Shown piece after piece: positions 1 to 64,000 of a DNA stretch of 64,000 nucleotides. Position 1 is the stretch's first letter, and every line of letters begins with the position of its first letter. The stretch is taken from assembly GCA_022649665.1 (NCBI GenBank), contig JALCOL010000009.1:1-64000 (forward strand). The letters are read 5' to 3'. The notes under the pieces are model-generated. The model did not search any database. It saw only the letters and a list, made by a program, of their open reading frames with translations, and was not told the DNA's origin. The stretch is from Enterococcaceae bacterium. Its GTDB lineage: Bacteria > Bacillota > Bacilli > Lactobacillales > Enterococcaceae. The position numbers and the translations under genes are program-made.

Positions 1-37
1 GGAAAAACTGCTTAAAAGGATCCATTTTCTTGAAATA

Positions 38-75
38 AAAAATCCCAAGCGGGTTTTTCTGCTCGCCTGGGATCC
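38..75 (-). terminator. possible second hairpin downstream of mscL
   Basis: Read on the minus strand, a stem of about 10 bp (ATCCCAGGCG pairing with CGCTTGGGAT) is followed by a T-rich run. No gene lies between this hairpin and the stronger one at 129-170. It could be a tandem terminator for mscL, or belong to something beyond the left edge of the window. Positions 1-37 hold nothing I can name. Confidence 0.4.
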
Positions 76-128
76 ACTACATTTTATTCAGTTTGAAAGC
101 TCACCAACACTATTTGACGAAGAGCCTG

Positions 129-170
129 AAAACACCCGGCTGAAGCGAGAAACTTCGGCCGGGTGTTTTT
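129..170. terminator. bidirectional terminator after mscL
   Basis: The arms AAAACACCCGGCTGAAG and CTTCGGCCGGGTGTTTT form a 17-bp stem with one G-U pair around a short loop. T runs lie on both sides, so it can work in both directions. It lies just past the mscL stop. Confidence 0.8.
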
Positions 171-183
171 CAATGAATGCAGA

Positions 184-636
184 TCATGATCTATTGTCAG
201 GTCGGGCAGGTTTTTGAGCGGATTTTTCTGCTGCAGCAGGATTTTGCTGTTTTTCCAAGAGATCGCGGATATCTTCTAAAAGCGTGATCTCAGGAGCAGC
301 AGCGGGTTCTTCTGCTTTTTTTTTTGCGGCCATATCTTTTAATTTGTTCGTTCCTTTTACGATCAGGAATAAAACGAAAGCGGTGATCAGAAAGCTGAGG
401 AGAGCTGTCACGACATCGCCAAATTTAAATTCAACCCCGTGGAAGCGGACATTCAGCCCGTCAAACTCGCCTTTCGTGCTCCCGGTCGCCAGCGCAATGA
501 TCAAGTTGACGATCGGGGTGATGATGCCGCTCACGACACCGGTCACGACGGCGGTAAATGCTGCCCCGATCACGATCCCAACGGCCATATCGATCACATT
601 GCCGCGCATGATGAATTCTTTAAATTCTTTTATCAT
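184..636 (-). CDS. mscL: large-conductance mechanosensitive channel MscL
   Basis: This is a pentameric membrane channel that opens under membrane tension and releases solutes during hypo-osmotic shock. The 150-residue product starts with the family-typical MIKEFKEFIMRGNVIDMAVG. It has a first membrane helix at about residues 14-45, a second at about 73-97, and a C-terminal cytoplasmic helix (TLLEDIRDLLEKQ, about 118-131). It is somewhat longer than the usual 120-140 residues because of an Ala/Lys/Glu-rich linker and tail. The start is supported by a strong GAGGGGGTGA site. It is monocistronic and divergent from ymfF. A weak minus-strand promoter (TTGAGA at 689-694, TAAAAT at 668-673, 15-bp spacing) is possible. 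Confidence 0.96.
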   Translation of the reverse strand: MIKEFKEFIMRGNVIDMAVGIVIGAAFTAVVTGVVSGIITPIVNLIIALATGSTKGEFDGLNVRFHGVEFKFGDVVTALLSFLITAFVLFLIVKGTNKLKDMAAKKKAEEPAAAPEITLLEDIRDLLEKQQNPAAAEKSAQKPARPDNRS

Positions 637-720
637 TGATTCTCACCCCCTCAATAAGTAAAAAAGTATTTTACTTCTGCGAGATTGCTCTCAATTCTAT
701 TTTAAATGAATTGGTCAAGA

Positions 721-749
721 TTGCCAAAGTGAAATGATTCGCTTATCAT
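721..749 (+). promoter_or_regulatory. sigma-A promoter for the ymfF operon
   Basis: TTGCCA (721-726) and TATCAT (744-749) are spaced by 17 bp. They lie about 30 bp before the ymfF start, giving a short leader that contains the ribosome binding site. Confidence 0.6.
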
Positions 750-779
750 CAAGTCAGAGTGCGTTTGAAGGAGGAAACT

Positions 780-2051
780 ATGAATAATTCAAATCCTGCA
801 TTTGATTTGCAGATCATCCCCACCAAAAAATTTAAAACGATCCGGATCGAGATCCGGTTTGCCGCTCCGCTCGCGCGGGAAAACAGCACCCCGCGGGCGC
901 TTTTAGCAGCGCTCCTGGAGACAAGTTCCAAAAAATATCCGACGCAGCAAGCGTTGAGCACGAAATTGGCGGAGCTGTACGGGGCGACGTTCGGAGCGAA
1001 TGTGTCCAGACGCGGTCAGCAACATTGGCTGAATCTTCAGCTGTCGATCGTTAACGAAAAATATCTGCAGGAAAAAGGGATCTTGGCGCAAGCAGTCGAT
1101 CTGTTGAAAGAGATCGTCTTTTCGCCGAATATTACTGAGGATCACTTTGAGACAGCAGTTTTCGCGCGTGCGAAGCAGAACTTGAAAGACTATATCGCGA
1201 GCCTTGAAGAAGACAAACAGAGCTGGGCGACGCTCAAGATCCAAGAAGAATATTTTGCGGAACAAGCGCAAAAAGTGCCGGCATTCGGCGCTTTGCGCGA
1301 TTTTGTGACTTTAACGCCGGAAAGCTTGGTCCGTACGTACCGCGAGATGCTGACGCATGACAAGCTGACGGTCGCCGTGCTGGGCGATGTTGATCCCGAA
1401 GAGATCGAACTGCTTTTTGCTGATTTTGCTTCCCTTGGCGATCCGCAGCTGAAGCTGCCGCTCTTTTATGCGCAGGATGAGAGCAATCTGATCCATGAAG
1501 CACAGGAAGAGCAGCCGGTGATCCAGTCAAAACTCAATTTAGCGTATGATACCGGCATCTACTATTATGACGAGCTGTATTTTCCGCAAATCGTTGCGAA
1601 TGCATTGTTCGGCGGTTCAGCGGTCAGCAAGCTGTTTTTAAACGTGCGCGAAAAAGCTTCTTTAGCGTATTCGATTTCGAGCAGCAGTGATGTTTTTCGC
1701 GGCTGTATGTTCGTTCAAACGGGGATCGACCGCAAAAATCGGGAGCGTGTGCTGCGCATGGTCAATGAAGAGCTCGAGTCGCTTCGGCGCGGTGAAGTTG
1801 AAAGTGAGACGCTGAAAAATATCAAGCGCCAGCTGCGGAACCAGTTTTTGATCGGCCAAGATCAGATCCGGACGATCCTCGATCAAAATTATTTGGCGAA
1901 CATTTATCCTGCGGCCGCGATCTCAACGGCCGAATGGCTCAAACGGCTGGAAGCGGTCAGCATCAAAGAGATCCAGCAGGCGGCTGAACGCTGGAATTTG
2001 AGTGCGATCTATTTTTTGGAGGGGGCAGGTAAAAATGAAGAAAATATATGA
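780..2051 (+). CDS. ymfF: M16-family peptidase-like protein YmfF (no zinc motif)
   Basis: The 423-residue product has the fold signature of M16 (insulinase-like) peptidases but no HxxEH zinc site in its N-terminal half, so it is probably the non-catalytic partner of the next gene product. M16 enzymes often work as active/inactive pairs; that this pair does so is inference. The ATG at 780 is preferred over an in-frame GTG at 759 because AAGGAGG sits at 768-774. The gene overlaps the next by 17 bp. The order ymfF-ymfH-ymfI-rodZ-pgsA-cinA-recA-rny matches Bacillus subtilis. The substrate is unknown. Confidence 0.85.
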   Translation: MNNSNPAFDLQIIPTKKFKTIRIEIRFAAPLARENSTPRALLAALLETSSKKYPTQQALSTKLAELYGATFGANVSRRGQQHWLNLQLSIVNEKYLQEKGILAQAVDLLKEIVFSPNITEDHFETAVFARAKQNLKDYIASLEEDKQSWATLKIQEEYFAEQAQKVPAFGALRDFVTLTPESLVRTYREMLTHDKLTVAVLGDVDPEEIELLFADFASLGDPQLKLPLFYAQDESNLIHEAQEEQPVIQSKLNLAYDTGIYYYDELYFPQIVANALFGGSAVSKLFLNVREKASLAYSISSSSDVFRGCMFVQTGIDRKNRERVLRMVNEELESLRRGEVESETLKNIKRQLRNQFLIGQDQIRTILDQNYLANIYPAAAISTAEWLKRLEAVSIKEIQQAAERWNLSAIYFLEGAGKNEENI

Positions 2052-3330
2052 GCGGCTGCAGGAAACCGTTTATGCAGAAACGCTGGCTAACGGTTTGCAA
2101 GTTTATCTTGTGCCGAAACCCGGATTCAAACAAACATTCGGGCTCTTTACGACGAATTACGGCTCGATCGACAATGTATTCGTTCCGCTCGGCGAAACTG
2201 CCAAACGGGAAGTCCCAGACGGGATCGCGCATTTTTTAGAGCATCAGATGTTTGCGGAACCGGACGGCGACGCAGCTGAAAAATTTGCGCGTTTGGGAGC
2301 GTATTCCAATGCGTTTACCAGCTTTACCCGTACCAGCTACCTATTTTCAGCGACAGAATACATTCGTGAAAATCTTTTGACATTAGTTGATTTTGTCCAG
2401 CAGCCGTATTTTACTGAAAAAGGTGTTGCAAAAGAAAAGGGAATCATCGAGCAAGAGATCAAAATGTACGACGATGATCCCAGCTGGCGGATCTTTTTCG
2501 GGCTGCTCGAAAATCTTTATCCGAAACATCCGCTTCATCTGGATATCGCCGGAACGGTCGCCAGCATCAAAGAAATCACCCCAGCCGAACTTTTGACTTG
2601 CTACCGGACGTTTTATCATCCGAGCAATATGTCGCTGGTCGTCGTCGGCGCGATCGATCCGGCTGAAACATTGCGCTGGATCCGCGAAAATCAAGCGCAG
2701 AAGTCTTTTGCTCCGGCGGAAACGCTCCAGCGCTTTTTTCCGGAAGAGACGCTGGCGGACCTTCAACCAAAACGAGTCGAGGAGGCAGATGTCGTGCGGC
2801 CGAAACTTCTTTTGGGGATCAAAGGAAGCGCACCGCTCCCTGAAGCAGCGGCCGAACGCTTCGTTTATCACCGCAGCTTGAATCTTTTGCTGGAGATGCT
2901 GTTAGGCGAAACTTCAGAGAAATATCAAGAACTGTATGAAGAAGGGTTGATCGACGACTCGTTCAGTCTGGAAGTCGATCTGGAGCGGGAACTGTACTTT
3001 GGGATCCTGGGCGGCGATACCGATCAGCCGGAAAAGCTGGATGAAGTCTTGACAAAGGTCTTGAGCGAATGGAAAGACTCGCCTGCGCTCACAGAAAAAC
3101 GGTTTGAATTGCTGAAGCGCCGGATGATCGGCAAATACTTGCAGTCGCTCAATTCACTTGAGTTTATCGCAACGCGCCTCAGTCAAAAAGATGCACATAC
3201 GGTCTCAGTTTTTGAAGAAGTGCCGCTGATCGAAAAGCTGACGCTGGCAGATGTTTTAAAAGCCGGGGAAAGCTTCCTGCGTCCTGAAGCGTTCAGCCGT
3301 TTCGTCTTGAAGCCGGTGAAAAACGCATGA
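2035..3330 (+). CDS. ymfH: M16-family zinc peptidase YmfH
   Basis: This is a predicted zinc metallopeptidase of 431 residues. The inverted zinc motif HFLEH is intact at residues 66-70, and the acidic downstream ligand segment (IIEQEIKMYDDDPSW, about 137-151) is also present, so it should be the catalytic member of the YmfF/YmfH pair. The ATG at 2035 is chosen because GGAGGGGG precedes it at about 2019-2025; an upstream in-frame codon at 2002 lacks a binding site. It starts inside the end of ymfF, which suggests translational coupling. The natural substrate is not known from the sequence. Confidence 0.87.
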   Translation: MKKIYERLQETVYAETLANGLQVYLVPKPGFKQTFGLFTTNYGSIDNVFVPLGETAKREVPDGIAHFLEHQMFAEPDGDAAEKFARLGAYSNAFTSFTRTSYLFSATEYIRENLLTLVDFVQQPYFTEKGVAKEKGIIEQEIKMYDDDPSWRIFFGLLENLYPKHPLHLDIAGTVASIKEITPAELLTCYRTFYHPSNMSLVVVGAIDPAETLRWIRENQAQKSFAPAETLQRFFPEETLADLQPKRVEEADVVRPKLLLGIKGSAPLPEAAAERFVYHRSLNLLLEMLLGETSEKYQELYEEGLIDDSFSLEVDLERELYFGILGGDTDQPEKLDEVLTKVLSEWKDSPALTEKRFELLKRRMIGKYLQSLNSLEFIATRLSQKDAHTVSVFEEVPLIEKLTLADVLKAGESFLRPEAFSRFVLKPVKNA

Positions 3331-4055
3331 AAGGCTGGGTTTTGATCCTCGGCGCAAGCGGCGACATCGGTTCCGCCAGTGCACGAGTGCTCGCGGCTTC
3401 CGGGTATTCGCTTTATCTGCATGCCCACCGCCATTCGGAAAAAGCGGCGGCTTTGCGGGACGAATTGACGAAAAAATATCCGCAGCAGGACTTTTTGACG
3501 GTCTTCTTGGATTGTACTCGCCCGGAAAAGGTCCCGGAATTTCTGCAGCAGCTGTTTCAAGTCGACGGAGTCGTTTTCGCACAAGGCAAAACATACTATG
3601 GACTGCTGCGCGAAATGGATTTCCGCGAGATCCGCGAATTATATCAGATCCAGCTGGAAACACCGATCCTGCTTTTGCAAAAGCTGGAAGAAAAGCTCTC
3701 GCGCTGCAAAAACGGCCGCATCGTCTGGATCGGCTCAGTTTACGGGATCGCCGGCAGCGGAATGGAAACTTTCTACAGCAGCTTGAAAGGCGCGCAGCAG
3801 GCATTCTGCAAAGCTTACAGCCGGGAAGTCGCGACGCTCGGCATCACCGCCAATGTGGTCGCTCCCGGCGCAGTGGATACTCAAATGAACCGTTCCTTTA
3901 CGCCCGAAGAGGTGCTCGCGCTTAAAAGTGCGATCCCGCTTCAGCGAATGGCCTCCCCGGCGGAGATCGCTTATTGGGTAGGTGCGCTTTTTGCGCCGGC
4001 TGCACGCTTTATGACGGGGGAGACACTGCCAGTGACTGGCGGCTGGCTCTATTAA
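3327..4055 (+). CDS. ymfI: SDR-family reductase YmfI (EF-P modification)
   Basis: This is a short-chain dehydrogenase/reductase of 242 residues. The nucleotide-binding GASGDIG sits at 9-15, the catalytic Ser at 137, and Y150-SSL-K154 forms the YxxxK motif. In B. subtilis the orthologue reduces a 5-aminopentanone group on elongation factor P to 5-aminopentanol. The same role is inferred here from family and gene order; it also resembles FabG-type ketoreductases, which is the main alternative. The start overlaps the ymfH stop (ATGA). Confidence 0.8.
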   Translation: MKGWVLILGASGDIGSASARVLAASGYSLYLHAHRHSEKAAALRDELTKKYPQQDFLTVFLDCTRPEKVPEFLQQLFQVDGVVFAQGKTYYGLLREMDFREIRELYQIQLETPILLLQKLEEKLSRCKNGRIVWIGSVYGIAGSGMETFYSSLKGAQQAFCKAYSREVATLGITANVVAPGAVDTQMNRSFTPEEVLALKSAIPLQRMASPAEIAYWVGALFAPAARFMTGETLPVTGGWLY

Positions 4056-4127
4056 GAGTGGTTTAAGATGAAAAATTTCCCGCAGTAAGGCATAATAGAA
4101 CCAAGAGGAATTAAAGGAGGAGTTCGT

Positions 4128-5006
4128 GTGATCAATATCGGGGAAACGTTGAAGAGCGCCCGTGAAAATAAACATCTCTCATTGAGCGAGCTGCAGCAGG
4201 AAACAAAGATCCAAGAGCGCTATTTGCTGGCACTGGAAAAAAACCGCTTTTTTGAGATCCCGAGTGATTTTTATGTCCATAGTTTTATCGAACAATATGC
4301 CGCGGCGGTCGGTGTCAAAAGCCAGCCGCTCTTAGAGGCTTACGACAACAAAGAAGTCGTGCTCGATGAGAGCAATATGTATGGAACCGCCGACCCGGCG
4401 ATGCATGATGCGTTGCCGTCGCGCCGCGCGATCCGCAACGAAAAGACGGGTACCGGAAAAATCAAAGCAGCGATCCCGCTTTTGGTTTTGATTGCGCTTG
4501 CGGCTGCGATTATTGTCGGCGTTTTGTATATGACGGTCAAAGATCACCGTACGCCGCAGATCGCGGCCCATTCTTCGTCGAGCAAAATCGTTTCGTCGAA
4601 ATCGACAAAGAAGAGCAGCTCGACAGCTTCATCTACGGCGCAAAGTTCATCCAAAGCGGCGGATACCAGCAAAGTGACGCTCGGAACCGACGGCGGTGCA
4701 AGCCAGACGGTTACTTTGGAAAATGCGCCGAAGCAAGTCAAGATCGACTTTTCGGCGAATGAACAAACATGGATCGGTGTCTATTACGATTCGGTCGGCC
4801 AGGATTTGTTCCCGAATAAAAACAGCGCGAAGACGTTTGACGTACCGGAAGGCGTCACGCAGGTCAAGATCATTTTGGGCAAAGGCCAGTCCAGTTTAGC
4901 AGCACCGACTGTCAAGATCGACGGCCATGAAGTCAAATATACGGCGGATCAAAGCGGAAAAGTTTCCAAAACGCTTGAGCTGACGATCCAGCCAGCAGCA
5001 AAATAA
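4128..5006 (+). CDS. rodZ: cell-shape protein RodZ (YmfM)
   Basis: This is a membrane protein that couples the elongation machinery to cell shape. The 292-residue product has an N-terminal Xre-like helix-turn-helix (about 8-65), one membrane helix (about 113-136), a Ser/Lys-rich linker (about 149-178) and a C-terminal beta-rich DUF4115-like domain (about 190-290). This is the standard RodZ layout, with the N terminus in the cytoplasm. The GTG start at 4128 follows AAAGGAGG at 4113-4120. A 70-bp gap separates it from ymfI; no clear promoter is visible there. Confidence 0.88.
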   Translation: MINIGETLKSARENKHLSLSELQQETKIQERYLLALEKNRFFEIPSDFYVHSFIEQYAAAVGVKSQPLLEAYDNKEVVLDESNMYGTADPAMHDALPSRRAIRNEKTGTGKIKAAIPLLVLIALAAAIIVGVLYMTVKDHRTPQIAAHSSSSKIVSSKSTKKSSSTASSTAQSSSKAADTSKVTLGTDGGASQTVTLENAPKQVKIDFSANEQTWIGVYYDSVGQDLFPNKNSAKTFDVPEGVTQVKIILGKGQSSLAAPTVKIDGHEVKYTADQSGKVSKTLELTIQPAAK

Positions 5007-5012
5007 CTCAAC

Positions 5013-5046
5013 AGACAGCGGATAGAAAACTCTATTTGCTGTCTTT
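5013..5046 (+). terminator. hairpin after rodZ
   Basis: AGACAGCGGATAGA and TCTATTTGCTGTCT form a 14-bp stem with two G-U pairs and a 4-nt loop. The T tract after it is short, so it may only weaken read-through into pgsA. Confidence 0.45.
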
Positions 5047-5065
5047 CTGCGAGGTGGAGGAGCTC

Positions 5066-5094
5066 GTGACAAGTCGCGCCTTTTCCGCTACAAT
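5066..5094 (+). promoter_or_regulatory. promoter for pgsA
   Basis: GTGACA (5066-5071) and TACAAT (5089-5094) are spaced by 17 bp, and transcription would start about 30 bp before the pgsA start codon. Confidence 0.65.
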
Positions 5095-5129
5095 AAGGAC
5101 AAATGTTTTTCAGGAAAGTAGGAAATCGA

Positions 5130-5711
5130 ATGAATTTACCGAACAAATTGACAGTTTTGCGGATCTGTTTGATCCCAGTCTTTATTTTATTGATGGCTGT
5201 CGATTGGCAATGGGGAATGCTTAGTATTCAGGCTTTTGGTCTGCCGTTGAACCAGCTTTTGGCGGCGATCGTTTTTGCATTTGCAAGTTTTACGGATTGG
5301 CTGGACGGCCATATCGCGCGGGCGCATCATTTGGTCACGAATTTTGGGAAATTTGCGGATCCTTTAGCAGATAAAATGCTCGTGATGACGGCCTTTATCA
5401 TGCTGGTCGCGATCGGCAAAGTGCCCGGATGGGTCGCAGCGATCATTATCTGCCGCGAGCTGGCAGTCACAGGCCTGCGCCTTCTGCTGGTCGAAGAGAG
5501 CGGTGAAGTCCTGGCAGCTGCTTGGCCGGGCAAAGTCAAAACTGCGACACAAATGTTCGCGATCATTTTTCTTTTACTCAATAATTTCCCATTTGCACTG
5601 ATCGGCTTGCCGTTCGATCAATTGCTGCTCTACCTATGCCTGATCTTCACGATCTACTCAGGGATTGATTATTTTGCTAAAAATCGTGAAGTATTCAAAG
5701 GCTCAATGTAA
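5130..5711 (+). CDS. pgsA: CDP-diacylglycerol-glycerol-3-phosphate 3-phosphatidyltransferase
   Basis: PgsA makes phosphatidylglycerol phosphate from CDP-diacylglycerol and glycerol 3-phosphate, the committed step to phosphatidylglycerol and cardiolipin. The 193-residue integral membrane protein carries the complete CDP-alcohol phosphotransferase motif: D56-x2-D59-G60-x2-A63-R64-x8-G73-x3-D77-x3-D81. The ATG at 5130 gives the family-typical MNLPNKLTVLR start; an in-frame ATG at 5103 is less likely. It has its own promoter and ends in a repeat-like terminator. Confidence 0.95.
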   Translation: MNLPNKLTVLRICLIPVFILLMAVDWQWGMLSIQAFGLPLNQLLAAIVFAFASFTDWLDGHIARAHHLVTNFGKFADPLADKMLVMTAFIMLVAIGKVPGWVAAIIICRELAVTGLRLLLVEESGEVLAAAWPGKVKTATQMFAIIFLLLNNFPFALIGLPFDQLLLYLCLIFTIYSGIDYFAKNREVFKGSM

Positions 5712-5729
5712 GAGTTAGAACGCTTTTTT

Positions 5730-5801
5730 AAGAAGCTGTTGGAATGCCGTTTATTTGGATATCGGGACCGTGACAGGACTTTTGTCACGGTCCGTTCTTT
5801 T
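5730..5801 (+). repeat. dispersed palindromic element, copy 1, acting as pgsA terminator
   Basis: GGACCGTGACA (5765-5775) and TGTCACGGTCC (5783-5793) form a perfect 11-bp stem followed by a T-rich run. The segment GTTTATTTGGATATCGGGA (5749-5767) matches 39225-39243 at 18 of 19 bases, marking it as one copy of a repeat family in this window. Confidence 0.75.
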
Positions 5802-5840
5802 CATCTTCGAATGCGTATTTAATTTAAGGAGGCCAATGAA

Positions 5841-7076
5841 ATGAAAGCGGAAATGATTTGTGTAGGAACAGAGCTTCTATTGGGACAGATCGTAAATACT
5901 GACGCAGCGTTTATAGCCGGACAATTGGCAGAGATGGGGATCGACATGTATTATCAGACGGTCCTTGGCGACAATGCAGCGCGGTTGAGCGCGGCGCTCG
6001 AACTCGCTGAAACACGCAGCGACTTGATCATTTTGACCGGTGGGTTAGGGCCGACCGATGATGACTTGACGAAACAAACAGTCGCTGAGCATCTGCAGAT
6101 CCCGCTGGTGATCGATGAACGGGCAATGGCAAAGATCCGCAAGCGTTTTGCCGATTTCCAAACGATCCCGCAAAACAATATCCGTCAGGCCCAAGTCATG
6201 AAAGGTGCCGAGATCTTGAAAAATGATGCCGGTCTGGCGAGCGGCGACTTTTTGAAGCACAACGGCAAATTTTATCTATTGCTTCCTGGGCCGCCTTCTG
6301 AGTTGAAGCCGATGTTTGAAAAAGAGGCAAAACCGCGTCTGGCTGCTTATCTGCCGAAAAATATCGCGCTCCTTTCCCGCGTGCTGCGCTTTGCCGGGAT
6401 GCGGGAAGCCCGTTTGGCCGAGATCCTCGATTCTTTGATCAAAACGCAGACGAACCCGACGCTTGCGACTTATGCAAAAGATTATGAAGTCACGCTTCGT
6501 TTGACAGCGAAAGCTGCCACTGAAAAAGAAGCTACCGTGATGCTCGATGAGATGGAGCAGAAGGTCCGTGCGAAAGTCGGAAAATATATTTACGGCTATG
6601 GCGATGCGACGACACTTGAAGAAGTCGTGATCCAACAGATGATCGCACGTCACGTGACGTTTACCAGTGCCGAAAGTCTGACAGCTGGCTTGTTTCAAGC
6701 GACTGCAGCGAATGTCGCTGGTGTGTCGGAGATTTTTCCCGGGGGATTCGTGACCTATGCGGAAGCCGCCAAGGCACATCTTTTAGCGATCGATGAAGGA
6801 CAGCTGAAGCGCTTCGGAGTCGTCAGCCGGGAAACAGCGATCGCCATGGCAGAAGGCGCCCGCAAAAAACTCAATACCGATTTCGCGATGAGTTTTACCG
6901 GCGTGGCCGGGCCGGATGAGCTGGAAGGCAAACCGGCCGGAACGGTCTATGCCGCGATCGCTACATCGCAAAAAACCTATCCATTTCTGTGGCAGCTGCC
7001 CGGCGAAAGAAATCAGATCCGTGCCAGAGCGGTACATCGGATGTTCGAAGCTTTGTGGTGGTTGAGTAAAAAGTAA
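5841..7076 (+). CDS. cinA: competence/damage-inducible protein CinA
   Basis: The 411-residue protein has an N-terminal molybdopterin-binding-like (MoCF) domain at about 1-170, with the GGLGPTDDD motif, and a C-terminal CinA/PncC-type domain at about 250-411, with the conserved SAESLTAGLF motif. Family members hydrolyse ADP-ribose and deamidate NMN for NAD recycling; in several Gram-positive bacteria cinA is co-transcribed with recA and induced in competence. TAAGGAGG (5825-5832) supports the ATG. recA follows, with its own promoter in between. Confidence 0.93.
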   Translation: MKAEMICVGTELLLGQIVNTDAAFIAGQLAEMGIDMYYQTVLGDNAARLSAALELAETRSDLIILTGGLGPTDDDLTKQTVAEHLQIPLVIDERAMAKIRKRFADFQTIPQNNIRQAQVMKGAEILKNDAGLASGDFLKHNGKFYLLLPGPPSELKPMFEKEAKPRLAAYLPKNIALLSRVLRFAGMREARLAEILDSLIKTQTNPTLATYAKDYEVTLRLTAKAATEKEATVMLDEMEQKVRAKVGKYIYGYGDATTLEEVVIQQMIARHVTFTSAESLTAGLFQATAANVAGVSEIFPGGFVTYAEAAKAHLLAIDEGQLKRFGVVSRETAIAMAEGARKKLNTDFAMSFTGVAGPDELEGKPAGTVYAAIATSQKTYPFLWQLPGERNQIRARAVHRMFEALWWLSKK

Positions 7077-7078
7077 CG

Positions 7079-7092
7079 GGAATGTTTGTTCG
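7079..7092 (+). promoter_or_regulatory. degenerate LexA-type SOS box before recA
   Basis: GGAATGTTTGTTCG keeps one perfect half (GTTCG) of the Gram-positive SOS box CGAAC-N4-GTTCG; the other half (GGAAT) is imperfect. It lies just before the recA -35 element, the expected place for LexA control. The functional claim is inference. Confidence 0.45.
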
Positions 7093-7100
7093 TATTTTTC

Positions 7101-7129
7101 TTGCTTTTTTGATGAAATTCAGCTATATT
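7101..7129 (+). promoter_or_regulatory. recA promoter
   Basis: TTGCTT (7101-7106) and TATATT (7124-7129) are spaced by 17 bp, about 40 bp before the recA start. Confidence 0.65.
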
Positions 7130-7168
7130 TAGACTACTGGATGGACAGGGATGAAGGAGGAAACAAGT

Positions 7169-8215
7169 TTGGCAAATGACCGACAAGCAGCCTTGGATGC
7201 TGCATTAAAAAAAATCGAAAAAAATTACGGCAAGGGTTCGATCATGCGGCTCGGCGAAAAAGCTGATACACAGATCTCGACGATTCCGAGCGGATCGCTT
7301 GCTTTGGATGTTGCTTTAGGAGTCGGCGGTTATCCGCGCGGTCGGATCGTTGAAATCTACGGACCGGAGAGTTCCGGGAAAACGACAGTCGCGCTGCATG
7401 CGATCGCCGAAGTACAAAAACAAGGCGGCACGGCCGCCTTTATCGATGCGGAACACGCACTGGATCCAAGCTATGCGCACCGTTTGGGCGTCAATATCGA
7501 TGACTTGCTGCTCTCGCAGCCCGATACCGGCGAACAAGGGCTTGAGATCGCGGATGCCTTGGTTTCCAGCGGCGCTGTTGATATTCTCGTGATCGACTCA
7601 GTCGCAGCCCTCGTACCGCGCGCAGAAATCGAAGGTGAGATGGGCGACGCACACGTTGGACTTCAAGCCCGCCTGATGTCACAAGCGCTGCGGAAGCTTT
7701 CAGGTTCGATCAGCAAAACCAAAACGATCGCGATCTTCATCAACCAAATTCGTGAAAAAGTCGGGATCATGTTCGGGAATCCCGAGATCACACCGGGCGG
7801 CCGGGCTTTGAAATTCTATGCGACGGTCCGCTTGGAAGTCCGCCGTGCAGAACAATTGAAACAAGGAACGGATGTGATCGGCAACCATACGCGGATCAAG
7901 GTCGTTAAAAATAAAGTCGCACCGCCATTCAAAGTTGCGGAAGTCGATATTATGTACGGTCAAGGGATCTCGCGGGAAGGCGAACTTTTGGATATGGCTG
8001 TTGAAAAAGACATCGTTGACAAATCTGGTGCTTGGTACGCTTATAAAGGCGACCGGATCGGCCAAGGACGTGAAAACGTCAAACAATATATGCGCGAACA
8101 TCCAGAAATGGTCGAAGAGATCTACGGACTGGTCCGCGATGCTTACGGCATCGGCGCGAAGCCGGATGAGGCGGAAACGCAAGACAAAAAAGAAACAGCT
8201 AAAGAAGATAAATAG
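7169..8215 (+). CDS. recA: recombinase RecA
   Basis: RecA forms filaments on single-stranded DNA, performs strand exchange and triggers LexA self-cleavage. The 348-residue product has Walker A GPESSGKT at 65-72, Walker B ([10 protein letters not shown]), and the conserved QALRKLSG and FINQIREK loops, then an acidic/Lys-rich tail. An in-frame ATG at 7151 lies inside the ribosome binding site (AAGGAGG, 7154-7160), so the TTG at 7169 is the likely start, giving the usual [19 protein letters not shown] strong terminator follows. Confidence 0.98.
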
Positions 8216-8219
8216 TTTT

Positions 8220-8255
8220 GGAACGGCAGCCTGCTTCCCGCTGCCGTTCTTTTTC
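8220..8255 (+). terminator. recA terminator
   Basis: GGAACGGCAGC and GCTGCCGTTC form a 10-bp stem with a 9-nt loop, followed by TTTTTCTTT. Confidence 0.9.
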
Positions 8256-8282
8256 TTTCCGCAAGCTTCTCGCGGGAAGCAG

Positions 8283-8311
8283 TTGACAGTTGGGGCGACA
8301 AACATTAGAAT
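8283..8311 (+). promoter_or_regulatory. rny promoter
   Basis: The consensus TTGACA (8283-8288) and TAGAAT (8306-8311) are spaced by 17 bp. Confidence 0.75.
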
Positions 8312-8403
8312 AAAGTATGTGTAATTTAAATATTTGCACATAAAGATCTGAAATGATTCAGCAAAAAACTAAAAATAAATAACGATAGTGGGAGGTGGAT
8401 TCA

Positions 8404-9966
<1,563 letters not shown>

Positions 9967-10004
9967 TCAGCCGTTTGGAAGAACGGATATTCAAAAAAAA
10001 ACAG

Positions 10005-10045
10005 AAAAAAGCGGAAGCATCGTGATTTGATGCTTCCGCTTTTTT
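10005..10045. terminator. bidirectional terminator between rny and gpmA
   Basis: A perfect palindrome, AAAAAAGCGGAAGCATC with its reverse complement around a 7-nt loop, has A and T runs at both ends and so serves both convergent genes. Confidence 0.92.
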
Positions 10046-10064
10046 CCTGTTTATGTTTTTGCTT

Positions 10065-10751
10065 TTATAGATAATATTTTTTGCTGACGCTTAAGTCGTC
10101 GTTCAATTCGTAAACCAGCGGCTGACCAGTCGGAATTTCCAAATTCATGATATCATCATCTGAAATTTCTTCGATGTGTTTTGCCAGCGCGCGCAAAGAG
10201 TTCCCGTGAGCAGCTACCAGTACAGTTTTGCCATCTAGAAGACTTGGAGCGATATGGTCTTCCCAGAACGGCAAGACGCGTTCCAAAGTGACTTTCAAAT
10301 TTTCGCCGCCTGGGATCGTTCGTTTGTCGAGCATCGCGTACCGGCGGTCATGGACTGCTGATTTTGGATCATTTGGATCCAAAAGCGGCGGAAGGACATC
10401 GTAAGAGCGCCGCCATAAGTGGACTTGTTCATCGCCATATTTTTCGGCAGTTTCTTTTTTGTTCAAACCTTGCAGCGCACCGTAGTGGCGTTCGTTCAAG
10501 CGCCAAGATTTGATTTCCGGGACCCACATTTGATCGGATCCTTCCAAAATATAATCGCACGTTTTAATGGCGCGTTTTAAGACGGAAGTATAGGCAACAT
10601 CAAATTCAAAACCGGCTTTTTTGATTTTTTCTCCGGCTTCTTTTGCTTCTTCAACGCCCTTTTCGCTCAAATCGACGTCGATCCAGCCGGTGAACAGATT
10701 CAAGGCATTCCATTCACTGAGACCATGGCGAACAAATACAAGTTTCAACAT
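10065..10751 (-). CDS. gpmA: 2,3-bisphosphoglycerate-dependent phosphoglycerate mutase
   Basis: GpmA interconverts 3- and 2-phosphoglycerate in glycolysis. The 228-residue protein carries the phosphohistidine signature at its N terminus ([10 protein letters not shown]; His9 is the phosphorylated residue), the GG-E-LK motif and the second catalytic His in [19 protein letters not shown] precedes the ATG. It is transcribed leftward from its own promoter, next to rpiA and the recombinase-like gene. Confidence 0.96.
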
Positions 10752-10792
10752 ATGATTAGCTCCTTTATAAAAATAAATTAAATTCTCTATTC

Positions 10793-10822
10793 ATTTTACA
10801 CTGTTCTGCTGAAGAAATTCAA
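10793..10822 (-). promoter_or_regulatory. gpmA promoter
   Basis: On the minus strand, TTGAAT (10822-10817) and TAAAAT (10798-10793) are spaced by 18 bp, about 40 bp before the gpmA start. Confidence 0.55.
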
Positions 10823-10852
10823 TCTATTTGGTTCTCAGCAGCAAAGCGGGGC

Positions 10853-11434
10853 TTACGCTTGAAAAAGCTTTTCCAATTCAGCTTCGGGAAGATTGATGTA
10901 TTTGTAGCAGGTCCCCACCGAAACGTTGCATTTATTCGAGATAAATTGGATCGTTTCTTTTTTATCGAAATAAAGACGACGGATCTTTTTGACAGTCTTG
11001 CAGTCGATTTTCGGCCGTCCGCCGATTTTCCCTTTTTTACGGGCTTCATTCAAACCGATCAGCGTCCGTTCTTTGATCAAATCGCATTCCATTTTTGATA
11101 AGCCATCCATCAATCGAAAATAGCAATCGCCTTTTTCAGTCCGGGTATCGATGTTTTCAGCTAAGCTGACCAAATGAAGCGCATTTTCTTGAAAATGATG
11201 GCTCAGTTCTGTCAATTGACGAGTCGATTTTCCTAAACGCTTTAATTCAGTAACGACGAGAACATCATCTTCGTGCATTTCGGCAATGATTTTATCTAGT
11301 TGTGAACAGACTTTTTCCTTCGCTTCAAAATCTTCGCTGATAATCATTTCGCATCCGTAAGCATCTAATGTTTTGATTTGAGAATTCAAATCAGAATCAT
11401 TGATGGTCGTACGTGCATATCCAAACACGCTCAT
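10853..11434 (-). CDS. serine-recombinase-family protein with altered catalytic site
   Basis: The 193-residue protein has the layout of a small resolvase/invertase: an N-terminal catalytic-type domain (about 1-125), a linker, and a C-terminal helix-turn-helix of the Hin type (GGRPKIDCKTVKKIRRLY onward). Key residues differ from active members. Where they have YARVST, it has YARTTI, so the nucleophilic Ser is Thr10 (Arg8 is kept). Where they have LDRLGRS, it has LKRLGKS (K65, R66, K69). It may therefore bind DNA without recombining it. The ATG at 11434 follows AAAGGAG with 9-nt spacing; a TTG at 11443 is less likely. No inverted repeats or partner transposase flank it. Confidence 0.75.
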   Translation of the reverse strand: MSVFGYARTTINDSDLNSQIKTLDAYGCEMIISEDFEAKEKVCSQLDKIIAEMHEDDVLVVTELKRLGKSTRQLTELSHHFQENALHLVSLAENIDTRTEKGDCYFRLMDGLSKMECDLIKERTLIGLNEARKKGKIGGRPKIDCKTVKKIRRLYFDKKETIQFISNKCNVSVGTCYKYINLPEAELEKLFQA

Positions 11435-11617
11435 AATTGGCAACTCCTTTATGAAATTTGATTGAGATGGACTTCACTTAGAAATATAACACAATTATCT
11501 AAAATTAAATAGGTAAAATGTGCATTTTTTGCTAAATGAATGATTTTTTTCAGTAATTTTATTAAAATAATCGAAAAAATGGACGGAAGTTTTTCCCCGA
11601 TGCAACAAAGAGGAAAC

Positions 11618-11668
11618 AAAAAAACATATGTCATGATAGGTATCACCTATTACGACATATGTTTTTTA
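11618..11668 (-). terminator. rpiA terminator
   Basis: A 23-bp stem with two mismatches (AAAAAACATATGTC at the base, ATAGGT/ACCTAT at the tip, 3-nt loop) has A/T runs on both sides. It lies between rpiA and the recombinase-like gene and separates their transcription. Apart from this hairpin, 11435-11705 is AT-rich and holds no other recognisable feature. Confidence 0.88.
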
Positions 11669-11705
11669 AATCGAATTACAAAAAAATAAATCGAGTAATT
11701 AAATA

Positions 11706-12380
11706 TCAACGGGCGTCGATCACTTGGACGCCGCTTTCGCTGCCGACGATGACGGTCGCGACCATCTCTAGAAAAAGTCCTTGTTCGACAACACCTGGGA
11801 GTGCGATCAGTTCGGCTGCCAGTGTGTGCGGATCAGCGATCTTTTCTAAATGCAGGTCGATGATCCAGTTTTTTTGATCCGTCAAAAAGAGCTCGCCTTC
11901 TGTATTTTTGCGAAATTCCGGATGATAATTTTTTTGTTCAAGCAACGTAAAGAGATGATCAGCGCCGAACGGGATCACTTCGACTGGCAGCGGGAAGGCA
12001 CCTAAAGTATCGACCATTTTTGATTCATCAACGATCCAAACGACTCTTTTTGAATAGCTGGCAACGATCTTTTCATATAATAGCGCACCCCCGCCGCCTT
12101 TGATCCCTTGAAAATTTTTGTCGATTTCATCCGCGCCGTCGATCGTCAGATCGATCGTACCGACTTCATCCAGCTCTTTCATCGGGATCCCAACTTCGAT
12201 CGCATGCGCATATGTTTTATTCGAAGTAGTTACACATTGGATGTGCAAGTCTTCATTTTTTAAACGTTTGGCGAGCGCTTCGACCATATACCAGGCTGTA
12301 CTGCCGGTCCCTAAACCGACCGTCATGCCGTCTTCCACGAATTCGGCCGATTTATTGCCGACCATTTCTTTCAAATTCAT
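11706..12380 (-). CDS. rpiA: ribose-5-phosphate isomerase A
   Basis: RpiA interconverts ribose 5-phosphate and ribulose 5-phosphate in the pentose phosphate pathway. The 224-residue protein has the family motifs [10 protein letters not shown] near residue 22, DGADEID and [11 protein letters not shown], which contribute the phosphate-binding and catalytic residues. TAGGAGGA lies just before the ATG. It is a single-gene leftward unit ending in a strong hairpin. Confidence 0.96.
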
Positions 12381-12697
12381 AAAAAATTCCTCCTAAATTT
12401 TTGATCGAATTCATTGTAACTTTAATAGTAGCAAATAGAAATACACATTTCTTTTTTCTTCATCGTAAACAAAAAAACCACACAAACAAAAAAAGTTGCG
12501 CCAAAGAAGGTTGACATTCATTTCAAAAGCATGATATTATTGCAAAGGTGCTTTATCGACAGGTTTTTTATACATGCTGACTGTTACAAAGCCATCTTTA
12601 TCTCAATTGCTCTCGAGCAATCTTTTTTATCGCTCAAAAAGATCCACCTGGATGTGTGGGTCTAGCAGCAGAATCAGGAAGGAGGAAATATAGCAAT
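12381..12697. other. intergenic region and leader before rpsL
   Basis: This 317-bp stretch holds no gene. It contains the rpiA upstream region (a poor minus-strand promoter candidate with TACAAT is near 12417), the rpsL promoter at 12511-12540, and a leader of about 150 nt. In the leader, ATTGCT-CTCG-AGCAAT followed by CTTTTTT looks like a weak terminator, and AGATCCAC/GTGGGTCT (about 12640-12663) forms an 8-bp stem just before the ribosome binding site. Confidence 0.6.
12511..12540 (+). promoter_or_regulatory. str operon promoter (rpsL)
   Basis: The consensus TTGACA (12511-12516) and TATTAT (12535-12540) are spaced by 18 bp. The transcript would carry about 150 nt of untranslated leader. 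Confidence 0.7.
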
Positions 12698-13111
12698 ATG
12701 CCTACTATTAATCAGCTTGTTCGCAAATCCCGGAAATCAAAGGTGGAGAAATCAGACTCTCCTGCATTGAACAAAGGGTATAACAGCTACAAAAAAATCC
12801 AAACCAATTTGAACGCACCCCAAAAACGTGGAGTATGTACTCGTGTCGGCACGATGACACCGAAAAAACCAAACTCCGCTTTGCGTAAATATGCTCGTGT
12901 ACGTTTATCTAACTTGATCGAAGTTACGGCTTATATCCCAGGGATCGGACACAACTTGCAAGAACACAGTGTCGTACTTATTCGCGGCGGCCGTGTGAAA
13001 GACTTGCCAGGGGTTCGTTACCATATCGTTCGCGGTGCGCTTGATACTGCCGGCGTAACTGACCGCAAACAAAGCCGTTCTAAATACGGGACAAAGAAAC
13101 CTAAAAAATAA
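12698..13111 (+). CDS. rpsL: 30S ribosomal protein S12
   Basis: S12 lies at the decoding centre and is the classic site of streptomycin resistance. The 137-residue product starts [13 protein letters not shown] and contains the conserved [11 protein letters not shown] and [10 protein letters not shown] segments; the lysines in these loops are wild-type-like. The ATG at 12698 follows AAGGAGG at 12679-12685, rather than an upstream in-frame codon at 12656. First gene of the str operon. Confidence 0.98.
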
Positions 13112-13154
13112 AGTTTTGATAAAATAGACAAGAATATTGGAAGGGGGAGTTCGG

Positions 13155-13625
13155 ATGCCTCGAAAAGGCCCGGTCTCAAAACGAGACGTTTTGCCAGATC
13201 CTATGTACAATTCTAAATTGGTTACCCGGTTGATCAACCGCGTAATGGTAGACGGCAAGCGTGGTACAGCGTCAAATATTATTTATAATGCATTTAATTT
13301 CATTAAAGAAACAACAGGGAACGATCCTTTGGAAGTTTTTGAACAAGCAATGAAAAACGTAATGCCGGTCTTGGAAGTCAAAGCTCGCCGTGTCGGCGGT
13401 TCAAACTACCAAGTACCCGTTGAAGTTCGGCCTGAACGCCGCACGACATTGGGCTTGCGCTGGATCGTAAGTTATGCGCGTCTCCGCGGAGAACACACGA
13501 TGGAAGAACGCTTGGCAAAAGAAATCATGGATGCTGCCAACAATAGCGGAGCTTCTGTGAAAAAACGCGAAGATGTACACAAAATGGCAGAAGCAAACCG
13601 TGCTTTTGCTCATTATCGCTGGTAA
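13155..13625 (+). CDS. rpsG: 30S ribosomal protein S7
   Basis: S7 initiates assembly of the 30S head and contacts the E-site tRNA. The 156-residue product ([20 protein letters not shown] start) is full length. The ATG at 13155 follows AAGGGGGAG; an in-frame codon at 13137 would put the binding site inside the gene. A stem-loop lies between it and fusA. Confidence 0.98.
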
Positions 13626-13645
13626 TTTGTTAATCGCGCTCATCG

Positions 13646-13703
13646 AAAGTTTCCAAAGAAATTCCTGCTTTTGCGGGATGCACCGTTTCTTTGGAGACTT
13701 TTC
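13646..13703 (+). terminator. hairpin between rpsG and fusA
   Basis: GTTTCCAAAGAAA (13649-13661) pairs with TTTCTTTGGAGAC (13686-13698) over 13 bp with one G-U pair. A second inner stem (TCCTGC/GCGGGA) stacks inside, and TTTTCTT follows. It looks like a partial terminator or processing site within the str operon. Confidence 0.55.
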
Positions 13704-13753
13704 TTACTGATTAGCTGTTACATCCCAAATTTAGAGAGGAGCAACAAATCGTT

Positions 13754-15841
13754 ATGGCCAGAGCATTCTCGCTGGAAAACACACGAAATATCGGTATCAT
13801 GGCCCACATCGATGCCGGAAAAACCACAGCCACTGAACGTATTTTGTACTATACAGGGAAGATCCATAAGATCGGGGAAACGCATGAAGGTGCAGCCCAA
13901 ATGGACTGGATGGCACAAGAACAAGAACGTGGGATCACGATCACTTCTGCTGCAACAACTGCACAATGGAAGGGTTACCGGATCAACATCATCGACACAC
14001 CAGGGCACGTGGACTTCACTGTTGAAGTTGAACGTTCTTTGCGCGTTTTGGATGGTGCCGTAACCGTTTTGGATGCTCAATCCGGAGTAGAACCGCAAAC
14101 GGAAACTGTTTGGCGCCAAGCGACGACTTACGGCGTTCCGCGGATCGTGTTTGCTAATAAAATGGATAAGATCGGCGCAGATTTCTTGTATTCTGTCGGC
14201 ACTTTGCACGACCGTCTGCAAGCTAACGCTCATCCGATCCAACTGCCGATCGGTGCTGAAGACGATTTCACCGGGATCATTGACTTGGTCACGATGAAAG
14301 CCGAAATCTACCAAAATGACTTGGGAACTGAAATTCTTGAAGAAGAAATTCCTGAAGAATACCAAGCTTTGGCACAAGAATGGCATGACAAATTGATCGA
14401 AGCCGTTGCAGATACGGATGAAGATCTGACATTGAAATATCTGGAAGGCGAAGAAATCTCGATCGATGAAGTGAAAAAAGCGATCCGGAAAGCAACGCTT
14501 GCTGTTGAATTCTATCCGGTCCTTTGCGGATCCGCCTTTAAAAATAAAGGGGTCCAACTTCTTTTGGACGCAGTGATCGACTATCTTCCAGCGCCAACTG
14601 ACATTCCAGCGATCAAAGGAACGAATCCGGAAACAGAAGAAGAAGAAGATCGTCATGCAAATGACGACGAACCTTTCTCTGCTTTGGCATTCAAAGTCAT
14701 GACTGATCCGTTTGTCGGCCGTCTGACATTCTTCCGCGTTTATTCGGGTGTCTTGAAGTCCGGTTCTTACGTGCAAAATGCGACAAAGGGCAAACGCGAA
14801 CGCGTCGGCCGGATCTTGCAGATGCATGCCAACAGCCGTTCTGAAATCTCTGAAGTATACGCTGGCGATATCGCCGCTGCTGTCGGTTTGAAAGATACGA
14901 CGACGGGTGATACGCTGTGCGACGAAAAACAACCAGTCATCTTGGAATCGATGGAATTCCCTGAACCGGTTATCCAAGTCGCGATCGAACCAAAATCCAA
15001 AGCCGATCAAGATAAAATGGGGATCGCTTTGCAAAAACTTTCCGAAGAAGATCCAACTTTCCGTGCTGAGTCCAATCAGGAAACGGGCGAAACGATCATT
15101 GCCGGAATGGGCGAATTGCATTTGGATATCATCGTTGACCGGATGCGCCGCGAATTCAAAGTGGAAGCTAACGTCGGCGCACCGCAAGTTTCTTATCGTG
15201 AAACATTCCGCAAAGCAACTAAAGCGGAAGGGAAATTCATCCGTCAGTCCGGTGGTAAAGGACAATACGGGCATGTTTGGATCGAATTCACGCCGAATGA
15301 AGAAGGCGCTGGATTTGAATTTGAAAATGCTATCGTCGGCGGGGTTGTTCCGCGTGAATATATCCCAGCGGTTGAAGCTGGCTTGAAAGACTCGATGGAA
15401 AACGGTGTATTGGCCGGTTATCCATTAGTTGATATCAAAGCGAAATTGTACGATGGATCTTATCATGATGTCGATTCCAGTGAAACGGCATTCCGGATCG
15501 CTGCCTCGATGGCCTTGCGTGCCGCTGCGAAAACAGCTGGTCCAGTCATCCTTGAACCGATCATGGCCGTTGAAGTCGTAATCCCTGAAGATTACTTGGG
15601 CGACATCATGGGTCACGTAACTGCCCGCCGCGGCCGCGTTGAAGGGATGGACGCACGTGCCGGCGGACAGCAAGTCGTTCGCGCAATGGTGCCGTTGGCT
15701 GAAATGTTCGGATACGCAACGACTTTGCGTTCTTCGACACAAGGTCGCGGAACATTCACGATGACATTCGATCATTATGAATCAGTTCCGAAGGCTGTCC
15801 AAGAAGAAATCATCAAGAAAAACGGCGGGAAACCCGCTTAA
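13754..15841 (+). CDS. fusA: elongation factor G
   Basis: EF-G is the GTPase that drives ribosomal translocation and, with RRF, ribosome recycling. The 695-residue product has the P-loop AHIDAGKT at 17-24, the switch [10 protein letters not shown] motif and NKMDK, followed by domains II-V. The length is standard for bacterial EF-G. GAGAGGAG precedes the ATG. It is the third gene of the str operon and is followed by a terminator before tuf. Confidence 0.98.
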
Positions 15842-15858
15842 CGTTAAATCAAACAAAT

Positions 15859-15909
15859 CAGCCGGTCAGTCCGCTTCGTTTTGAAGACCTGCCAGGCCGG
15901 CTGGTTTTA
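15859..15909 (+). terminator. terminator between fusA and tuf
   Basis: CAGCCGG pairs with the CCGGCTG part of GCCGGCTGG at the base of a long imperfect stem with an inner CTTCGTTTTGAAG hairpin, followed by TTTTAAT. It may adjust the fusA-to-tuf ratio. Confidence 0.65.
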
Positions 15910-15961
15910 ATATTACTATCAAATCATTATATGAGGATAATCTAGGAGGATTTTTAGCAAA

Positions 15962-17149
15962 ATGGCAAAAGAAAAATATGATCGTTCCAAACCCCATGTG
16001 AATATCGGCACTATTGGTCACGTCGACCATGGGAAAACTACATTGACTGCAGCGATTTCGACTGTTTTAGCAAAACGCAGCGGCGGCAGCGCAATGGGCT
16101 ATGACCAAATCGACGGTGCTCCTGAAGAACGCGAACGCGGGATCACGATCTCGACGTCCCACGTGGAGTACGAAACTGATGTCCGCCACTACGCACACGT
16201 AGACTGCCCAGGACACGCGGATTATGTGAAAAACATGATCACCGGCGCGGCCCAAATGGACGGTGCAATCTTGGTTGTTTCCGCAGCTGACGGCCCAATG
16301 CCGCAAACACGCGAACATATTCTTTTGTCTCGTCAAGTAGGCGTACCGTATATCGTTGTGTTCTTGAACAAAGTTGATATGGTCGATGATGAAGAATTAT
16401 TGGAATTAGTTGAAATGGAAGTTCGTGATCTTTTGACAGAATACGAATTCCCTGGCGACGATATTCCAGTGATCACTGGTTCTGCTTTGAAAGCTCTTGA
16501 AGGCGATCCAGCGTATGAAGAAAAAATTCTTGAATTGATGACAGCTGTCGACGAATATATTCCAACTCCAGTTCGCGATAACGACAAACCATTCATGATG
16601 CCAGTCGAAGATGTTTTCTCGATCACTGGTCGCGGAACGGTTGCAACAGGTCGTGTAGAACGCGGACAAGTTCGGATCGGCGACGAAGTAGAAATCGTTG
16701 GGATTTCTGAAGATACTTCGAAAACGACCGTTACCGGCGTTGAAATGTTCCGTAAATTGTTGGACTACGCTGAAGCTGGCGACAACATCGGCGCATTGCT
16801 CCGCGGAGTAACACGTGAACAAATCGAACGCGGACAAGTCTTGGCAAAACCAGGCACGATCACACCGCATACGAAATTCAAAGGCGAAGCTTACATTTTG
16901 ACCAAAGAAGAAGGCGGCCGTCATACACCGTTCTTCTCCAACTACCGCCCGCAGTTCTACTTCCGGACAACCGATGTTACCGGAGTAATCGAATTGCCTG
17001 AAGGTACAGAAATGGTAATGCCTGGCGACAACATCACGCTTGATGTGACACTGATCCACCCGATCGCGATCGAAGCGGGAACGAAATTCTCGATTCGTGA
17101 AGGCGGCCGGACAGTTGGTGCCGGAGTCGTTTCCGAAATCATCGGATAA
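15962..17149 (+). CDS. tuf: elongation factor Tu
   Basis: EF-Tu delivers aminoacyl-tRNA to the ribosome as a GTP complex. The 395-residue product has the P-loop GHVDHGKT at 19-26, DCPGHADY and NKVDM, then domains II and III, and ends VVSEIIG. TAGGAGGA precedes the ATG. Its place right after fusA is as in enterococci and bacilli; many lactobacilli carry tuf elsewhere. Confidence 0.98.
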
Positions 17150-17180
17150 GAGATCGCGACAAAACCGGTCATGATCTTTC

Positions 17181-17215
17181 AAAAGGACTTGGAGATTTTC
17201 TCCAGGTCCTTTTTG
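17181..17215 (+). terminator. tuf terminator
   Basis: AAAAGGACTTGGAGA and TCTCCAGGTCCTTTT form a nearly perfect stem with a short TTT loop and a T-rich tail. Confidence 0.9.
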
Positions 17216-17343
17216 TGGTTTAAAAGCAGTGTTTCCCCATTTTTTATTAAAATCTCTTTTAAAATCACAAAAGTCTCCCTTTTTTACTGCATTTTTTATG
17301 ATTTATCCCTAAAATAGAGGGAGCAGGATTGGGAGGGTTATTT

Positions 17344-18276
17344 TTGAAGACGCAAGGGAACGGATCGGCATCGGGGAAAATTATTTTAATGGGTGAGCAT
17401 TCAGTCGTTTTTGGTCAGCCGGCGATCGCGATGCCGCTTGAAGCAGTCCGCGTACGTGTCCAAGTGGAGCGCTTGGCGCCGAACATGGCCGATCAGCTGG
17501 ACAGCTGCTATTTTCGCGGTGAACTGGCTGATGCGCCGGACACGCTGGAAAATATCAAAGTGCTGGTCCGGCGGCTAAAAGATTTTTTTTATCTGCAAGG
17601 CGGGCTCGCGCTGCAAATCATCAGCCAGATCCCGGCAGAGCGCGGCATGGGCTCTTCAGCGGCGGTTGCAGTTGCATTGACCCGTTCTTTTTTCGATCTC
17701 GCTGATCAGCCGCTCGATCCGGCGCTTTTGCTGGAGTTTGCAAATATTTCCGAGCGGGTCGCGCACGGCAATCCGAGCGGGATCGACGCCGCGGCAGCGA
17801 GCGGGCGCTATCCTTTATATTTTCGCAAAGGATCGCCCATCGAAGCATTCGATTCAAATTTGAGCGGCTGGCTGACGATCGCTGATACCGGGATCCGCGG
17901 GAAAACGCGCCAAGCGGTCGCAGATGTCGGAAAATTGGTAAAAGAAGCGCCGCAAGCGCGTGCAATGATTTTTTCGTTGGGCCTGTTGACGCAGATCGCG
18001 CGGTTCGCACTTGAGAAGAATCAGCTCGATATCTTAGGACAGACGATGAATGATGCCCAAGCATTGCTGAAAAAACTGACAGTCAGCTCTGCTGAACTGG
18101 ATCAGCTGATCAGTTCGGCGCTGCAAGCAGGAGCGATCGGTGCAAAGCTGACCGGTGGCGGGCGCGGCGGCTGCATGCTCGCGCTGAGCCGCACTGAAGA
18201 GGCGGCGGCTGAAATCGGGCGGCAATTAAAAATAACCGGCGCGCGAGCGATCTGGTTTCAAAAGTTGGGAGAATGA
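17344..18276 (+). CDS. mvk: mevalonate kinase
   Basis: This enzyme phosphorylates mevalonate at C5, the first step of the lower mevalonate pathway to isoprenoids. The 310-residue GHMP-family kinase has the ATP-binding GMGSSAA at 101-107, the catalytic-Asp segment HGNPSGIDAA (D148) and the C-terminal KLTGGGRGG motif. The TTG at 17344 follows GGGAGGG (17331-17337); an in-frame TTG at 17329 lies before that site. It opens a tight four-gene operon; a weak TAAAAT -10 is visible near 17309. Confidence 0.93.
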   Translation: MKTQGNGSASGKIILMGEHSVVFGQPAIAMPLEAVRVRVQVERLAPNMADQLDSCYFRGELADAPDTLENIKVLVRRLKDFFYLQGGLALQIISQIPAERGMGSSAAVAVALTRSFFDLADQPLDPALLLEFANISERVAHGNPSGIDAAAASGRYPLYFRKGSPIEAFDSNLSGWLTIADTGIRGKTRQAVADVGKLVKEAPQARAMIFSLGLLTQIARFALEKNQLDILGQTMNDAQALLKKLTVSSAELDQLISSALQAGAIGAKLTGGGRGGCMLALSRTEEAAAEIGRQLKITGARAIWFQKLGE

Positions 18277-18277
18277 A

Positions 18278-19282
18278 ATGAAAATCGGACGAGCACGAGC
18301 GTATACAAATATCGCTTTGATCAAATATTGGGGCAAAAGAGATGAGAAGCTGATTTTGCCGATGAACAGCAGTTTATCGCTGACACTGGATGCTTTTTAT
18401 ACGGACACGCAAGTAGTTTTCCGCAAGACGCTTCAAGAAGACCATTTCTTTTTAGATGACCAGCTCCAGAGCGGTCCGGCGGCGGGAAAAGTGCACGCGT
18501 TTTTAGATATCGTGCGTGAAAAAGCACAAACAACGCTCTTTGCCGAAGTGTTCAGCCGCAATTATGTACCGACTGCCGCAGGACTTGCTTCTTCTGCAAG
18601 CGGCTTGGCCGCTTTGGCCGGTGCCAGCAGCGCCGCACTTGGTCTTGATCTTTCGCCGGCGGAGTTATCACGCTTGGCACGGCGGGGTTCTGGCTCGGCC
18701 TGCCGCAGCATTTACGGCGGGTTGGCTGAATGGAAAAAAGGCAGCGGTGACCGTGATTCATATGCGATCCCCTTAAAAGGCGCGCGCGATCCGTTTGTTC
18801 AAGAGCTGGCGATGATCTTTCTAGTATTGGATGCAGGACAAAAAAAAATCAGCAGCCGCGCCGGAATGCGGCGCACTGTAGAAACGTCGGTCTTTTATGA
18901 CGGCTGGATCCGTGCGGCTGAAGCGGATCTGCTGGCAGCTGAACGCGCGATCAATGAAGAAAACTTGGCGGCACTGGGGGAGGCGACCGAACGTAGTGCG
19001 CTGCGAATGCATGCCACGACGCTGGGTGCTTGTCCGCCGTTTTCATATTGGCGGCCGGAAACCCTTGCAGCAATGGAGTTCGTTGCCCGCTTGCGCGAAG
19101 AAGGATTTTCATGCTGGTTTACGATGGATGCCGGACCGAACGTCAAGATACTGACGACACGGAAAGAAGCAGCCCGCGTGAAGCGCCGGCTTGCCGAAGT
19201 TTTCTCGGCAGAGAAGATCATCACGGCCTTTGCCGGACCGGGAATTCAAATCGAAACAGAAAGCGGGGAGAGAAATGATTGA
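18278..19282 (+). CDS. mvaD: diphosphomevalonate decarboxylase
   Basis: MvaD decarboxylates mevalonate 5-diphosphate with ATP to give isopentenyl diphosphate. The 334-residue product begins with the typical ARAYTNIALIKYWGKRDE, includes the GLASSASGLAALA ATP loop and the SGSACRSIYGG segment, and has the catalytic Asp in MDAGPNVKIL (about 284). It starts one base after the mvk stop and overlaps mvaK2. Confidence 0.96.
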   Translation: MKIGRARAYTNIALIKYWGKRDEKLILPMNSSLSLTLDAFYTDTQVVFRKTLQEDHFFLDDQLQSGPAAGKVHAFLDIVREKAQTTLFAEVFSRNYVPTAAGLASSASGLAALAGASSAALGLDLSPAELSRLARRGSGSACRSIYGGLAEWKKGSGDRDSYAIPLKGARDPFVQELAMIFLVLDAGQKKISSRAGMRRTVETSVFYDGWIRAAEADLLAAERAINEENLAALGEATERSALRMHATTLGACPPFSYWRPETLAAMEFVARLREEGFSCWFTMDAGPNVKILTTRKEAARVKRRLAEVFSAEKIITAFAGPGIQIETESGERND

Positions 19283-20387
19283 AGCCTCAGTTCCGGGAAA
19301 ACTTTATATCGCCGGCGAGTATGCAGTCGTTGAACCAGGCTACCCCGCGATCCTCGTGGCAGTTGATCAGTTTATCACAGTCCGCGTCAACCGGGCTCAG
19401 CAGGTCGGAACGATCCAATCCGCGCAGTACCGCGATCTGCCGGTGCGCTGGACGCGTAAAAACGATCGGATGATCATCGATGTGCGCGATAATCCTTTCC
19501 ATTATATTTTGGCAGCGATCCGCATGACGGAAAAATTTGCCAAAGAAAAAGGACGCGAACTGGACTTCTTTGATTTGAAGGTCGAAAGCGAACTCGACAG
19601 CTCGAACGGCCGCAAATATGGTTTGGGCTCGAGCGGTGCCGTTACCGTTGCGACGGTGCAGGTGCTGGGAAAATTTTACAAGTTGGATCTTCAGCCGCTT
19701 GAAGTGTTCAAATTAGCGGCATTGGCTCATCACGAAGTCGCGAGCAACGGTTCTTGCGGTGATCTGGCTGCGAGTTGTTTCGGCGGCTGGTTGGCATTTT
19801 CGACGTTTGATGACGACTGGCTCCATCAAAAGATGGACAAGTGCACCGTGGCGGAATTGTTGAAACTCGACTGGCCGAAACTTTCGATCGAGCCGCTGGC
19901 TGTTCCGAAAGATCTGCGGCTGCTGATCGGCTGGACCGGCCAACCGGCTTCGACGACCAATTTAGTCGATCAAGTGAGCGAAGCGATCCAGACGCATCAA
20001 GAAGAATATCAGAGTTTTTTGCAAGCGAGCCGCGCTTGTGTGGATGAGATGATCCGCGGCTTCAAGGCCGATGACATCAAACGCATCCAAACGATGATCC
20101 GGCGCAATCGCGCGCTTTTGCAGCAGCTGGCAGATTTTACCGGAGTCAAGATCGAGATCAGTGATCTGACGAAGATGTGCGAGTTGGCAGAAGAATTTCA
20201 CGGGGCTGCGAAGTCTTCAGGTGCCGGCGGCGGCGATTGCGGGATCGCGATCTTAGATAAAAAGGCTGGGATCTTGCCGCTGGTCAGCGCATGGGAAAAA
20301 GCCGAGATCACGCCGCTGCCGCTCCACGTATATTTTTATCCGCAGACAAAGGAGGAAAATCGTGAACCGCAAAGACGAACATCTTGA
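19275..20387 (+). CDS. mvaK2: phosphomevalonate kinase
   Basis: This GHMP kinase converts 5-phosphomevalonate to 5-diphosphomevalonate. The 370-residue product starts MIEASVPGKLYIAGEYAVVE, has the ATP-binding GLGSSGAVTVA loop and the C-terminal SSGAGGGDCGIA motif. The ATG at 19275 overlaps the mvaD stop and follows GGGGAGAG; the longer reading frame upstream of it lies within mvaD and is not used. It overlaps fni by 26 bp. Confidence 0.95.
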   Translation: MIEASVPGKLYIAGEYAVVEPGYPAILVAVDQFITVRVNRAQQVGTIQSAQYRDLPVRWTRKNDRMIIDVRDNPFHYILAAIRMTEKFAKEKGRELDFFDLKVESELDSSNGRKYGLGSSGAVTVATVQVLGKFYKLDLQPLEVFKLAALAHHEVASNGSCGDLAASCFGGWLAFSTFDDDWLHQKMDKCTVAELLKLDWPKLSIEPLAVPKDLRLLIGWTGQPASTTNLVDQVSEAIQTHQEEYQSFLQASRACVDEMIRGFKADDIKRIQTMIRRNRALLQQLADFTGVKIEISDLTKMCELAEEFHGAAKSSGAGGGDCGIAILDKKAGILPLVSAWEKAEITPLPLHVYFYPQTKEENREPQRRTS

Positions 20388-21411
20388 TTTAGCTTATTCA
20401 CTGTTTCCGGAAACGAGCAAGAATTTTGCGGATGTGCGGATCATTCATCATTCGCTGGCGGCGGTCAATCCGGCCGCGGTCGATTTATCCTCGACATTAG
20501 CAGGGCTGCCGCTGAAATTTCCCTACTATATAAATGCAATGACCGGCGGCAGTTCGCGGACCAAAGCGGTCAATGCAGCGCTCGCGCAGATCGCTAAAGA
20601 AAACGATTTGCTGATGGCAAGCGGCTCCTGCAGTGCAGCGCTGAAAGACCCGACACTTTGGCCGACATTTTCAGTCATCAGAAAAGTCAATCCGTCCGGG
20701 ATCCTTTTGGCAAACGTCGGTGCGGAAGTCACGCCTGCCCAAGCACAAGAGGCGGTCGCGCGGCTGGAGGCGGACGGGCTCCAGATCCACCTCAATTCTG
20801 CTCAAGAGCTGATCATGCCGGAAGGCGACCGGCATTTTTATGACTGGCAGGAGAACATCAGCGAAGTCGCTGCCCGCTTGCCGGTGCCGGTCGTTGTCAA
20901 AGAAGTCGGGTTCGGCATGAGCCGCGAGACGATGCATGCGCTCAGTGCGGCCGGCGTTCGGGCGGTCGATGTCAGCGGGCGCGGCGGAACGAATTTCGCT
21001 AAAATCGAAAATGCGCGGCGCAGCGCTCGGGAGTTTGCCGATTTGGCTAACTGGGGTCAAACGACTGTGGAATCATTGCTGGAAGCTTCCGTGCTTGATT
21101 GGCGCGGGAAAACGCTCTTAGCATCAGGCGGTGTCACGAGCGCTCTGGACGTTTTCAAATGTTTAGCACTCGGTGCTGACGCGGCCGGAGTTGCCGGCTG
21201 GCTGCTGCATCAGCTGCTGGAAAACGGTCCGGAAAGAGCCTCGGCGGCATTTTTCCAGTGGCAGAACGAATTGCGGACGCTGTTTTCGCTGACCGGCTGC
21301 CGCAATATCGCTGATACGCAGCGCGTGCAGCTGATCTTGGAAGGATCGGCCTTGAACTGGTGTGCCCTGCGCGGCATCTCGGCGGCCGGTTTTGCTGAGC
21401 GCAACCGCTGA
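20362..21411 (+). CDS. fni: type 2 isopentenyl-diphosphate delta-isomerase
   Basis: This FMN- and NAD(P)H-dependent enzyme interconverts isopentenyl and dimethylallyl diphosphate. The 349-residue TIM-barrel protein has the N-terminal RKDEHLDLA segment, the MTGG motif, VKEVGFGMS, and the FMN phosphate site SGRGGTNFA. The GTG at 20362 follows AAAGGAGG and lies inside the end of mvaK2. Last gene of the operon; genes for the upper pathway (mvaE, mvaS) are not in the window. Confidence 0.96.
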   Translation: MNRKDEHLDLAYSLFPETSKNFADVRIIHHSLAAVNPAAVDLSSTLAGLPLKFPYYINAMTGGSSRTKAVNAALAQIAKENDLLMASGSCSAALKDPTLWPTFSVIRKVNPSGILLANVGAEVTPAQAQEAVARLEADGLQIHLNSAQELIMPEGDRHFYDWQENISEVAARLPVPVVVKEVGFGMSRETMHALSAAGVRAVDVSGRGGTNFAKIENARRSAREFADLANWGQTTVESLLEASVLDWRGKTLLASGGVTSALDVFKCLALGADAAGVAGWLLHQLLENGPERASAAFFQWQNELRTLFSLTGCRNIADTQRVQLILEGSALNWCALRGISAAGFAERNR

Positions 21412-21709
21412 ACAAAGAATGATGTTTCTTGTGTGAACGGGCCCTGAAAGCTGCTTTTGCTGAACCAAGTCGATGCAAAACGCTTTTATCGCGGCCTTTT
21501 TTGCTTTATTTTGAAATAATTCTTGCATCAGCTGCCGATTTCTTGTACAATTACAAAGGTGCCGTTTTCTGGGCACCCGGTATTTTTTAAAATGCTGCGG
21601 CGTAGAAACGAGAGGTTGCGACACGCCAGGCCGCTTTGCCACGGAGGCGTGACGGAAAATTTTCGTGGAGCTATGTCTACTTTCTAAAATAGGCGAAGGA
21701 GGGAATAAG
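21412..21709. other. intergenic region and leader of the S10 operon
   Basis: This roughly 300-bp stretch holds no gene. The first half after fni is T-rich around 21500 with weak self-complementarity and no clean terminator. The promoter lies at 21523-21551. The leader of about 150 nt then carries GGTGCC/GGCACC with an 8-nt loop (about 21559-21578) followed by CGGTATTTTTTA, and ACACGCC/GGCGTGA with a roughly 15-nt loop (about 21622-21652), which ends close to the rpsJ ribosome binding site. Confidence 0.6.
21523..21551 (+). promoter_or_regulatory. S10 operon promoter
   Basis: TTGCAT (21523-21528) and TACAAT (21546-21551) are spaced by 17 bp. It is the only clear promoter before the run of genes that starts with rpsJ. 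Confidence 0.75.
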
Positions 21710-22018
21710 ATGGCAAAACAAAAAATTCGTATTCGATTAAAGGCGTATGAACATCGTGTTTTAGATCAATCAGCGGAAAAAATCGTTGAAACAGCAAAGA
21801 GAACTGGTGCCGGCGTATCCGGGCCGATCCCATTGCCGACGGAACGGACTTTGTATACTGTGATCCGTGCAACCCACAAATACAAAGATTCTCGCGAACA
21901 ATTCGAAATGCGCACACACAAGCGCTTGATCGATATCGTTAATCCAACACCGAAGACTGTCGACGCTTTGATGAAGCTTGACTTGCCAAGCGGTGTAAAC
22001 ATCGAAATCAAACTATAA
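21710..22018 (+). CDS. rpsJ: 30S ribosomal protein S10
   Basis: S10 belongs to the 30S head and, as NusE, to transcription antitermination complexes. The 102-residue product starts [20 protein letters not shown]. The ATG at 21710 follows GAAGGAGGG; an in-frame codon at 21665 would add an unlikely N-terminal extension. First gene of the S10-spc-alpha run. Confidence 0.98.
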
Positions 22019-22037
22019 TTAAATTGGAGGTGTACTC

Positions 22038-22670
22038 ATGACCAAAGGAATCTTAGGGAAAAAGGTAGGAATGACGCAATTCTTTACAGAATCTGGCGAA
22101 TTGATCCCAGTGACTGTTATCGAAGCGACTCCGAACGTTGTTTTGCAAGTCAAAACAAAAGAAACGGACGGCTACGAAGCAATTCAATTGGGTTACCAAG
22201 ATCTGCGCGAAGTATTGTCGAACAAACCTGCTAAAGGTCATGCTGCAAAAGCAAAAACGACTCCTAAGCGCTTCATTAAAGAATTCAAGAATGTTGAGCT
22301 GGGAGATTACGAAGTAGGAAAAGAAGTCACAGTTGAAGTCTTCCAAGAAGGCGACATTGTTGATGTTACGGGTACAACGAAAGGTAAAGGATTCCAAGGA
22401 GCAATCAAACGCTACGGCCAAAGCCGCGGACCGATGGCTCACGGTTCCCGTTATCATCGTCGTCCTGGGTCAATGGGTCCAGTCGCACCTAACCGGGTAT
22501 TCAAAAATAAACATTTGGCAGGCCGGATGGGCGGAGAACGTGTTACGATGCAAAACTTGCAGATCGTGAAAGTATTCGCCGACAAAAACGTCATCCTGAT
22601 CAAAGGAAACGTTCCGGGAGCTAAGAAATCATTGATTCAAATCAAAAGCGCCGTCAAGGCAGCGAAATAA
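22038..22670 (+). CDS. rplC: 50S ribosomal protein L3
   Basis: L3 is an early assembly protein with a loop reaching the peptidyl-transferase centre. The 210-residue product starts [16 protein letters not shown] and contains the conserved [12 protein letters not shown] loop. TTGGAGGTG precedes the ATG. It sits 19 bp after rpsJ. Confidence 0.98.
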
Positions 22671-22692
22671 TTCAGGAAGGAGGAACTAAGGA

Positions 22693-23316
22693 ATGCCAAA
22701 ATTAGCACTTTATAAACAAGATGGTACACAAAACGGCGAAATCACATTAGCTGATGCCGTTTTTGGAATCGAACCGAATGAAAACGTCGTTTACGATGCG
22801 ATCATTATGCAACGCGCTTCTTTGCGTCAAGGAACCCATGCAGTGAAAAACCGCAGTGCGGTCTCCGGTGGAGGACGCAAACCATGGCGTCAAAAAGGAA
22901 CTGGGCGTGCTCGTCAAGGATCAATCCGCTCTCCGCAATGGCGCGGCGGTGGAATCGTCTTTGGACCGACTCCTCGTTCTTACAGCTATAAACTTCCTAA
23001 AAAAGTTCGCCGCTTGGCAATCAAATCTGTTTTATCAGCAAAAGTTGCTGAAGACAAACTTGTCGCGGTCGAAGGCTTATCTTTTGATGCACCAAAAACA
23101 AAAGAATTCCAAAATGTTCTGGATAAATTGTCTGTTGACACGAAAGTTTTAGTTGTTATCGAAGGCGGCAATGATTTTGCAGCCCTTTCAGCCCGCAACA
23201 TTCCAAACGTAACGGTCGTTGAATCCGACGATGTTACAGTCTTGGATGTCGTGCATGCTGACAAACTTTTGATCACTCAAACTGCGCTCAACCAACTAGA
23301 GGAGGTATTGGCATAA
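22693..23316 (+). CDS. rplD: 50S ribosomal protein L4
   Basis: L4 lines the exit tunnel; in enterobacteria it also represses its own S10 operon. The 207-residue product carries the tunnel-loop segment [28 protein letters not shown] lies upstream. Its stop overlaps the rplW start by one base, so the two are probably translationally coupled. Confidence 0.97.
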
Positions 23317-23612
23317 TGCAATACGCTGACGTTATCAAACGCCCAATCATTACCGAAGCCTCTATGCTTGCGATGGATGAGAAAAAATACACTTTCGAAG
23401 TGGATACTCGTGCGAACAAGATTTTAGTGAAGCAAGCCGTGGAAGCAGCATTCGGCGTGAAAGTCAAACAAGTTAACATCATGAACGTAAAACCAAAATT
23501 CAAACGCATGGGCAAACATGCCGGCTATACGAGAAAGCGCCGCAAAGCAATCGTGACGCTTACTGAAGATTCAAAAGAAATCACTATTTTCCAAGAAACC
23601 GAAGATAAATAA
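23316..23612 (+). CDS. rplW: 50S ribosomal protein L23
   Basis: L23 sits at the tunnel exit and docks trigger factor and SRP. The 98-residue product has the typical [12 protein letters not shown] start region and the [20 protein letters not shown] segment. GAGGTATTGGC within the end of rplD supplies the ribosome binding site. Confidence 0.97.
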
Positions 23613-23652
23613 ACGTTTCGTTCGGAAGATAAATCAATAGGAGGGAAAACAC

Positions 23653-24486
23653 GTGGCGATTAAAAAGTACAAACCGACTTCCAACGGGCGTCGTAACATG
23701 ACCAGCCTTGATTTCGCTGAAATCACGACTGATACACCAGAAAAAACGTTACTGGCTCCCCTGAAGAAAAGAGCCGGCCGCAACAACAATGGCCGCATCA
23801 CCGTTCGCCATCAAGGCGGCGGACACAAACGCCAATACCGTTTGATCGATTTCAAACGGAATAAAGACAACATCACAGCAGTCGTGAAAACGATCGAATA
23901 CGATCCAAACCGTTCTGCTAATATCGCGCTGCTCCACTATACTGATGGAACAAAAGCGTATATCTTGGCTCCCAAAGGCTTGCAAGTCGGAATGATCCTG
24001 GTTTCCGGACCAGATGCTGATATCAAAGTCGGCAATGCATTGCCGCTTGACAAGATCCCAGTCGGGACCGTCGTTCATAACATCGAAATGAAACCAGGCA
24101 AAGGCGGACAATTGATCCGTTCTGCTGGTACCAGCGCACAAGTTCTCGGTAAAGAAGGCAAATATGTCTTGATCCGCTTGAACTCAGGCGAAGTACGGAT
24201 GATCTTGGCAACATGCCGGGCAACGATCGGGGCTGTCGGCAACGAACAGCATGAACTGGTCAATGTCGGTAAAGCCGGCCGGACTCGCTGGATGGGCAAA
24301 CGTCCGACAGTACGTGGTAGCGCGATGAACCCGAACGATCACCCGCATGGTGGTGGTGAAGGGAAAGCTCCGATCGGTCGCGACGCTCCCGTTTCACCTT
24401 GGGGTCAAGTTGCAATTGGTCTTAAGACCCGCAACAAGCGCAACAAGTCTGAAAAACTGATCATTCGTCATCGTAAAACGAAATAA
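23653..24486 (+). CDS. rplB: 50S ribosomal protein L2
   Basis: L2 is needed for subunit joining and peptidyl-transferase activity. The 277-residue product ([18 protein letters not shown] start) has the conserved [20 protein letters not shown] segment with the key His residue. The GTG start at 23653 follows AGGAGGG. Confidence 0.98.
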
Positions 24487-24530
24487 TTCTCCGCTGAAAA
24501 GTCAGCGTTAATTTTGAGAGGAGGTTCACC

Positions 24531-24812
24531 ATGGCTCGTAGTTTGAAAAAAGGACCATTTGCCGATGAGCATTTAATGAAAAAGGTTGATGCCCAAAAGG
24601 ATCAACAAAAGAAAAAAGTGATCAAAACTTGGTCTCGCCGCTCGACGATTTTCCCAAGTTTTGTTGGCTATACCATCGCTGTGTATGACGGACGGAAACA
24701 TGTCCCTGTTTATATCCAAGAAGATATGGTAGGGCACAAGTTGGGCGAATTCGCACCGACAAGAACATTCCGTGGCCACTCCGGCTCCGATAAGAAAACC
24801 GCAGCACGATAA
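24531..24812 (+). CDS. rpsS: 30S ribosomal protein S19
   Basis: S19 forms part of the 30S head with S13. The 93-residue product starts [19 protein letters not shown] and ends with the [17 protein letters not shown] tail typical of the family. GAGAGGAGG precedes the ATG. Confidence 0.98.
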
Positions 24813-24831
24813 AAGATAGGAGGAAGTTAAA

Positions 24832-25179
24832 ATGGCAGAACAAATTACTTCAGCTAAAGCCACTGTAAAAACAGTGCGCACTTCTCCTCGCAAATCCCGC
24901 ATCGTGATGGATCTGATTCGAGGCAAGAGTGTCAGCGAAGCTATTTCAATTTTGAAATTCACACCAAACAAGTCAGCTGGGATCATCGAGAAAGTTTTGA
25001 TGTCTGCAGTTGCCAACGCAGAAAATAATTTCGACTTGGATGTTGAAAATCTGGTCGTATCTGAAGCCTATGTCAACGAAGGACCAACTTTAAAACGGTT
25101 CCGTCCGCGTGCCAAAGGTTCCGCATCGCCGATCAATAAACGGACAAGTCACATTACAGTTATCGTTACTGAAAAATAA
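24832..25179 (+). CDS. rplV: 50S ribosomal protein L22
   Basis: L22 lines the exit tunnel; its beta-hairpin ([20 protein letters not shown]) is the site of known macrolide-resistance changes and looks unaltered. The 115-residue length is normal. ATAGGAGGA precedes the ATG. Confidence 0.98.
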
Positions 25180-25193
25180 GGAGGGGTCAATCA

Positions 25194-25850
25194 GTGGGTC
25201 AAAAAGTAAATCCAATCGGACTGCGCGTCGGCATCATTCGCGACTGGGACGCAAAATGGTATGCTGAAAAAGAATATGCCGATTATTTGCACGAAGATTT
25301 ACGTATCCGCAAGTTCATTGCTGAACACCTAGCTGATGCCGCTGTTTCTACTGTAGAAATCGAACGCGCTGCTAAGCGTGTCAATATTTCAATCCATACA
25401 GCGAAACCTGGTATGGTCATCGGTAAAGGCGGTTCAGAAGTTGAAAACTTGCGCAAAGAATTGAACAGTTTAACAGGGAAACGCGTACACATCAACATCG
25501 TTGAAATCAAAAAACCTGATTTGGACGCAAAACTCGTTGGTGCCGGAATCGCACGTCAATTAGAAAATCGTGTGGCTTTCCGCCGTGCCCAAAAACAAGC
25601 GATCCAACGTACGATGCGCTCTGGCGCTCAAGGGATCAAAACACTGGTTTCCGGTCGATTGAATGGTGCGGATATTGCCAGAAGCGAAGGATATTCAGAA
25701 GGAACGGTTCCACTGCATACTTTGCGGGCTGATATCGATTATGCCTGGGAAGAAGCATTGACCACTTACGGCAAATTGGGAGTGAAAATCTGGATTTACC
25801 GTGGCGAGATCCTTCCTGAAAAAAAGAATACAGCGAAAGGAGGGAAATAA
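25194..25850 (+). CDS. rpsC: 30S ribosomal protein S3
   Basis: S3 lines the mRNA entry channel. The 218-residue product starts [19 protein letters not shown] and carries the KH-domain motif [12 protein letters not shown]. The GTG at 25194 follows AAGGAGGGG. It lies 14 bp after rplV and 3 bp before rplP. Confidence 0.98.
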
Positions 25851-25853
25851 AAC

Positions 25854-26288
25854 ATGTTAGTACCTAAACGTGTGAAACACCGTCGTGAGTTCCGCGGAAA
25901 GATGCGCGGAGAAGCAAAAGGCGGCAAAGAAGTAACATTTGGAGAATACGGTTTGCAAGCGTTGGATTCCCATTGGATCACCAACCGTCAAATTGAAGCT
26001 TCTCGTATTGCGATGACTCGTTATATGAAACGTGGCGGGAAAGTATGGATCAAAATTTTCCCTCATAAATCATACACAGCTAAAGCGATCGGTGTCCGGA
26101 TGGGTTCCGGGAAAGGTGCTCCCGAAGGTTGGGTATCACCAGTGAAGCGCGGCAAGATCTTGTTTGAGATCGCCGGCGTTCCCGAAGAAGTAGCGCGCGA
26201 AGCTTTGCGTCTTGCTTCTAACAAACTTCCAATCAGAACTAAGATCGTGAAACGTGAAGAAATGGGTGGTGAATCGAATGAAGGTTAA
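25854..26288 (+). CDS. rplP: 50S ribosomal protein L16
   Basis: L16 organises the A-site tRNA pocket of the 50S subunit. The 144-residue product ([19 protein letters not shown] start) contains the conserved [13 protein letters not shown] loop. AAAGGAGGG in the end of rpsC supplies the binding site. It overlaps rpmC by 11 bp. Confidence 0.98.
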
Positions 26289-26469
26289 AGAAATCAGAGA
26301 GTTATCCACTGCCGAACTTTTACAGAAAGAAAAGGATTTCAAAGAAGAACTTTTCAATCTTCGTTTCCAATTAGCGACTGGTCAATTGGAAAATACCGCA
26401 CGGATCAAAGAAGTGCGCCAATCGATTGCCCGCATCAAAACTGTTTTGCGGGAAAATGACGGAAAATAG
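26278..26469 (+). CDS. rpmC: 50S ribosomal protein L29
   Basis: L29 is a small two-helix protein next to L23 at the tunnel exit. The product is 63 residues ([19 protein letters not shown] start), normal for the family. The ATG at 26278 lies inside the end of rplP; an in-frame codon at 26254 is rejected because it extends the product beyond the family start. Confidence 0.96.
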
Positions 26470-26490
26470 CGGAAGGAGGCCATGAAACGT

Positions 26491-26757
26491 ATGACTGAAG
26501 AAAGAAATCAACGCAAAGTTTACCAAGGACGCGTCGTTTCCGATAAAATGGATAAAACGATCGTCGTGGTCGTTGAAACCAGAAAAACACATAAGACATA
26601 TGGTAAACGGGTCAAATATTCAAAGAAATATGTTGCGCACGATGAAAATAATGTTGCCAAAATTGGCGATATCGTGACGATTATGGAAACTCGTCCAATG
26701 TCTAAAACAAAACGCTTCCGTCTTTTGGAAGTTGTAGAAGAAGCCGTAATCATTTAA
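26491..26757 (+). CDS. rpsQ: 30S ribosomal protein S17
   Basis: S17 is a primary 16S-binding protein. The 88-residue product starts [20 protein letters not shown] and ends VEEAVII as in other Lactobacillales. Two in-frame ATGs exist; the one at 26482 is only 2 nt from AAGGAGG (26473-26479), so 26491 with 11-nt spacing is preferred. Confidence 0.96.
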
Positions 26758-26816
26758 TTGAAAACGTGTTTCCGATAGCGATCGAGTTTTATTAGTCCGA
26801 AAGGAGGATACACAAA

Positions 26817-27185
26817 GTGATCCAAACTGAAAGCCGATTAAAAGTTGCTGACAACTCCGGCGCTCGCGAAATCTTGACGATCAAAGTTCTTGGAGGCTCC
26901 GGCCGCAAAACTGCGAATATCGGAGATGTGATCGTTGCGACGGTCAAACAAGCAACGCCAGGTGGAGTTGTTAAAAAAGGCGACGTTGTCAAAGCTGTCA
27001 TCGTTCGTACTAAAACAGGTGCGCGCCGTACTGATGGCTCATATATCAAATTTGACGAAAATGCTGCAGTCATCATCCGTGACGACAAGAGTCCGCGCGG
27101 CACTCGAATTTTTGGACCAGTAGCCCGTGAATTGCGGGACAATAACTTCATGAAGATCATTTCTCTTGCTCCAGAAGTTCTATAA
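26817..27185 (+). CDS. rplN: 50S ribosomal protein L14
   Basis: L14 contacts 16S rRNA in a bridge between subunits and is the docking site of the RsfS silencing factor. The 122-residue product ([20 protein letters not shown] start) is standard. The GTG at 26817 follows AAAGGAGG. Confidence 0.98.
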
Positions 27186-27217
27186 TCCAATGAAACGAGA
27201 AGGAGGTGTACCAGCGC

Positions 27218-27529
27218 ATGTTTGTAAAAAAAGGCGATAAAGTAAAAGTTATCTCTGGCAAAGACAAAAATAAAGAAGGCGTTGTTTTGGCAGTATTCCC
27301 GAAAGAAGATCGGGTACTTGTTGAAGGCGTCAATATGGTGAAAAAACACCAAAAACCGACAAATGCTGCTCCGCAAGGCGGGATCATCGAAAAAGAAGCG
27401 CCGATCCATGCTTCCAACGTTATGGTCATCGATCCTGAAACCGGTGAAGCTTCAAAAATCGGCCACAAAATCGTCGATGGCAAAAAAGTCCGTTTTGCAA
27501 AGAAAAGCGGCAATGTTCTCGATAAATAA
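27218..27529 (+). CDS. rplX: 50S ribosomal protein L24
   Basis: L24 is an assembly-initiating KOW-domain protein. The 103-residue product starts [20 protein letters not shown], the KOW motif itself. The ATG at 27218 follows GAAGGAGGTG at about 27199-27208; an in-frame codon at 27206 lies within that site. Confidence 0.97.
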
Positions 27530-27554
27530 TAATGGAGAAGGGAGGGCTTCTTGA

Positions 27555-28094
27555 ATGAACCGTCTAAAAGAAAAGTATGTTAAAGAAATCGTTCCATCAA
27601 TGATGGAAAAATTTGATTACACTTCTGTCATGCAAGTGCCAAAAGTTGAAAAGATCGTAATCAACATGGGTGTCGGCGATGCCGTATCGAATGCTAAAAA
27701 CCTCGACAAAGCTGTGGAAGAACTGGCTTTGATCTCTGGGCAGCATCCGATCATCACTAAAGCTAAGAAATCGATCGCAGGTTTCCGTTTGCGTGAAGGA
27801 ATGCCGATCGGCGCGAAAGTTACTTTGCGCGGAGTCCGCATGTATGAATTTTTAGATAAATTAGTCAATGTTTCTCTGCCGCGTGTCCGCGATTTTCATG
27901 GTATCAGCAAAAAAGCGTTCGACGGCCGCGGAAACTACACTCTGGGGATCAAAGAACAGTTGATCTTCCCGGAAATCGACTATGATAATGTAGATAAAGT
28001 TCGCGGGATGGATATCGTTGTTGTAACAACTGCCCCGACGGATGAAGAATCGCGCGAGCTCTTGAAACAGCTTGGCATGCCTTTCCAAAAATAA
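27555..28094 (+). CDS. rplE: 50S ribosomal protein L5
   Basis: L5 binds 5S rRNA and the P-site tRNA elbow. The 179-residue product ([20 protein letters not shown] start) has the family's [16 protein letters not shown] segment and the C-terminal [26 protein letters not shown] lies upstream. Confidence 0.98.
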
Positions 28095-28110
28095 GAAGGA
28101 GGCGAATGAA

Positions 28111-28296
28111 TTGGCTAAAAAATCAATGATCGCTAAAAATAAACGTCCAGCTAAATTTTCGACACAAGAATATACACGCTGCGAACGCTGCGGCCGACCG
28201 CATTCTGTATACCGCAAATTCCGACTTTGCCGTATCTGCTTCCGTGAACTTGCCTATAAAGGACAAATTCCGGGCGTGAAAAAAGCCAGCTGGTAA
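28111..28296 (+). CDS. rpsZ: 30S ribosomal protein S14 type Z (zinc-binding)
   Basis: This is the short, zinc-binding form of S14 (61 residues) with the four-Cys ribbon C-x2-C...C-x2-C (CERCGRPH and CRICF). The start is TTG at 28111, 8 nt after AAGGAGG (28096-28102), giving [13 protein letters not shown]; a longer reading frame upstream overlaps rplE and is not used. Many relatives also carry a zinc-free paralogue elsewhere, which is not in this window. Confidence 0.96.
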
Positions 28297-28330
28297 TTGA
28301 TAAAACCACAAAAAGGAGGTAAATCGCTCA

Positions 28331-28729
28331 ATGGTCATGACAGATCCTATCGCAGACTTTCTAACTCGGATTCGTAATGCCAATATGGTCAAACACGAAT
28401 CATTAGAAGTTCCTGCTTCGCAAATGAAACGCGATATCGCCGAAATCCTGAAACGGGAAGGCTTTGTTCGCGATGTTGAATATATCGAAGATGGCAAACA
28501 AGGCATCATGCGCGTATTTTTGAAATACGGCAAGGATGAAGAACGCGTCATCACAAACTTGAAACGGATTTCCAAACCCGGCTTGCGCGTTTATGTAAAA
28601 GCCAACGAAGTACCAAAAGTATTGAACGGATTGGGAATCGCAATCATTTCAACTTCTTACGGGGTAATGACTGATAAAGAAGCCCGTGAAAAAAATACTG
28701 GCGGCGAAGTTCTCGCCTACGTTTGGTAA
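28331..28729 (+). CDS. rpsH: 30S ribosomal protein S8
   Basis: S8 is a primary 16S binder and, in E. coli, the repressor of the spc operon. The 132-residue product starts [19 protein letters not shown] and ends with the GGEVLAYVW tail typical of the family. AAAGGAGGT precedes the ATG. Confidence 0.98.
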
Positions 28730-28757
28730 AGATGAATAGCTAAGGAGGTGTCACAAA

Positions 28758-29294
28758 GTGAGTCGTATTGGTAATAAAGCCGTAGAAATTCCAGCCGGCG
28801 TCTCTATCGCACAAGATGGAAACACCGTTACTGTCAAAGGACCGCAAGGTGAATTGACTCGGACTTTCTCTTCCGACATCAAATTGACAGTCGACGGAAA
28901 CGTGGCGACACTCGCCCGTCCGGATGACACAAAAGAAATGAAAATGATCCATGGGACGACCCGTGCACTTTTGGATAACATGGTTATCGGCGTATCCAAA
29001 GGGTTCCAAAAATCCCTCGAATTGATCGGGGTCGGGTATCGTGCTCAATTAAAAGGAAATAAATTGGTCTTGAACGTTGGATACTCTCATCCTGTCGAAT
29101 TCACTGCGCCTGAAGGAGTTTCTTTTGAAGTTCCTGCAAATACGCAAGTGATCGTTAAAGGAGCCAGCAAAGAAGCCGTTGGCGAAATTGCTGCTGATAT
29201 CCGCGAAGTCCGTCCGCCAGAACCTTACAAAGGCAAAGGGATCCGCTATACAGGCGAATACGTACGCCGCAAGGAAGGTAAGACTGGTAAATAA
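28758..29294 (+). CDS. rplF: 50S ribosomal protein L6
   Basis: L6 lies near the factor-binding site of the 50S subunit. The 178-residue product ([17 protein letters not shown] start) contains the C-terminal [18 protein letters not shown] signature. The GTG at 28758 follows TAAGGAGGTG. Confidence 0.98.
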
Positions 29295-29325
29295 CAAGTA
29301 GTAAAAAAATAAAGAGGTGACAATT

Positions 29326-29682
29326 GTGATTACAAAACCAGACAAGAACAAGACACGCCAAAAGCGCCATCAACGTGTCCGCAATAAAATTTCTGGGACT
29401 GCTGAGTGCCCACGCTTGAACATTTTCCGTTCGAATAAAAACATCTACGCGCAAGTAATTGATGACGTAGCGGGTGTGACGCTAGCATGTGCCTCTGCCT
29501 TGGACAAAGAAGTTTCAGGTGGAACAAAAACTGAACAAGCACAAGCTGTCGGCAAATTGATTGCTGATCGTGCAAAAGCCAAAGGAATCGAAGCAGTTGT
29601 GTTCGATCGCGGCGGATATCTTTATCATGGCCGTGTGGCTGCTTTAGCAGACGCTGCTCGTGAAAATGGATTGAAATTTTAA
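29326..29682 (+). CDS. rplR: 50S ribosomal protein L18
   Basis: L18 delivers 5S rRNA to the 50S subunit with L5. The 118-residue product starts [19 protein letters not shown] and ends [10 protein letters not shown]. Two in-frame GTGs exist; the first, at 29317, is part of the AAAGAGGTG binding site, so 29326 is taken as the start. Confidence 0.95.
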
Positions 29683-29702
29683 GAAAAGGAGGAACACCAT
29701 TC

Positions 29703-30203
29703 ATGGTTTATATTGATCCAAAAAATTTGGACTTAGAAGATCGCGTCGTATCGATCAACCGTGTCACGAAAGTCGTTAAAGGCGGACGTCGTCTGCGTTT
29801 TGCCGCATTAGTCGTTGTCGGCGACCGCAATGGACACGTGGGATTTGGTACTGGGAAAGCGCAGGAAGTGCCTGAAGCGATCCGCAAAGCGATCGAAAAC
29901 GCGAAAAAGAATTTGATTGAAATTCCAATGGTCGGCTCAACAGTTCCTCATGAAGTGATCGGCGTTTTTGACGGCGGCCGCATCATGATCAAACCAGCGG
30001 TTGCCGGGGCTGGAGTAGCAGCCGGCGGTCCAGTGCGTGCCATCATGGAATTGGCAGGCGTTGCCGATGTAACCAGCAAATCACTTGGTTCCAATACACC
30101 AATCAACGTTATTCGCGCCACTGTCGAAGGTTTGAAACAATTGAAACGTGCCGAAGAAGTTGCACAACTTCGCGGTGTTTCTGTTGACGAATTAATCGGA
30201 TAA
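29703..30203 (+). CDS. rpsE: 30S ribosomal protein S5
   Basis: S5 supports decoding accuracy and mRNA unwinding at the entry site. The 166-residue product has the double-stranded RNA-binding fold with [20 protein letters not shown] and the [20 protein letters not shown] segment. AAAGGAGGA lies upstream. Confidence 0.98.
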
Positions 30204-30215
30204 GGAGGACTAGAA

Positions 30216-30398
30216 ATGGCTGAACTTAAAATCACTTTGAAACGCAGTCTGATCGGACGTCCTCAAAATCAACGACAAACAGTCAAAGCTTTGGGACTTA
30301 CCAAGATCAACAGCTCTGTTGTGAAAACAAGCAATGAAGCGATCCAAGGCATGATCAACACTGTTTCTCATTTAGTGGACGTTGAAGAAGTAAAATAA
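30216..30398 (+). CDS. rpmD: 50S ribosomal protein L30
   Basis: This 60-residue 50S protein starts [20 protein letters not shown] and has the family [10 protein letters not shown] segment. TAAGGAGGA precedes the ATG, 12 bp after rpsE. Confidence 0.97.
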
Positions 30399-30429
30399 TC
30401 TAGATCCAATCATAAGGAGGTGCCAAGGT

Positions 30430-30869
30430 ATGAAACTTCATGAACTCAAACCGGCTGAAGGTAGCCGCCAAGTACGCAATCGCGTCGGCCGCGGAACTTC
30501 TTCCGGCAACGGTAAAACAAGCGGTCGCGGACAAAAAGGGCAAAAGGCTCGTTCCGGCGGCGGTGTTCGTTTGGGATTTGAAGGTGGCCAAACACCTTTG
30601 TTCCGCCGAATTCCAAAACGCGGTTTTACAAATATCAATCGCAAAGAATATGCGATCATTAATCTTTCCGACTTGAACCGTTTTAACGACGGCGCAGAAG
30701 TCACTGCTGCTGCTTTGAAAGAAGCAGGGCTTGTCAAAGACGCTAAAGCAGGCATCAAAGTCTTAGGCAACGGTTCATTAGAGAAGAAATTGACTGTCAA
30801 AGCAGCCAAATTCTCCAAGACCGCTAAAGAAGCGATCGAAGCTCGTGGTGGATCTGTTGAGGTGATGTA

Positions 30870-30870
<1 letters not shown>
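30430..30870 (+). CDS. rplO: 50S ribosomal protein L15
   Basis: L15 is a late-assembly protein of the 50S core. The 146-residue product starts [20 protein letters not shown] and has the Gly-rich extension ([17 protein letters not shown]). AAGGAGGTG precedes the ATG; its stop overlaps the secY start by one base. Confidence 0.98.
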
Positions 30871-32886
<2,016 letters not shown>

Positions 32887-32894
32887 GGTCCGGC

Positions 32895-32923
32895 TTGCTA
32901 TCCTTGATCGTTTGTGATAAAAT
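32895..32923 (+). promoter_or_regulatory. promoter before infA
   Basis: TTGCTA (32895-32900) and TAAAAT (32918-32923) are spaced by 17 bp. The leader of about 107 nt contains a GNRA-loop hairpin, TTGTGC-GAAA-GCACACAA. It can drive infA-rpmJ-rpsM-rpsK-rpoA-rplQ independently of the S10 promoter. Confidence 0.6.
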
Positions 32924-33036
32924 ATCACAGTCCATCTTTAAAGGATACAAGGTCAAAATGATTGATTTGGCGGGGGGCTTCTGGTTTCCGCCGTTTTATT
33001 GTGCGAAAGCACACAATACTTTAGGAGGTACTCACT

Positions 33037-33255
33037 GTGGCAAAAGATGATATGATCGAGATCGAAGGAACGGTCGTCGAAACACTGCCCAATGCGATGT
33101 TCAAAGTAAAACTTGAAAATGGTCATGAAGTGCTGGCACACGTTTCCGGGAAAATCCGCATGCATTACATTCGCATCTTGCCTGGAGACAAAGTAACAGT
33201 AGAGTTATCGCCATACGACTTGACACGCGGCCGCATCACTTATCGATTCAAGTAA
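33037..33255 (+). CDS. infA: translation initiation factor IF-1
   Basis: IF-1 blocks the A site during initiation. The 72-residue OB-fold product ([20 protein letters not shown] start, GRITYRFK end) is the standard length. The GTG at 33037 follows TAGGAGGTA. Confidence 0.98.
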
Positions 33256-33288
33256 TGTACTCCGTTAAAATTATAGGAGGGATTTATA

Positions 33289-33405
33289 ATGAAAGTAAGA
33301 CCATCAGTTAAACCAATGTGCGAACATTGTAAAGTAATCCGCCGCAAAGGTCGGGTTATGGTCATTTGTTCTGCAAATCCAAAACATAAACAACGTCAAG
33401 GCTAA
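33289..33405 (+). CDS. rpmJ: 50S ribosomal protein L36 (zinc-binding form)
   Basis: This 38-residue product starts [20 protein letters not shown] and ends HKQRQG. It keeps the C-x2-C...C...H zinc site of the common form. TAGGAGGG lies 8 nt before the ATG. It is the smallest gene in the window and sits between infA and rpsM as expected. Confidence 0.96.
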
Positions 33406-33423
33406 ACTAGGAGGTGTAATTTA

Positions 33424-33789
33424 ATGGCACGTATTGCAGGTGTAGATATTCCACGGGATAAACGCGTCGTTGTCTCTTTGACTTATATTTTCGGGATCGG
33501 AGAAACGAGAGCGAAACAAATCCTTGCAAATGCTAATGTTTCCGAAGACATCCGCGTTCGCGACTTAACGAACGAACAAACGGATGCGATCCGGGCAGAA
33601 GTAGATAAATTGAAAGTTGAAGGCGACCTTCGTCGTGAAGTCAATTTGAACATCAAACGTCTCCAAGAAATCGGTTCGTATCGCGGGATGCGTCATCGTC
33701 GCGGTTTGCCGGTTCGCGGACAACATACGAAAAACAATGCGCGGACACGCAAAGGCCCTGCTCGTTCAATCGCAGGTAAGAAAAAATAA
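33424..33789 (+). CDS. rpsM: 30S ribosomal protein S13
   Basis: S13 sits at the top of the 30S head and bridges to the 50S. The 121-residue product starts [20 protein letters not shown] and ends with the basic tail [22 protein letters not shown] precedes the ATG. Confidence 0.98.
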
Positions 33790-33811
33790 TTTAGTGAGGA
33801 GGTACTGATTC

Positions 33812-34201
33812 ATGGCACAAAAAAAAGTCACTCGCAAACGTCGGGTGAAAAAAAATATTGAAGCGGGTATCGCTCATATCCACTCTACTTTCAACAATAC
33901 AATCGTAATGATCACAGATGTCCACGGAAATGCAATTTCATGGTCTTCTGCTGGTGCGCTCGGCTTTAAAGGAAGCAAAAAATCAACGCCTTTTGCTGCG
34001 CAAATGGCTGCTGAAACGTCTTCAAAAGCTGCAATGGAACATGGACTTAAAACGGTTGAAGTAACTGTTAAGGGACCTGGTTCTGGTCGTGAAGCTGCGA
34101 TTCGTGCACTTCAAGCTGCTGGTTTGGAAGTTACTGCAATCCGTGACGTTACGCCAGTACCACATAATGGATGTCGCCCTCCAAAACGCCGTCGTGTTTA
34201 A
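33812..34201 (+). CDS. rpsK: 30S ribosomal protein S11
   Basis: S11 contacts the E-site codon-anticodon region of the platform. The 129-residue product has the [17 protein letters not shown] segment and the C-terminal [22 protein letters not shown] lies upstream. Confidence 0.98.
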
Positions 34202-34275
34202 TGCGCTTCTGTATGTGTCTGTAATTACGTCATTAAGCAAGACACTTTTCGTTTTGAAAGGGGTAAAGGATAAGA

Positions 34276-35214
34276 ATGATTGAATTTGAAAAACCTAGAA
34301 TCGCGAAAATCGATGAAGATCGTGATTATGGCAAGTTCGTTATTGAACCACTTGAAAGAGGTTATGGGACTACTTTAGGCAATTCTTTACGTCGTATCCT
34401 GTTAGCATCGCTTCCCGGCGCAGCAATCACTAGTCTGCAAATCGATGGCGTTCTGCATGAGTTCTCAACGATCGATGGCGTTCGCGAGGACGTGACACAG
34501 ATCGTGCTCAATATCAAAGGTTTAGCTTTGAAGCTTTATGCGCAAGAAGAAAAAACTTTGGAAATCGATATTACCGGACCTGCTGTTGTGACGGCCGGAG
34601 ACATCATCGTCGACAGCGATGTAGAGATTTTGAATAAAGATCTTTATATCTGCACAGTCTCAGAAGGTGCCGCTTTTCATGCCCGCTTAACGGTCAAACC
34701 CGGACGCGGATATGTCCAAGCTGATGAAAACAAATCGGATGATATGCCGATCGGCGTTTTGCCAGTGGATTCTATTTATACCCCGATTCGTCGCGTGAAT
34801 TATCAAGTTGAGAATACACGTGTGGGTCATAACAACAATTATGACAAACTGACGATGGAGATTTGGACGGACGGTTCAATCATGCCGCCAGAAGCACTAT
34901 CTTTGGCAGCAAAAATTTTAACAGAGCATTTGGATATCTTTGTGAATCTGACTGACGAAGTGAAAAACACGGAGATCATGGTCGAAAAAGAAGAAACGAA
35001 GAAAGAAAAAATGCTTGAAATGACCATCGAAGAACTTGATTTGTCAGTTCGTTCTTACAACTGTTTGAAACGTGCGGGAATCAATACCGTGCAAGAGCTG
35101 ACCAATAAATCAGAACCTGAAATGATCAAAGTCCGCAATCTGGGACGCAAATCATTAGAAGAAGTGAAGTCCAAGTTAGCAGATCTGGGTCTTTCACTCA
35201 GAAAAGATGATTAA
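34276..35214 (+). CDS. rpoA: RNA polymerase alpha subunit
   Basis: The alpha subunit dimerises to seed RNA polymerase assembly and binds UP elements and activators. The 312-residue product has the N-terminal assembly domain (about 1-230, with [19 protein letters not shown]), a charged linker and the C-terminal helix-hairpin-helix domain (about 245-312). AAAGGGGTAAAGGA precedes the ATG, 75 bp after rpsK. Confidence 0.98.
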
Positions 35215-35239
35215 TTAGGCTATAAGGAGGGGAACACTA

Positions 35240-35620
35240 GTGGCTTATCGCAAATTAGGACGCACATCCAGCCAACGCAAGGCAATGCTGCGTGATTTGA
35301 CTACTGATTTAATTATTAACGAACGGATCGTTACGACTGAAACTCGTGCGAAAGAAATTCGTTCAACGACTGAAAAAATGATTACATTGGGGAAACGCGG
35401 AGACTTGCACGCTCGTCGTCAAGCAGCAGCGTTTGTTCGTAATGAAATCGCCGATGTTCGTGAAGAAGGCGAAGACATCGTGATCGAAGATGCTTTGCAA
35501 AAACTGTTCAACAATTTAGCTGAACGTTATGCTGATCGTCAAGGCGGTTATACACGAATCCTTAAGACAGAGCCTCGTCGCGGGGATGCTGCACCAATGG
35601 TTATTATCGAACTTGTATAA
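35240..35620 (+). CDS. rplQ: 50S ribosomal protein L17
   Basis: L17 lies at the bottom of the 50S subunit near the tunnel exit. The 126-residue product ([20 protein letters not shown] start) is standard. The GTG at 35240 follows AAGGAGGGG. It is the last gene of the S10-spc-alpha run and is followed by a very large terminator. Confidence 0.98.
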
Positions 35621-35652
35621 AAGTTGCGACCCATCACTTTTATGATGATTCT

Positions 35653-35751
35653 GCAGAGTGTTATGATGATGGAGAAATCCTAGTCTAGCTCTACGCTGCT
35701 CTTCGGCAAATGCCGAAGAGCCAGCATTCATCATAAGGTGCTTTTTTTTTT
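35653..35751 (+). terminator. large terminator after rplQ
   Basis: An 11-bp perfect stem, GCTCTTCGGCA/TGCCGAAGAGC with a 3-nt loop, is enclosed by outer arms (TTATGATGATG and CATCATAA). The structure ends in GGTGC followed by nine or more T. It closes the ribosomal-protein run. Confidence 0.88.
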
Positions 35752-35786
35752 ACATAAAAGTTGTCTTGACAGCCTCCATGTGATTC

Positions 35787-35815
35787 TTTTTTCAAACGGC
35801 GGAATGTGCTATGAT
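35787..35815 (+). promoter_or_regulatory. extended -10 promoter for ecfA1
   Basis: TGC-TATGAT (TATGAT at 35810-35815) is an extended -10 element with a poor, T-rich -35, about 30 bp before the ecfA1 start. Confidence 0.5.
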
Positions 35816-35844
35816 AGCTAGGAAATCTTGGTCGAGGTGAAAAA

Positions 35845-36681
35845 ATGGAACCGATAATCAAAGTAGAACATTTAAAATACCGCTACAATGAAGAAGATGA
35901 CTGGGCACTGAAAGATATTTCGTTTTCAGTCGCACCGGGCGAGTGGGTCGCGATCATCGGGCATAACGGCAGCGGAAAGTCAACGATGGCTAAAGCGCTG
36001 AACGGCTTGATCACGCCGGCAGCCGGAACTGTCGAAGTGGCCGGCATGACGCTTTCCGAAGACAATGTCTGGGAGATCCGCAAAAATGTCGGCATGGTTT
36101 TTCAAAATCCTGACAATCAGTTCGTCGGGGCAACGGTCGAAGACGACGTGGCTTTCGGCCTGGAAAACCGCGGCGTCCCGCGTCCGGAAATGGTCAAACG
36201 CGTCACCGAGGCGCTCGTAAAAGTCCGGATGAGCGATTTTGCGACCCGCGAGCCGGCCAGCCTTTCCGGCGGCCAAAAGCAGCGAGTCGCGATCGCGGGG
36301 GTCGTTGCGGCCCGCCCCAAGATCATTATTTTGGATGAGGCAACGAGCATGCTCGATCCGGAAGGACGGATCGAAGTGATCCAAACGATTCGGGCGATCA
36401 AAAAAGAAGAAAAACTAACAGTGCTTTCGATCACGCACGATATCGATGAAGCAGCGCTCGCCAGCCGGATCTTGGTGGTCGAAGACGGCAAGATCTTGAT
36501 GAGCGGCACCCCGGAAGAGATCTTTTCGTTCGGACCGCGTTTGATGGAGCTGGGGCTCGATCTGCCGTATCCGGAGAAACTCAAAGCGGCTTTGCGCAAG
36601 CGCGGGATCACGGTGCCGCAAGAATATATGACAGAAGAAAGGTTGGTTGATTGGTTGTGGACATCTGTTTCGAACATGTAG
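35845..36681 (+). CDS. ecfA1: energy-coupling factor transporter ATPase EcfA1
   Basis: EcfA1 is one of the two ABC ATPases that power the shared ECF vitamin and micronutrient uptake module. The 278-residue product has Walker [10 protein letters not shown] at 39-47, the signature LSGGQKQR near 140 and Walker [23 protein letters not shown] precedes the ATG. ecfA2 begins inside its 3' end, so the two subunits are likely made in equal amounts. Confidence 0.95.
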
Positions 36682-37532
36682 ATGCGATCTACCAGCCGGG
36701 GACGCCTTTTGAGCATCAGGCGCTTTTTGATATCAATGTAACGATCAAAGAAGGATCTTATACCGCGATCATCGGTCATACCGGCAGTGGAAAGTCGACC
36801 TTTCTGCAGCATCTTGATGCGCTTTTGAAGCCGACCCGCGGCAAAGTTTTTATCGGCGACCGCGAGATCACGCCGGAAACGAATAATAAAAACTTGAAAC
36901 CGATCCGCAAAAAAGTCGGGATCGTCTTTCAATTTCCTGAAAGCCAGCTGTTCGAAGAGACTGTCGCAAAAGATATCGCTTTCGGACCGAAAAATTTCGG
37001 CGCCACGGAAAGCGAAGCGGAGGCGCTCGCTAAACGGATGCTGAAGCTGGTCGGGATGGACGAATCATATTTGGAACGTTCGCCGTTTGATTTGTCAGGC
37101 GGTCAAATGCGGCGGGTCGCGATCGCTGGTGTTTTAGCGATGGAACCGGAAGTCTTAGTGCTCGATGAGCCGACTGCCGGATTGGATCCGCAAGGGCGCC
37201 GCGAAATGATGGAAATGTTTGCACGTTTGCATCGGGATCAAAAGATCACGGTCGTCCTAGTCACGCACCAAATGGAAGACGTCGCAGACTTCGCTGATCG
37301 CGTGATCGTTTTGGAAGACGGCCGGCTCGTTAAAGAAGGCACCCCGCGGGAAATCTTCTCCGATGTAGCCTGGCTGCGGAAAAAACAGCTGGGGATGCCG
37401 CAAACGCGCGCTTTCGCAGAAGAATTGATCCAAAAAGGATTTACGTTTTCACCGCTGCCGCTGACTCCGGATGAGCTGGCTGATCAGCTGGCACATCGTT
37501 TAAAGAGAGGAGCGGATGCAGGTGAAAGATAA
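36651..37532 (+). CDS. ecfA2: energy-coupling factor transporter ATPase EcfA2
   Basis: EcfA2 is the second ATPase of the ECF module. The 293-residue product has Walker [10 protein letters not shown], signature LSGGQMRR and Walker [14 protein letters not shown]. The start is uncertain: TTG at 36651 lies 8 nt from GAAAGG, while GTG at 36657 is 14 nt away; I use 36651. It overlaps ecfA1 by 31 bp and ecfT by 17 bp. Confidence 0.93.
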
Positions 37533-38319
37533 ACTGCTTTTAGGCAGATATCTGCCGGGAAATTCTTTTCTGCACCGGTTGGATCCGCGTGCGAAGCTGG
37601 TTGGCGTCTTTTATTTCATCATTATTATCTTTTTAGCAAATAACTGGCCTTCTTACTTGATGCTGGGCGTTTTCGTTCTCAGTATGATCGCACTGTCGAA
37701 GATCAATTTGAAATTTTTCTTGAACGGTGTGAAGCCTTTGATTTGGCTGATCATCTTTACCGTTTTGCTGCAAATGTTTTTTACCAGCGGCGGAAAGGTG
37801 TATTTTCACTGGGGGATCTTTACGCTGTCGGAGTTCGGCGTGCGTAACGGGATCTTCATTTTCTTCCGCTTTGTTTTGATCATTTTTATCTCGACTTTGA
37901 TGACGTTGACGACGCCGCCTTTGGAACTTTCGGACGCGCTGGAATATTTGATCCGGCCGCTCAAAACGCTCCATGTCCCGGTCCATGAGATCTCGCTGAT
38001 TCTTTCGATCGCATTGCGGTTCGTCCCGACGCTGATGGATGAGACAGAAAAGATCATGAATGCTCAGCGGGCGCGCGGCGTGGATTTCAGCGACGGCAGT
38101 TTAGTCGACCGGATGAAAGCGATCGTTCCGCTCTTGATCCCGCTTTTTGTTTCCGCTCTCCAGCGCGCTGAGGATCTGGCGATCGCAATGGAGGCGCGCG
38201 GCTATCGCGGCGGCGAAGGCCGCACAAAATACCGCATTTTGAATTGGCATTTGCGCGACACTGCTTCGCTCGTTTCGCTGGTGGTCGTTACTGGACTGCT
38301 CCTGTATTTGCGCAAGTGA
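37516..38319 (+). CDS. ecfT: energy-coupling factor transmembrane protein EcfT
   Basis: EcfT is the membrane scaffold that links EcfA1/EcfA2 to exchangeable substrate-binding S components, none of which is encoded here. The 267-residue product has several membrane helices in its first half and the two ATPase-coupling motifs of the Ala-Arg-Gly type (AQRARGVDF and [10 protein letters not shown]). AGAGGAG precedes the ATG. Confidence 0.95.
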
Positions 38320-38337
38320 TTTGGAAAGGTGAACTGC

Positions 38338-39102
38338 ATGACAAGATACAAAGCGATCATCGCTTATGACGGTACATTGTTCAGCGGCTTTCAAAGCCAG
38401 CCGAACGCGCGGACCGTGCAGGCAGAGATCGAAAAAACGCTGACCCGCATGAACAGCAATGTTCCAGTGAAAATCTACGGTTCCGGCCGAACGGATGCCG
38501 GCGTGCATGCGAAAGGGCAAGTGATCCATTTTAATTTTCCGGCAGTCTCTTCGCTTGAAAAACTGCGCTACGGCCTCGATTCCCAGTCGCCGGAAGACAT
38601 CAGCTGCCGCTCGGTCAAAGAAGTGTCCGCGGACTTCAATGCGCGCTATTGGGTCAAAAGCAAGACGTACGAGTTTCATGTCGACATCGGCAAACCGCGC
38701 AATTTATTTACACGCCACTATGCTAGTTTTTATCCGTATCCGCTCGATTTGGCACGGATCGAAGAAGCGCTGCCGTATTTTTTGGGAACGCATGACTTTA
38801 GCGGTTTCTGCGCGAGCCACAGCTCCGTGCGCTCCAAAGTCCGGACGATCACAAAGGCGGAAATGGTCTTCGATGAACGGGAGCACCAGTTGATTTTTAC
38901 ATTTTCCGGCAACGGCTTTTTGTATAAAATGGTCCGGATCATGATCGGCACACTGCTAAAGATCGGCAACGGCCGCATGGCGCCAGAGAGGATCCTTGAG
39001 ATCTTGGAGAAAAAGGACCGCGGTCTTGCCGGTCCGACCGCTTCGCCTGAAGGTTTGTATCTTTTGGAAGTCGAGTATGCGGACGGACCTGTCAAAAAAT
39101 AA
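38338..39102 (+). CDS. truA: tRNA pseudouridine synthase A
   Basis: TruA forms pseudouridine at tRNA positions 38-40. The 254-residue product has the catalytic Asp in SGRTDAGVHA (D53). The ATG at 38338 follows GGAAAGGTG; an in-frame codon at 38329 is too close to it. In many Firmicutes rplM and rpsI come next; here a repeat-type terminator and mprF follow instead. Confidence 0.96.
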   Translation: MTRYKAIIAYDGTLFSGFQSQPNARTVQAEIEKTLTRMNSNVPVKIYGSGRTDAGVHAKGQVIHFNFPAVSSLEKLRYGLDSQSPEDISCRSVKEVSADFNARYWVKSKTYEFHVDIGKPRNLFTRHYASFYPYPLDLARIEEALPYFLGTHDFSGFCASHSSVRSKVRTITKAEMVFDEREHQLIFTFSGNGFLYKMVRIMIGTLLKIGNGRMAPERILEILEKKDRGLAGPTASPEGLYLLEVEYADGPVKK

Positions 39103-39103
39103 A

Positions 39104-39278
39104 AGGAGAGAGGTTGCGACAAAAGCGTTGGGCTCTGAGATTAAGAAGAAAAATCCAAAAAAGATTATTTTTTATATTTTTGGATTTTGGGGATTATTTT
39201 CGAAGGAGCTCCTTTTGGAACACTGTTTATTCGGATATCGGGAGCCGCGACAAGATTTTTGTCGCAGCTCCCTTTTTG
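39104..39278 (+). repeat. dispersed palindromic element, copy 2, including the truA terminator
   Basis: This is the longest copy. The left end has GGAG...GGTTGCGACAAAA (39104-39124) and the right end TTTTTGTCGCAGCTCC (about 39256-39271), forming imperfect terminal inverted repeats. Inside lie an AT-rich hairpin (AAAATCCAAAAA/TTTTTGGATTTT) and the shared 17-mer AACACTGTTTATTCGGA (39219-39235). The right-end stem GGGAGCCGCGAC/GTCGCAGCTCCC plus CTTTTTG serves as a terminator. No open reading frame of note is inside. Confidence 0.7.
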
Positions 39279-39338
39279 TGGAAATCTTTGGCTGAATCGT
39301 CTACCATAAAAGAAACAACGGAAAGGGGCGCTTGATTC

Positions 39339-41834
39339 ATGCGGACCGGAGGACAAAAAATCATTCACTGGATCAAAGCCCGGCAGATTTGGCTGAAGCT
39401 GATCTTCATGGCTTCGATCTTATTCTTTGTCGTCAATCAAGTGACGAGGATCCTGCACGGTATTTCGTGGAAAGAGATCACGGCGGCTGCCAGCCGGCAA
39501 GGCGCACCGACGATCGCGGTGATGATCGTGATCGGACTTTTGGCCGTTGGGCCGATGCTGCTGACTGATCACGGTGTGAATCGGATGCTGGACGAAGAGG
39601 GGCGTGCACCGCTGCCGATGCGTCAGCGGCTTGTTGCAGCTTGGATCGTCAATACGATCAATAATCTGGCTGGCTTCGGCGGAGTCGTCGGAATCAGTTT
39701 GCGCGAGCATTTTTACCGCGGGACGCATGCAAAAGGCAAAACACTGGCACTTTTATCAAAAGTGGCGCTTTTCATGTTCAGCGGCTTATCGATTCTCGCA
39801 TTTTTCGCGCTTCTGCTGAGCCTTTTCTCAAAGTACGGCCAAGTTGCTAAAGGCTATATTTTTTGGCTGCTTGTAGCGAGTGTTCTCGGACCAGTACTTT
39901 TGCTGTTCGTCTATTTGAAGCGCAAGACGCTTTTTCAAAATTTTCTGCCGCGCAATATCTTTTATTTTTTTGGCGGATCTCTTGGCCAGTGGAGCGGTGC
40001 TGCTGCAGCTTTTTTGAGTATCGGCTATCTGATGGGCGAAGGCGGGAAGCTGCTGTATATTTTTCCGTTGTTCATCGCGGTCACGGTGCTCGGGATGCTT
40101 TCGATGGTCCCAGGCGGGATGGGAACTTTTGATGTTCTGATGATCATGGGACTCAGCACGCTTTCGATCGGGCGGGAAGTCGCGGTCGTTTGGATTTTGT
40201 ACTACCGGCTCTTTTATTATCTGCTGCCGTTTGCGAGCGGGATCATTTTGCTGTTTACCCAAACCGGCTATCGTGTCAATCGCCTGCTGGAAGGACTGCC
40301 GAAAATCTATTTGCAAAAGGTCGCACACGGGATCCTGACGGCGGCGCTTTATTTCGCCGGCCTGATGATGGTGCTGCTTTCGACCGTTACCAATCTCTCG
40401 GTCCTCAACCGCTTGTTTGAGTGGCTTTTGCCGTACTCTTTTCATTTTTTGGATCAAACACTTAATCTATTGTTCGGGCTCCTGCTTTTGGGACTGGCCC
40501 GCGGGATCTATGCAAAAGTCCGCCGCGCCTATTTGCCGACGCTTGCTGTGCTGACTTTTTGCTTGGCGAATACGATCGTCCAAACAACGAATCGGCACTT
40601 GATCATCTACTTTTTGATCGTGATCGCGGCGGTTTACGGCAGCCGCAAAGAATTTTACCGGGAACGTCTTGTCTACTCGTGGGGCGGAATCGCTGCCGAC
40701 GGGCTTTTGTTCGGATTTTTATTGGTTTTATATGCGGTCGCCGGCTTTTTTACAACAACGGACAGCTATAACGAATTTATCGTGCGGAACTTTATTTTGT
40801 TTCCATCTGATCAGCAGTGGTTCGCGGGTCTTCTAGGGATCGCAGCGGCTGTCTTGATTTTGTTTTCGCTGTTTTATTATTTGTCAAAAGGCGGCGAAGA
40901 GATCGGACACAGCGTTCACGAATCGAAAATGAGGCAGGAGCTGGGGTCTTTTCTGCCGCAGACGGTGCTGGAGCAGCTGCCGAACGCGACGCGGGTCTTC
41001 CGATATGCGGAAGGGACTGCCAAAGTTTATCTGCTGTTCCGCCGCAAAACAGAAAAACTGTTCCTCATCGGAGATCCACTGGGCGAAGCGGGTTTGTTTC
41101 AAAAAGCGATCTTCCAATTGATGAAGCTTGCCGATGATCAAAACTTGAATTTGGTGTTTACCAAAGTATCGCCGGCGGGGGCTTTGCTGCTGCATGATTT
41201 GGGCTTTCAAAATTTAAAGCTGGGGGAAGCCGCAGTGATCTCGCAAAATAGCTTGATGAAAAAACAGCAGCAGCTGCTGGAGAAATTCACGGCAGAGGCG
41301 ATGGTCTTGTTCTATTACCCGTATGCTGCAGATAATCACCGGCTGATCAGCGAATTATCAGCGATTTCCAGCGACTTGACGTCGTTTGAAGACTCTTCTG
41401 CGTTATTAGTGCGAAAGCGCTCAGGCGAGCTTTCAGCTGCGACTATCTGGGGACGCGAACAATTTTCCCAAGACCGCTTTACTTGGGTCAGCGAAACAGC
41501 ACCGGAACTGCAAAAAATGCAGCAGGAGCTGAAAGATTATCAATTGATCCTTGAAGCGCAGCGGCAGAATGTCCGTTTTGGTTTTATACCGGGCAGCCGT
41601 GTCGGCGAAACACGTTTTTCTTTTTTTACCGAACGGTTGGTCAATGCGATCTACCGCTACAACGTCTTTCATCTCAATTTGAAAGAAGAAAAGCAGTCGC
41701 TGAGTGATGTTGCTGAATCTTGGGAACCGGTCTACTTCGCCTACCGGAAAAATTGCAGTCTGCTGTTTGCGCTCTTGCAGCTGAAAAGCTTGTTCCGCCG
41801 CGAGAAGCGGGACAATTTCCGCTGGTACCGTTAG
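39339..41834 (+). CDS. mprF: phosphatidylglycerol lysyltransferase/flippase MprF
   Basis: MprF transfers lysine (or another amino acid) from tRNA to phosphatidylglycerol and flips the product outward, lowering surface charge and giving resistance to cationic peptides. The 831-residue product has a long hydrophobic N-terminal part (about 1-520, many membrane helices) and a C-terminal cytosolic GNAT-like synthase domain (about 530-820). AAAGGGG precedes the ATG. A weak promoter (TGGAAA/TACCAT, 17 bp) lies near 39280-39305. It probably acts on the phosphatidylglycerol made by PgsA. Confidence 0.94.
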
Positions 41835-41862
41835 TTGTATTCAAGAAGAATCATGCTACAAT
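41835..41862 (+). promoter_or_regulatory. ruvAB promoter
   Basis: TTGTAT (41835-41840) and TACAAT (41857-41862) are spaced by 16 bp, and TGC just before TACAAT makes it an extended -10 element. No SOS box is visible near it. Confidence 0.65.
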
Positions 41863-41896
41863 AAAGGAGAACAAACGTGCGGATAGGAGAAGTGCT

Positions 41897-42487
41897 ATGT
41901 ATGAATACATCCAGGGGGAAGTGACCTTTGTTTCTCCCAAACATATCGTTTTAGAAACAAACGGCATCGGCTATCAGATCCAAGTCGGCCAGCCCTTTCA
42001 ATATCGCGAGGCGCAAACGGCGCTCGTCTATGTCTATTTAGTTGTCCGCGAAGATACACAAGTGCTTTACGGATTTCGCGATCTGGCGGAAAAACAGCTT
42101 TTTCTGCGATTGTTGAGCGTGACTGGGATCGGACCGAAAAGTGCGCTTGCGATCATCGCCGCGCAGGACCCGACTGGGCTCGTTCGAGCGATCGAACAAA
42201 ACGATGTCAAATATTTGACGCGTTTCCCCGGCGTCGGCAAAAAAACGGCGCAGCAAATGATTTTAGACTTGCAAGGGAAACTGATCGCTGCGGCTGAAAA
42301 GTCTGATACTGCAGCGCCGGAAACGGCCGGTACGCAGCAAGCACTCGGCGAGGCGCTCGAAGCATTAAAAGCATTAGGATATTCAGCTAGAGAAGTCGAG
42401 CAAGTCGCGCGGCAGCTCGAAAAACACCCGGAACTGCAGACTACTGATGAATTTTTGCGGGTCGGGCTGAAAGTTTTGCTGAAGTAA
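41897..42487 (+). CDS. ruvA: Holliday junction branch migration protein RuvA
   Basis: RuvA binds four-way junctions and loads RuvB. The 196-residue product starts [20 protein letters not shown], has helix-hairpin-helix motifs ([16 protein letters not shown] and [16 protein letters not shown]) and a C-terminal RuvB-binding domain. The ATG at 41897 is chosen because it matches the family start; the frame is open further upstream into mprF but has no binding site there. GATAGGAGA lies upstream. Confidence 0.96.
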
Positions 42488-42497
42488 GGAGGTATTT

Positions 42498-43508
42498 ATG
42501 ACGACAGATCATCTTTTGAACGGACAGGCGGAAGAAGAAGAGGAAAATCTCGAAATGACACTGCGCCCGACGCGGCTGGAACAATATATCGGTCAGGACA
42601 AAGTCAAAGAAGAATTGAAGATCTATATCCAAGCAGCCCGCCAGCGGCAGGAAGCGCTCGACCATGTGCTTTTGTACGGACCGCCGGGGCTTGGAAAAAC
42701 GACCCTCGCCATGATCATTGCCAATGAACTTGCCGTCCAAATACATACGACCAGCGGCCCGGCGATCGAAAAGCCGGGCGACTTGGTGATGCTTTTGAAT
42801 GAGCTGGCCCCGGGAGATGTGCTTTTTATCGATGAGATCCATCGTCTGCCGCGGGTCGCTGAAGAACTGCTCTATTCAGCAATGGAAGATTTTTATATCG
42901 ACATCATGGTCGGTTCCGGAGCAGAAGCGCATCCGGTCCATTTTACTTTGCCGCCGTTCACGCTGATCGGGGCGACGACACGCGCCGGGATGCTTTCAGC
43001 GCCGATGCGCGATCGTTTTGGGATCATTGCACGGATGCAGTATTATGAAACCGCCGACTTGGAAAAGATCATCACGCGTTCAGCGGCGCTTTTCGACTGC
43101 CGGATCGCTTCAAGCGGCGCTGTCGAGATCGCCCGCCGTTCACGCGGAACGCCGCGGATCGCCAACCGTCTCTTGAAACGGGTCCGCGACTTTGCGGAAG
43201 TGATCGCAGACGGCGTGATCACGCTGCCGATCGCCTCAAAGGCGCTCGAGATCCTGCAAGTCGATCAAGCCGGTCTTGATATCACCGATCAAAAGCTGCT
43301 GCGGACTTTGATCGAATTGTATCACGGCGGTCCGGTCGGGTTGAATACGCTGGCGGCCAACATCGCTGAAGAGCGCGAGACTGTCGAAGACATGTATGAA
43401 CCGTATCTTCTGCAGATCGGCTTCTTGAAAAGAACCCCGCGCGGCCGGATGGCAACTTCCAAAGCGTATACCCACTTCGGCTATCCTTTTTTGGAAACGG
43501 AGGAGTGA
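42498..43508 (+). CDS. ruvB: Holliday junction helicase RuvB
   Basis: RuvB is the hexameric AAA+ motor of branch migration. The 336-residue product has Walker A GPPGLGKT at 61-68, Walker B DEIHRL, sensor GATTRAG and the arginine-rich C-terminal winged helix (RTPRGRMAT). AAGGAGG precedes the ATG, 10 bp after ruvA. Its stop overlaps the region of the next gene's ribosome binding site. Confidence 0.97.
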
Positions 43509-43510
43509 CA

Positions 43511-44065
43511 TTGGGAACATTCTCTTCGACCGATCAAGAGTTGGCGCAAGCATTGATCGATCTTTGCCAAACACATTCTTATCAAAAAATCAGTATTCAA
43601 GCGCTCACAAAAAAAGTTGGCTTGAACCGCCAGACTTTTTACTATCATTTTGATGATAAAGAAGAACTGTTGAAGTGGATCTATTTGCGGGATCTTGAGT
43701 ATCTGGGGCCGGAAATGACGCTGGCTAATTGGGAAGAGCAGGTCCTTCTTCTTTTGAAAGCGATCCGCCAAAAAGGCGTCTTTTACCAAAAAACAACACT
43801 GGGTGCGGCGGATGTTTTTTCGCAGCTTTTCAGCAAACAGATCCAGCAGCGCTTTATCGATTTGTTTGCTCATTTGGATGAAGAACGTCAATTGAGCGCG
43901 CAAGACAAAGATTTTTATTCGGCTTTTTTTGCATTCGGCTGCGCTGGGGTATTGTTGAAGTGGATCCGCGGCGATTATCAAGAGATGCCGCTTGAGATCG
44001 CCGCTCAGCTTTTTCGCTTGGCAAAAGATGTTGAATGGTTCGGCTCACGCTTGTACGACGAATGA
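43511..44065 (+). CDS. TetR-type transcriptional regulator
   Basis: The 184-residue protein has an N-terminal TetR helix-turn-helix (ISIQALTKKVGLNRQTFYYHF at about residues 27-47; the key part is VGLNRQTFYYHF) and a helical ligand-binding C-terminal half resembling the DhaS-like subgroup. The start is TTG at 43511, a few bases after GGAGGAG; GTG at 43505 overlaps that site. It follows ruvB with no gap and precedes the oleate-hydratase-like gene by 17 bp, so it is the obvious candidate to sense a lipid or related ligand and control that gene. The ligand and targets are unknown. Confidence 0.82.
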   Translation: MGTFSSTDQELAQALIDLCQTHSYQKISIQALTKKVGLNRQTFYYHFDDKEELLKWIYLRDLEYLGPEMTLANWEEQVLLLLKAIRQKGVFYQKTTLGAADVFSQLFSKQIQQRFIDLFAHLDEERQLSAQDKDFYSAFFAFGCAGVLLKWIRGDYQEMPLEIAAQLFRLAKDVEWFGSRLYDE

Positions 44066-44082
44066 GGAAAGAGGGATGAATG

Positions 44083-45753
44083 ATGAAAAAAATCTGGCCG
44101 CTTGCCACAGCTGCAGCCGCTCTTTGCGGCGGCGCGCTGCTTGTTAAAAAGCACCAGCGGAAAAACCGTATGAATGCCGAGACGAAAAAAGAAGAATTGC
44201 TGCTGAATCGTGATTATGGAGACCAGCAGATCTTTTTGATCGGCGAAGATCTTTATCAGTATGCCGCGGCAGTCTATTTGATCCGCGATGGGCATTTCCC
44301 CGGCGAGAACATCCACTTCTTCCCGATGCGGCCGCCGCAAGAAAAAATGACAGCTGCGGGCGGCTGTGAAGCCTCAAACGGCTGGCGGCTGCATGAAATT
44401 TATGGACCGCTTTTTTATGATCTATTTGAAAGTATTCCGTCGCTCCGCTGGTCAGGGCACTCTGTCGCAGAAGAAATTGCGAATTTCCAGCGCTTCCATC
44501 CGATCTATGCGCAAAGCCGGCTGATCGATAAAAATGAACGGATCATCGATGGGCATCTGTGGGAGCTGAAGACTGAAGAGCGCCTGAAGCTCTTCAAGCT
44601 TTTGCAAGTGCCGAACGAACAGCTGGTCGGATTGACGCTTGAAGACTGGTTCAATCCGCACTTTTTCGAAACAACATTTTGGAATTTATGGCAATCGACG
44701 TTTTTGCTGAAGCCTTGGAGCGCGCTTTCCACTCTCAAAGAACAATTGGTGCAATATGAGACGAAGCCGGCCAGCTTGATCACGATGGCCGGAATGTCCG
44801 CGCCGCCGCTTGATCCGGCAGAAAGCCTGCTCCAGCCGCTGAAGCACTTTTTAACGATGCGGCAAGTCCATTTTCACGATACCGGGATCAAAGATTGGCA
44901 GCTTTCATCCGCTGGCGACCGTATCTGCGGCTTGCGGAGTGAAACCGGCGAGCTGATCCCAGTTGGCGAGCAGGATGCGGTCCTCTTCAGGAATGCCGAC
45001 TCGAGTGCCGGTGCGCAAGCCGGTACGCGCAATACGCCGCCTGATCCAGTTGCGGCCGCCGACAGCGAGCTTCACTTGTGGCAGCTTTTGGCAGAAAAGA
45101 CTGACGGTGCCGGGACACCTGCCCGCTTTTTCCGCGATGCGACCGAAACCGGCGGCCTCTTTTTCACTTTCACTTGCAAAGAAGGCGAATTGCTGAAACG
45201 TCTAGTTGATTCTGCCGGCAATGTACCTGGCTCGGGCGGGCTTTCAACCCTTGTTGACTCGAGCTGGCTGATCACAACGTGTCTGCCGGCGCAGCCGCTC
45301 TATGAAGAGCAAACAGCGGGGACCTTTGTTCTGTATGGCTACGGCCAATCACCGATGCGGATCGGCGATTACTGCCGCAAACCAATGCTGGCAGCAAGCG
45401 GCGAAGAGCTGTTCGAAGAGTGGATCAGCCAGCTCGGCTGGGAAGCTGAGCTGGAAGTTTTCCGCAAAGAGCTGATCGATGCCGTCCCGGTATTCCTGCC
45501 TTACCAGACCTCCGCTTTTATCCCCGCTTCGACCGGAAGCTTGCCGGTCTATTATGATTCGGCGATCACCAATCTTGCATTCGTTTCGATTTTCGCGGAA
45601 AGTGCGCCGGGAAAAACAGCTTACAGTACGGAAGAACGGCTCCGTGTGCTGCGGGAGATAGTCGAGTATGTTCTTGCGTTGCCGGGCGAGGTGCCGCAAA
45701 GCGAATCGCGCCTTTCACGCGCAAAGCACGTATTGCGGCTCTTAGTTCACTAA
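44083..45753 (+). CDS. membrane-anchored, motif-degenerate oleate hydratase family protein
   Basis: The 556-residue product aligns by eye along most of its length to oleate hydratases (MCRA family), FAD enzymes that add water to the double bond of oleic acid. Matching segments include AAAVYLIRDGH (61-71), the LF-SIPS stretch (about 114-120) and the SSWLI...QP region near 400. The FAD-binding GSGLAS of active enzymes is replaced by GEDLYQ (54-59), the catalytic GGREME region by NGWRLH (99-104), and the C-terminal GNFAE by SIFAE. Residues 4-21 form a hydrophobic helix followed by KKHQRKNR, a likely membrane anchor. The frame is intact, so it is probably a functional pseudoenzyme or an enzyme of changed activity. 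The ATG at 44083 is 7 nt after GAGGG. Confidence 0.78.
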   Translation: MKKIWPLATAAAALCGGALLVKKHQRKNRMNAETKKEELLLNRDYGDQQIFLIGEDLYQYAAAVYLIRDGHFPGENIHFFPMRPPQEKMTAAGGCEASNGWRLHEIYGPLFYDLFESIPSLRWSGHSVAEEIANFQRFHPIYAQSRLIDKNERIIDGHLWELKTEERLKLFKLLQVPNEQLVGLTLEDWFNPHFFETTFWNLWQSTFLLKPWSALSTLKEQLVQYETKPASLITMAGMSAPPLDPAESLLQPLKHFLTMRQVHFHDTGIKDWQLSSAGDRICGLRSETGELIPVGEQDAVLFRNADSSAGAQAGTRNTPPDPVAAADSELHLWQLLAEKTDGAGTPARFFRDATETGGLFFTFTCKEGELLKRLVDSAGNVPGSGGLSTLVDSSWLITTCLPAQPLYEEQTAGTFVLYGYGQSPMRIGDYCRKPMLAASGEELFEEWISQLGWEAELEVFRKELIDAVPVFLPYQTSAFIPASTGSLPVYYDSAITNLAFVSIFAESAPGKTAYSTEERLRVLREIVEYVLALPGEVPQSESRLSRAKHVLRLLVH

Positions 45754-45759
45754 AAGGTC

Positions 45760-45830
45760 CAGGAGGTTTGCGGCAAAAGTGTTCGGCTTCGTTTTGAAGC
45801 TCGGCACTTTTGCCGCGACCTCCTCTTCTA
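45760..45830 (+). repeat. dispersed palindromic element, copy 3
   Basis: GAGGTTTGCGGCAAAAGTG and CACTTTTGCCGCGACCTC form a long stem capped by a CTTCGTTTTGAAG hairpin. The T tract after it is short, so termination would be modest. The core GAGGTT-TGCGRCAAAAG is shared with the left end of the 39104-39278 copy. Confidence 0.65.
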
Positions 45831-45886
45831 TTTTGAACGGCTCGGCTGCGGCTTGTAATATAAATTTAAAGTTAGAAACACAGCAA

Positions 45887-45908
45887 TTTTACAAACATTA
45901 TTGTAAAA
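45887..45908. promoter_or_regulatory. perfect operator-like inverted repeat before an unknown gene
   Basis: TTTTACAA (45887-45894), ACATTA (45895-45900) and TTGTAAAA (45901-45908) form a perfect 8+8 bp dyad with a 6-bp spacer. It overlaps a possible -10 (TAAAAT at 45904-45909), 33 bp before the start codon of the next gene, which is a typical repressor site position. No known regulator motif fits it clearly. Confidence 0.5.
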
Positions 45909-45940
45909 TGAAACGCGAAGGTCAAAAAAGGAGGATTTGA

Positions 45941-46720
45941 GTGGAGAATATCTATGTACATATCGATTCGACCAGCAATGCGGTCACATCGCGCGGCATC
46001 ACCCATACGGATTTCAGCGATAATATCGTTCATTATCCGCATAATCTGCTCTTGCTCGATCCTCATGACCCGAACGGACAATATGAAAAGCGGACCGGCT
46101 TGAAAGTCATTGAGGGCAAAGAAGCGGTCGAGCTTTATTTCAATGAATTGCGGCGCAAGCGGAGCGGCCGGGAAACAAAGTGGCTTGATTTCACTGATCC
46201 GGGAATGCTGGCGGAATTGACGCCGCTCGAGCTTTCCGAGATCCTTTATTTGGGGCATACGAAAACGCAGCTGCACTCGCCGTTTTTCTATAAACTGCAG
46301 AACAACTTTGTCTATTTTGAAAATGCACGGACATTCATGCGGATCTACTATCGGTATTTGGATGAGTTTTACCGCATCATGGCGATCAAAGTCGCACAGA
46401 TCGTTGAGGACAAGCTGAACGAACGCAAGTCCTTTTTCCGCCGGCCGCGCAAGGTCGCGCCAATCGATAACCGCATCCTGCGGGAAATGGAGATCGTATT
46501 GACAGAGGGCGCCGTGTTGGCGTTTCGCGAATATGAAGAAAAAGACCGCCAAGCGGTGATCCCGCTGTATATCGTCGAGGATCGCTGGTGGAAATCGATG
46601 CAAAGCTATCAAAAACCGCCAAAAGTTGGTGAGTTGGCATATAATTACGCCAGTCAGACTTGGTATTTTGCTCTTGATGAAAACGGGATGGAGCAGTGGA
46701 GTGCACCGATCGAGCAATAA
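45941..46720 (+). CDS. protein of unknown function (259 residues)
   Basis: I do not recognise this protein. It is soluble-looking, with no signal peptide or membrane helix, and is rich in Tyr, Arg and Glu. The N-terminal part (about 1-90) looks beta-rich with many His and Asp; the middle (about 110-190) is helical and aromatic (RTFMRIYYRYLDEFYRIMAI); a basic patch SFFRRPRK follows near 170. The GTG start is well supported by AAAAGGAGG (45928-45934). It is a single-gene unit with an operator-like dyad in front and a bidirectional terminator behind. Confidence 0.75.
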   Translation: MENIYVHIDSTSNAVTSRGITHTDFSDNIVHYPHNLLLLDPHDPNGQYEKRTGLKVIEGKEAVELYFNELRRKRSGRETKWLDFTDPGMLAELTPLELSEILYLGHTKTQLHSPFFYKLQNNFVYFENARTFMRIYYRYLDEFYRIMAIKVAQIVEDKLNERKSFFRRPRKVAPIDNRILREMEIVLTEGAVLAFREYEEKDRQAVIPLYIVEDRWWKSMQSYQKPPKVGELAYNYASQTWYFALDENGMEQWSAPIEQ

Positions 46721-46756
46721 AAAAACTGGGCTGCCCTTCAGCAGCTCAGTTTTTGA
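46718..46756. terminator. bidirectional terminator between convergent genes
   Basis: AAAAAACTGGGCTGC and GCAGCTCAGTTTTT form a stem with a short loop. Its right arm includes the last codons and stop of the minus-strand gene. Confidence 0.88.
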
Positions 46757-47126
46757 TTGGTTTAGGAAATGGTTTGACCATCCGCGGCGGAAAAGAAACG
46801 AAGCGGACTTTTGAGATCGAAGCGACGGGGATCAGCTTCAGTTGATCCGGGTCTTCTTGCGTAGTAAACACGACTTGGTTGCGGGAATGCGTCAGTTTTT
46901 TGACATAGCCGGTAAACGTGAAAAATTTCCGCGTCGAGGCTTGGACTTGCAAAATGACTAATGATTTCCGCCGATACGCCCGTTCCAAAAGATAGATCAA
47001 TTCGCTGGAAGGCTCTTCCGGGACATTTGGAGTATCAGTCAGCAAATTGTTCAACCATTTCACTGATGAGACCGAAACGAATTGACGGAATTTCTTCAGA
47101 TCTTCAAATAGTTTTTGGCTCTCCAT
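46746..47126 (-). CDS. small protein with a possible YolD-like/Sm-like beta domain
   Basis: The 126-residue protein is of uncertain family. Residues 1-50 are helical and charged; residues 55-115 alternate strands (LVILQVQAS, FFTFTGYVKKL, NQVVFTTQ, LKLIPVASISKVRF) in a way that resembles the YolD-like Sm/SH3-type barrel. That similarity is a visual impression. The tail is Pro/Lys-rich. AAAGGAGGA precedes the ATG, and a good promoter lies upstream. It is transcribed leftward on its own. Confidence 0.68.
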   Translation of the reverse strand: MESQKLFEDLKKFRQFVSVSSVKWLNNLLTDTPNVPEEPSSELIYLLERAYRRKSLVILQVQASTRKFFTFTGYVKKLTHSRNQVVFTTQEDPDQLKLIPVASISKVRFVSFPPRMVKPFPKPIKN

Positions 47127-47161
47127 AATGCTCCTCCTTTGCGTAAAAATCGTCTACTGTC

Positions 47162-47191
47162 ATTCTAACGTATCGAAGGGCCTTGTGGCAA
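47162..47191 (-). promoter_or_regulatory. promoter for the 46746-47126 gene
   Basis: On the minus strand TTGCCA (47191-47186) and TAGAAT (47167-47162) are spaced by 18 bp. Confidence 0.6.
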
Positions 47192-47230
47192 TCATTTCGC
47201 GCTTAACAGCGCGCCGCCGCAAAACGAGAA

Positions 47231-47350
47231 TAGGGACCGTGACGAATCGTGTCACAGCCCCTGCTTCCGAACAAACAGTGTTTAAAAAGGCGATTTTCAG
47301 AAATAAGCCGAAAGATTTAAAAAATAATAAAATTTATTTTCGGCTTTGTC
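47231..47350 (-). repeat. dispersed palindromic element, copy 4 (inverted)
   Basis: Read on the minus strand, it contains AACACTGTTTGTTCGGA (47282-47266), differing at one base from 39219-39235, followed by a GTGAC...GTCAC hairpin. On the other side lies an AT-rich hairpin with AAGCCGAAA/TTTTCGGCTT arms (about 47305-47346). The layout of GC-rich hairpin, 17-mer and AT-rich hairpin repeats that of copy 2. Confidence 0.68.
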
Positions 47351-47402
47351 TTTTTATTGCACAAAACCGCCGCCCTTGTCACCGCCGCCGAATTTGTAAA
47401 AT

Positions 47403-47645
47403 TTAGTGGATTCCCCGAATAAATTCATCAAGGATCTTTTCCGTATCTTTTTGATCCGCAGGTTTTACTTTTTCGATGATCCGCGGAACGAATTTTTTGA
47501 TGGCAGCCTCTGCCGAAACTTCATTGGTGTTCACATCGGCATAAAGTTCAGAAATGACTTGCTTTACATCAGAAGCGGCCTCTTTCGGAACGACATGCGC
47601 CAAGTAGCGATCGAACAATTCTTCTTCTTTCAAAGTAAATGACAT
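47403..47645 (-). CDS. small acidic protein of unknown function (80 residues)
   Basis: I do not recognise this 80-residue protein. It is fully helical-looking, charged and soluble (MSFTLKEEELFDRYLAHVVP start), with no Cys or Trp. Gene-like features are strong: AAAGGAGGAG before the ATG, a good promoter, and codon use like its neighbours. It is a leftward single-gene unit divergent from the patatin-like gene. The AT-rich hairpin of the repeat at 47231-47350 lies downstream and may end its transcript. Confidence 0.7.
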   Translation of the reverse strand: MSFTLKEEELFDRYLAHVVPKEAASDVKQVISELYADVNTNEVSAEAAIKKFVPRIIEKVKPADQKDTEKILDEFIRGIH

Positions 47646-47677
47646 AAGAACTCCTCCTTTTTCTCTATAGATTCATC

Positions 47678-47707
47678 ATAATACAAACCGCGGAAATAAG
47701 GTAGCAA
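47678..47707 (-). promoter_or_regulatory. promoter for the 47403-47645 gene
   Basis: On the minus strand TTGCTA (47707-47702) and TATTAT (47683-47678) are spaced by 18 bp, about 33 bp before the start codon. Confidence 0.62.
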
Positions 47708-47779
47708 AATTACTTTCCTAATCGCAAACGAACCAGTATGCTTAAAAGGCAGGCTTTAATTCCAGAAAGGAGAAAAGTG

Positions 47780-49108
47780 ATGGAGATCCGGCGATTGTCT
47801 TTTGCTGATCACAAACGATTTGCAGCTTTTTTACCGCGCAGCTTTGCGCCGCTGCCGTTTCACAAGAGCCGCAGTGTCCAAAAGCGCGGGATGCTCCAAG
47901 CTTTTTACTTGGGCGAAGTGTGGGGCGCTTATACCGGCAGGCATTTGTGCGGGGCTTTCCATTTTTCGCGCTCGCTTTTAGACGGTGAATGGCGCGGTCT
48001 GCTGTGGGAGCAAGGCTCGCGAAATGCTTGGGACAAGCTTTTTCTCTTCGCGGTGCGTTCGCTCTTTTTACCGGCGGTCGTTTTGCCGGAAGCCGTTGCC
48101 GAATATTTGAAGATCGCCGGAACGCAGCCGGCTGCCGCAAAGAAGCGCCGGCTGCCGCTCGCTTACCGGACAGGGCTTGTTTTAGGCGGCGGCGGAGTGC
48201 ACGGGGCGTATCAGATCGGGGTCTGCCAAGCGCTGGCGGAACTCAGGATCTCCTTTTCTCTCGCTGCCGGAACGTCTGTCGGCGCATTGAACGGTCTGCT
48301 GCTGAGCCGGCTGGACGCTAACCAGATGGAAGCGGTTTGGCTCGCTTTTTGTCTTGAAGCAGGCAAACTTGCTGAAATGCCGCTTGAACGAACGATCGCT
48401 TCTTATCTTTCGAAAGCTCCGCGTGCAGGCGGCCGCTTTCCGCTTTATTTCAACGCAGTCCGGCTGCCGAAATTCAAGGAAGAGACGTTTGTCTTGGATG
48501 AACTTGCACCGCCCGAACAGCGGCAGGCGCTTTTAGGGTCAGCGGCATTCGCGCCGTTTATGAAAGCTGTTAAAACCCCGAACGGGCGGCTGGTCGACGG
48601 CGGATATCGCGACAATCTGCCGGTCGGCTTAGCAGTCGCAGGCGGCGCGCGCGAGCTGATCGTCATCGACGTTCAAGGATCCGGGCACACGAAAAAGTCG
48701 GCGCTTGCTGTGATGAAAAAGTATCCGCATCTTTATTTGCGCTCGCCGTGGCCGCTCGGCGCGATGCTGCGGCTGGATGTTTCCGTGATCAAAAATAATA
48801 TCAGACTGGGCTATTTAGAAACAATGAAAGCTTTAGGCTTTTTTTATGGAAAATGGTACACTTTTGAGAAGAAGGATTTTTTCAAAGAATGCGCGGCACT
48901 CGCACAAGCTTTTTGCACGGCGCATCCGCAGTATGCGTTTGAAAGCGTTTGGCCGCGCTGGCCGCGGTTTTTAGAAGCCGCCGCAAAAGCAGCCCGGATC
49001 GCTCCCGGCAAAGTCTATACACTGCAGCAATTAACGGATCAGCTCCAGCAGGCAGACCCGAAAATATATGATCAAAAAAGCAGAGATTTTTTTGGCGGAA
49101 GGCGCTGA
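47780..49108 (+). CDS. patatin-like phospholipase with an extra N-terminal domain
   Basis: This is a predicted Ser-Asp lipid acyl hydrolase of 442 residues. The oxyanion loop GGGGVHG is at 136-142, the nucleophile Ser166 lies in GTSVG, and the Asp of the dyad is D273 in DGG. The first 130 residues form a separate N-terminal region (FHKSRSVQKRGMLQAFYLGE) that I cannot assign. No signal peptide is visible, so it should act in the cytoplasm or at the inner face of the membrane. GAAAGGAG precedes the ATG at 47780; a longer frame from 47738 lacks a binding site. Confidence 0.87.
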   Translation: MEIRRLSFADHKRFAAFLPRSFAPLPFHKSRSVQKRGMLQAFYLGEVWGAYTGRHLCGAFHFSRSLLDGEWRGLLWEQGSRNAWDKLFLFAVRSLFLPAVVLPEAVAEYLKIAGTQPAAAKKRRLPLAYRTGLVLGGGGVHGAYQIGVCQALAELRISFSLAAGTSVGALNGLLLSRLDANQMEAVWLAFCLEAGKLAEMPLERTIASYLSKAPRAGGRFPLYFNAVRLPKFKEETFVLDELAPPEQRQALLGSAAFAPFMKAVKTPNGRLVDGGYRDNLPVGLAVAGGARELIVIDVQGSGHTKKSALAVMKKYPHLYLRSPWPLGAMLRLDVSVIKNNIRLGYLETMKALGFFYGKWYTFEKKDFFKECAALAQAFCTAHPQYAFESVWPRWPRFLEAAAKAARIAPGKVYTLQQLTDQLQQADPKIYDQKSRDFFGGRR

Positions 49109-49153
49109 AGGCGCACTTTTGCAGATTTCTGCAGGAAAGGAAGCGGAAAACGA

Positions 49154-49381
49154 ATGGCAGATTTTCAATATGAGATTTTAGAAGAATTAGGTGTCTTATC
49201 GACAAACCCCAAAGGCTGGCGCAAAGAACTCAATATCATCAGCTGGAACGGTCGCCCGCCGAAATTCGATTTGCGGGATTGGGCACCGGAGCACAGCAAG
49301 ATGGGCAAAGGGGTCACGTTGTCGAACGAAGAGTTCAATGAACTGAAAGCACTTTTGAAGAGGATGGACGAAAATGAATAG
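49154..49381 (+). CDS. ydbC: YdbC-like PC4-family single-stranded DNA-binding protein
   Basis: The 75-residue product (MADFQYEILEELGVLSTNPK start) matches the short PC4/YdbC family known from Lactococcus, which binds single-stranded DNA as a dimer through a curved beta sheet. The basic-aromatic stretch KGWRKELNIISWNGRPPKFD is the likely binding face. The role in the cell is not established. It overlaps yicC by 8 bp, suggesting co-translation. The ribosome binding site (AGGAAAGGAAG) is somewhat distant. Confidence 0.82.
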   Translation: MADFQYEILEELGVLSTNPKGWRKELNIISWNGRPPKFDLRDWAPEHSKMGKGVTLSNEEFNELKALLKRMDENE

Positions 49382-50246
49382 TATGACAGGATACGGCCGC
49401 GGCGAGATGACTTATGAAGATTTCAAAGCCGAAGCAGAGGTCAAAAGCGTCAATCAGCGTTTTTTGGATATCAGTTTTCATTTACCGAACGAGCTGAACT
49501 GGCTGGAAGGCGAATTGCGAGAAGTGATCAAGGGAAGCTTTTCGCGCGGAAGGATCGATGTTTATTTTTCTTATCAGAGTGAAGGAAAAGCGGACAGCAC
49601 GATCCAATTGAACGAGAACCTCTTAGCAGCCCTTATGGAGCAGACCCAGGCTTTTGGAAAAGAGCGCGGGCAAGCGGTCTCTAGCGAACTTTTGGCCGCG
49701 CTGGCGAGCCAAGTGCCGCTTGTTACGATCGAAAAGAAGACGGATCTGCATTTTTTGCATGATCTTATTATGGAAGCTTTCGGCGAGGCCCTCTTGAATC
49801 TGGCATTGAGCCGCAAAAAAGAAGGCATGAAGCTGGCTGAAACTTTGCAGCAGCAAGCAACGGCATTCGAAGCGGTTTTGGAAGCGATGAAGACCCAGAC
49901 CGAAGCGATCGAAGCAGATTATGAAGCGCGGGTGACGAATAAAATCACGCAGCGGCTGGAAGGCGCAGCCGATAAAGACCGCTTGCTGACCGAGATCGCG
50001 CTTTTGATCGAAAAGGGCGACATCAAAGAAGAGCTGGACCGCTTGAACGCGCATATCGCGCGTCTCGGCGAGATCACGCAGATCGACGGCGCGATCGGCC
50101 GCGAGATGGATTTTCTAGTACAGGAAATGAATCGCGAAGTCAATACGATCGGTGCCAAATCGACAAATCTGCTGCTGAAGAACCAAGTCGTCCGCATGAA
50201 GGTGATCTTGGAAAAGATCCGTGAACAGATCCAAAATATCGAATAA
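49374..50246 (+). CDS. yloC: YicC/YloC family endoribonuclease
   Basis: YicC-family proteins are recently described endoribonucleases. The 290-residue product has the family start MNSMTGYGRG and the C-terminal DUF1732 segment IGREMDFLVQEMNREVNTIGAKS with its conserved acidic and Asn residues. It overlaps ydbC and is followed 12 bp later by a small unknown gene. In B. subtilis yloC is followed by remA and gmk; here remA is not visible. Confidence 0.92.
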   Translation: MNSMTGYGRGEMTYEDFKAEAEVKSVNQRFLDISFHLPNELNWLEGELREVIKGSFSRGRIDVYFSYQSEGKADSTIQLNENLLAALMEQTQAFGKERGQAVSSELLAALASQVPLVTIEKKTDLHFLHDLIMEAFGEALLNLALSRKKEGMKLAETLQQQATAFEAVLEAMKTQTEAIEADYEARVTNKITQRLEGAADKDRLLTEIALLIEKGDIKEELDRLNAHIARLGEITQIDGAIGREMDFLVQEMNREVNTIGAKSTNLLLKNQVVRMKVILEKIREQIQNIE

Positions 50247-50258
50247 GGAGCGAGACAA

Positions 50259-50546
50259 ATGGCAAATTTTTATGATGTACATTTTCATATGAGCGACGGG
50301 AAGCAAATCATCAAACGGCAAGTTTATTCGGAAAAAGAATTCATCAAAGCTTGGGAAGATGCCTGCTTGGAAGTGCATCCGACGGAACTTGTGATCAAAG
50401 TCAATGAAGAAACGCTGATCCATGTCAATCGCAGCCACATTGTCCGGATCGATGCGGCGAAAGTCGACGGCCCGGCAGAGAAAAGACTGCGCCGGCAAGA
50501 CGAGCTGGTCAATACCGTCAAAATGCTTTCCGACATGGGCTTTTGA
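50259..50546 (+). CDS. protein of unknown function between yloC and gmk (95 residues)
   Basis: I do not recognise this family. The product begins MANFYDVHFHMSDGKQIIKR, with alternating strands (VHFHMSDGKQIIKRQVYS, ELVIKVNEETLIHVNRSHIV) around a central helix (EKEFIKAWEDACLE) and a helical tail. It occupies the position of remA in bacilli but does not resemble RemA. AAGGAGCGAG precedes the ATG. The layout suggests a small alpha/beta protein, perhaps nucleic-acid binding; function is not inferable. Confidence 0.75.
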   Translation: MANFYDVHFHMSDGKQIIKRQVYSEKEFIKAWEDACLEVHPTELVIKVNEETLIHVNRSHIVRIDAAKVDGPAEKRLRRQDELVNTVKMLSDMGF

Positions 50547-50553
50547 GAAGGAC

Positions 50554-50582
50554 TTGAAAAAAGCGGCGAAAAAGTGCAGAAT
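50554..50582 (+). promoter_or_regulatory. possible gmk promoter
   Basis: TTGAAA (50554-50559) and CAGAAT (50577-50582) are spaced by 17 bp. A closer TATAAT at 50594-50599 lacks a -35 and would start transcription inside the ribosome binding site. Confidence 0.45.
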
Positions 50583-50601
50583 AGAGGCTAGACTATAATG
50601 A

Positions 50602-51231
<630 letters not shown>

Positions 51232-51235
51232 AGAT

Positions 51236-51466
51236 ATGATGTTGCGGCCATCGATCGACTCTTTGCTGGAAAAAGTGAATTCCAAGTATTCTTTGGTGAT
51301 CCTTTCCAGCAAACGAGCCCATCAATTAGATGCAAAAGCAGAACCGGCTTTGGAAAAATATGAATCTGTCAAAGGCGTCGGCAAAGCGCTGGAAGAAATC
51401 GACGCTGGGAAATTAGTCGTCGACTTGTCTTCAGAAGAAAGCAAAGCGGCTAGTTCAAACGAATAG
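51236..51466 (+). CDS. rpoZ: RNA polymerase omega subunit
   Basis: Omega stabilises the beta-prime subunit. The 76-residue product starts [20 protein letters not shown], as in other Firmicutes. GAGGAG in the end of gmk serves as binding site; the adjacent ATG at 51239 is also possible. coaBC, which follows rpoZ in bacilli, is absent. Confidence 0.95.
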
Positions 51467-51474
51467 CAGGAAAG

Positions 51475-51514
51475 AAAAAGGGGTTGAGGCATTTTTTGCC
51501 TCGACCCCTTTGAC
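51475..51514. terminator. hairpin between rpoZ and priA
   Basis: GGGGTTGAGGC (51480-51490) and GCCTCGACCCC (51498-51508) pair over 11 bp with one G-U. The A run precedes the stem and only TT follows, so as a terminator it fits the minus strand better. On the plus strand it may only modulate read-through. Confidence 0.5.
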
Positions 51515-51537
51515 CATGAAAAGAAAGGTGGAAAAAG

Positions 51538-53922
51538 ATGTACGCAGAGGTCATTGTCGATGTTCCGGCGCAGCAGACGGACCGGCCGTTCACTTATGAA
51601 GTACCGCGCGAATTTACCGGCGGGATCGAGTGCGGGATGCGGGTCATCGTTCCATTCGGGAAGCTGAAGCGCCAAGGGTTCATCATTGGTCTGACAAAAG
51701 AAGCCCCCACGTTTAAAACGCGTCCGATCGAAAAAGTTCTCGATCTTTCGCCGGTTTTGACTGAAGAGCTGCTTGCGTTGGCGGATTATATGTGCGCGCA
51801 TACGTTTGCCTTTAAGATCACTTGTTTGGAAACGATGCTTCCAGCCGCGTTCAAAGCGCGCTACGAGAAAAATATTTTGCGCAAAACGCCCGTCGCGGAA
51901 GTCGTCGACTTTTTTGAACAGGCGGAAGCGATCCCTTATGACACGGCGGAAGCGCGCGGGATGCTGCCGCAGCTTTTGGAGTGGCAAAAAAAAGGCTGGG
52001 TCGATGTCGAATATGAGGTGCAGCAAAAAGGCAAAGTCAAGACAGAACGCCTTGTGCTGCTCAAACACTCCGCGGAGGAGTACCGCGTGCTTGAAGAAAA
52101 CGTGCGGAAAAATGCGCTGCAGCAGCGGGCACTTTTAGCGCGGCTGGCTGATTCGACTGCAAAAAAAGCTATCCCGGCGAAAAAACTGATCGCTGAAGGG
52201 ATCAAAGCGGCAACGCTCCAAGCCGGCGCACAAAAAGGCTGGATCTCATTTGAAGAAGCGGAAGTCTACCGCGACCCGTATCAAGACGAAGCGACCCCTT
52301 TAGGGCAGCCGCTGACGCTCAATCCTGAACAACAAACGGCCTTCACGAAGATCGCAGCAAGCATGGAAAAAGCGGAGGAGGCGGTCTATCTGCTTGAAGG
52401 GATCACCGGCAGCGGCAAGACCGAAGTCTATCTGCAAGCGATCGCTCAAGCACTTGCAGCCGGCAAACAGGCGATCCTGCTCGTTCCGGAGATCGCACTG
52501 ACGCCGCAGATGGTCGAGCGTTTCAAACATCGTTTTGGGGAGGCGGTCGCGGTATTACATAGCGGATTGTCGCAAGGAGAAAAATATGACGAGTGGCGCA
52601 AGATCCAGCGGCAGGAAGCACAGATCGTCGTCGGAGCACGGTCCGCGATCTTCGCACCGTTTCGCGATCTCGGGCTGATCATTTTAGATGAAGAGCATGA
52701 ATCGAGCTATAAGCAGGAAGAAATGCCGCGCTATCATGCGCGCGACTTGGCGATCTGGCGCGCGAAATATCATCATTGCCCGGTCGTTCTCGGCAGCGCG
52801 ACGCCTTCATTGGAGTCGCGGGCGCGGGCTCAGAAAAATGTTTACCACTTGCTGCGTTTAACGCAGCGCGCGCAAAATGCACATTTGCCGGCGATCGGGA
52901 TCGTCGATCAGAAAAAAGAATACAACGCTGGGAATTCCAGCGAATTTTCCGAAATCCTGCGCGAAAAGATCAGCGACCGTTTGGAAAAAGGCGAGCAGAC
53001 TGTATTGCTGCTCAATCGGCGCGGTTATTCGTCGTTTATGATCTGCCGGGAATGCGGCTACGTTTTGACTTGTCCAAATTGCGACATCTCACTGACGCTT
53101 CATAAAGATATCCAACGGATGAAGTGCCACTATTGCGGTCATGAAGAACGGGTACCTGACCATTGTCCGCAATGCGGCAGCAAAAAGATCCGCTTTCGCG
53201 GCAGCGGTACGCAAAAGATCGAAGAAACACTGCATGAGATCGTGCCGGAAGCCCGCATTTTGCGGATGGATGTCGATACGACCCGCCGCAAAGGAGCACA
53301 CAAAAGGATCTTGAATGCTTTTGGGCGCGGCGACGCTGATATTCTGCTCGGGACGCAGATGATCGCTAAGGGGCTCGATTATCCGAACGTGACGCTGGTC
53401 GGCGTTTTGAATGCCGATACCGCGCTGAATCTGCCGGATTTCCGCGCTGCTGAGCGGACGTTTCAGCTGCTCTCGCAAGTCAGCGGACGAGCGGGCCGCG
53501 GAAAAAAACAAGGCGAAGTCGTGATCCAGACATTCAATCCCGAACATTACGCGATCCAGTGGGCAAAAGCGCATGATTATGAAGGTTTTTACCGCCAAGA
53601 GATGCGCTACCGCCATCTGAGCGACTATCCGCCGTTTTACTATACGATCGCGCTGACGGTCAGCCACAAAGATCCGGAACGCGCAGCGCGCAAGATTTAT
53701 CAGCTGGCGGACGGTCTTAAAAGCGTGCTCTCGCCGCAAGGAAAAGTCTTGGGACCGACACCCAAAGAAGTTTTTAAAGTAAAGCAGCGTTATTACTATC
53801 AGATTTTGATAAAATACAAACAGGAACCGCAGCTTTTGGATTGGCTCCATAAAGTATTGAATGAAAGCCAAGAAGAGCTGCGCCGCGGATTGCGGCTGTC
53901 GATCGATGTCGATCCGCTATAA
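51538..53922 (+). CDS. priA: primosomal helicase PriA
   Basis: PriA restarts stalled replication forks by loading the replicative helicase. The 794-residue product has an N-terminal DNA-binding domain, Walker A GITGSGKTEVY, DEEH box, and the eight-Cys double zinc site (CRECGYVLTCPNC and CHYCGHEE...CPQCGS). AAAGGTGG precedes the ATG. fmt follows after 15 bp; def, often between them, is absent. Confidence 0.96.
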   Translation: MYAEVIVDVPAQQTDRPFTYEVPREFTGGIECGMRVIVPFGKLKRQGFIIGLTKEAPTFKTRPIEKVLDLSPVLTEELLALADYMCAHTFAFKITCLETMLPAAFKARYEKNILRKTPVAEVVDFFEQAEAIPYDTAEARGMLPQLLEWQKKGWVDVEYEVQQKGKVKTERLVLLKHSAEEYRVLEENVRKNALQQRALLARLADSTAKKAIPAKKLIAEGIKAATLQAGAQKGWISFEEAEVYRDPYQDEATPLGQPLTLNPEQQTAFTKIAASMEKAEEAVYLLEGITGSGKTEVYLQAIAQALAAGKQAILLVPEIALTPQMVERFKHRFGEAVAVLHSGLSQGEKYDEWRKIQRQEAQIVVGARSAIFAPFRDLGLIILDEEHESSYKQEEMPRYHARDLAIWRAKYHHCPVVLGSATPSLESRARAQKNVYHLLRLTQRAQNAHLPAIGIVDQKKEYNAGNSSEFSEILREKISDRLEKGEQTVLLLNRRGYSSFMICRECGYVLTCPNCDISLTLHKDIQRMKCHYCGHEERVPDHCPQCGSKKIRFRGSGTQKIEETLHEIVPEARILRMDVDTTRRKGAHKRILNAFGRGDADILLGTQMIAKGLDYPNVTLVGVLNADTALNLPDFRAAERTFQLLSQVSGRAGRGKKQGEVVIQTFNPEHYAIQWAKAHDYEGFYRQEMRYRHLSDYPPFYYTIALTVSHKDPERAARKIYQLADGLKSVLSPQGKVLGPTPKEVFKVKQRYYYQILIKYKQEPQLLDWLHKVLNESQEELRRGLRLSIDVDPL

Positions 53923-53937
53923 TCAGGAGGAGTTAAA

Positions 53938-54879
53938 ATGACCAAAATCGTCTTTATGGGAACACCGGCATTTGCTGTCCCGATCTTGGAAGGGCTGCTG
54001 GAAAAAAATTACGAGGTTCAAGCGGTCGTGACGCAACCGGACCGCCCTGTCGGCCGTAAAAAGATCATGACCCCGCCGCCGGTCAAAGAGGCCGCCCTGA
54101 AGCACCACCTTGAAGTTTTGCAGCCGGCGAAATTGTCCGGCTCGCCCGCGGCCGCGCGGCTGCATGAATTGGCACCGGATTTGATCATCACCGCCGCGTT
54201 CGGGCAATTTTTGCCGGACAGTGTTTTGAATATTCCGCGTTACGGGGTCTTGAATGTCCACGCATCGCTTTTGCCACGTTGGCGCGGCGGAGCGCCCGTC
54301 CATTATGCATTGATCGCCGGCGACCAAAAGACTGGCGTCACCTTGATGAAAACGGTCAAAAAAATGGATGCTGGCGATATTTACGCGCAGGCCGAGCTTG
54401 CGATCACACCGAAAGACAATGTCGGCACGTTGTTTGAAAAGTTGAGCATTCTCGGGCGCGATTTGCTCTTGCGCTCATTACCGCTTTATTTGGCGGGCAA
54501 ACTGCCAGCGCGTCCGCAAGAAGAAGCACTGATCACGATCGCACCGAATATCAAACGCGAACAAGAAATTCTTGACTTTCAAAAGACGGCAAAAGAGCTG
54601 GAGAACCAAATCCGCGGAATGTGTCCGTGGCCCGTCGCTTATACGACATGGGGCGGAAAACGCCTCAAAGTCTGGCTTGCCAAAGCAGCTGCGGAAAAGA
54701 CCAGCGGCACTCCCGGCGAAGTGCTCGCCGCGGACCATCATTTAACAGTCGCTTGCGGCGGCGGGACTGTCCTTGAGCTGCTTGAAGTCCAGCCGGCTGG
54801 CAAAGGAAAAATGAGTACACAAGACTTTCTGAACGGAGTCGGCCGCAAACTTGAGGCTGGCGAGGTCTTCGGCCAATGA
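53938..54879 (+). CDS. fmt: methionyl-tRNA formyltransferase
   Basis: Fmt formylates initiator Met-tRNA using 10-formyl-tetrahydrofolate. The 313-residue product has the catalytic and folate-binding segment NVHASLLPRWRGGAPVHYAL (residues near 104-123; active-site Asn and His conserved) and the C-terminal tRNA-binding barrel. CAGGAGGAG precedes the ATG. Its stop overlaps rsmB (ATGA). Confidence 0.97.
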   Translation: MTKIVFMGTPAFAVPILEGLLEKNYEVQAVVTQPDRPVGRKKIMTPPPVKEAALKHHLEVLQPAKLSGSPAAARLHELAPDLIITAAFGQFLPDSVLNIPRYGVLNVHASLLPRWRGGAPVHYALIAGDQKTGVTLMKTVKKMDAGDIYAQAELAITPKDNVGTLFEKLSILGRDLLLRSLPLYLAGKLPARPQEEALITIAPNIKREQEILDFQKTAKELENQIRGMCPWPVAYTTWGGKRLKVWLAKAAAEKTSGTPGEVLAADHHLTVACGGGTVLELLEVQPAGKGKMSTQDFLNGVGRKLEAGEVFGQ

Positions 54880-56228
54880 AAAAAATCGAAAATACGCCCC
54901 GCTATCAAGCGGTTGAAACACTGATGCGGGTCGAAACGCAGCACAGCTATGCCAATCTTCTTTTGAATGATACTTTGAACAGCCACGGCTGGTCGGCTGC
55001 CGACCGCGGCCTGTTTACCGAGCTCGTTTACGGCACGATCGCGCGCCAGCTGACGCTTTCGTATGCAGTCGATACTTTTCTGGCAAAAAAAGCTGCTCCA
55101 TGGGTCAAGATCTTGCTGGAAACCGCTTTTTTTCAAATGGTTTATTTAGATAAAGTGCCGGATCACGCGATCATCAACGAAAGTGTCGAGATCGCTAAAG
55201 TTCGCGGCCATGCAGGGATCGCTAAATTAGTCAACGCAGTCCTGCGTAATCTTCAGCGCCGCGGGATGCCGGACTTTTCCGCGATCAGCGATCCATTGGA
55301 ACACTTGAGCATCGAAGTCAGTCTGCCGAAAGCGCTCGCCGCGCGCCTTGTTGAGCTGCGCGGGCTGGAAGGAACGAAAAAGCTGGGAGAAAGCCTGCTC
55401 GTACCGGCCCGCAGCAGTGCCCGCTTATGCGATCCGCAGCTAACGGTCGATCAGGCAGTCGATCTTTTAAATGAAGAAGGAATAAAAGCCGAAGAAAGCC
55501 GAGTCTCGCCGGTCGGGATCATTGCCCGCCGCGGCGCTTTCGCGAAAACGCGCTTGTTCCGCGAAGGGAAAATCACGATCCAAGACGAGAGCTCGATGCT
55601 TGTCGCCCCGGCGCTTCAAGTCGAACCGTCGCATCACGTCCTCGACGCTTGTGCAGCGCCTGGCGGGAAAACGACGCATATCGCGCAGTATTTGGACGCT
55701 GACAAAGGCGGAAAAGTAACCGCGCTCGATATCCACGCAAAGAAAGTCGAATTGATCCGCGAAAATGCAGCGCGGCTGCATGAGACCGCGCGCATCGAAG
55801 CGATTTGCCTTGATGCACGGCAGGCGGCGGAAAAATTCGCCCCAGCTTCGTTTGACCGGATCCTAGTTGACGCGCCTTGTTCGGGTCTGGGTTTGATGCG
55901 CCGCAAACCGGACATCAAATATCAAAAAACACCGGCAGATTTCGTAAAATTACCTAAAATTCAACGGGAAATCCTTGAAAGTGTCTGCGCATTGTTGAAA
56001 TCTTCCGGTATAATGATTTACAGCACCTGTACTATTTTACCGGAAGAAAATCAAGAAGTCGTTCGGGGATTTCTGGCAGATCATCCTGAGTTTGTCCAGA
56101 TCCCGCCTGACGTTCCGCTGGTCAAAAAATTTGTGAAAGATGGTTTTTTGACGCTTTTCCCTGACGATATGGGAACAGACGGCTTTTTTATCAGCTGTCT
56201 GCAAAAAAGAGAAAAAGCAAATCGATGA
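54876..56228 (+). CDS. rsmB: 16S rRNA (cytosine-967 C5) methyltransferase
   Basis: RsmB uses S-adenosylmethionine to methylate 16S rRNA. The 450-residue product has an N-terminal NusB-like RNA-binding domain (about 1-145) and a C-terminal Rossmann methyltransferase domain with CAAPGGKTTHIA, DAPCSGLG (catalytic Cys) and the second Cys in IYSTCTILPEEN. It starts within the fmt stop and is 9 bp before stp. Confidence 0.95.
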   Translation: MKKIENTPRYQAVETLMRVETQHSYANLLLNDTLNSHGWSAADRGLFTELVYGTIARQLTLSYAVDTFLAKKAAPWVKILLETAFFQMVYLDKVPDHAIINESVEIAKVRGHAGIAKLVNAVLRNLQRRGMPDFSAISDPLEHLSIEVSLPKALAARLVELRGLEGTKKLGESLLVPARSSARLCDPQLTVDQAVDLLNEEGIKAEESRVSPVGIIARRGAFAKTRLFREGKITIQDESSMLVAPALQVEPSHHVLDACAAPGGKTTHIAQYLDADKGGKVTALDIHAKKVELIRENAARLHETARIEAICLDARQAAEKFAPASFDRILVDAPCSGLGLMRRKPDIKYQKTPADFVKLPKIQREILESVCALLKSSGIMIYSTCTILPEENQEVVRGFLADHPEFVQIPPDVPLVKKFVKDGFLTLFPDDMGTDGFFISCLQKREKANR

Positions 56229-56237
56229 GGTGAAGGA

Positions 56238-56966
56238 ATGGACATTTATTTTCAAACAGATATTGGGCAAAGAAGACGCAATAATCAAGATTTTACCGGC
56301 AGCTTTTATAATCAGGAACAGATCCCGCTTGTGATCGTCGCTGATGGCATGGGGGGGCATAAAGCAGGCGACATCGCCAGCTCGATGCTCGTCAACGGTC
56401 TCGGCCAAAAATGGCAAGAGACGGCTTTTTCTTCAGCAGAAGAGGTCTCACAGTGGCTGATCAAAAATATCCAAGAAGCGAATGTCGCGATCTTCAACAA
56501 AGGCCAAGAAATCCCCGAATATAACGGGATGGGAAGCACGGTCGTCGCGGCCGTGATCCAACCGCGCCAATTTATTTTGGCACATGTCGGCGACAGCCGC
56601 GCGTATTTGTGGACCGGGAAAAAGCTTGATCAGCTGACAGTCGATCATTCGCTCGTCCAAGAGCTCGTCAACCAAGGCGAGATCACCCCTGAAATGGCTC
56701 AGCACCACCCGCAGAAGAACGTTGTTACGCGTTCGGTCGGGATGCCGGGAACTGTCGAAGTCGATGTCTACGACTGGAAGTGGAGCCCAAATGAAGTCTT
56801 GCTCTTGTGTTCCGACGGACTTACCAATATGGTCTCTGATCAGCGGATCGCAGAAGTTCTAGAAGGAGCCGGCGATCTTCAAGAAAAAGCAGATACTTTG
56901 ATCGAGGAAGCCAATCAAAACGGCGGCATCGATAATATCACGGTGCTGCTTGCAGCAAACACCTAG
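56238..56966 (+). CDS. stp: PP2C-type Ser/Thr phosphatase Stp (PrpC)
   Basis: This phosphatase reverses phosphorylation by the next gene's kinase. The 242-residue product carries PP2C metal-binding motifs: NNQD near the N terminus, VADGMGGH, GDSRAYLW, the CSDGLTNM segment and GGIDNITV. GAGGTGAAGG precedes the ATG. In enterococci the orthologous pair is called IreP/IreK. Confidence 0.95.
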   Translation: MDIYFQTDIGQRRRNNQDFTGSFYNQEQIPLVIVADGMGGHKAGDIASSMLVNGLGQKWQETAFSSAEEVSQWLIKNIQEANVAIFNKGQEIPEYNGMGSTVVAAVIQPRQFILAHVGDSRAYLWTGKKLDQLTVDHSLVQELVNQGEITPEMAQHHPQKNVVTRSVGMPGTVEVDVYDWKWSPNEVLLLCSDGLTNMVSDQRIAEVLEGAGDLQEKADTLIEEANQNGGIDNITVLLAANT

Positions 56967-56978
56967 GAGGGAGAAACA

Positions 56979-59180
56979 ATGATTGAAATCGGTAGTACTT
57001 TAAACGGCCGATACAAGATCTTAGGCATGATCGGCTCAGGCGGCATGGCCAATGTGTATTTGGCAGAAGATCTGATTTTGGATCGCGAAGTCGCGGTCAA
57101 AGTGCTGCGCTTCGATTTTCAAAATGATGCAGCGGCGATCCGCCGCTTCCAGCGCGAAGCCCGCGCGGCCTCCGAATTGGTGCATCCGAATATCGTGAGC
57201 GTATATGATGTCGGCGAAGAGGACGGCCTGCAGTACATCGTCATGGAATATGTCGATGGGATGGACCTGAAACGCTATTTACAGACGCATTATCCGCTGC
57301 CTTATGATGAAGTCGTCGATATCATGGAACAGATCATCTCAGCGGTCGAAGAAGCGCATGCACACCAAATCATTCACCGCGATATCAAGCCGCAGAATAT
57401 CCTGATCGATAAAAACGGCGTCGTCAAGATCACTGACTTTGGGATCGCCGTCGCATTGACGGAAACATCGATCACGCAGACCAATACGATGCTCGGCAGC
57501 GTTCACTATTTGTCGCCGGAACAGGCCCGCGGCGGTTCAGCGACACCGCAATCCGATATTTATTCGATGGGGATCGTTTTGTATGAGCTTTTGACCGGCA
57601 GTGTGCCGTTTGACGGCGAAACAGCGGTTTCGATCGCACTGAAACATTTCCAAGCGGATATGCCTTCGGTTCGCGATATCGATCCGAATATTCCGCAGCC
57701 GCTCGAAAATGTGATCTTGCATGCGACTGCAAAAGATCCGAAAGACCGCTACCCAAGCGTATCCGCGATGGGAGCTGATCTGCGGACAGCGTTAGATCCG
57801 GCGCGGGCTGACGAGCCGAAATTCATTCCGGCGTCGCAGCTTGAAAAAACGCGGCCGATCGCAGCGCTAAAAGATGAGCCGGCCGCGGAAGAGGCGCCGC
57901 CAGAGGATACGGCGAAAAAACCGCAGGAAAAGGCCAAAGCAAAACAAAAATGGTATAAAAAGAAATGGGTCTGGGCATTGATCGCAGCTCTGCTTTTATT
58001 AGTCGCCGGCGGAACAGTCTACGCATTTTCCCGCAATGACGTCGTCGTCCCGGACGTCAGCGACATGTCGACCGCTCAGGCTAAAACCATTTTGGAAGAG
58101 AAAAATTTCAAAGTCGCCGATAAAACCAAAGAAATCAAAGACGAAAAGATCGCCAGCGGCAAAGTCGTCAAAACTTCGCCGGAAGCCGGCAACAAAGTGA
58201 AAAAAGGCCGGACTGTGACGCTTTATGTCTCGATCGGCGCTGGCGAAGTCAAGATGGAGGATTACGTCGGCAAAGACTTTGACCGTGCAAAAGAAGCACT
58301 GATCGCGCTTGGCTTTAAGGAAGAGAACATCATCCAAAAAACGACGTATGATCCAAGTACGAAAAACGGCAACATCACCAAGCAAAGTCCGGCCGCCGGC
58401 AAAAAGGTCGACCCGGCAAAGCAGAAAGTGACGTTTACCGTCAGCAAAGGCAGCGAGCCGGTCACGTTGAAAGACTATACCGGGATGAGTCTGACCGAAG
58501 TCAAGAGTGCGCTGTACAGTTTGGGATTGAGCGATGATCAGATCGTCGTCACCCAGATCGAAAGCAGCGAAGCCGCTAACACCGTTGTTTCGCAAGCGCC
58601 AGTCGGCGGCACGACGATCGACCCAAGCAGCCAGACAGTCACTTTGACGGTCAGCAAAGGGCCGACAAAAGTCAGCTTGACTGACATCTCCGGCTATACG
58701 AAAGCTGAAGCCGATAAATACTTCAAAGACAATGGTCTTGTGCCGAATTATACAGAAGAATATTCGGACAGTGTGGCGGAAGGCAAAGTGATCCGGACCT
58801 CGCCGGCGAAAGGCGAATCGGTCGCGGCTGGCTCCACGGTTCAAGTCGTCCTCTCCAAAGGCAAAGAAGCGAAAAGCTCTTCGACCTCGTCTTCCGCCTC
58901 CGACACTTATACCGCTTCGGTGATCGTTACGATGCGGGAACCGGCAACTTACTCAGTCTATCTGACATATCCTGACGGAACGAAAAGCGAAGTGAAGACA
59001 CAAAATCTGACCGAAGCCAGTCCGAAATTCACAGCAACATTTGCTGTGAAAAAAGGTCAAAGCGCGGTCGCAACGGTTGAAGAAAATGGCGTAATATCAG
59101 CGAATAAAACTATAACTGAAAGTGCACCAACGTTCGACGTTGTAAAAGATTCTGGATTGCCTAGTCAATCAGGCCAATAA
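56979..59180 (+). CDS. prkC: PASTA-domain Ser/Thr protein kinase PrkC
   Basis: This membrane kinase senses cell-wall fragments or lipid II and controls growth and antibiotic tolerance. The 733-residue product has a kinase domain (about 1-270: G-loop [10 protein letters not shown]41, catalytic HRDIKPQN at 133-140, DFGIA), a basic juxtamembrane stretch, one membrane helix (about 330-350), four PASTA repeats (about 351-625), a Ser-rich linker and a C-terminal beta-rich region of about 90 residues. It is co-transcribed with stp and closed by a terminator. Confidence 0.96.
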
Positions 59181-59191
59181 AAACAAATTTC

Positions 59192-59230
59192 TAAGAGCCG
59201 CAGCAATCAATCTGCTGCGGCTCTTTTTGT
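59192..59230 (+). terminator. prkC terminator
   Basis: AAGAGCCGCAGCA and TGCTGCGGCTCTT form a 13-bp perfect stem with a 7-nt loop and T tail. Confidence 0.92.
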
Positions 59231-59262
59231 GTTAAGATAAATCAAAAAGAAGGGAGCCATTT

Positions 59263-60162
59263 ATGACAATCGGACAGATCCGCAAGGCGCTGAGCGGTTT
59301 TTATTATATTTATGCTGAGGGAAAGACGTATCAAACGCGGGCACGGGGCAATTTCCGCAAAAAAAAATTGACACCATTAGTCGGCGACAAAGTAGAATTT
59401 GAAAGCACCAATGAAACGGATGGCTATATTTTGAAACTGCTGCCGCGGGAGAATCGTTTGACGCGCCCGCCGGTAGCGAATGTTGATTTGGGCGTGATCG
59501 TGATGAGTGCCGCCGAGCCTGCTTTTTCCCAGCAGCTGCTGGACCGTTTTTTAGTGCAGCTCGAGGCGCAGAAAATCAAAGGAGCGATCTATCTCAGCAA
59601 GCGTGATCTTCTGGATACTGCGCAAAAAGAAGCGCTCGCTGAAATAATGGCGGTTTATGAGCGCGTCGGCTATCCGGTGATTTCAAGCGGCGATCAAGAA
59701 GAAACAACAGCGGCATTTGCGAAGCTGTTTCGCGGCAAGTTGACGGTCTTTATCGGTCAGTCGGGCGCTGGAAAATCAACACTGTTAAATATGATCGTTC
59801 CCGAACTCGAGCTTGCGACCGGCGAGATCTCGCAAGCATTGGGACGCGGGCGCCACACGACGCGGCATGTCGAACTTTTGCCGATGTTCGGCGGACTGGT
59901 TGCGGATACTCCCGGCTTCAGTTCGCTTGAACTTGATCAAATTGAAGCGCCGCACGAGCTGGGGGATTGTTTTCCGGAGATCCGGGCAGCCGCCCCTTTC
60001 TGCAAATTCCGCGGCTGCCTTCATAGACATGAACCGGGTTGTGAAGTAAAATCAAGAGTGGAAAAAGGCCAGATCGCCTCTTCGCGGTACGAAGATTATT
60101 TGACCTTTTTGCAGGAGATCGAACAACGCAAGCCGGTCTACGGCAAGAAAAAGGAGAAATAA
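59263..60162 (+). CDS. rsgA: ribosome small subunit-dependent GTPase RsgA
   Basis: RsgA checks late 30S assembly and releases RbfA. The 299-residue product has an N-terminal OB fold, a circularly permuted GTPase domain (SKRD before GQSGAGKST near 165-173, then DTPGF) and a C-terminal zinc site (CKFRGCLHRHEPGC). GAAGGGAG precedes the ATG. rpe begins 3 bp after its stop. Confidence 0.96.
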   Translation: MTIGQIRKALSGFYYIYAEGKTYQTRARGNFRKKKLTPLVGDKVEFESTNETDGYILKLLPRENRLTRPPVANVDLGVIVMSAAEPAFSQQLLDRFLVQLEAQKIKGAIYLSKRDLLDTAQKEALAEIMAVYERVGYPVISSGDQEETTAAFAKLFRGKLTVFIGQSGAGKSTLLNMIVPELELATGEISQALGRGRHTTRHVELLPMFGGLVADTPGFSSLELDQIEAPHELGDCFPEIRAAAPFCKFRGCLHRHEPGCEVKSRVEKGQIASSRYEDYLTFLQEIEQRKPVYGKKKEK

Positions 60163-60164
60163 AA

Positions 60165-60815
60165 ATGAAAATAGCTCCCTCGATTTTGAGTGCGGACTTT
60201 GCGCATCTTGCGCGCGATATTGAAATGGTAGAAAAATTCGGTGCAGATTGGATCCATGTCGATGTGATGGACGGGCGCTTCGTCGACAATTTGACGTTCG
60301 GCCCCTTGATCGTCAAAGCGATCCGACCGGTCACGAATCTGCCGCTCGACGTCCATATGATGGTTGAACGACCGGAACAGTGGATCCCGCAATTTGCTAA
60401 AGCAGGGGCTGATTATATTACGATCCACGTGGAAGCAACACCGCATATCCACGGGGCGCTCCAGCAGATCAAGAGCTTTGGCGTCAAAAGCGGAGTCGTG
60501 ATCAATCCCGGCACGCCGGTCGCGCTGATCCGCGAAGTTCTGCCGCTTTGCGATTTGGTGTTGGTGATGAGTGTCAATCCGGGATTCGGCGGGCAAAAAT
60601 TTCTGCCGGAAGTCGTGCATAAGATCGAAGAGCTCGCAGCATACCGCCAAGAAGAGCGCGCCGACTTTTTGATCGAAGTCGATGGCGGCCTGAATGAAGA
60701 AACGGCACCGATCGTTGTGAAAGCCGGCGCGGATGTGTGTGTGGCCGGTTCGTATATTTATGGTGCCGAAGATCCGAAAGCTCGGATCGCTGCCTTGCGG
60801 GCGAGTGCGCGATGA
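60165..60815 (+). CDS. rpe: ribulose-phosphate 3-epimerase
   Basis: Rpe interconverts ribulose 5-phosphate and xylulose 5-phosphate, the partner step to RpiA. The 216-residue TIM-barrel product has the motifs APSILSADFAHL, HVDVMDGRFVDN, VMSVNPGFGGQKF and VDGGLN with metal-binding His and Asp residues. AAAAGGAGA precedes the ATG; the stop overlaps thiN. Confidence 0.97.
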   Translation: MKIAPSILSADFAHLARDIEMVEKFGADWIHVDVMDGRFVDNLTFGPLIVKAIRPVTNLPLDVHMMVERPEQWIPQFAKAGADYITIHVEATPHIHGALQQIKSFGVKSGVVINPGTPVALIREVLPLCDLVLVMSVNPGFGGQKFLPEVVHKIEELAAYRQEERADFLIEVDGGLNEETAPIVVKAGADVCVAGSYIYGAEDPKARIAALRASAR

Positions 60816-61474
60816 AACAGATCGTGATCGCAGGCGGCGGTGAGCGCCAGAAGTGGCCCGCTTTGCAGTGCTTTCTGCCAGAAGAAACGTTTTGGGTCGG
60901 GGTAGACCGCGGCGCTTTTTTCTTGATAGAAATGGGGATTGCACCGAATTTGGCGGTCGGCGACTTTGATTCACTCTCAGAAGAAGAATTGGCACGCTTG
61001 AAAGAGAAGACGGCCGTTCATGAATCGGTCGCGGAAAAAGACGACACGGATACTCAGCTGGCACTTTTGGATGCAGTGACGCTTCATCCGGAGCTGCCGG
61101 TCTATTTGATCGGGATGACAGGCGGGCGGATCGATCACTTTTTATCCAATTTTTGGATGCCGCTGGAGCCGCGCTTTCAGCCGTTCATGCAGCAGATCAT
61201 CATGCTGGATGATCAAAACGAGATCCGCTATTTTTCGCCGGGAAGCTATACGCTGCCTTACCAGCAAGCTTACCGCTACGTGGCATTCGCCGCTTTGACA
61301 GCAGTCGAAAGCTTGACGCTTTCACAAGTGAAATATCCGCTTTTTGAAGTGGATGTTCCGCGGCCGACCTCGCTTGCCAGCAACGAATTTCTGCCGGGTC
61401 TTCCCGCAGAATTTTCATTTGAAAGCGGTGTGCTCGCAGTGATATACAGCCGTGACGAAAAAAAAGCGCAATAA
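60812..61474 (+). CDS. thiN: thiamine pyrophosphokinase
   Basis: ThiN converts thiamine to thiamine diphosphate, the cofactor of transketolase and pyruvate enzymes. The 220-residue product has the GVDRGAFFL, VGDFDSLS and DDTDTQLAL motifs with the conserved acidic residues and the C-terminal TSNEF-like segment (SLASNEF). The ATG at 60812 overlaps the rpe stop (ATGA); the frame upstream lies in rpe and is not used. Confidence 0.94.
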   Translation: MKQIVIAGGGERQKWPALQCFLPEETFWVGVDRGAFFLIEMGIAPNLAVGDFDSLSEEELARLKEKTAVHESVAEKDDTDTQLALLDAVTLHPELPVYLIGMTGGRIDHFLSNFWMPLEPRFQPFMQQIIMLDDQNEIRYFSPGSYTLPYQQAYRYVAFAALTAVESLTLSQVKYPLFEVDVPRPTSLASNEFLPGLPAEFSFESGVLAVIYSRDEKKAQ

Positions 61475-61516
61475 AAAAGGGACTGCAGTATTTCGCTGCA
61501 GTCCCTGGTTTTATCT
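61473..61516. terminator. bidirectional terminator between thiN and rpmB
   Basis: AAAAAAGGGACTGCAG and CTGCAGTCCC pair over 10 bp with a 7-nt loop; A and T runs flank it for use in both directions. Confidence 0.85.
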
Positions 61517-61520
61517 TCGA

Positions 61521-61709
61521 TTATGCCCGTTCGATTTTGCCTGATTTTAAAGCTCGAGCAGAAACCCAAACTTTTTTAGGTTTTCCATCAATAAGTACGC
61601 GAACTTTTTGAAGATTAGGTTTCACGGTACGTTTTGTCGCGTTCAATGCATGAGAGCGATTATTCGCACTGCGTGTTTTGCGGCCTGTGAAATAACATAC
61701 TTTAGCCAT
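61521..61709 (-). CDS. rpmB: 50S ribosomal protein L28
   Basis: L28 is a small 50S surface protein. The 62-residue product starts [20 protein letters not shown] and has the Gram-positive-type length. It keeps only one Cys, so it is the zinc-free form. AGGAGGAACAAAGG precedes the ATG. It is transcribed leftward, divergent from the Asp23 gene, as in other Firmicutes. Confidence 0.97.
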
Positions 61710-61813
61710 CCTTTGTTCCTCCTTTACCTTGATTCTCGAGCCCGTATTCGGCTCATACTAAGACAACTTATCATAAAGCCGGGCGAATTGCAAGGTTCGC
61801 AAGGCGAAAAAAT

Positions 61814-61842
61814 TTGACATTTTTAAGAAAAAAGGGTAAATT
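61814..61842 (+). promoter_or_regulatory. promoter before the Asp23-family gene
   Basis: The consensus TTGACA (61814-61819) and TAAATT (61837-61842) are spaced by 17 bp. The leader is about 110 nt. A second -10-like TAGAAT at 61904-61909 has a poor -35. Confidence 0.6.
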
Positions 61843-61957
61843 ACAGTTTTGAAATACTCGCTTTCGTGCCCCTGGAATGCTTTTAAAGCAATAGGGGCTA
61901 TGATAGAATGAAAAAGGACAGATATTTGAACAGACCACTACACAGGAGGGAAATCCG

Positions 61958-62320
61958 ATGGCGGTGAAAATAAAGACAGATGCAGGAATGATCGAGATCA
62001 ACAATGAAGTGATCGCGACTGTTGTAGGCGGTGCGACGACTGATATTTATGGGATCGTCGGCATGGCCAGCAAGAACCAATTCAAAGACAATTTTAACGA
62101 AATATTGAAACGCGAGAATTATTCGAAAGGGGTCGTCGTTCATCAAGAAGATAATGACGTCTCTGTTGATGTGTATACGATCGTCAGCTATGGCACAAAA
62201 ATCTCGGAAGTTTCCCGCAATGTTCAGGAAAAAGTCAAGTTTAATTTGGAAAACCACTTGGGGATCACCGCAGACTCCGTCAATGTATTTGTACAGGGCG
62301 TTCGCGTGATCAATGAATAA
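61958..62320 (+). CDS. yloU: Asp23/Gls24 family envelope stress protein (YloU)
   Basis: The 120-residue product (MAVKIKTDAGMIEINNEVIA start) belongs to the Asp23/Gls24 family of small proteins linked to envelope stress and lipid metabolism. It lacks membrane helices. ACAGGAGGG precedes the ATG. In many Firmicutes this short form is encoded right before fakA, as here, and its exact role is unresolved. Confidence 0.92.
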   Translation: MAVKIKTDAGMIEINNEVIATVVGGATTDIYGIVGMASKNQFKDNFNEILKRENYSKGVVVHQEDNDVSVDVYTIVSYGTKISEVSRNVQEKVKFNLENHLGITADSVNVFVQGVRVINE

Positions 62321-62343
62321 TTGATGGATTGAGGAGGATTTTT

Positions 62344-64000
62344 GTGAGCAGAACGAAGATAAATGCCGGCGAATTCCAGTTGATGGTCCAAGCCGGCTGC
62401 AGCGAATTGGCTGCGAATGCAGATTATGTGAATTCCCTGAATGTTTTTCCTGTTCCTGATGGGGACACTGGGACGAATATGACAATGTCGATGACCAGCG
62501 GGACAAAAGCGGTCGTTGATTCTGCAAGTGAAAATGTCGGGGAATTGACGCAAGCTTTTGCGAAAGGACTTTTGATGGGCGCGCGCGGGAATTCGGGCGT
62601 GATATTGTCACAACTCTTCCGCGGATTTTCAAAAGCGGTCGCTGATGAAAAAGAACTTGACGGCAAGCAATTGGCAAGCGCTTTTTCGCATGGGGTCGAA
62701 ACAGCTTATCAAGCAGTAATGAAACCGGTCGAAGGCACGATCTTGACGGTAGCCCGCGAAGGTGCGAAAGCAGGCGAAAAAGCGGCTGAAGAAACAGAAG
62801 ATGCACTTGAAGTGATGGAAGCCGTATTGCGCAATGCGAAACGCGCTTTGGCGTTGACGCCTGACCTTCTGCCGGTCTTGAAAGAAGTCGGCGTAGTCGA
62901 CAGCGGCGGACAAGGGCTGGTCTTTATTTATGAAGGCTTTATCCAAGCCCTCCAAGGAAAATATGTCCCCGGCGAAAAAGAAAAAGGGCATCAGCCGACG
63001 GTCGCGGAAATGGACGAAATGGTCAATGCAGCGCACCACCGCAGTGTCCAAAGCCAAATCAGCGTCAAAGAGATCAAATTCGGCTATTGTACTGAGATCA
63101 TGGTGAAGATCGGCGACGGTCCAACAGTTGACAGCAAATTCGATCCGGACACGATGCGTGACCATATCGGCAAGATGGGGAACTCGCTCGTCTTTGTTTA
63201 TGACGATGAGATCATCAAAGTCCATGTGCACACGGAGCACCCCGGGGATGTGCTGAATTATGGACAGAAATTCGGTTCGCTGATCAAAATCAAAATCGAA
63301 AATATGCGGGTCCAGCATGAAACGATCATGGAACACGACCAGGAAGTCAAAGATTTCGTACAGCCGCCGAAAGATCTGGCGGTCATGGCGATCGCAGCCG
63401 GCGACGGTTTGCAGAAGCTCTTCAAGAGTCTGGGAGTCGATTTTGTCTTGAGCGGCGGCCAAACGATGAATCCGAGCACTGAAGACATCGCCAAAGGGAT
63501 CAAAGAGACGAATGCAAAGCAAGTGCTGCTCCTGCCGAACAATAAGAATATCTTCATGGCAGCTGATTCAGCGGCCGAAGTGGCGGGGATCCCCGTGAAG
63601 ATCGTCAAAACCAAAACGATCTCGCAAGGTCTTTCAGCAATGCTCGGCTATAATCCGACTGAATCCCTTGAGCAGAACGCGCAAGCAATGACCGAATCTT
63701 CCAAAGGGGTCGTCAGCGGCGAAGTAACTTATGCGACGCGCGACACCAGTATCGATCACTTGCAGATCAAAAAGGATGAATTTATCGGGATCGTCAACGG
63801 CAAGATCGTAGTCAGTGATGCCGATATCCAAAAATCGACGATCGCGACACTTGAAAAAATGATCACACCCGATACTGAGATCTTGACGGTCATTTACGGC
63901 AAAGGCGGAACGAACAAACAGGCGAAAGCGATCTTGGACGCGGTGCTTAAAAAACATCCGGATCTGGAAAGCGAGATCCACGAAGGCGGTCAGCCGGTTT
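62344..64000 (+). CDS. fakA: fatty acid kinase catalytic subunit FakA (YloV), cut by window end
   Basis: FakA phosphorylates exogenous fatty acids presented by DegV-like FakB proteins, so they can enter phospholipid synthesis. The frame is open from GTG 62344 to the window end (about 552 residues seen). It has the N-terminal DhaL-type ATP-binding domain (about 1-200, with the Mg-binding PDGDTGTN at 38-45), a middle domain and most of a C-terminal domain. GAGGAGG precedes the GTG. It is 24 bp after the Asp23-family gene and probably shares its promoter. Confidence 0.95.
   Translation, partial: MSRTKINAGEFQLMVQAGCSELAANADYVNSLNVFPVPDGDTGTNMTMSMTSGTKAVVDSASENVGELTQAFAKGLLMGARGNSGVILSQLFRGFSKAVADEKELDGKQLASAFSHGVETAYQAVMKPVEGTILTVAREGAKAGEKAAEETEDALEVMEAVLRNAKRALALTPDLLPVLKEVGVVDSGGQGLVFIYEGFIQALQGKYVPGEKEKGHQPTVAEMDEMVNAAHHRSVQSQISVKEIKFGYCTEIMVKIGDGPTVDSKFDPDTMRDHIGKMGNSLVFVYDDEIIKVHVHTEHPGDVLNYGQKFGSLIKIKIENMRVQHETIMEHDQEVKDFVQPPKDLAVMAIAAGDGLQKLFKSLGVDFVLSGGQTMNPSTEDIAKGIKETNAKQVLLLPNNKNIFMAADSAAEVAGIPVKIVKTKTISQGLSAMLGYNPTESLEQNAQAMTESSKGVVSGEVTYATRDTSIDHLQIKKDEFIGIVNGKIVVSDADIQKSTIATLEKMITPDTEILTVIYGKGGTNKQAKAILDAVLKKHPDLESEIHEGGQPV

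Follow-up and report, generated by a model that had tools for sequence, protein, structure and literature searches.

A divergent, N-terminally anchored oleate hydratase homologue lacking the FAD-binding and active-site motifs of its family in an Enterococcaceae bacterium

Oleate hydratases inactivate antimicrobial unsaturated fatty acids, as described for S. aureus (PMC7948970). The S. aureus enzyme OhyA, a clade I member (HFam 11), requires FAD for its activity, has the active-site loop RGGREM and carries a C-terminal membrane-binding domain; it is nevertheless reported to bind oleate without FAD (PMC7948970). The R. erythropolis enzyme (PDB 5odo, HFam 3) has the GxG, GGRML and RRYM motifs and is reported to work without the catalytic Glu (PMC8403116). 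According to the same source, the Tyr at position 241 of the Em enzyme is conserved in all members of a family database, and the Glu is replaced by Met in about 30% of them. An N-terminal helix has been described for some clade II oleate hydratases, the Listeria type (Neff et al. 2024, PMC11669549). No oleate hydratase pseudoenzyme is described in the literature searched, which leaves most subscription journals outside it.

Here we analyse a gene in a window of 64,000 nucleotides (the whole stretch of DNA studied) whose product resembles the Listeria type in its anchor, its length, its compatible fold and its tetR partner, and appears orthologous to it by gene order and tree group. It differs from that type in lacking the P-loop, lid, active-site loop and Tyr, and no operator was found in the gap between tetR and the gene. 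The R. erythropolis enzyme, its best structural match, likewise lacks the catalytic Glu (PMC8403116) but retains the GxG, GGRML and RRYM motifs, and S. aureus OhyA shares the fold (Z about 40).

The gene, its family and its descent

44083..45753, + strand: divergent, anchored homologue of clade II oleate hydratase (MCRA), from frame, profile and alignment

The ohyA-like ORF is a real gene. Its frame is intact over 556 codons plus the stop, as a sequence-only reading had stated, with an alternative start at an ATG one codon upstream (44080); G+C by codon position is coding-like (0.60, 0.43, 0.61), and no ORF on the opposite strand within it exceeds 116 codons. Similarity to oleate hydratase over most of the length, claimed in the same reading, was borne out by a full-length match to Pfam PF06100 (MCRA) well above the curated cut-off (341.4 bits against 23; residues 48-521, profile positions 2-488 of 495) and by matches to solved oleate hydratases at E 1e-54 to 1e-46, PDB 4uir at E 1.4e-54. 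The NCBIfam equivalog NF010584 is missed (306.1 bits against a curated cut-off of 567), a cut-off that is possibly strict for clade II; the motif-intact paralogue described below has no score on it. Its profile match places the window protein in the MCRA family, and its descent places it in the anchored clade II lineage; by the sequence features compared below it does not qualify as an oleate hydratase (EC 4.2.1.53).

44092..44142, + strand: N-terminal hydrophobic segment (residues 4-20) followed by basic residues, an inherited anchor, from comparison of N-termini
41897..42487, + strand: ruvA, a synteny marker
42498..43508, + strand: ruvB, a synteny marker
43505..44065, + strand: TetR-family regulator, partner gene of the anchored ohyA, from profile and synteny

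The hydrophobic segment had been read as a new helix at residues 4-21 followed by basic residues. It is present, at residues 4-20, as expected of the anchored clade II lineage, but it is not new: a hydrophobic segment and basic residues stand at the start of all 25 close orthologues and of 68 of the 79 scorable named homologues (from the best 80 of 375; one, L148, whose start is misplaced, was left unscored), and we reject a newly gained anchor on these counts. The anchor is inherited, because the gene is the positional orthologue of a known N-terminally anchored clade II type.

This orthology draws on gene order and on the tree. A tetR gene lies directly upstream of ohyA in 10 of 10 anchored loci examined, and ruvA-ruvB-tetR-ohyA is the order in all three Enterococcus-type loci examined; the window has the same tetR neighbour and the same order, with no ORF between ruvB and tetR where the Enterococcus-type loci have one or two. 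The reading frame of tetR overlaps the stop codon of ruvB, and 14 nt separate its end from the first ATG of the ohyA-like ORF; the TetR stretch LNRQTFYYHF is identical in all 11 aligned TetR proteins. The tree joins the window protein to anchored proteins in a supported 14-row group (98/95) and gives it a branch length of 6.15 where the median is 0.21; the tree program flags the placement of so long a row as unsure. We take the gene for the vertically inherited counterpart, in the same position, of the N-terminally anchored clade II oleate hydratase that is linked to tetR.

Its nearest relatives are proteins of 36-38% identity in one genus of the same family. The named homologues (best 80 of 375) include those of Enterococcus caccae, termitis and rivorum and, further out, of Listeria, Vagococcus, Lysinibacillus and Clostridia. 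Nothing nearer than the 38% orthologues was found in searches of the order (395 genomes) or the class (398 genomes), a scan of genome contigs with the window protein returned 39 stretches and no close relative, and viral contigs returned nothing; the source genus is represented by one genome. On another contig of the same genome lies a second MCRA gene (564 aa, 536 bits; G000:C2), which encodes a clade II oleate hydratase with intact motifs and without the N-terminal extension. The window gene is not a recent duplicate of this paralogue, since the two proteins share 30% identity and fall in different tree groups.

Lost motifs and predicted fold

44242..44259, + strand: degenerate FAD P-loop GEDLYQ (residues 54-59; GGGIAT in relatives), from alignment
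44335..44373, + strand: region in which the FAD lid GGSNDG is lost (about residues 85-97), from alignment and model
44374..44391, + strand: degenerate active-site loop SNGWRL (residues 98-103; RGGRML in relatives), from alignment
44734..44748, + strand: LKEQL (residues 218-222; LRRYM in relatives), with Gln221 in place of Tyr, from alignment and PMC8403116

The altered motifs had first been described against clade I sequences (GSGLAS, GGREM, GNFAE), whereas the proper reference is clade II (GGGIAT, RGGRML, SQFVE). The letters themselves stood in each case. GEDLYQ at residues 54-59, reported as a change from GSGLAS, replaces GGGIAT in the relatives, so that the P-loop GxG reads GED at residues 54-56; the lid GGSNDG, found in all 80 named homologues (best 80 of 375), is absent, and both parts of the FAD-binding signature are missing. 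NGWRLH at residues 99-104 is likewise present, within a loop that reads SNGWRL where RGGR(E/M)(M/L) is expected, although the comparison with GGREME overstates the change at the Glu because aligned clade II relatives already have Met at that position. SIFAE (residues 502-506), listed as a change from GNFAE, departs from the clade II form SQFVE at just two sites. The original list was also incomplete, as it lacked the loss of the lid, where five conserved columns are gapped, and the change of LRRYM to LKEQL. The latter places Gln221 at the Tyr of Em Y241 and Sa Y201, which is invariant across 50 aligned homologues (50 of the 80 named loci, best 80 of 375). In S. aureus numbering, Arg78, Arg81 and Tyr201 correspond to Ser, Trp and Gln. 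Alignment rows at Sa 505-508 are probably one position off and were excluded from use.

Losses at the P-loop, lid, active-site loop and Tyr occur together only in the window protein among the homologues compared. GGRML is found in 77 of the 80 named homologues (best 80 of 375), the other three having GIRMF, GGRMF and GGCML; two of these altered cores, in a Clostridium MAG (L135, GIRMF) and a Lachnoclostridium MAG (L156, GGCML), occur with an intact lid, and GGRMF is the loop of L139. As for close homologues that might share the changed motifs, no second species with the same changes was found among the family genomes, the 395 genomes of the order, the 398 of the class or the contig scans, and the state is seen in one species. 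Orthologues with intact motifs and no anchor had been named as evidence that would count against the original proposal; the orthologues do have intact motifs, yet the anchor is present there too.

Structure prediction and overlay on solved oleate hydratases, proposed as a check by the earlier reading, gave a compatible fold. The AlphaFold2 model of the window protein has pLDDT 81 and pTM 0.83, against pLDDT 86.6 and pTM 0.88 for the E. caccae orthologue, predicted likewise. The best PDB match of the window model is 5odo_B, with Z 41.5 and an rmsd of 2.1 for 496 aligned residues; entries that differ by less than 1 in Z count as tied. The 15 listed oleate hydratase entries have Z 35.9-41.5, and the next family Z 21.8. 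The old lid and loop (residues 85-100) have pLDDT under 50 and are among the least confident parts of the model. Because the input alignment held motif-intact enzymes besides the window protein, the model speaks to fold compatibility only, and not to the presence of a FAD pocket.

Conserved columns were also compared between the two lobes, whose limits we drew from the known topology. With columns chosen for conservation among 25 close relatives, 40 of 114 in the FAD lobe and 90 of 181 in the fatty-acid lobe are retained by the window protein (p 0.016); with those conserved in 89 anchored-clade sequences (79 of them from the best 80 of 375), it keeps 36 of 90 and 71 of 136 (p 0.078). In seven control homologues, retention of the FAD lobe is similar or better. 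The losses thus seem to lean to the FAD lobe, with a p value that depends on the column set. Overall, the alignments, the model and the family survey support the original claim that FAD-binding and catalytic motifs have been lost from an intact, fold-compatible, anchored protein.

Divergence, selection and regulation

The window protein is 31-37% identical to 50 homologues (drawn from the 80 named loci, best 80 of 375), whose own identity to the E. caccae protein is 61-94%. Near-invariant positions of the family were defined by at least 95% conservation in 52 clade I and clade II homologues, after 17 of 70 rows, near-duplicate or partial, had been dropped; of the resulting 86 columns the window protein retains 48, while the lowest value among the 52 homologues is 86%. 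Across 103 family genomes, the 101 other full-length MCRA copies score 530-757 bits and the window copy 342. Its neighbours have not diverged to this extent: identity to E. caccae is 74% for RuvB (67-68% in Listeria) and 53% for TetR (55% in Listeria), as against 37% for OhyA (73% in Listeria). Judged from these identities, the speed-up is specific to the ohyA-like gene among the genes compared.

Such divergence might reflect decay, and the sequence-only reading had named relaxed selection as a result that would count against it. Of 230 columns conserved in the anchored clade (89 comparison sequences, namely 79 named homologues of 500 aa or more from the best 80 of 375 and 10 others), the window protein keeps 107 and has lost 123, with 118 changed and five deleted. 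Neutral simulations that started from the E. caccae gene and ended at the observed fraction of changed conserved sites (substitutions only, without indels, with stops counted and undone) met 22-30 stop mutations on average, and 9 in the lowest single run; the real gene has none. Changed hydrophobic sites are still hydrophobic in 33 of 50 cases (0.66, against 0.51 expected, sd about 0.075), and the replacements average -0.43 on BLOSUM62 where -0.75 is expected (sd 0.14), which may be taken as a modest sign of constraint. The window gene was fixed as sister of Enterococcus in a codon model that gave its branch a separate omega and separate codon frequencies; the optimum for omega fell at the limit of the range searched, and values of 0.1, 0.2, 0.3 and 1 cost 2.5, 6.6, 11.6 and 45.5 units of lnL (background omega 0.03). 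This points to an omega of about 0.1-0.2 at most for the window branch, to be read as a long-term average because synonymous sites are saturated. Simple decay fits poorly, because the frame is whole where simulations meet many stops and omega = 1 is rejected by 45 lnL units. The lack of stops and the low average omega lend indirect support to the view that the gene has been kept because it is useful.

Broken MCRA copies do occur in the family. One genome (G095) has a split copy (243, 124 and 124 bits), one copy in G009 is split (570 and 158 bits), and remnants lie in G055 and G065. The G073 copy has an internal TGA and is 98% identical to its orthologue over 385 residues, and the G093 copy is full-length with one TAA; single stops of this kind may be sequencing errors because the genomes are drafts. 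A fragment in G060 is uninformative on decay, as it lies at a contig end. In these few broken copies the frame appears to have broken before the sequence changed; in the window gene the frame is whole and the motifs are gone. Together with the simulations and the codon model, this survey leads us to reject a long-standing neutral relic.

45761..45824, + strand: strong hairpin beginning 7 nt after the stop codon, a possible operon end, from folding

Regulation of the gene also seems to have changed. The stretch from tetR to ohyA contains an inverted repeat of 20 bases, GACA-N12-TGTC, in 18 of the 23 named loci (from the best 80 of 375) that have tetR at most 138 nt upstream; the five without it are those of E. 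larvae, Enterococcus sp. BWR-S5, two Paenibacillus and one Erysipelotrichaceae. We propose that it may be the operator bound by the TetR regulator encoded next to clade II oleate hydratase (loci L054-L063 and named loci such as L084-L102); it is our own observation, made with no published criterion, and the expression was picked after viewing loci that partly overlap those counted. A literature search aimed at other matters brought up no description of the repeat. No such repeat occurs at 42400-44100 in the window, where the gap between tetR and the ORF is 14 nt. A fuller form of the repeat is found in just two places genome-wide, each with two mismatches, against 16 for a backward control, and we reject on this count the idea that TetR acts elsewhere through the same operator. 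A consensus scan found no promoter-like site between tetR and the ORF, though its yield is near chance (5; shuffles 3.0, sd 2.1). Downstream, the hairpin at 45761-45824 is long and nearly perfect (-46.3 kcal/mol, z -8.2); no clear T run follows it, and a consensus terminator scan did not return it. We infer that the ohyA-like gene is co-transcribed with ruvAB-tetR.

The strongest rival to a useful function is that the gene became redundant with the motif-intact paralogue and that selection was relaxed only recently, the frame surviving so far. The presence of that paralogue in the same genome is consistent with this, as are the split copies and remnants elsewhere in the family, the operator not found near the gene and the restriction of the state to one species. 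We consider recent relaxation unlikely all the same: more than half of the anchored-clade columns are lost without a single stop, the long-term omega is low, and the broken family copies (G009, G095, G073) still read like normal ones.

Candidate functions

The best reading, to which we give about an even chance, is that the window protein is a pseudoenzyme without catalytic activity that is tethered to the membrane and binds fatty acids. Because parts needed for cofactor binding and the active site are lost although the gene is whole, it may serve a purpose different from the usual reaction. Alignment and model indicate that the protein still has its anchor, a compatible fold and much of the fatty-acid lobe. 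The protein would hold no FAD and carry out no hydration, and would be tethered to the membrane facing the cytoplasm, as predicted by the positive-inside rule; less certainly, it may bind or sequester unsaturated fatty acids entering the membrane at its inner face. Any hydration would fall to the motif-intact clade II paralogue encoded elsewhere in the genome, and the gene, once controlled through a TetR operator, is now probably transcribed together with ruvAB-tetR. The fuller proposal, that selection has kept an FAD-free anchored protein that buffers or presents exogenous unsaturated fatty acids without hydrating them, we hold tentatively, at somewhat less than even.

Fatty-acid binding is suggested because S. 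aureus OhyA is reported to bind oleate without FAD (PMC7948970) and because the fatty-acid lobe is somewhat better kept. The conserved residues of that lobe are themselves half lost, and the gatekeeper Arg81 (S. aureus numbering), a carboxylate contact, is Trp in the window protein; with both loop arginines gone, the contacts to the carboxylate are unlikely to be unchanged. If the pseudoenzyme reading is true, a natural orthologue that is FAD-free and catalytically dead would allow the binding of fatty acids to be viewed apart from the chemistry, and could reveal whether binding by itself benefits a cell.

Alternatively, the protein might still catalyse a reaction on a lipid, but one of a different chemistry, either without FAD or with an altered cofactor mode. 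Strong divergence within a compatible fold would fit this, Trp101, Arg102 and His104 in the old active-site loop could make a new site, and the R. erythropolis enzyme is a reported case of oleate hydratase activity without the catalytic Glu (PMC8403116). With a single sequence, however, a new conserved motif would be unrecognisable, and the loop falls in the low-confidence region of the model, so that we regard a new chemistry as improbable. Least probable of all is a non-catalytic dock or regulator that brings the motif-intact paralogue to the membrane: that paralogue lacks an N-terminal extension and solved oleate hydratases are dimeric but for one (PMC7948970), but the monomeric exception, the R. 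erythropolis enzyme, shares the paralogue's loop Met (PMC8403116) and the two genes lie on different contigs.

Beyond the hairpin, a 259-codon ORF (45941-46720, + strand) has nothing above Pfam cut-offs and nothing in NCBIfam. About 2 kb downstream of the ohyA-like gene lies a gene for a patatin-like phospholipase (47738-49108, + strand; Pfam Patatin, 82.8 bits), and upstream lies one for an MprF-like protein (39339-41834, + strand; LPG_synthase_C, 48 bits, with the TM domain below cut-off), which together give the ohyA-like gene a lipid-related neighbourhood.
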